Below, piece after piece: positions 1-11,058 of a stretch of DNA of 11,058 nucleotides. Both the position numbers and the translations under genes were made by a program. Location: NCBI GenBank assembly GCA_029069015.1, contig JAIEBL010000297.1, positions 1 through 11,058 of the forward strand, given 5' to 3'. Position 1 is the stretch's first letter; each line of letters opens with the position of its first letter. A model generated the notes under the pieces. That model was not told the DNA's origin. It saw nothing but the letters and a program-made list of their open reading frames with translations, and searched no databases. The stretch comes from Clostridiales bacterium (GTDB lineage Bacteria; Bacillota; Clostridia; Christensenellales; Pumilibacteraceae).

Positions 1-30
1 AACGATTGATTCGATTGCAAATCAAACGAC

Positions 31-62
31 AAGCGCCTCACCGTTACGGTGGGGCGCTTTTG
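31..62 (+). terminator. Intrinsic terminator of a plus-strand gene left of the window
   Basis: A 13-bp stem (31-43 with 47-59, one G-U pair) closes on a 3-nt loop and is followed on the plus strand by TTTTGTTTT. The thymine run is on the plus side only, so this most likely ends a plus-strand gene before position 1, convergent with the minus-strand genes here. Confidence 0.85.
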
Positions 63-82
63 TTTTGGGAAAAATTCAACTG

Positions 83-241
83 TCACTTCGCGTAAGGCAT
101 GCCCCCTTCGTCATTGCGCTCAGCCGAGCGCGAAGCGCGAACGCCACGGAGCGAAGCGGAGTATGCATTTATGCCGAAGCAATCCAGACCTTCTCTTTTC
201 TCTTCTGGATTGCTTCGTCGCTTCGTTCCTCCGAGGTGACG
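83..241. repeat. Palindromic REP/MITE-like repeat element
   Basis: Non-coding, hairpin-rich DNA. The ends carry imperfect inverted repeats: GTCACTTCG near 82-90 and an inner CGTCATTGCG at 109-118, against CGAGGTGAC(G) at 232-241, pairing with G-U wobbles. Inside lies a perfect 14-bp inverted repeat (175-188 with 204-217, loop 189-203) of the CGAAGCAATCCAGA type, and several GAGCGAAGCG-like words. No convincing codon structure or ribosome binding site is visible. It resembles short interspersed palindromic repeats known from many bacterial genomes; that comparison is from memory. Confidence 0.6.
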
Positions 242-262
242 GATAGCCGGTGTTTACTCTTC

Positions 263-345
263 TTGTCATTTCGAGCGCAGTCGAGAAATCTCCGAATTTA
301 TACGAGACTTCTCCACGCGCACTTCGTGCTTGGTCGAGGTGACAA
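263..345. repeat. Second palindromic repeat element, 83 bp
   Basis: The terminal 12-mers TTGTCATTTCGA (263-274) and TCGAGGTGACAA (334-345) pair end to end with two G-U wobbles. Nested inside, GAGAAATCTC and GAGACTTCTC pair with one mismatch, giving a long cruciform. The element ends six bases before the stop codon of the BofA-like gene at 351, so on the minus strand it would form the 3' end of that mRNA and might protect or terminate it. No coding potential is seen. Confidence 0.6.
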
Positions 346-350
346 AGAGT

Positions 351-596
351 TTATATAAAGAAGCTTACGATAAAAATCACAAGCGCTGCGGGCAATCCGA
401 AAATGCCCGTAAGCAGCACGCACCAAAAGTTGAGTGTTACGTGCACAAACGGAAGGTAATTTAAAAGATATAAAAGCCCCACGCCCAACACGGCGTTGAC
501 CACGAAGCGGACCACCCACTTCAAGCTTTTCGTCACAACTTTCAGCAGTATGGCAATTCCGATGATAACGGCCGCTACGACCAAAAAACGAACCAT
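351..596 (-). CDS. BofA-like small integral membrane protein
   Basis: An 81-residue, very hydrophobic protein with about three membrane segments (residues 3-20, 28-46 and 56-78). The core VVNAVLGVGLLYLLNYLPF, followed by a second helix containing GIFGLPA, matches my memory of the pro-sigma-K processing inhibitor family (BofA). In sporulating Firmicutes BofA restrains the SpoIVFB protease at the forespore membrane. BofA-like proteins also occur without a proven sporulation role, so that function is an inference here. The ATG follows an AGGGGAG ribosome site at 6-nt spacing. The gene lies 280 bases downstream of rplL, separated from it by two terminators, so it is not part of the ribosomal operon. 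Identity is fairly sure, role is not. Confidence 0.75.
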   Translation of the reverse strand: MVRFLVVAAVIIGIAILLKVVTKSLKWVVRFVVNAVLGVGLLYLLNYLPFVHVTLNFWCVLLTGIFGLPAALVIFIVSFFI

Positions 597-631
597 TCCC
601 TACTCCCCTCGTATTTTTAACGCGCACACTA

Positions 632-637
632 AGTATA
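632..637 (-). promoter_or_regulatory. Possible -10 element for the BofA-like gene
   Basis: TATACT on the minus strand, 35 bases before the ATG at 596. I find no good -35 hexamer at 16-18 nt, so this is only a candidate; it could use an alternative sigma factor. Confidence 0.3.
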
Positions 638-710
638 CCGTAACCGAACTTTCTTAAACCCTCAATTTCTTGCGTACCCTTTCGTTCCGAGAAAGAGCGC
701 CACTCCTTTT

Positions 711-736
711 TTGTCATTTCGCTCGACTGCTTGGAA
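711..736. repeat. Diverged fragment of the palindromic repeat
   Basis: TTGTCATTTCG (711-721) repeats the end of the element at 263, followed by GCTCGACTGCTTGG, a shuffled version of the internal GAGCGCAGTCGAG. The matching right half is not clear, so this looks like a remnant. Confidence 0.4.
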
Positions 737-759
737 CCTGCAAATCAAAAGAATAAGAA

Positions 760-790
760 ACGCCGCTACGAAAAAGAAGCGTAACGGCGT
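760..790 (-). terminator. Strong intrinsic terminator after rplL
   Basis: Eleven consecutive pairs (760-770 with 780-790, one G-U) close a 9-nt loop. On the minus strand the stem is followed by TTCTTATTCTTTT. It lies about 90 bases past the rplL stop and before the BofA-like gene, so it should end the ribosomal operon. Confidence 0.85.
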
Positions 791-852
791 AGTATAGATT
801 TAAGGTACCGCAACTCTGCGAGCGCAGTACAATAAATTCTTTTGGGACAAAA

Positions 853-866
853 CCCGAAAAATCGGG
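853..866 (-). terminator. First, weaker terminator after rplL
   Basis: CCCGA and TCGGG pair around a TTTT loop on the minus strand, then TTTTG follows. The stem starts 11 bases past the rplL stop. It is short, so the stronger hairpin at 760-790 is probably a backup or the main stop. Confidence 0.6.
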
Positions 867-876
867 CAAAAAGCAA

Positions 877-1254
877 TTACTTGAGTTCCGCGGTAGCGCC
901 GGCTTCTTGGAATTTCTTGACAGCGGCTTCCGCTTCTTCTTTCGGCATAGCTTCTTTGATGGTGGAAGGTGCGCCGTCTACGAGTGCTTTTGCTTCGCTC
1001 AGTCCCAAACCGGTGATTTCGCGAGCAACCTTGATAACGGCAATCTTGTTGCCACCGACCTCTTTAAGAACGAGGTTGAATTCGGTCTTCTCTTCCTCGG
1101 CCGGAGCAGCGGCAGCGCCACCTGCGGCGGGAGCTGCAACAGCCATAGCGGCTGCGGATACGCCGAATTCGTTTTCGAGCATTTTTACGAGTTCGTTGAG
1201 TTCAACGACCGTCATGCCTTTTACTTCTTCCAAAATTTTGTTCAAATCTGCCAT
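877..1254 (-). CDS. rplL: 50S ribosomal protein L7/L12
   Basis: A 125-residue L7/L12, the multicopy stalk protein that recruits translation factors to the large subunit. The order is typical: an N-terminal dimerisation domain ([14 protein letters not shown] onwards), an alanine- and glycine-rich flexible hinge at about residues 38-55, and a C-terminal globular domain containing [17 protein letters not shown] and the DGAPSTIKE segment. I chose the ATG at 1254 because AAGGAG lies 8 bases before it and the family begins MADLN; an in-frame extension upstream to 1296 has no support. It follows rplJ by 102 bases and is the last gene of the operon. The usual Firmicutes successor rpoB is not present within the next 870 bases; terminators follow instead. 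Confidence 0.98.
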
Positions 1255-1305
1255 TTTTGTTTTCTCCTTTTTAATTTTGCGCGTGGATACCTGCACGCAT
1301 TCAGG

Positions 1306-1320
1306 GAAGGCTAAGCCTTC
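1306..1320 (-). other. Small hairpin in the rplJ-rplL gap
   Basis: GAAGGC and GCCTTC pair around a 3-nt loop, 52 bases before the rplL start. There is no thymine run after it, so it is not a terminator. It could be a processing or stability element that helps rplL exceed rplJ, which the 4:1 protein ratio needs. The role is inference. Confidence 0.4.
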
Positions 1321-1356
1321 AGACTCTTCGCCGTACAGAAAGCGGCTACGTAAACC

Positions 1357-1854
1357 TTACGCCGACTGCTTCTTGGCAATCTCGGAAAGTGCAACCGCGA
1401 GCGAACGCACGGGGTTTTGCAACATGCCGAGCAGTTGCGCCACAAGCACGGGCTTTGCGGGAATCTTGGCAAGTGCATTGATCTCTTCGACCGACGCCGC
1501 TTTACCTTCGATAATGCCGCCTTTTACGGAAATTTTGTTGTTGGTCTTTGCAACCGTGTCCGAAACGATTTTCGCAGGTGCAACCGCATCTTCATAGCCG
1601 AACGCTACGGCGGTAGGACCTTGCAAAACTTCGTCGAACCCTTGATAGCCGCAGTCATTGAACGCACGGAGCACAAGACGGTTTTTGAGCACCTTGTAGT
1701 CCACGCCCGCGCCGCGCATCGCCACACGCATCTCGGTGTCCTGCGCAACGGTAAGCCCGCGGTAATCGACCAAAACAACGGTTTTCGCACGTTTTACCTT
1801 GTCGGTAATATCGGCTACTTCTTGCTTTTTCTGTTCGATAGCTTCCTTAGACAT
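1357..1854 (-). CDS. rplJ: 50S ribosomal protein L10
   Basis: A 165-residue L10, the base of the ribosomal stalk that binds 23S rRNA with L11 and anchors L12 dimers through its C-terminal helix. Family signatures include AKTVVLVDYRGLTVAQ near residues 23-38, a MRGAGVDYKVLKNRL segment and the FGYEDAVAPAKI stretch; length is normal for the family. The ATG at 1854 has an AGGAGG site 6 bases upstream. A 273-base leader with an L10-responsive attenuator precedes it, so L10 (with L12) should repress its own synthesis. No oddity in the protein is visible. Confidence 0.98.
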   Translation of the reverse strand: MSKEAIEQKKQEVADITDKVKRAKTVVLVDYRGLTVAQDTEMRVAMRGAGVDYKVLKNRLVLRAFNDCGYQGFDEVLQGPTAVAFGYEDAVAPAKIVSDTVAKTNNKISVKGGIIEGKAASVEEINALAKIPAKPVLVAQLLGMLQNPVRSLAVALSEIAKKQSA

Positions 1855-1916
1855 TGTTTAACCTCCTTTTTAGGTTTTCGGCTACGCCGCAAGCGGCCGC
1901 AGTCTTTTCTATAAAC

Positions 1917-1944
1917 AAACGCCCCGTAAAATAGCGAGGCGTTT
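1917..1944 (-). terminator. Attenuator terminator in the L10 leader
   Basis: A 10-bp stem (1917-1926 with 1935-1944, one G-U), an 8-nt loop, and GTTTATAG after it on the minus strand. It lies about 60 bases before the rplJ start, inside the L10 leader, and is expected to be conditional. Confidence 0.8.
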
Positions 1945-2030
1945 GCACAATTCGGTTCTGAAAGACGAATCTACGTGCGCCTCGACAAGCCGACTCTACT
2001 CGTTTATGGATCGCTCCGCTTGTGGTCTTT
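1917..2030 (-). promoter_or_regulatory. L10 leader: autoregulatory attenuator of rplJ-rplL
   Basis: On the minus strand, AAAGAC (2030-2025) pairs with GTCTTT (1966-1961) and CAAGC (2022-2018) with GCTTG (1990-1986), forming the receptor with a kink-turn-like bulge between. CGAGGCG just after it (1984-1978) is complementary to CGCCTCG at 1941-1935, which is also the 5' arm of a terminator. So CGAGGCG can form an antiterminator, or the terminator can form when L10 holds the receptor. This matches the known ribosomal L10 leader of Firmicutes in place and logic. Confidence 0.85.
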
Positions 2031-2127
2031 GGCACTACTTTGGTTGCGTTTGAATATACGTTTTGATTTGCGGGGCTACCTGCTTTCTTGGCAGTCCCCT
2101 TTTTGAATTACCGAACCTACCCTATGT

Positions 2128-2814
2128 TTAGGCTCTGTAATTTACCTTGATGCCCGGGCCCATCGTGGCGGCAACGTATACGCTCTTAACGTACGTGCCT
2201 TTTGCCGCGGACGGCTTCGCCTTAACGATGGCTTCCATAAGCGCGTTGAAGTTTTCAAGCAGTTTTTCCGCGCCGAACGACTTCTTACCGATCGGGCAGT
2301 GCACGATAGCGGTTTTGTCTACGCGGTACTCTACTTTACCGGCTTTGGTGTCTTTGATCGCCTTTTCGACGTCGGTCGTAACCGTACCGGACTTGGGCGA
2401 AGGCATCAAGCCTTTGGGGCCGAGGATTCTTGCCACACGACCCATCTGACCCATCATGTCGGGCGACGTGATGACGACGTCAAAGTCGAGGTAGTTTTCG
2501 TTGAGGATCTTCGCGATGATCTCTTCCGCACCTACGATGTCCGCGCCCGCTTTGGCGGCAATATCCGCCTTCTCGCCTTTGGCGATAACGAGCACTTTCA
2601 CTTTACGGCCCGTACCGTTGGGAAGAACGACCGTGCCACGGACCTGTTGGTCGGCTTGGCGAGGATCTACGCCCAAACGGACGTGCAATTCCACCGTTTC
2701 GTCGAACTTGGCTTTCGCGCTGGCGATAACCGCGTCCATTGCTTCGTTCGATTCGTACGCTTTGGTAAGGTCGAGCGCTTTTACGCTTTCGTTATAATTC
2801 TTTCCGTGTTTCAT
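2128..2814 (-). CDS. rplA: 50S ribosomal protein L1
   Basis: A 228-residue L1, which forms the mobile L1 stalk and helps release deacylated tRNA from the E site. The signature [15 protein letters not shown] is at residues 132-146, preceded by the second-domain segment [19 protein letters not shown]; length is normal. The ATG at 2814 follows GAGGAGG by 7 bases and lies 14 bases after the rplK stop, so the two are translated together. L1 is known to repress its own rplK-rplA mRNA in several bacteria; I could not identify its mRNA target here with certainty. Confidence 0.98.
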
Positions 2815-2828
2815 CTCTGCGCCTCCTC

Positions 2829-3254
2829 TCAGTCTACCACGGTGACGCCCATACTGCGTGCCGTGCCGGCGATCATGCTGACTGCCGATTCAAGATTTGC
2901 CGCATTGAGATCGGGCATTTTCAGCGTCGCGATCTCGGTGAGTTGCGCTTTCGTAATCTTCGCCACTTTGTCGCGGTTCGGTTTTGCGGAGCCGCTCTCG
3001 ATGCCGCACGCTTTCTTGATAAGCACGGCTGCGGGAGGCGTCTTTAAAACGAACGTGAAGCTACGGTCGGCGTAGATGCTGATAACGACGGGAATGATAA
3101 GACCTTCCTGCCCTTTCGTCTTCTCGTTGAATTCCTTGGTAAAGCCCGGAATGTTGATACCGTGCGGACCGAGGCTGCTACCGACGGGAGGACCCGGGGT
3201 GGCTTTGCCTGCGGGCAGCTGAAGCTTTACGACCGCTTGCAATTTCTTTGCCAT
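2829..3254 (-). CDS. rplK: 50S ribosomal protein L11
   Basis: A 141-residue L11, part of the GTPase-associated centre with L10 and the thiostrepton-binding region of 23S rRNA. The N-terminal domain carries [17 protein letters not shown] (residues 13-29) and the PHGINI segment; the more common wording is ATPAPPVGPALGQHG, so several positions differ. The C-terminal rRNA-binding domain contains [11 protein letters not shown] and ends in the usual [10 protein letters not shown]. The ATG at 3254 follows AAGGAG by 8 bases. It follows nusG by 93 bases and leads rplA by 14. Confidence 0.98.
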
Positions 3255-3301
3255 TTTTGTTTCTCCTTGCTTTTTTGTTCTTTAGCAATCGCGGTACAAA
3301 C

Positions 3302-3318
3302 GAACCTATTTGAGGTTC
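3302..3318 (-). other. Hairpin in the nusG-rplK gap
   Basis: GAACCT and AGGTTC pair around a 5-nt loop, about 47 bases before the rplK start. It lacks a thymine run. It may be part of an L1- or L11-responsive structure, but I cannot match it to a known site. Confidence 0.35.
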
Positions 3319-3347
3319 TCCCGAATTACACATTTTTTATTACGCTG

Positions 3348-3944
3348 TTACTCAGCGCGTTCGATCTGATAAAGTTCCAGATCGACGGGGGTCTCGCGCC
3401 CGAACATGCTCACAATAACGCGGCACTTGCTCGCGGCGGCATCCATCGTTTCGATTTCGCCCACGAAGCCCTCCAAGGGACCTTGCGTTACTTTCACGCG
3501 GTCGCCCACTTTGTAGTCGGTTTCGACGACAATCTTTTCGAGGTGCATTCTGCGGATCTCGTCTTCGTTTAAGGGAAGCGGTCTGCCCTGCGGCCCTACG
3601 AATCCCGTTACGCCGCGCGTATTGGTGATCATATGCCACATATCGTTGTTGTAGATCATTTTAACGAGTACGTAGCAAGGGAACATACGGCGTTGTACGA
3701 TTTTGCGTTTGCCGTTCTTCTCCTCCACCACGTCTTCCATGGGAATCGTGATTTCTTTGAGTCGGTCGGTCATGTTGTTCTTTTCGAACACCATCCGCAA
3801 ATTGTCGCGCACCATATTTTCGTAGCCCGAATAAGTATGCAAAACGTACCACTTCGCTTCCGGCTCTGCGCTCTTTTCCGCCTGTACGTCGCTCTGTTCA
3901 ATGCTTGTCTCGTCGTACGAAGGCGTCAGAATTTCATCTTCCAT
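3348..3944 (-). CDS. nusG: Transcription termination/antitermination factor NusG
   Basis: A 198-residue NusG, which binds RNA polymerase at the clamp, affects pausing and termination, and links transcription to the ribosome. The NGN domain starts at residue 31 (KWYVLHTYSGYE) and includes RRMFPCYVLVKM (85-96) and TRGVTGFVGPQGRPLPL (109-125). The C-terminal KOW domain is at 145-172, with KVGDRVKVTQGPLEGFVG. Ahead of the NGN domain is an acidic 30-residue extension, longer than in most NusG proteins, possibly disordered. AAGGAG lies 6 bases before the ATG at 3944, overlapping the end of secE closely (12-base gap), so the two are coupled. Confidence 0.98.
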   Translation of the reverse strand: MEDEILTPSYDETSIEQSDVQAEKSAEPEAKWYVLHTYSGYENMVRDNLRMVFEKNNMTDRLKEITIPMEDVVEEKNGKRKIVQRRMFPCYVLVKMIYNNDMWHMITNTRGVTGFVGPQGRPLPLNEDEIRRMHLEKIVVETDYKVGDRVKVTQGPLEGFVGEIETMDAAASKCRVIVSMFGRETPVDLELYQIERAE

Positions 3945-3956
3945 GCCATTCTCCTT

Positions 3957-4295
3957 TTAAAGCAAGAGCGGTGCGGCGGGAGCGCTCGCAAATAGTCGCG
4001 TGCCCACTGCCTTTATGCCGCCGAGGGCATACGACAAAACTTCGGTCGTGTCGCCGAGGTCGGTCACAAGCTGTCTGTGGGCAAGCCCCAGAAGCTGATC
4101 CATGATAAGCAAGAGTACCAGGAAGAAAATCGTCACAACGAACACGGCGCCCGTTTGCTTCATCGTCTGACCGAACGTGGGCCACGTGACCCGTTTGAGT
4201 TCGGCGAACGTCTCCTTTATGCGGTTGCGCTTCTTGGGCTTTTCGTTCTTATTGCCCTTTTGCTGCGCCGCGGCTTGCTTGTTCTCGTTTGCCAT
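3957..4295 (-). CDS. secE: Preprotein translocase subunit SecE
   Basis: A 112-residue SecE, the clamp-like subunit of the SecYEG protein channel in the cytoplasmic membrane. A lysine-rich, glutamine-rich soluble N-terminus (1-30) precedes the family motif ELKRVTWPT (32-40), then a single membrane helix at about 48-70. After the helix there is a tail of about 40 residues ending in an alanine- and leucine-rich stretch, longer than in the minimal Firmicutes SecE of around 60 residues. The ATG comes one base after the rpmG stop (TAACATG), so translation is coupled. Its position between rpmG and nusG is the classic one. I find no tRNA-Trp gene here, which some Firmicutes carry near this place. Confidence 0.95.
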   Translation of the reverse strand: MANENKQAAAQQKGNKNEKPKKRNRIKETFAELKRVTWPTFGQTMKQTGAVFVVTIFFLVLLLIMDQLLGLAHRQLVTDLGDTTEVLSYALGGIKAVGTRLFASAPAAPLLL

Positions 4296-4296
4296 G

Positions 4297-4458
4297 TTAT
4301 TTCGTCTCCTTGTGGAGCGTGTGCTTGTGGCAGAACTTGCAGTACTTTTTCAGTTCGATACGATCGGGATCGTTCTTCTTGTTTTTGTAATCGTCATAGT
4401 TCCGTTGTTTGCATTCGGTGCAGGCAAGGGTAATACGCGTTCTCGTAGTAGCAGCCAT
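4297..4458 (-). CDS. rpmG: 50S ribosomal protein L33, zinc-binding form
   Basis: A 53-residue L33, a small large-subunit protein near the E site. It begins [16 protein letters not shown] and has two CxxC pairs (C13/C16 and C40/C43), so it is the zinc-holding type; the zinc-free paralogue lacks these cysteines. The [21 protein letters not shown] core is typical of the family. The ATG at 4458 follows GAGGAG by 10 bases. It is the first gene of the operon and sits about 60 bases downstream of a TTGACA promoter. Confidence 0.95.
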
Positions 4459-4475
4459 TGGTTTTCAACTCCTCG

Positions 4476-4491
4476 CTATGGTAAACCATAG
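4476..4491 (-). other. Perfect hairpin next to the rpmG ribosome site
   Basis: CTATGG and CCATAG pair around a 4-nt loop on the minus strand. The stem ends one base before the GAGGAG site at 4474-4469, so it sits at the very edge of the ribosome landing area in the operon leader. Confidence 0.5.
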
Positions 4492-4497
4492 AAAAAT

Positions 4498-4520
4498 AAA
4501 GCCCCGTCTATATGGGCTTT
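4498..4520 (-). terminator. Terminator-like hairpin overlapping the operon start
   Basis: AAAGCCC (4520-4514) pairs with GGGCTTT (4504-4498), followed by ATTTTTC on the minus strand. It would stop read-through from the membrane protein gene upstream. Transcripts from the promoter at 4553-4524 should begin around 4518-4516, inside the 5' arm, and so would form only a shortened stem. Confidence 0.65.
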
Positions 4521-4523
4521 ATC

Positions 4524-4553
4524 ATGATACCACATCAGTGGGCGGCGTGTCAA
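4524..4553 (-). promoter_or_regulatory. Main promoter of the rpmG-rplL operon
   Basis: A perfect TTGACA (4553-4548), an 18-nt spacer and TATCAT (4529-4524), a sigma-70/sigma-A type promoter. It points at rpmG, whose start is about 60 bases downstream of the expected start site. Confidence 0.8.
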
Positions 4554-4616
4554 CTTTTTTGCCAAGCTTTTTTCGTAGCTTAAACAAAAACTTTGTCACT
4601 GCATTTTGCCCCTCCC

Positions 4617-5141
4617 CTACTTTAAAAGCTTCAAGAGGCGTATGGAAAGCTGATTGAACAACAAATCGAAAACGAGCGCGAAAACCGTAAACAGGAGCGC
4701 GAGCACCGCATAGCCGCCGAGTCTACCTGCAATCGTAAGGACGTCTACGGCGATCCACTTGGCGGCAAACCATACGCCCACAAGCGCAAGATTGGCAAAC
4801 ACCGCGACCGCGCCAAGACGAATGAGCGCCGTCTGCCATTTGGTGTAGTAGAGTTTGCGGATAAAATAACTGAGGAGCGCGTAGGGCGCAAACACGATTG
4901 CCGTAAGTAAGAACGCCGAGGAAAGCGGCGTCAAGCCCCCCGTAAAGAAGACGAGCAGCAGACTCACCGCGACGTCCGCAACGCCGTACCCAAACCCGCA
5001 CTTACAGCACACGATATAGTAGCAAAGCGCCGCCGCCATCAGAAGCGAAATCTTTAACCAGCCGAAGTTGGTCAAAAACAGGCACACCGCCGCCACCGCC
5101 GCGCCTACCGCGGTATACGTTATTTTGCGCGTACTGCTCAA
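4617..5141 (-). CDS. Six-helix integral membrane protein, resembling ECF S components
   Basis: About 174 residues with roughly six membrane segments (near 7-23, 25-43, 50-68, 75-95, 105-125 and 140-165), short loops and a basic C-terminal end (LLKLLK). Size and helix count fit substrate-binding S components of ECF vitamin transporters, and the N-terminal RKITYTAVGAAVAAV is reminiscent of them, but I cannot name a substrate, so this is weak inference. I prefer the TTG at 5141 as the start: GGGGAGC (5157-5151) stands 9 bases before it and the protein then begins MSSTRKITY. The alternative GTG at 5174 has no good ribosome site. A CC pair (YYIVCCKCG) near residue 40 is notable. There is no tight downstream partner. 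Confidence 0.7.
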   Translation of the reverse strand: MSSTRKITYTAVGAAVAAVCLFLTNFGWLKISLLMAAALCYYIVCCKCGFGYGVADVAVSLLLVFFTGGLTPLSSAFLLTAIVFAPYALLSYFIRKLYYTKWQTALIRLGAVAVFANLALVGVWFAAKWIAVDVLTIAGRLGGYAVLALLFTVFALVFDLLFNQLSIRLLKLLK

Positions 5142-5145
5142 AATT

Positions 5146-5184
5146 TCATAGCTCCCCGAAAAATAAAAGTGCACGTTTTTTCAT
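5146..5184 (-). CDS. Possible 12-residue leader peptide
   Basis: ATG at 5184 preceded by GAAAGG, encoding MKKRALLFFGEL and ending with TGA at 5148-5146, four bases before the TTG of the membrane protein gene. The ribosome site of the membrane protein lies inside this small reading frame, so its translation could control access. It may equally be chance; there is no family to match. Confidence 0.35.
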   Translation of the reverse strand: MKKRALLFFGEL

Positions 5185-5212
5185 TCGCGCACCTTTCTTT
5201 GCATTCCTTACG

Positions 5213-5248
5213 AAAAAAAACCGCGCGCCTTTTACCCGCAACAGCGCG
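5213..5248 (-). terminator. Probable terminator after the J-domain gene
   Basis: CGCGC within the last codons (5248-5244) can pair with GCGCG at 5228-5222, and the minus strand then runs into eight thymines (5220-5213). The stem is only 5 bp and overlaps the stop codon, so strength is uncertain, but the T run is the longest in the window. Confidence 0.5.
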
Positions 5249-5843
5249 TCATCTGGCAACAGCAATCGGTCACGCAGTACGCGAGGCAGCAGTTGCTGAG
5301 CGCGTTGCCGCCGCAAAGCTGCCCGTTTTGCATATCGGGTGGCGGCATATTCGGATCTGCGCCGAGCGTGCGGGCATCGGCGTTCGGGTTTCCGATCACC
5401 ATATCCAGCTTTTCGAGCGCGGTTTTGTACTTCTCGTTCGTGGGATCCATTTCCACCGCCGTGGCAAGCTGCGCGCGGCTGTCGGAGAGCCATTCGCGTT
5501 TATAGTATACGATAGACTGCAAATAGTGCCACTGCGCATTGCGGTCGGTGATGGCGTCCAAACGGGCTTGCGCTTCATCGTACGAGCCCTTTTTGATAAG
5601 GTCGTCGATTTCGCCGTAATCGCCGTCGCCGAACTTTTCTTTGGCTTCTTTCTTCTGAAGGTCAGCCGAAATCTGCGACCAAGCCGCTTCCAACTCGCTG
5701 AGTTTTTTTGCGCCTTCGTTGCCTTCCTCGCCCGACTTGAAACGCTGCTCGCCGTACTCGGCTTTGAGCGCTTCGTATTCTTCCTTTAATTCTTCTTCGC
5801 TCGCGTCGGGGGTAAGCCCCAACACGGAATAGGGATCTTTCAT
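5232..5843 (-). CDS. J-domain-like protein with TPR-like middle and cysteine-rich tail
   Basis: A 203-residue protein. Residues 2-30 (DPYSVLGLTPDASEEELKEE onward) match helices I and II of a DnaJ J domain, but the HPD motif that activates DnaK ATPase is absent: GEQ stands at 31-33 where HPD belongs. Residues about 84-146 look like two TPR-type helical repeats (KGSYDEAQARL and DSRAQLATAVEMDPTNEKY). The tail from 177 has nine cysteines in 27 residues, including CCC and a terminal CCG, possibly metal binding. Related Clostridial J proteins with a cysteine-rich end are known to me from memory. The ATG at 5843 is chosen over TTG at 5846 because AAGGAG is 6 bases before it. It has its own promoter. 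Confidence 0.75.
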   Translation of the reverse strand: MKDPYSVLGLTPDASEEELKEEYEALKAEYGEQRFKSGEEGNEGAKKLSELEAAWSQISADLQKKEAKEKFGDGDYGEIDDLIKKGSYDEAQARLDAITDRNAQWHYLQSIVYYKREWLSDSRAQLATAVEMDPTNEKYKTALEKLDMVIGNPNADARTLGADPNMPPPDMQNGQLCGGNALSNCCLAYCVTDCCCQMTRCCG

Positions 5844-5894
5844 CAATGACTCCTTGCTGTTCTGTCCAAACGACGCCTTCCGGCTCTTTCTATC

Positions 5895-5923
5895 AGTATA
5901 ACCGATTGCCCGAAAATATCCAA
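5895..5923 (-). promoter_or_regulatory. Promoter of the J-domain-like gene
   Basis: TTGGAT (5923-5918), a 17-nt spacer and TATACT (5900-5895) on the minus strand. The expected start lies about 45 bases before the ATG at 5843. Confidence 0.7.
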
Positions 5924-5960
5924 CAGTTTTGCATACCCTTTTTTACTTTTTTTATTTTTT

Positions 5961-5986
5961 CACGCTTCGCCGCTTTCCGAAGCGTG
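5961..5986 (-). other. Hairpin after the DUF5685 gene
   Basis: CACGCTTCG and CGAAGCGTG form a perfect 9-bp stem with an 8-nt loop, four bases past the stop codon. On the minus strand it is followed by AAAAAATAAAAAAAG, not thymines, so it is not a standard terminator for this gene. On the plus strand the thymines lie before the stem, also wrong. It may act as a 3' mRNA stem. Confidence 0.5.
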
Positions 5987-5990
5987 GGCT

Positions 5991-6857
5991 TTATAACTTC
6001 GGGGGCGGCAATTTCTTTTGGCTACCGAGGAGCTCTTCGCACTTTGCCCGAAGCCCTTTATGCACGATATTTTTGAGCAGGTCGCTCGCACCCGTAAACG
6101 TAATGCCGTTAAAGCATTCGATGGCGCGGTTGACGGTACTCGCAAGCAGGAATGTAAGCGCCGCACGGTTGTCTTCGATAAACTGCTTGCGGCTTTTAAA
6201 TCCGCCGAATGCGGCGAGTAACGGATTATACCGCTTATGCTTATCGTCCTCGCCGAGGTCGTCGAGCGCGTCTGCGATATATACGAACTTTCCCACGTTA
6301 TACAGGAGCTTTTTCAGTTTTTCGTCCGTCGTGTTTGTCAGACACACGCCCAAACGCTCCATCATTGCCCCGAAGCAATCGGCAACGCGGTCGACGCCCA
6401 CGGTATTCGCCGCCTCAAGAGCGCGCAGCCTTTCGTACTCGCTCCGTATGATTTCGTCGGCCTCGGGTAGCATCGCCGCCGCTTTTTCGTAGTGTTTTTT
6501 GAGCATACGGCGTGCCATGCGTTTTTTTGCGCCGCCGCCGTCAAGTACGTCGTCGTTTGCCTTACAGTAGCTCAGAAGTATATTGACGGCTACGATTTTA
6601 TCGAAAAGCTCGTTGCGGCAAACCACCGTCTTCTTTTTGGGATTGCAGATACACCCGCAGTTACGGAACGTGACCTGCGTCTGTTCGTAGTCGTGCAAAA
6701 GCACGCTCAAAAACACCATATCGTAGTTGGTGGTAAAGCGCGGCCACTGCCCGAACATTTTGCTCGTACTCATGCAGATCCCGCAATAGAACGCGCGGTA
6801 TAGGCAAAAGTCCGCTTGATTCAATTCCGCCTTGATAGGCACTACGTATCCGTACAT
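5991..6857 (-). CDS. DUF5685 family protein
   Basis: A 288-residue protein I recognise as DUF5685, of unknown function and found mainly in Firmicutes and Actinobacteria. The start MYGYVVPIKAELN, the YCGIC motif (C25/C28), NYDMVFLSVLLHD and a cysteine cluster (C67, C69, C71, C80) fit the family. Two aspartate-rich spots stand out: NDDVLD (101-106) and DALDDLGED (196-204), the latter in a helix-like context. No signal peptide or clear membrane helix is seen; the protein looks all-alpha and cytoplasmic. The ATG at 6857 has only a weak upstream ribosome site (GAAAG about 16 bases off). It follows trpS by 44 bases. Function should be left open. Confidence 0.85.
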   Translation of the reverse strand: MYGYVVPIKAELNQADFCLYRAFYCGICMSTSKMFGQWPRFTTNYDMVFLSVLLHDYEQTQVTFRNCGCICNPKKKTVVCRNELFDKIVAVNILLSYCKANDDVLDGGGAKKRMARRMLKKHYEKAAAMLPEADEIIRSEYERLRALEAANTVGVDRVADCFGAMMERLGVCLTNTTDEKLKKLLYNVGKFVYIADALDDLGEDDKHKRYNPLLAAFGGFKSRKQFIEDNRAALTFLLASTVNRAIECFNGITFTGASDLLKNIVHKGLRAKCEELLGSQKKLPPPKL

Positions 6858-6884
6858 TTCTGCGTTTTTTATACTTTCTTATAA

Positions 6885-6910
6885 CAACCGTCGTTTTAAA
6901 ACTACGGTTG
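6885..6910 (-). other. Stem-loop at the trpS stop codon
   Basis: CAACCGT (6910-6904) and ACGGTTG (6891-6885) pair, with an inner GTTTTAAAAC palindrome extending the stem after one mismatch. Only TTATAAG follows, so it would be a poor terminator. It may partly separate trpS from the DUF5685 gene. Confidence 0.4.
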
Positions 6911-7918
6911 CACGAACCCTACTTTGCGGTACACCTTCGAAAGCGTTTTATACGCCATGCGCCGTGCACGCTCCGCGCCGTCTTTCATGACCTGCGACAG
7001 GTACGCTTTATCGGCAATGAGTCGCTTGTATTCCTTTTGCACGGGCGCTAAAAACGCGCAGACCGCTTCGCCCGTTCTCTGCTTAAACGCCGCGTAATCG
7101 CTGCCTTGGAATTCCTTTTCCGCCGCCGCAAGCGAAACGCCCGCAAACACCGAATAGATGGTAAGCAGGTTGGAGATCCCCGGCTTGTTCGCGCGGTCGA
7201 ATTTTACGCAGGTGTCGCTGTCGGTGACGGCGCGTTTGAACTTTCGCATGATCTCTTCGGGCGGATCGAGTAACAGCACGCTGCCCGCGGGGTTTTCGTC
7301 CGTCTTGCTCATTTTGGCAGTCGGGTTTTGCAAGCTGTACAGCTTCGTGCCCACTTTGGGCATAATGGGTTCGGGCACGGTAAACGTGGGCGAATACTTA
7401 TTGTTGAAGCGTTGGGCAATCGTACGCGCAAGCTCCACGTGTTGCTTTTGGTCCTGCCCTACGGGCACGAGTTCGGCTTGATACAAGAGAATATCCGCCG
7501 CCATCAGCACGGGATAATCGAACAGCCCCACGTTCACGTTTTCGGGCGCACGTTTGCTCTTTTCTTTGAACTGCGTCATGCGCCGCGCCTCGCCGAACTG
7601 CGTATGACAGTTGAGCACCCAGGCAAGCTCGGCATGCGCCGAAACGTGCGACTGCAAGAACAGCACGCTCTTTTCGGGGTTCAAACCGAGCGCAAGATAG
7701 GTCGCAAGATCGTCGAGCGTATCCTTGCGAAACTCGGCAGGCGGCACGTCCACCGTGATGCTGTGAAGATCCGCCACGCAATAAAAGCAATCGTAGGAAG
7801 GGTCGGACTGCATCGCCACCCAGTTCGCAAGCGCGCCCGCATAGTTGCCGAGCGTCATGCTGCCCGTAGGTTTTACGGCACTGAATACGACTTTTTTCTT
7901 TGCTTCTTCTGCTTCCAT
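6902..7918 (-). CDS. trpS: Tryptophanyl-tRNA synthetase
   Basis: A 338-residue class I aminoacyl-tRNA synthetase that charges tRNA-Trp. The HIGH equivalent is TLGN (22-25), as in the TIGN form of Bacillus-type enzymes; the KMSKS loop reads KMSKT (202-206). The sequences FGEARRMTQFKEKS (108-121), MAADILLY (139-146), and VGQDQKQHVELAR (153-165) are diagnostic; length is normal. The ATG at 7918 comes 14 bases after the preceding stop, with a weak AAGG site. It is the third gene of a compact operon with a P-loop protein and the shortened threonine synthase relative. There is no visible T-box leader before trpS itself; I looked at the 14-base gap and the region before 9257. Confidence 0.98.
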   Translation of the reverse strand: MEAEEAKKKVVFSAVKPTGSMTLGNYAGALANWVAMQSDPSYDCFYCVADLHSITVDVPPAEFRKDTLDDLATYLALGLNPEKSVLFLQSHVSAHAELAWVLNCHTQFGEARRMTQFKEKSKRAPENVNVGLFDYPVLMAADILLYQAELVPVGQDQKQHVELARTIAQRFNNKYSPTFTVPEPIMPKVGTKLYSLQNPTAKMSKTDENPAGSVLLLDPPEEIMRKFKRAVTDSDTCVKFDRANKPGISNLLTIYSVFAGVSLAAAEKEFQGSDYAAFKQRTGEAVCAFLAPVQKEYKRLIADKAYLSQVMKDGAERARRMAYKTLSKVYRKVGFVQP

Positions 7919-7932
7919 ACGTTTTTTATACC

Positions 7933-8850
7933 TTACTTTTCTGTTTTGCTTGCGAGCGCCCTGAGCGCTTCGGAGAGTTCTTCCGCTTTCATCGTACCCG
8001 TAAAAAGTTTTGCCTTTTCGGATAATTTTATAAGCGATTCGGGAGCATCGAGCGCTGTGACCTCTTCCAAAAGTTTGAGGTCACGCCGAAAAGAACCCGT
8101 GCTCTGCTCGCCGATCGCCGTCAAAACCTCGGACGCGAACAGATGCGGCGACGCAGTAGAGAGCACCACCGTCACGCGTTCGTCGTCTGTGCTTTCCGTG
8201 TATTCTTCCATGGCATACACCGCTGCCGCAGTATGGGGATCGAGCACGTAGCCGTACTCGTCGAACGCGTAGCCGATCGTATTGACGATCTCTTCCTCGT
8301 CTGTCCGAAAAACCACGATTTTTCCGCGGGGTATACCCATTCCCAAAAAATCGGCGTTTTCGTCTTCTTTAAGCGCGCAGATCAGCTTGCCTACGGGAAG
8401 CCCCATTTCTGAGGCGCACTGCCCCGCCGTGAGCAAGCTTCCGTCGCCGTAGCCAACACAAAAGTTCACTTCGTCGCCGTAGTCGATTTCGCCCGCGTCG
8501 AGCAAATCGACGTACGCCGAAACGTAGCACGCGATCAGCGGTGCGATTGCAAGAAGCGCCCCTTCATCGCTTTGAGCAGGCAGACAGGAACGCACCGCAA
8601 ACGGTATATCCTCATAGCCTAAGCTTGGCCCGTGCCAAAGCTCCAAAAAGAACGTGCCTTCGTCTACCTTTACGAGGGGCGCGGGATCGCCGTCGAATGA
8701 TGCGTATGCTTCTTCCGTTACAGACGACAGCGCGCCGAGCGCGGGAAACAGCAGCGAAAGAATGCTTGCCGCGCGAGCGGCAAAATCCTCGCCGCACATT
8801 TGTTCGATTTGTGCACGCGATACTTTCAGCAGCGCTTGGGTAAACTTCAT
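7933..8850 (-). CDS. Threonine synthase-like protein, internally shortened and lacking the PLP lysine
   Basis: A 305-residue intact reading frame that aligns by eye with threonine synthase in ordered blocks: SRAQIEQMCGEDFAARAASI (11-30), FFLELWHGPSLGYED (67-81), APLIACYVSAYVDLLDAGEI (103-122), the MGLPVGKLICAL block (149-160), YGYVLDPHTA (199-208) and VVLSTASPHLF (228-238). True enzymes read LELFHGPTLAFKD, where K binds pyridoxal phosphate; here that position is E80. The SGDTG phosphate loop and about 100 surrounding residues are absent between 84 and 103, and SGNFG is replaced by GYGDG (133-137). So it is very unlikely to make threonine. AAAAGGAAG precedes the ATG at 8850; gaps to the P-loop gene and trpS are 14 bases each. 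It could be a regulator, scaffold or slowly decaying remnant. Confidence 0.85.
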   Translation of the reverse strand: MKFTQALLKVSRAQIEQMCGEDFAARAASILSLLFPALGALSSVTEEAYASFDGDPAPLVKVDEGTFFLELWHGPSLGYEDIPFAVRSCLPAQSDEGALLAIAPLIACYVSAYVDLLDAGEIDYGDEVNFCVGYGDGSLLTAGQCASEMGLPVGKLICALKEDENADFLGMGIPRGKIVVFRTDEEEIVNTIGYAFDEYGYVLDPHTAAAVYAMEEYTESTDDERVTVVLSTASPHLFASEVLTAIGEQSTGSFRRDLKLLEEVTALDAPESLIKLSEKAKLFTGTMKAEELSEALRALASKTEK

Positions 8851-8864
8851 TGCTTCCTTTTAAA

Positions 8865-9257
8865 TTACAGATACCGTTTGAGCTCGTCGGGCACTTCGGC
8901 CATGCTGAGCGTTACGGTGAAATGCACTTTGTATTTCGTGGAGAGTGCGTCGAGCTTGTGGATGAAGGGCACAACGTCGATTTCGCCGATGCGCGCGATG
9001 CCGTCGATATAGAATTCTTTGATGTCGGCGTTGCCCGCGATCATGCCTTTAATGAACGCCTCTAAGGCGCAGCCCTTCTTGATATCGTGCTCGCCTGTCA
9101 CAACGAAACGGATCGCGTTTTTGATGTCGAGGCTGTATTTATCCACGGGCGTAATAAACACCACGTTGCCGTTGCTCGTTTCCGCCGCCTTGTTTGCCTT
9201 CTCGATGATTGCCTGCGTTTTACCGCTTCCCTTAGCTCCGTAGATAAGTTCGATCAT
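8865..9257 (-). CDS. Small P-loop ATP/GTP-binding protein
   Basis: A 130-residue protein beginning MIELIYGAKGSGKT, a clear Walker A motif (G7-T14). The following NVVFITPVDKYSLD and the EFYIDGIARIGE segment fit the rest of a small P-loop core, the latter possibly holding the Walker B aspartate. I recall similar short conserved ATPase-like proteins in Clostridia, sometimes labelled PilT by weak similarity, but no function is known to me. The ATG at 9257 follows AAAGGAA at a short distance. It heads the cluster with the threonine synthase-like gene and trpS, 100 bases after aspC. I find neither a strong terminator nor a convincing promoter in that gap, so read-through from aspC is possible. Confidence 0.75.
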   Translation of the reverse strand: MIELIYGAKGSGKTQAIIEKANKAAETSNGNVVFITPVDKYSLDIKNAIRFVVTGEHDIKKGCALEAFIKGMIAGNADIKEFYIDGIARIGEIDVVPFIHKLDALSTKYKVHFTVTLSMAEVPDELKRYL

Positions 9258-9357
9258 TTTCCTTTCCCTCTCTTTTATTTTTTTGTTTTATTGTCAAACC
9301 GTGTTCGGTTAAAACAATCCTTTTAAAGTTATACAGTCTAAGTATATGCGCCTTGGT

Positions 9358-10566
9358 TTACCGCAAGCTATCCGCAAACGCTTTTATGCGGGAAAGCCCC
9401 TCTTTGATATCTTCAAGCGATATGGCGTAGCTCAGGCGAACGTAGCCGTCCGCGCCGAACGGTTCGCAGGGAATCACCGCCACTTCGCACTCACTGAGGA
9501 GTGCCGTTGCGAACGAATACGCACTCTCGATTTTTACCCCACGCGGCGTCTGCTTCCCGAAAAGTTTTTCCACGCCCACCATCATGTAGAACGCGCCTTC
9601 TGGGCGAATATACGTAAGCGGTTGCATCCCTTCGAGCGTTTCGATCATGTACTTGCGGCGCGTATCGAACGTTTGCCGCATCTGCGCCAAAAAGGCTTCG
9701 CCCTCGCTACCCGTATAGGCGCCTAACGCCGCGTACTGCGCGATTGCGTTGGGGTTGGAAGTCGTGTGGCTTTGCATGCCCGCGATTGCCTTTGCAACCG
9801 CCCGATCGCTCGCCGTGTAGCCGATGCGCCACCCCGTCATAGCGTACGTTTTGCTGACGCCGTTTACGAGGATCGTGCGCGCTTTGATTTGCGGCGAATA
9901 CTCGGCAATCGAGTAACACGGGGGCAAATCGTAAATGAGTTTTTCGTAGATTTCGTCGGATATGATAAAGATTTCTTCGTGTTTTTCCAAAACGCGCGCA
10001 AGGGCTTTGAGCTCTTTTTCCGAATAGACCGCGCCCGTCGGATTGCAAGGGTTGTTGATCAGACCCGCTTTCGTTTTCGGGGTGATCGCTTTTTCAAGCT
10101 CCGCCGCCGTCAGCTTAAAGCCTTTTTCCGCTTTTGTCCGCACGAACTCGTTAACGCCGCCGCAGAGTTTAACAAGCTCGGGATACGTAAGCCAATACGG
10201 CGCGGGAATGATCACTTCGTCGCCTTCGTCCAGTATCGCCGAAAACGCATTGAACAGCGCGTGCTTTGCGCCGTTGGAAATCACGATATCTTCGGGCGCA
10301 TACAAAAGATGATTGTCTGCTTTGAGTTTATCCGCAACAGCCGCGCGCAAAGCTTCCGTACCCGCCGCCGGCGTGTATTTGGTAAGCCCCATATCAAGCG
10401 CGTCTTTTGCCGCTTTGCAGATATAGTCGGGCGTATTGAAGTCGGGTTCGCCCGCACCGAACGATACCACGGCTTTCCCTTCCACCTTCATTCTTTTTGC
10501 CTGTGCTGTAATTGCGAGCGTAAGCGACGGCGACACCGCCTGTGCCCGAAGCGCGATTCGTGCCAT
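9358..10566 (-). CDS. aspC: Class I pyridoxal phosphate aminotransferase, aspartate aminotransferase group
   Basis: A 402-residue fold-type I aminotransferase of the aspartate/prephenate aminotransferase subgroup (AAT-Ib), which moves amino groups between aspartate and 2-oxoglutarate. SKTYAMTGWRIGY contains the PLP lysine K239; other family marks are FGAGEPDFNTP (36-46), SNGAKHALFNAF (97-108), PAPYW (121-125), NNPCNPTGAVY (171-181), the DEIYEKL segment from D204, and the C-terminal R377 (YVRLSY) that binds the substrate carboxylate. I start it at the ATG at 10566, which opens with MARIALRAQ and has GGAGG upstream (long spacing); the in-frame extension to 10656 runs through the promoter. Exact substrate is not certain. 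Confidence 0.92.
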   Translation of the reverse strand: MARIALRAQAVSPSLTLAITAQAKRMKVEGKAVVSFGAGEPDFNTPDYICKAAKDALDMGLTKYTPAAGTEALRAAVADKLKADNHLLYAPEDIVISNGAKHALFNAFSAILDEGDEVIIPAPYWLTYPELVKLCGGVNEFVRTKAEKGFKLTAAELEKAITPKTKAGLINNPCNPTGAVYSEKELKALARVLEKHEEIFIISDEIYEKLIYDLPPCYSIAEYSPQIKARTILVNGVSKTYAMTGWRIGYTASDRAVAKAIAGMQSHTTSNPNAIAQYAALGAYTGSEGEAFLAQMRQTFDTRRKYMIETLEGMQPLTYIRPEGAFYMMVGVEKLFGKQTPRGVKIESAYSFATALLSECEVAVIPCEPFGADGYVRLSYAISLEDIKEGLSRIKAFADSLR

Positions 10567-10602
10567 ACTTCTCTTGGGCTTCCTCCGTATATCTCTCTTT
10601 TT

Positions 10603-10631
10603 AGTATAACATAGTACACGCCAAAAAGCAA
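10603..10631 (-). promoter_or_regulatory. Promoter of the aminotransferase gene
   Basis: TTGCTT (10631-10626), a 17-nt spacer and TATACT (10608-10603) on the minus strand. The expected start lies about 30 bases before the ATG at 10566. Confidence 0.7.
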
Positions 10632-10685
10632 ATGTTTTCTTTTGTACCCGCTGCATTTACCGCCACCGAACAAAAAGACAAAACA

Positions 10686-10718
10686 AAACGGCGTCCGTGA
10701 AAATCACCGACGCCGTTT
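10686..10718 (-). terminator. Strong terminator after the zinc-ribbon gene
   Basis: A 15-position stem (10686-10700 with 10704-10718) with one mismatch closes a 3-nt loop, and the minus strand continues with TGTTTTGTCTTTTTG. It ends the zinc-ribbon transcript and isolates the aminotransferase promoter. Confidence 0.85.
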
Positions 10719-10733
10719 GCGCTTTTGACTGTT

Positions 10734-10783
10734 AGCGGAGCGGTACTCCAACTAAACCGGGTTCAGCTGGGTACCGCTTCGCT
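10734..10783. repeat. 50-base imperfect palindrome
   Basis: The arms AGCGGAGCGGTAC (10734-10746) and GTACCGCTTCGCT (10771-10783) pair with one wobble or mismatch, and inner CCAACTAAA and TTCAGCTGG extend the stem after a bulge. It starts 2 bases past the zinc-ribbon stop codon and lies before the terminator. It may be a repeat element or an mRNA 3' structure. Confidence 0.5.
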
Positions 10784-10785
10784 GG

Positions 10786-10959
10786 CTATTGTTGTTGCTG
10801 CTGCATATGCTCTCTGCGAGCTGCCTTGCGCGCCTTGCGGCACTCGGGGCAACGTGCAGGCTCATTGGTGAAGCCTTTTTCCGCATAGAAAGCTTGTTCA
10901 CCCTCGGTGAAGGTAAACTCTTTGCCGCAATCCTTGCAAGTCAAAATCTTGTCTGCCAT
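10786..10959 (-). CDS. Small zinc-ribbon protein
   Basis: A 57-residue protein with two CxxC knuckles, CKDC (8-11) and CPEC (37-40), matching the short probable zinc-ribbon domain common in Firmicutes and other bacteria (as in zf-trcl proteins). Between them is the family segment FTEGEQAFYAEKGF. After the second knuckle is a basic RKARKAARRE stretch and a run of five glutamines (HMQQQQQ) at the end. The basic tail suggests nucleic acid or ribosome contact, but function is unknown. The ATG at 10959 follows AGGAGG by 9 bases. It is monocistronic as far as seen. No signal peptide. Confidence 0.9.
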   Translation of the reverse strand: MADKILTCKDCGKEFTFTEGEQAFYAEKGFTNEPARCPECRKARKAARREHMQQQQQ

Positions 10960-11049
10960 CCTTGCTGACCTCCTGTTAGTTTTGGAAATTCGTAGGCAAC
11001 TTAAAGGATGTAGTAAGACTTGAAATCGACCCGAATTTACCCTACCGAT

Positions 11050-11055
11050 ATAATA
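11050..11055 (-). promoter_or_regulatory. Possible -10 element of the zinc-ribbon gene
   Basis: TATTAT on the minus strand, about 90 bases before the ATG at 10959. Any -35 box would lie outside the window, so this cannot be confirmed. The same spot reads TATAAT on the plus strand. Confidence 0.3.
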
Positions 11056-11058
11056 CTC

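Follow-up and report, generated by a model that had tools for sequence, protein, structure and literature searches.

A domain-stripped threonine synthase homolog in the place of thrC in a Pumilibacteraceae bacterium

By position, a 305-codon open reading frame (ORF) directly upstream of trpS is orthologous to thrC, the gene for threonine synthase (ThrC); it encodes a ThrC homolog that has lost the catalytic lysine, the phosphate loop and the small domain of the enzyme. We assign a probability of about one half to the reading that this ORF encodes a retained, non-catalytic ThrC pseudoenzyme with a second job. Its identity, its synteny, the loss of the pathway to the extent that the assembly shows, its recurrence in related genomes and purifying selection in two clades of a sister genus were observed; the protein would be expressed, and would have a job and possibly a partner, as set out below. 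The term “window” denotes the whole stretch of DNA that was analyzed (11,058 nucleotides). Features of the window are collected in Table 1.

Table 1. Coordinates of features in the window.
Feature	Coordinates	Strand	Evidence
DUF5685 gene; delimits the conserved block downstream	5991..6857	minus	domains, synteny
trpS, tryptophan–tRNA ligase, directly downstream of the 305-aa ORF; same place in 6/6 congeners	6902..7918	minus	NCBIfam, synteny
Domain-stripped threonine synthase (ThrC) pseudoenzyme, 305 aa	7933..8850	minus	ORF, domain, profile, alignment evidence
Junction, residues 172–183; ~60 residues around TSPSMDIL absent	8302..8337	minus	alignment, profile
YGDGS, residues 134–138, replacing the SGNFG phosphate loop	8437..8451	minus	alignment
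Junction, residues 90–100; small domain with SGDTG absent	8551..8583	minus	alignment, profile
E80 codon, at the site of the PLP Schiff-base lysine of ThrC	8611..8613	minus	alignment
AAAGGAAG, Shine-Dalgarno-like, just 5′ of the ATG at 8850	8853..8860	minus	sequence
130-aa P-loop NTPase-like protein, directly upstream of the 305-aa ORF; same place in 6/6 congeners	8865..9257	minus	domains, synteny
Aspartate-aminotransferase-like gene; delimits the conserved block upstream; start codon uncertain	9358..10656	minus	domains, synteny

The reading frame and what it lacks

The ORF begins with ATG and contains no internal stop codons. Gaps of 14 bases separate it from each neighbor (8851–8864 and 7919–7932), and the good ribosome site, undamaged frame and short gaps described in the initial annotation were all confirmed on the sequence. 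A ThrC profile built from 39 longer ThrC relatives (480–516 aa) aligns in order to residues 7–90, 102–172 and 183–303 of the protein with 265 bits (E = 2.7e-82; E values from this profile are relative to a five-sequence file), which bears out the earlier observation of ordered ThrC blocks along the 305 residues. The protein passes the Pfam THR4_C cut-off (31.5 vs 27) and does not reach those of Pfam PALP (17.2 vs 35) or the NCBIfam thrC equivalog TIGR00260 (29.4 vs 167.1 bits). Structure prediction, a check proposed in the initial annotation, returned a compact ThrC large domain (AlphaFold, pLDDT 90). With the C-terminal domain and the large-domain fold both present, the protein is a ThrC homolog by fold and descent.

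Compared with full-length ThrC, ∼30 N-terminal residues, ∼100–105 residues of the small domain and ∼60 residues around TSPSMDIL are missing, or ∼190 in total. The annotated loss of ∼100 residues including SGDTG was therefore right as to the SGDTG domain and too small as to the whole. None of the three marks used for EC 4.2.3.1 was found: alignment places E80 at the lysine position (GYED where ThrC has FKD), the phosphate loop (S/TGNFG in the enzyme) reads GYGDGS, and the SGDTG domain is absent. The first two of these had been read in the same way from the window alone. As an enzyme homolog without essential catalytic residues, the protein is a putative pseudoenzyme. The stops or frameshifts of a pseudogene are not seen; the frame is unbroken in the window and in twelve related genomes described below (10/10 genomes of genus g18 without homoserine dehydrogenase, and G010 and G026 of genus g5).

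The search for orthologs with the same deletion that had been proposed returned four database proteins. P0002 (305 aa, 64%), P0003 (290 aa, 67%), P0016 (274 aa, 45%) and P0018 (391 aa, 37%) all lack the same domain and the lysine, and together with the sequence itself they support the annotated non-catalytic ThrC derivative with an unbroken frame. The later stretch is largely retained in P0018, which suggests stepwise loss, and the extent of the in-frame deletions varies among the short forms. The YGDGS loop is common to the window protein (P0001), P0002 and P0003. Conservation of E80, also proposed as a check, was not found, since the residues at this position are E, R, E, E and E in P0001, P0002, P0003, P0016 and P0018, and the glutamate is not fixed.

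In a length-limited search, ten of the best 120 of 926 matches had no precomputed PALP domain. Nine of the ten (P0215 was left out) were inspected, plus 11 further entries. Among these nine, drawn from the best 120 of 926, P0143 was the only additional protein of the kind besides the five short forms. P0143 (335 aa) lacks the lysine and the small domain, and its best matches among g1 and g18 proteins are the ThrC proteins of g18; judged by sequence, it probably lost the small domain separately, as a second such event.

Alteration in place and apparent loss of the pathway

Six genomes of the Pumilibacter muris genus (family Pumilibacteraceae, NCBI) were used as congeners, among them Pumilibacter muris itself (G002; NZ_CALPCN010000002.1), which has a full-length ThrC. 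In all six, full-length thrC occupies the place of the window ORF in the order aminotransferase, NTPase, thrC, trpS, DUF5685, with one end gene truncated by a contig end in two of them. Among 22 further thrC loci (20 from the family and 2 from the order, with flanks of ∼1.5 kb), trpS was detected next to thrC at 19 loci and the NTPase gene at 15 loci, so the neighborhood predates the genus. The congener synteny and this older neighborhood identify the window gene as thrC itself, altered in place.

Note that all six congeners encode the missing block in frame, which according to the initial annotation would indicate a recent deletion or an assembly error. The deletion does postdate the split from the congeners. 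Assembly error or chimerism could be suspected because the genome is fragmented (407 contigs), and was rejected because the four other database proteins are also without the block; moreover, P0001 itself is found on two database contigs and the synteny is intact. We regard this explanation as negligible.

The window's genome (G000; 1.63 Mb in 407 contigs, 84.8% complete) appears, as far as the assembly shows, to belong to a gut-type bacterium without threonine synthesis. No second ThrC was detected at 84.8% completeness, nor was homoserine dehydrogenase, which is present in 6/6 congeners. The ApgM-type homoserine kinase (TIGR02535) was likewise undetected in this genome, and has a strong match in 5/6 congeners (not in G003). 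One PLP fold-II enzyme was found, which we take to be of the cysteine-synthase type, compared with 3 to 4 matches per congener, ThrC included. The GHMP-type ThrB (TIGR00191) was dropped as a pathway marker due to weak matches below the cut-off in all seven genomes of the genus. Incompleteness of the assembly might conceal one pathway gene, but hardly all of them.

These results bear on two roles that had been suggested for the protein, a sensor of threonine-pathway metabolites or a regulatory partner of full-length ThrC. Although the large domain is retained and predicted to fold, its PLP-site residues are lost. The full-length thrC that was sought was not found in the genome (84.8% complete), which leaves the partner role unsupported, and the two upstream pathway enzymes were also undetected, which leaves the sensor role unsupported. 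We consider either role very improbable. What is supported of the annotated repurposed pseudoenzyme is a ThrC derivative without catalysis whose frame is unbroken, and not these two specific forms.

Recurrence and selection across the family

Homoserine dehydrogenase is present in 46 of 74 family genomes (hom+) and absent from 28 (hom−). A ThrC match was found in 45/46 hom+ genomes; the exception, G011, is taken as incompleteness because trpS was also not found there. From these 45, 35 complete proteins and one cut by a contig end (G110) were examined and nine were left out. All 35 complete proteins are canonical except for GNLG in G050. A regular expression for the motifs missed in 15 of 27 loci, mostly at DxHTAxA. 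Eight of these and three others were re-read by alignment and proved to be conservative variants, plus the GNLG of G050; the other seven had missed the DxHTAxA pattern only.

Among the hom− genomes, 15 of 28 have no ThrC match, and 13 of 28 keep an intact, motif-broken ThrC-derived ORF beside trpS. The 13 comprise the window, ten g18 genomes (472–484 aa) and G010 and G026 of g5 (334 and 341 aa). Searches with tblastn and the ThrC profile, reaching 2.6 kb upstream of trpS or as much as the contig holds, found no ThrC remnant in the 14 readable trpS loci of the 15 ThrC-less genomes. In 8/8 genomes of genus g17, for example, the interval from the aminotransferase gene to trpS contains no thrC at all.

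Half of the g18 genomes (10/20) combine a broken-motif ThrC-like gene with undetected homoserine dehydrogenase, so annotation of ThrC does not imply threonine prototrophy. Strong or partial matches to the ApgM-type kinase occur in 6/10 hom+ and 0/10 hom− genomes of g18. On a tree of four neighbor genes, the ten hom− genomes form clade A (eight genomes) and clade B (two genomes), each with a support of 100. Most branches separating the two clades are supported at 43 to 88, and a node of support 91 in the thrC tree likewise parts clade B from clade A. The lysine is present in 8/8 and GNFG in 6/8 clade A proteins; G049 and P0143 are without the lysine.

The two g5 ORFs lie directly upstream of trpS in two species and share 27% identity over 311 residues. 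They are far diverged yet match the ThrC profile (E = 2.9e-17 for G010 and 5.2e-26 for G026, five-sequence file), and both proteins lack the lysine as read from the sequences without an alignment. The ORFs are located at L167 3873–4898 (minus strand, 341 aa) and L221 4456–5460 (reverse complement, 334 aa). By eye, the trpS of G010 (L221, reverse complement 5527–6609) has an apparent insertion of ∼20 residues before NVNVGLF.

Clade A, clade B, the window lineage (nested in a genus with six intact ThrC) and g5 (counted as separate by genus alone and not placed on the tree) point to a minimum of three independent losses, with four being probable; branch support for the independence of A and B is moderate. 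This recurrence in related bacteria hints at a possible further job for the dead enzyme. Any such job is dispensable, because the 14 loci of pathway-less genera hold no ThrC remnant.

Values of ω (dN/dS) were estimated on trees with a GY94 model, for which the clade A lnL equals the IQ-TREE value (−4625.8). Pairwise thrC ω for hom− pairs with thrC dS <1 ranges from 0.11 to 0.20 among five genomes of clade A and is 0.33 for the clade B pair, and trpS ω for the same pairs is 0.02–0.06. With the GY94 model, the five clade A genomes give a thrC ω of 0.142 (2ΔlnL against 1 of 498.0) and a trpS ω of 0.043. For the thrC genes of 19 g18 genomes, the one-ratio model was rejected (2ΔlnL 59.7, 4 df), and branch ω values are 0.129 (hom+ background), 0.573 (stem A), 0.176 (crown A), 0.266 (stem B) and 0.311 (crown B). 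The corresponding trpS values on the same tree are 0.083, 0.155, 0.043, 0.120 and 0.034; trpS stems are elevated as well, less than thrC stems. Neutrality is rejected for both thrC crowns (2ΔlnL 773.4 for A and 72.6 for B). Stem A is indistinguishable from 1 (2ΔlnL 1.7), and the value for stem B is 7.0. The small domain of clade A has an ω of 1.49 on the stem and 0.156 in the crown. Stem values for the 40-codon block were set aside because they hit the bound of 7.389, as were single-tip tests in clade B, which were weak (2ΔlnL 4.7 and 5.9 for thrC; 0.3 and 0.1 for trpS). Clade A went through a burst followed by renewed constraint, and there is strong evidence that the ThrC-like ORFs still carried by clades A and B without the pathway code for proteins under selection.

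Because clade A keeps the lysine, it may be a changed enzyme and may not represent the window's form. ThrC could have turned to another PLP reaction after pathway loss, with the window form as a late dead branch. The retained lysine and GNFG of clade A, and its stem burst (0.57; 1.49 in the small domain) and later constraint (0.176; 0.156 in the small domain), are what such a history might leave, and a published study describes a Microcystis ThrC with threonine deaminase activity (PMC12172450). The absence of the lysine from G049, P0143 and the two g5 proteins (the latter read unaligned) argues against this explanation, and the window form, without the lysine, phosphate loop and small domain, cannot itself be a changed PLP enzyme. 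We consider this history improbable.

The dN/dS check that had been proposed for the window gene gave a divided answer: its own branch is saturated for thrC in the codon model and yields no value, and in the two related clades whose ThrC is broken ω lies well under 1. The trio P0001–P0003 was compared with a neutral simulation from which stops were excluded (three kappa values, 400 runs each). Changes are clustered along the 276 shared sites (variance-to-mean 1.44 vs 0.71–0.72 simulated, z 4.4–4.7) and are somewhat more conservative than simulated (z 2.3–2.8). Replacements in the trio score as less conservative than those of the enzymes (mean BLOSUM −0.26 to −0.40 vs 0.05 in hom+ enzymes and 0.05 in hom− relatives), and the correlation of its conservation with that of ThrC is weak (rho 0.13, p 0.027, with p 0.20 under the strictest cut). 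Under neutrality, 5.8–10.4 stops are expected across the three trio lineages, a figure to be read with the caveat that databases list intact proteins only. We read these values as real but relaxed constraint in the window lineage, with weaker evidence than for clades A and B.

A serious rival to the retained pseudoenzyme is that the protein is idle and that translation of the dead ORF delivers or protects both the translation and the transcription of trpS, an essential gene, with in-frame shortening until the gene is cleanly removed. The stop codon of thrC and the start codon of trpS overlap as ATGA in four of the six congeners (G001, G004, G005 and G006; loci L032, L035, L036 and L037), so translational coupling of the two genes is probable there; the window has a 14-base gap at this junction. 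The unequal in-frame losses of the short forms, a replacement pattern in the trio closer to neutral than that of the enzymes and the clean absence of thrC from other genera such as g17 would also follow. However, frame selection by itself would not produce the ω values of 0.14–0.31 seen in clades A and B, nor would it account for the way changes cluster in the trio. In addition, the clade A ORF is retained although it does not overlap trpS. We hold this explanation to be a real possibility that falls short of probable.

Possible roles and related systems

For the retained pseudoenzyme, we suggest that the gene descends in place from thrC in a lineage that lost threonine synthesis. As comparison shows, in-frame deletions removed the N-terminus, the small domain that closes over PLP and a segment close to the substrate site, and the catalytic lysine was lost. 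The remaining large domain, which is predicted to fold as a single compact unit, would be expressed as a non-catalytic product and kept for a job without catalysis, most likely protein–protein contact. The candidate contact is the NTPase encoded just upstream, and the position upstream of trpS probably adds selection for an open frame. Note that variation of E80 and of the new loop among the five short forms counts against a retained function. A broader proposal is that ThrC of this family has a catalysis-independent large-domain job linked to the operon NTPase, into which pathway loss often retires the enzyme through loss of the catalytic residues and afterwards of the entire small domain, independently in three or four lineages; this we put forward only tentatively.

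The window protein is homologous to ThrC of known structure (8g1y from S. pneumoniae, 1vb3 from E. coli and 1kl7 from yeast) over all kept blocks and has the same large-domain fold, and its gene shares the operon place of thrC in the congeners. Unlike ThrC, it has no Schiff-base lysine, GNFG loop, SGDTG or small domain, or TSPSMDIL stretch. The vertebrate ThrC homologs THNSL1 and THNSL2 occur in organisms that do not make threonine, and are full-length with the lysine kept; THNSL2 has been reported to be a phospho-lyase. Like these, the window protein is a ThrC homolog kept without threonine synthesis, but unlike them it has lost the lysine and a domain. CysK is an active enzyme. In the CysK:CdiA complex (5j43, 8zyc), the role of binding partner falls to a PLP enzyme that shares this fold, whereas the window protein is non-catalytic by sequence and its partner remains a candidate only.

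In passages of one study, Rv3778c of M. tuberculosis is a relative of PLP enzymes without the lysine, judged likely to be non-catalytic (PMC12910592). It resembles the window protein as a bacterial PLP-fold protein lacking this residue, and differs in that, according to the same passages, it belongs to a cysteine-desulfurase-related family with no recurrent in-place conversion after pathway loss (PMC12910592). Another article describes non-canonical roles of yeast threonine-pathway enzymes (PMC11442984). Among the open-access papers listed on ThrC pseudoenzymes, thrC pseudogenes and THNSL2-like or moonlighting ThrC, judged mostly by titles, none reported such a bacterial protein, one concerned a cyanobacterial ThrC, and dead ThrC is not mentioned in passages of PMC8454773 and PMC6522883.

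A dead biosynthetic enzyme kept repeatedly after pathway loss is a natural experiment, in which either a textbook enzyme has a second function or operon position preserves dead genes. Both alternatives are made testable by Pumilibacter muris, a named relative with full-length ThrC.

The 130-aa P-loop NTPase has no Pfam family above cut-off. It is present in 26/26 g1 and g18 loci that reach that far, including those with dead ThrC. At the trpS locus, which alone was inspected, it was undetected in 14/14 readable thrC-less genomes, and its absence at that position in pathway-less genera without a ThrC-derived gene makes it the first candidate for a partner. It was also undetected at the locus in both g5 genomes, where ThrC-derived ORFs are kept, which argues against the NTPase as a general partner. 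The lead is a weak one, because a single deletion can remove both genes and only the locus was searched. The NTPase gene is tied to the thrC–trpS neighborhood in the window (8865–9257) and in loci L032–L037, L168 and L189–L206.
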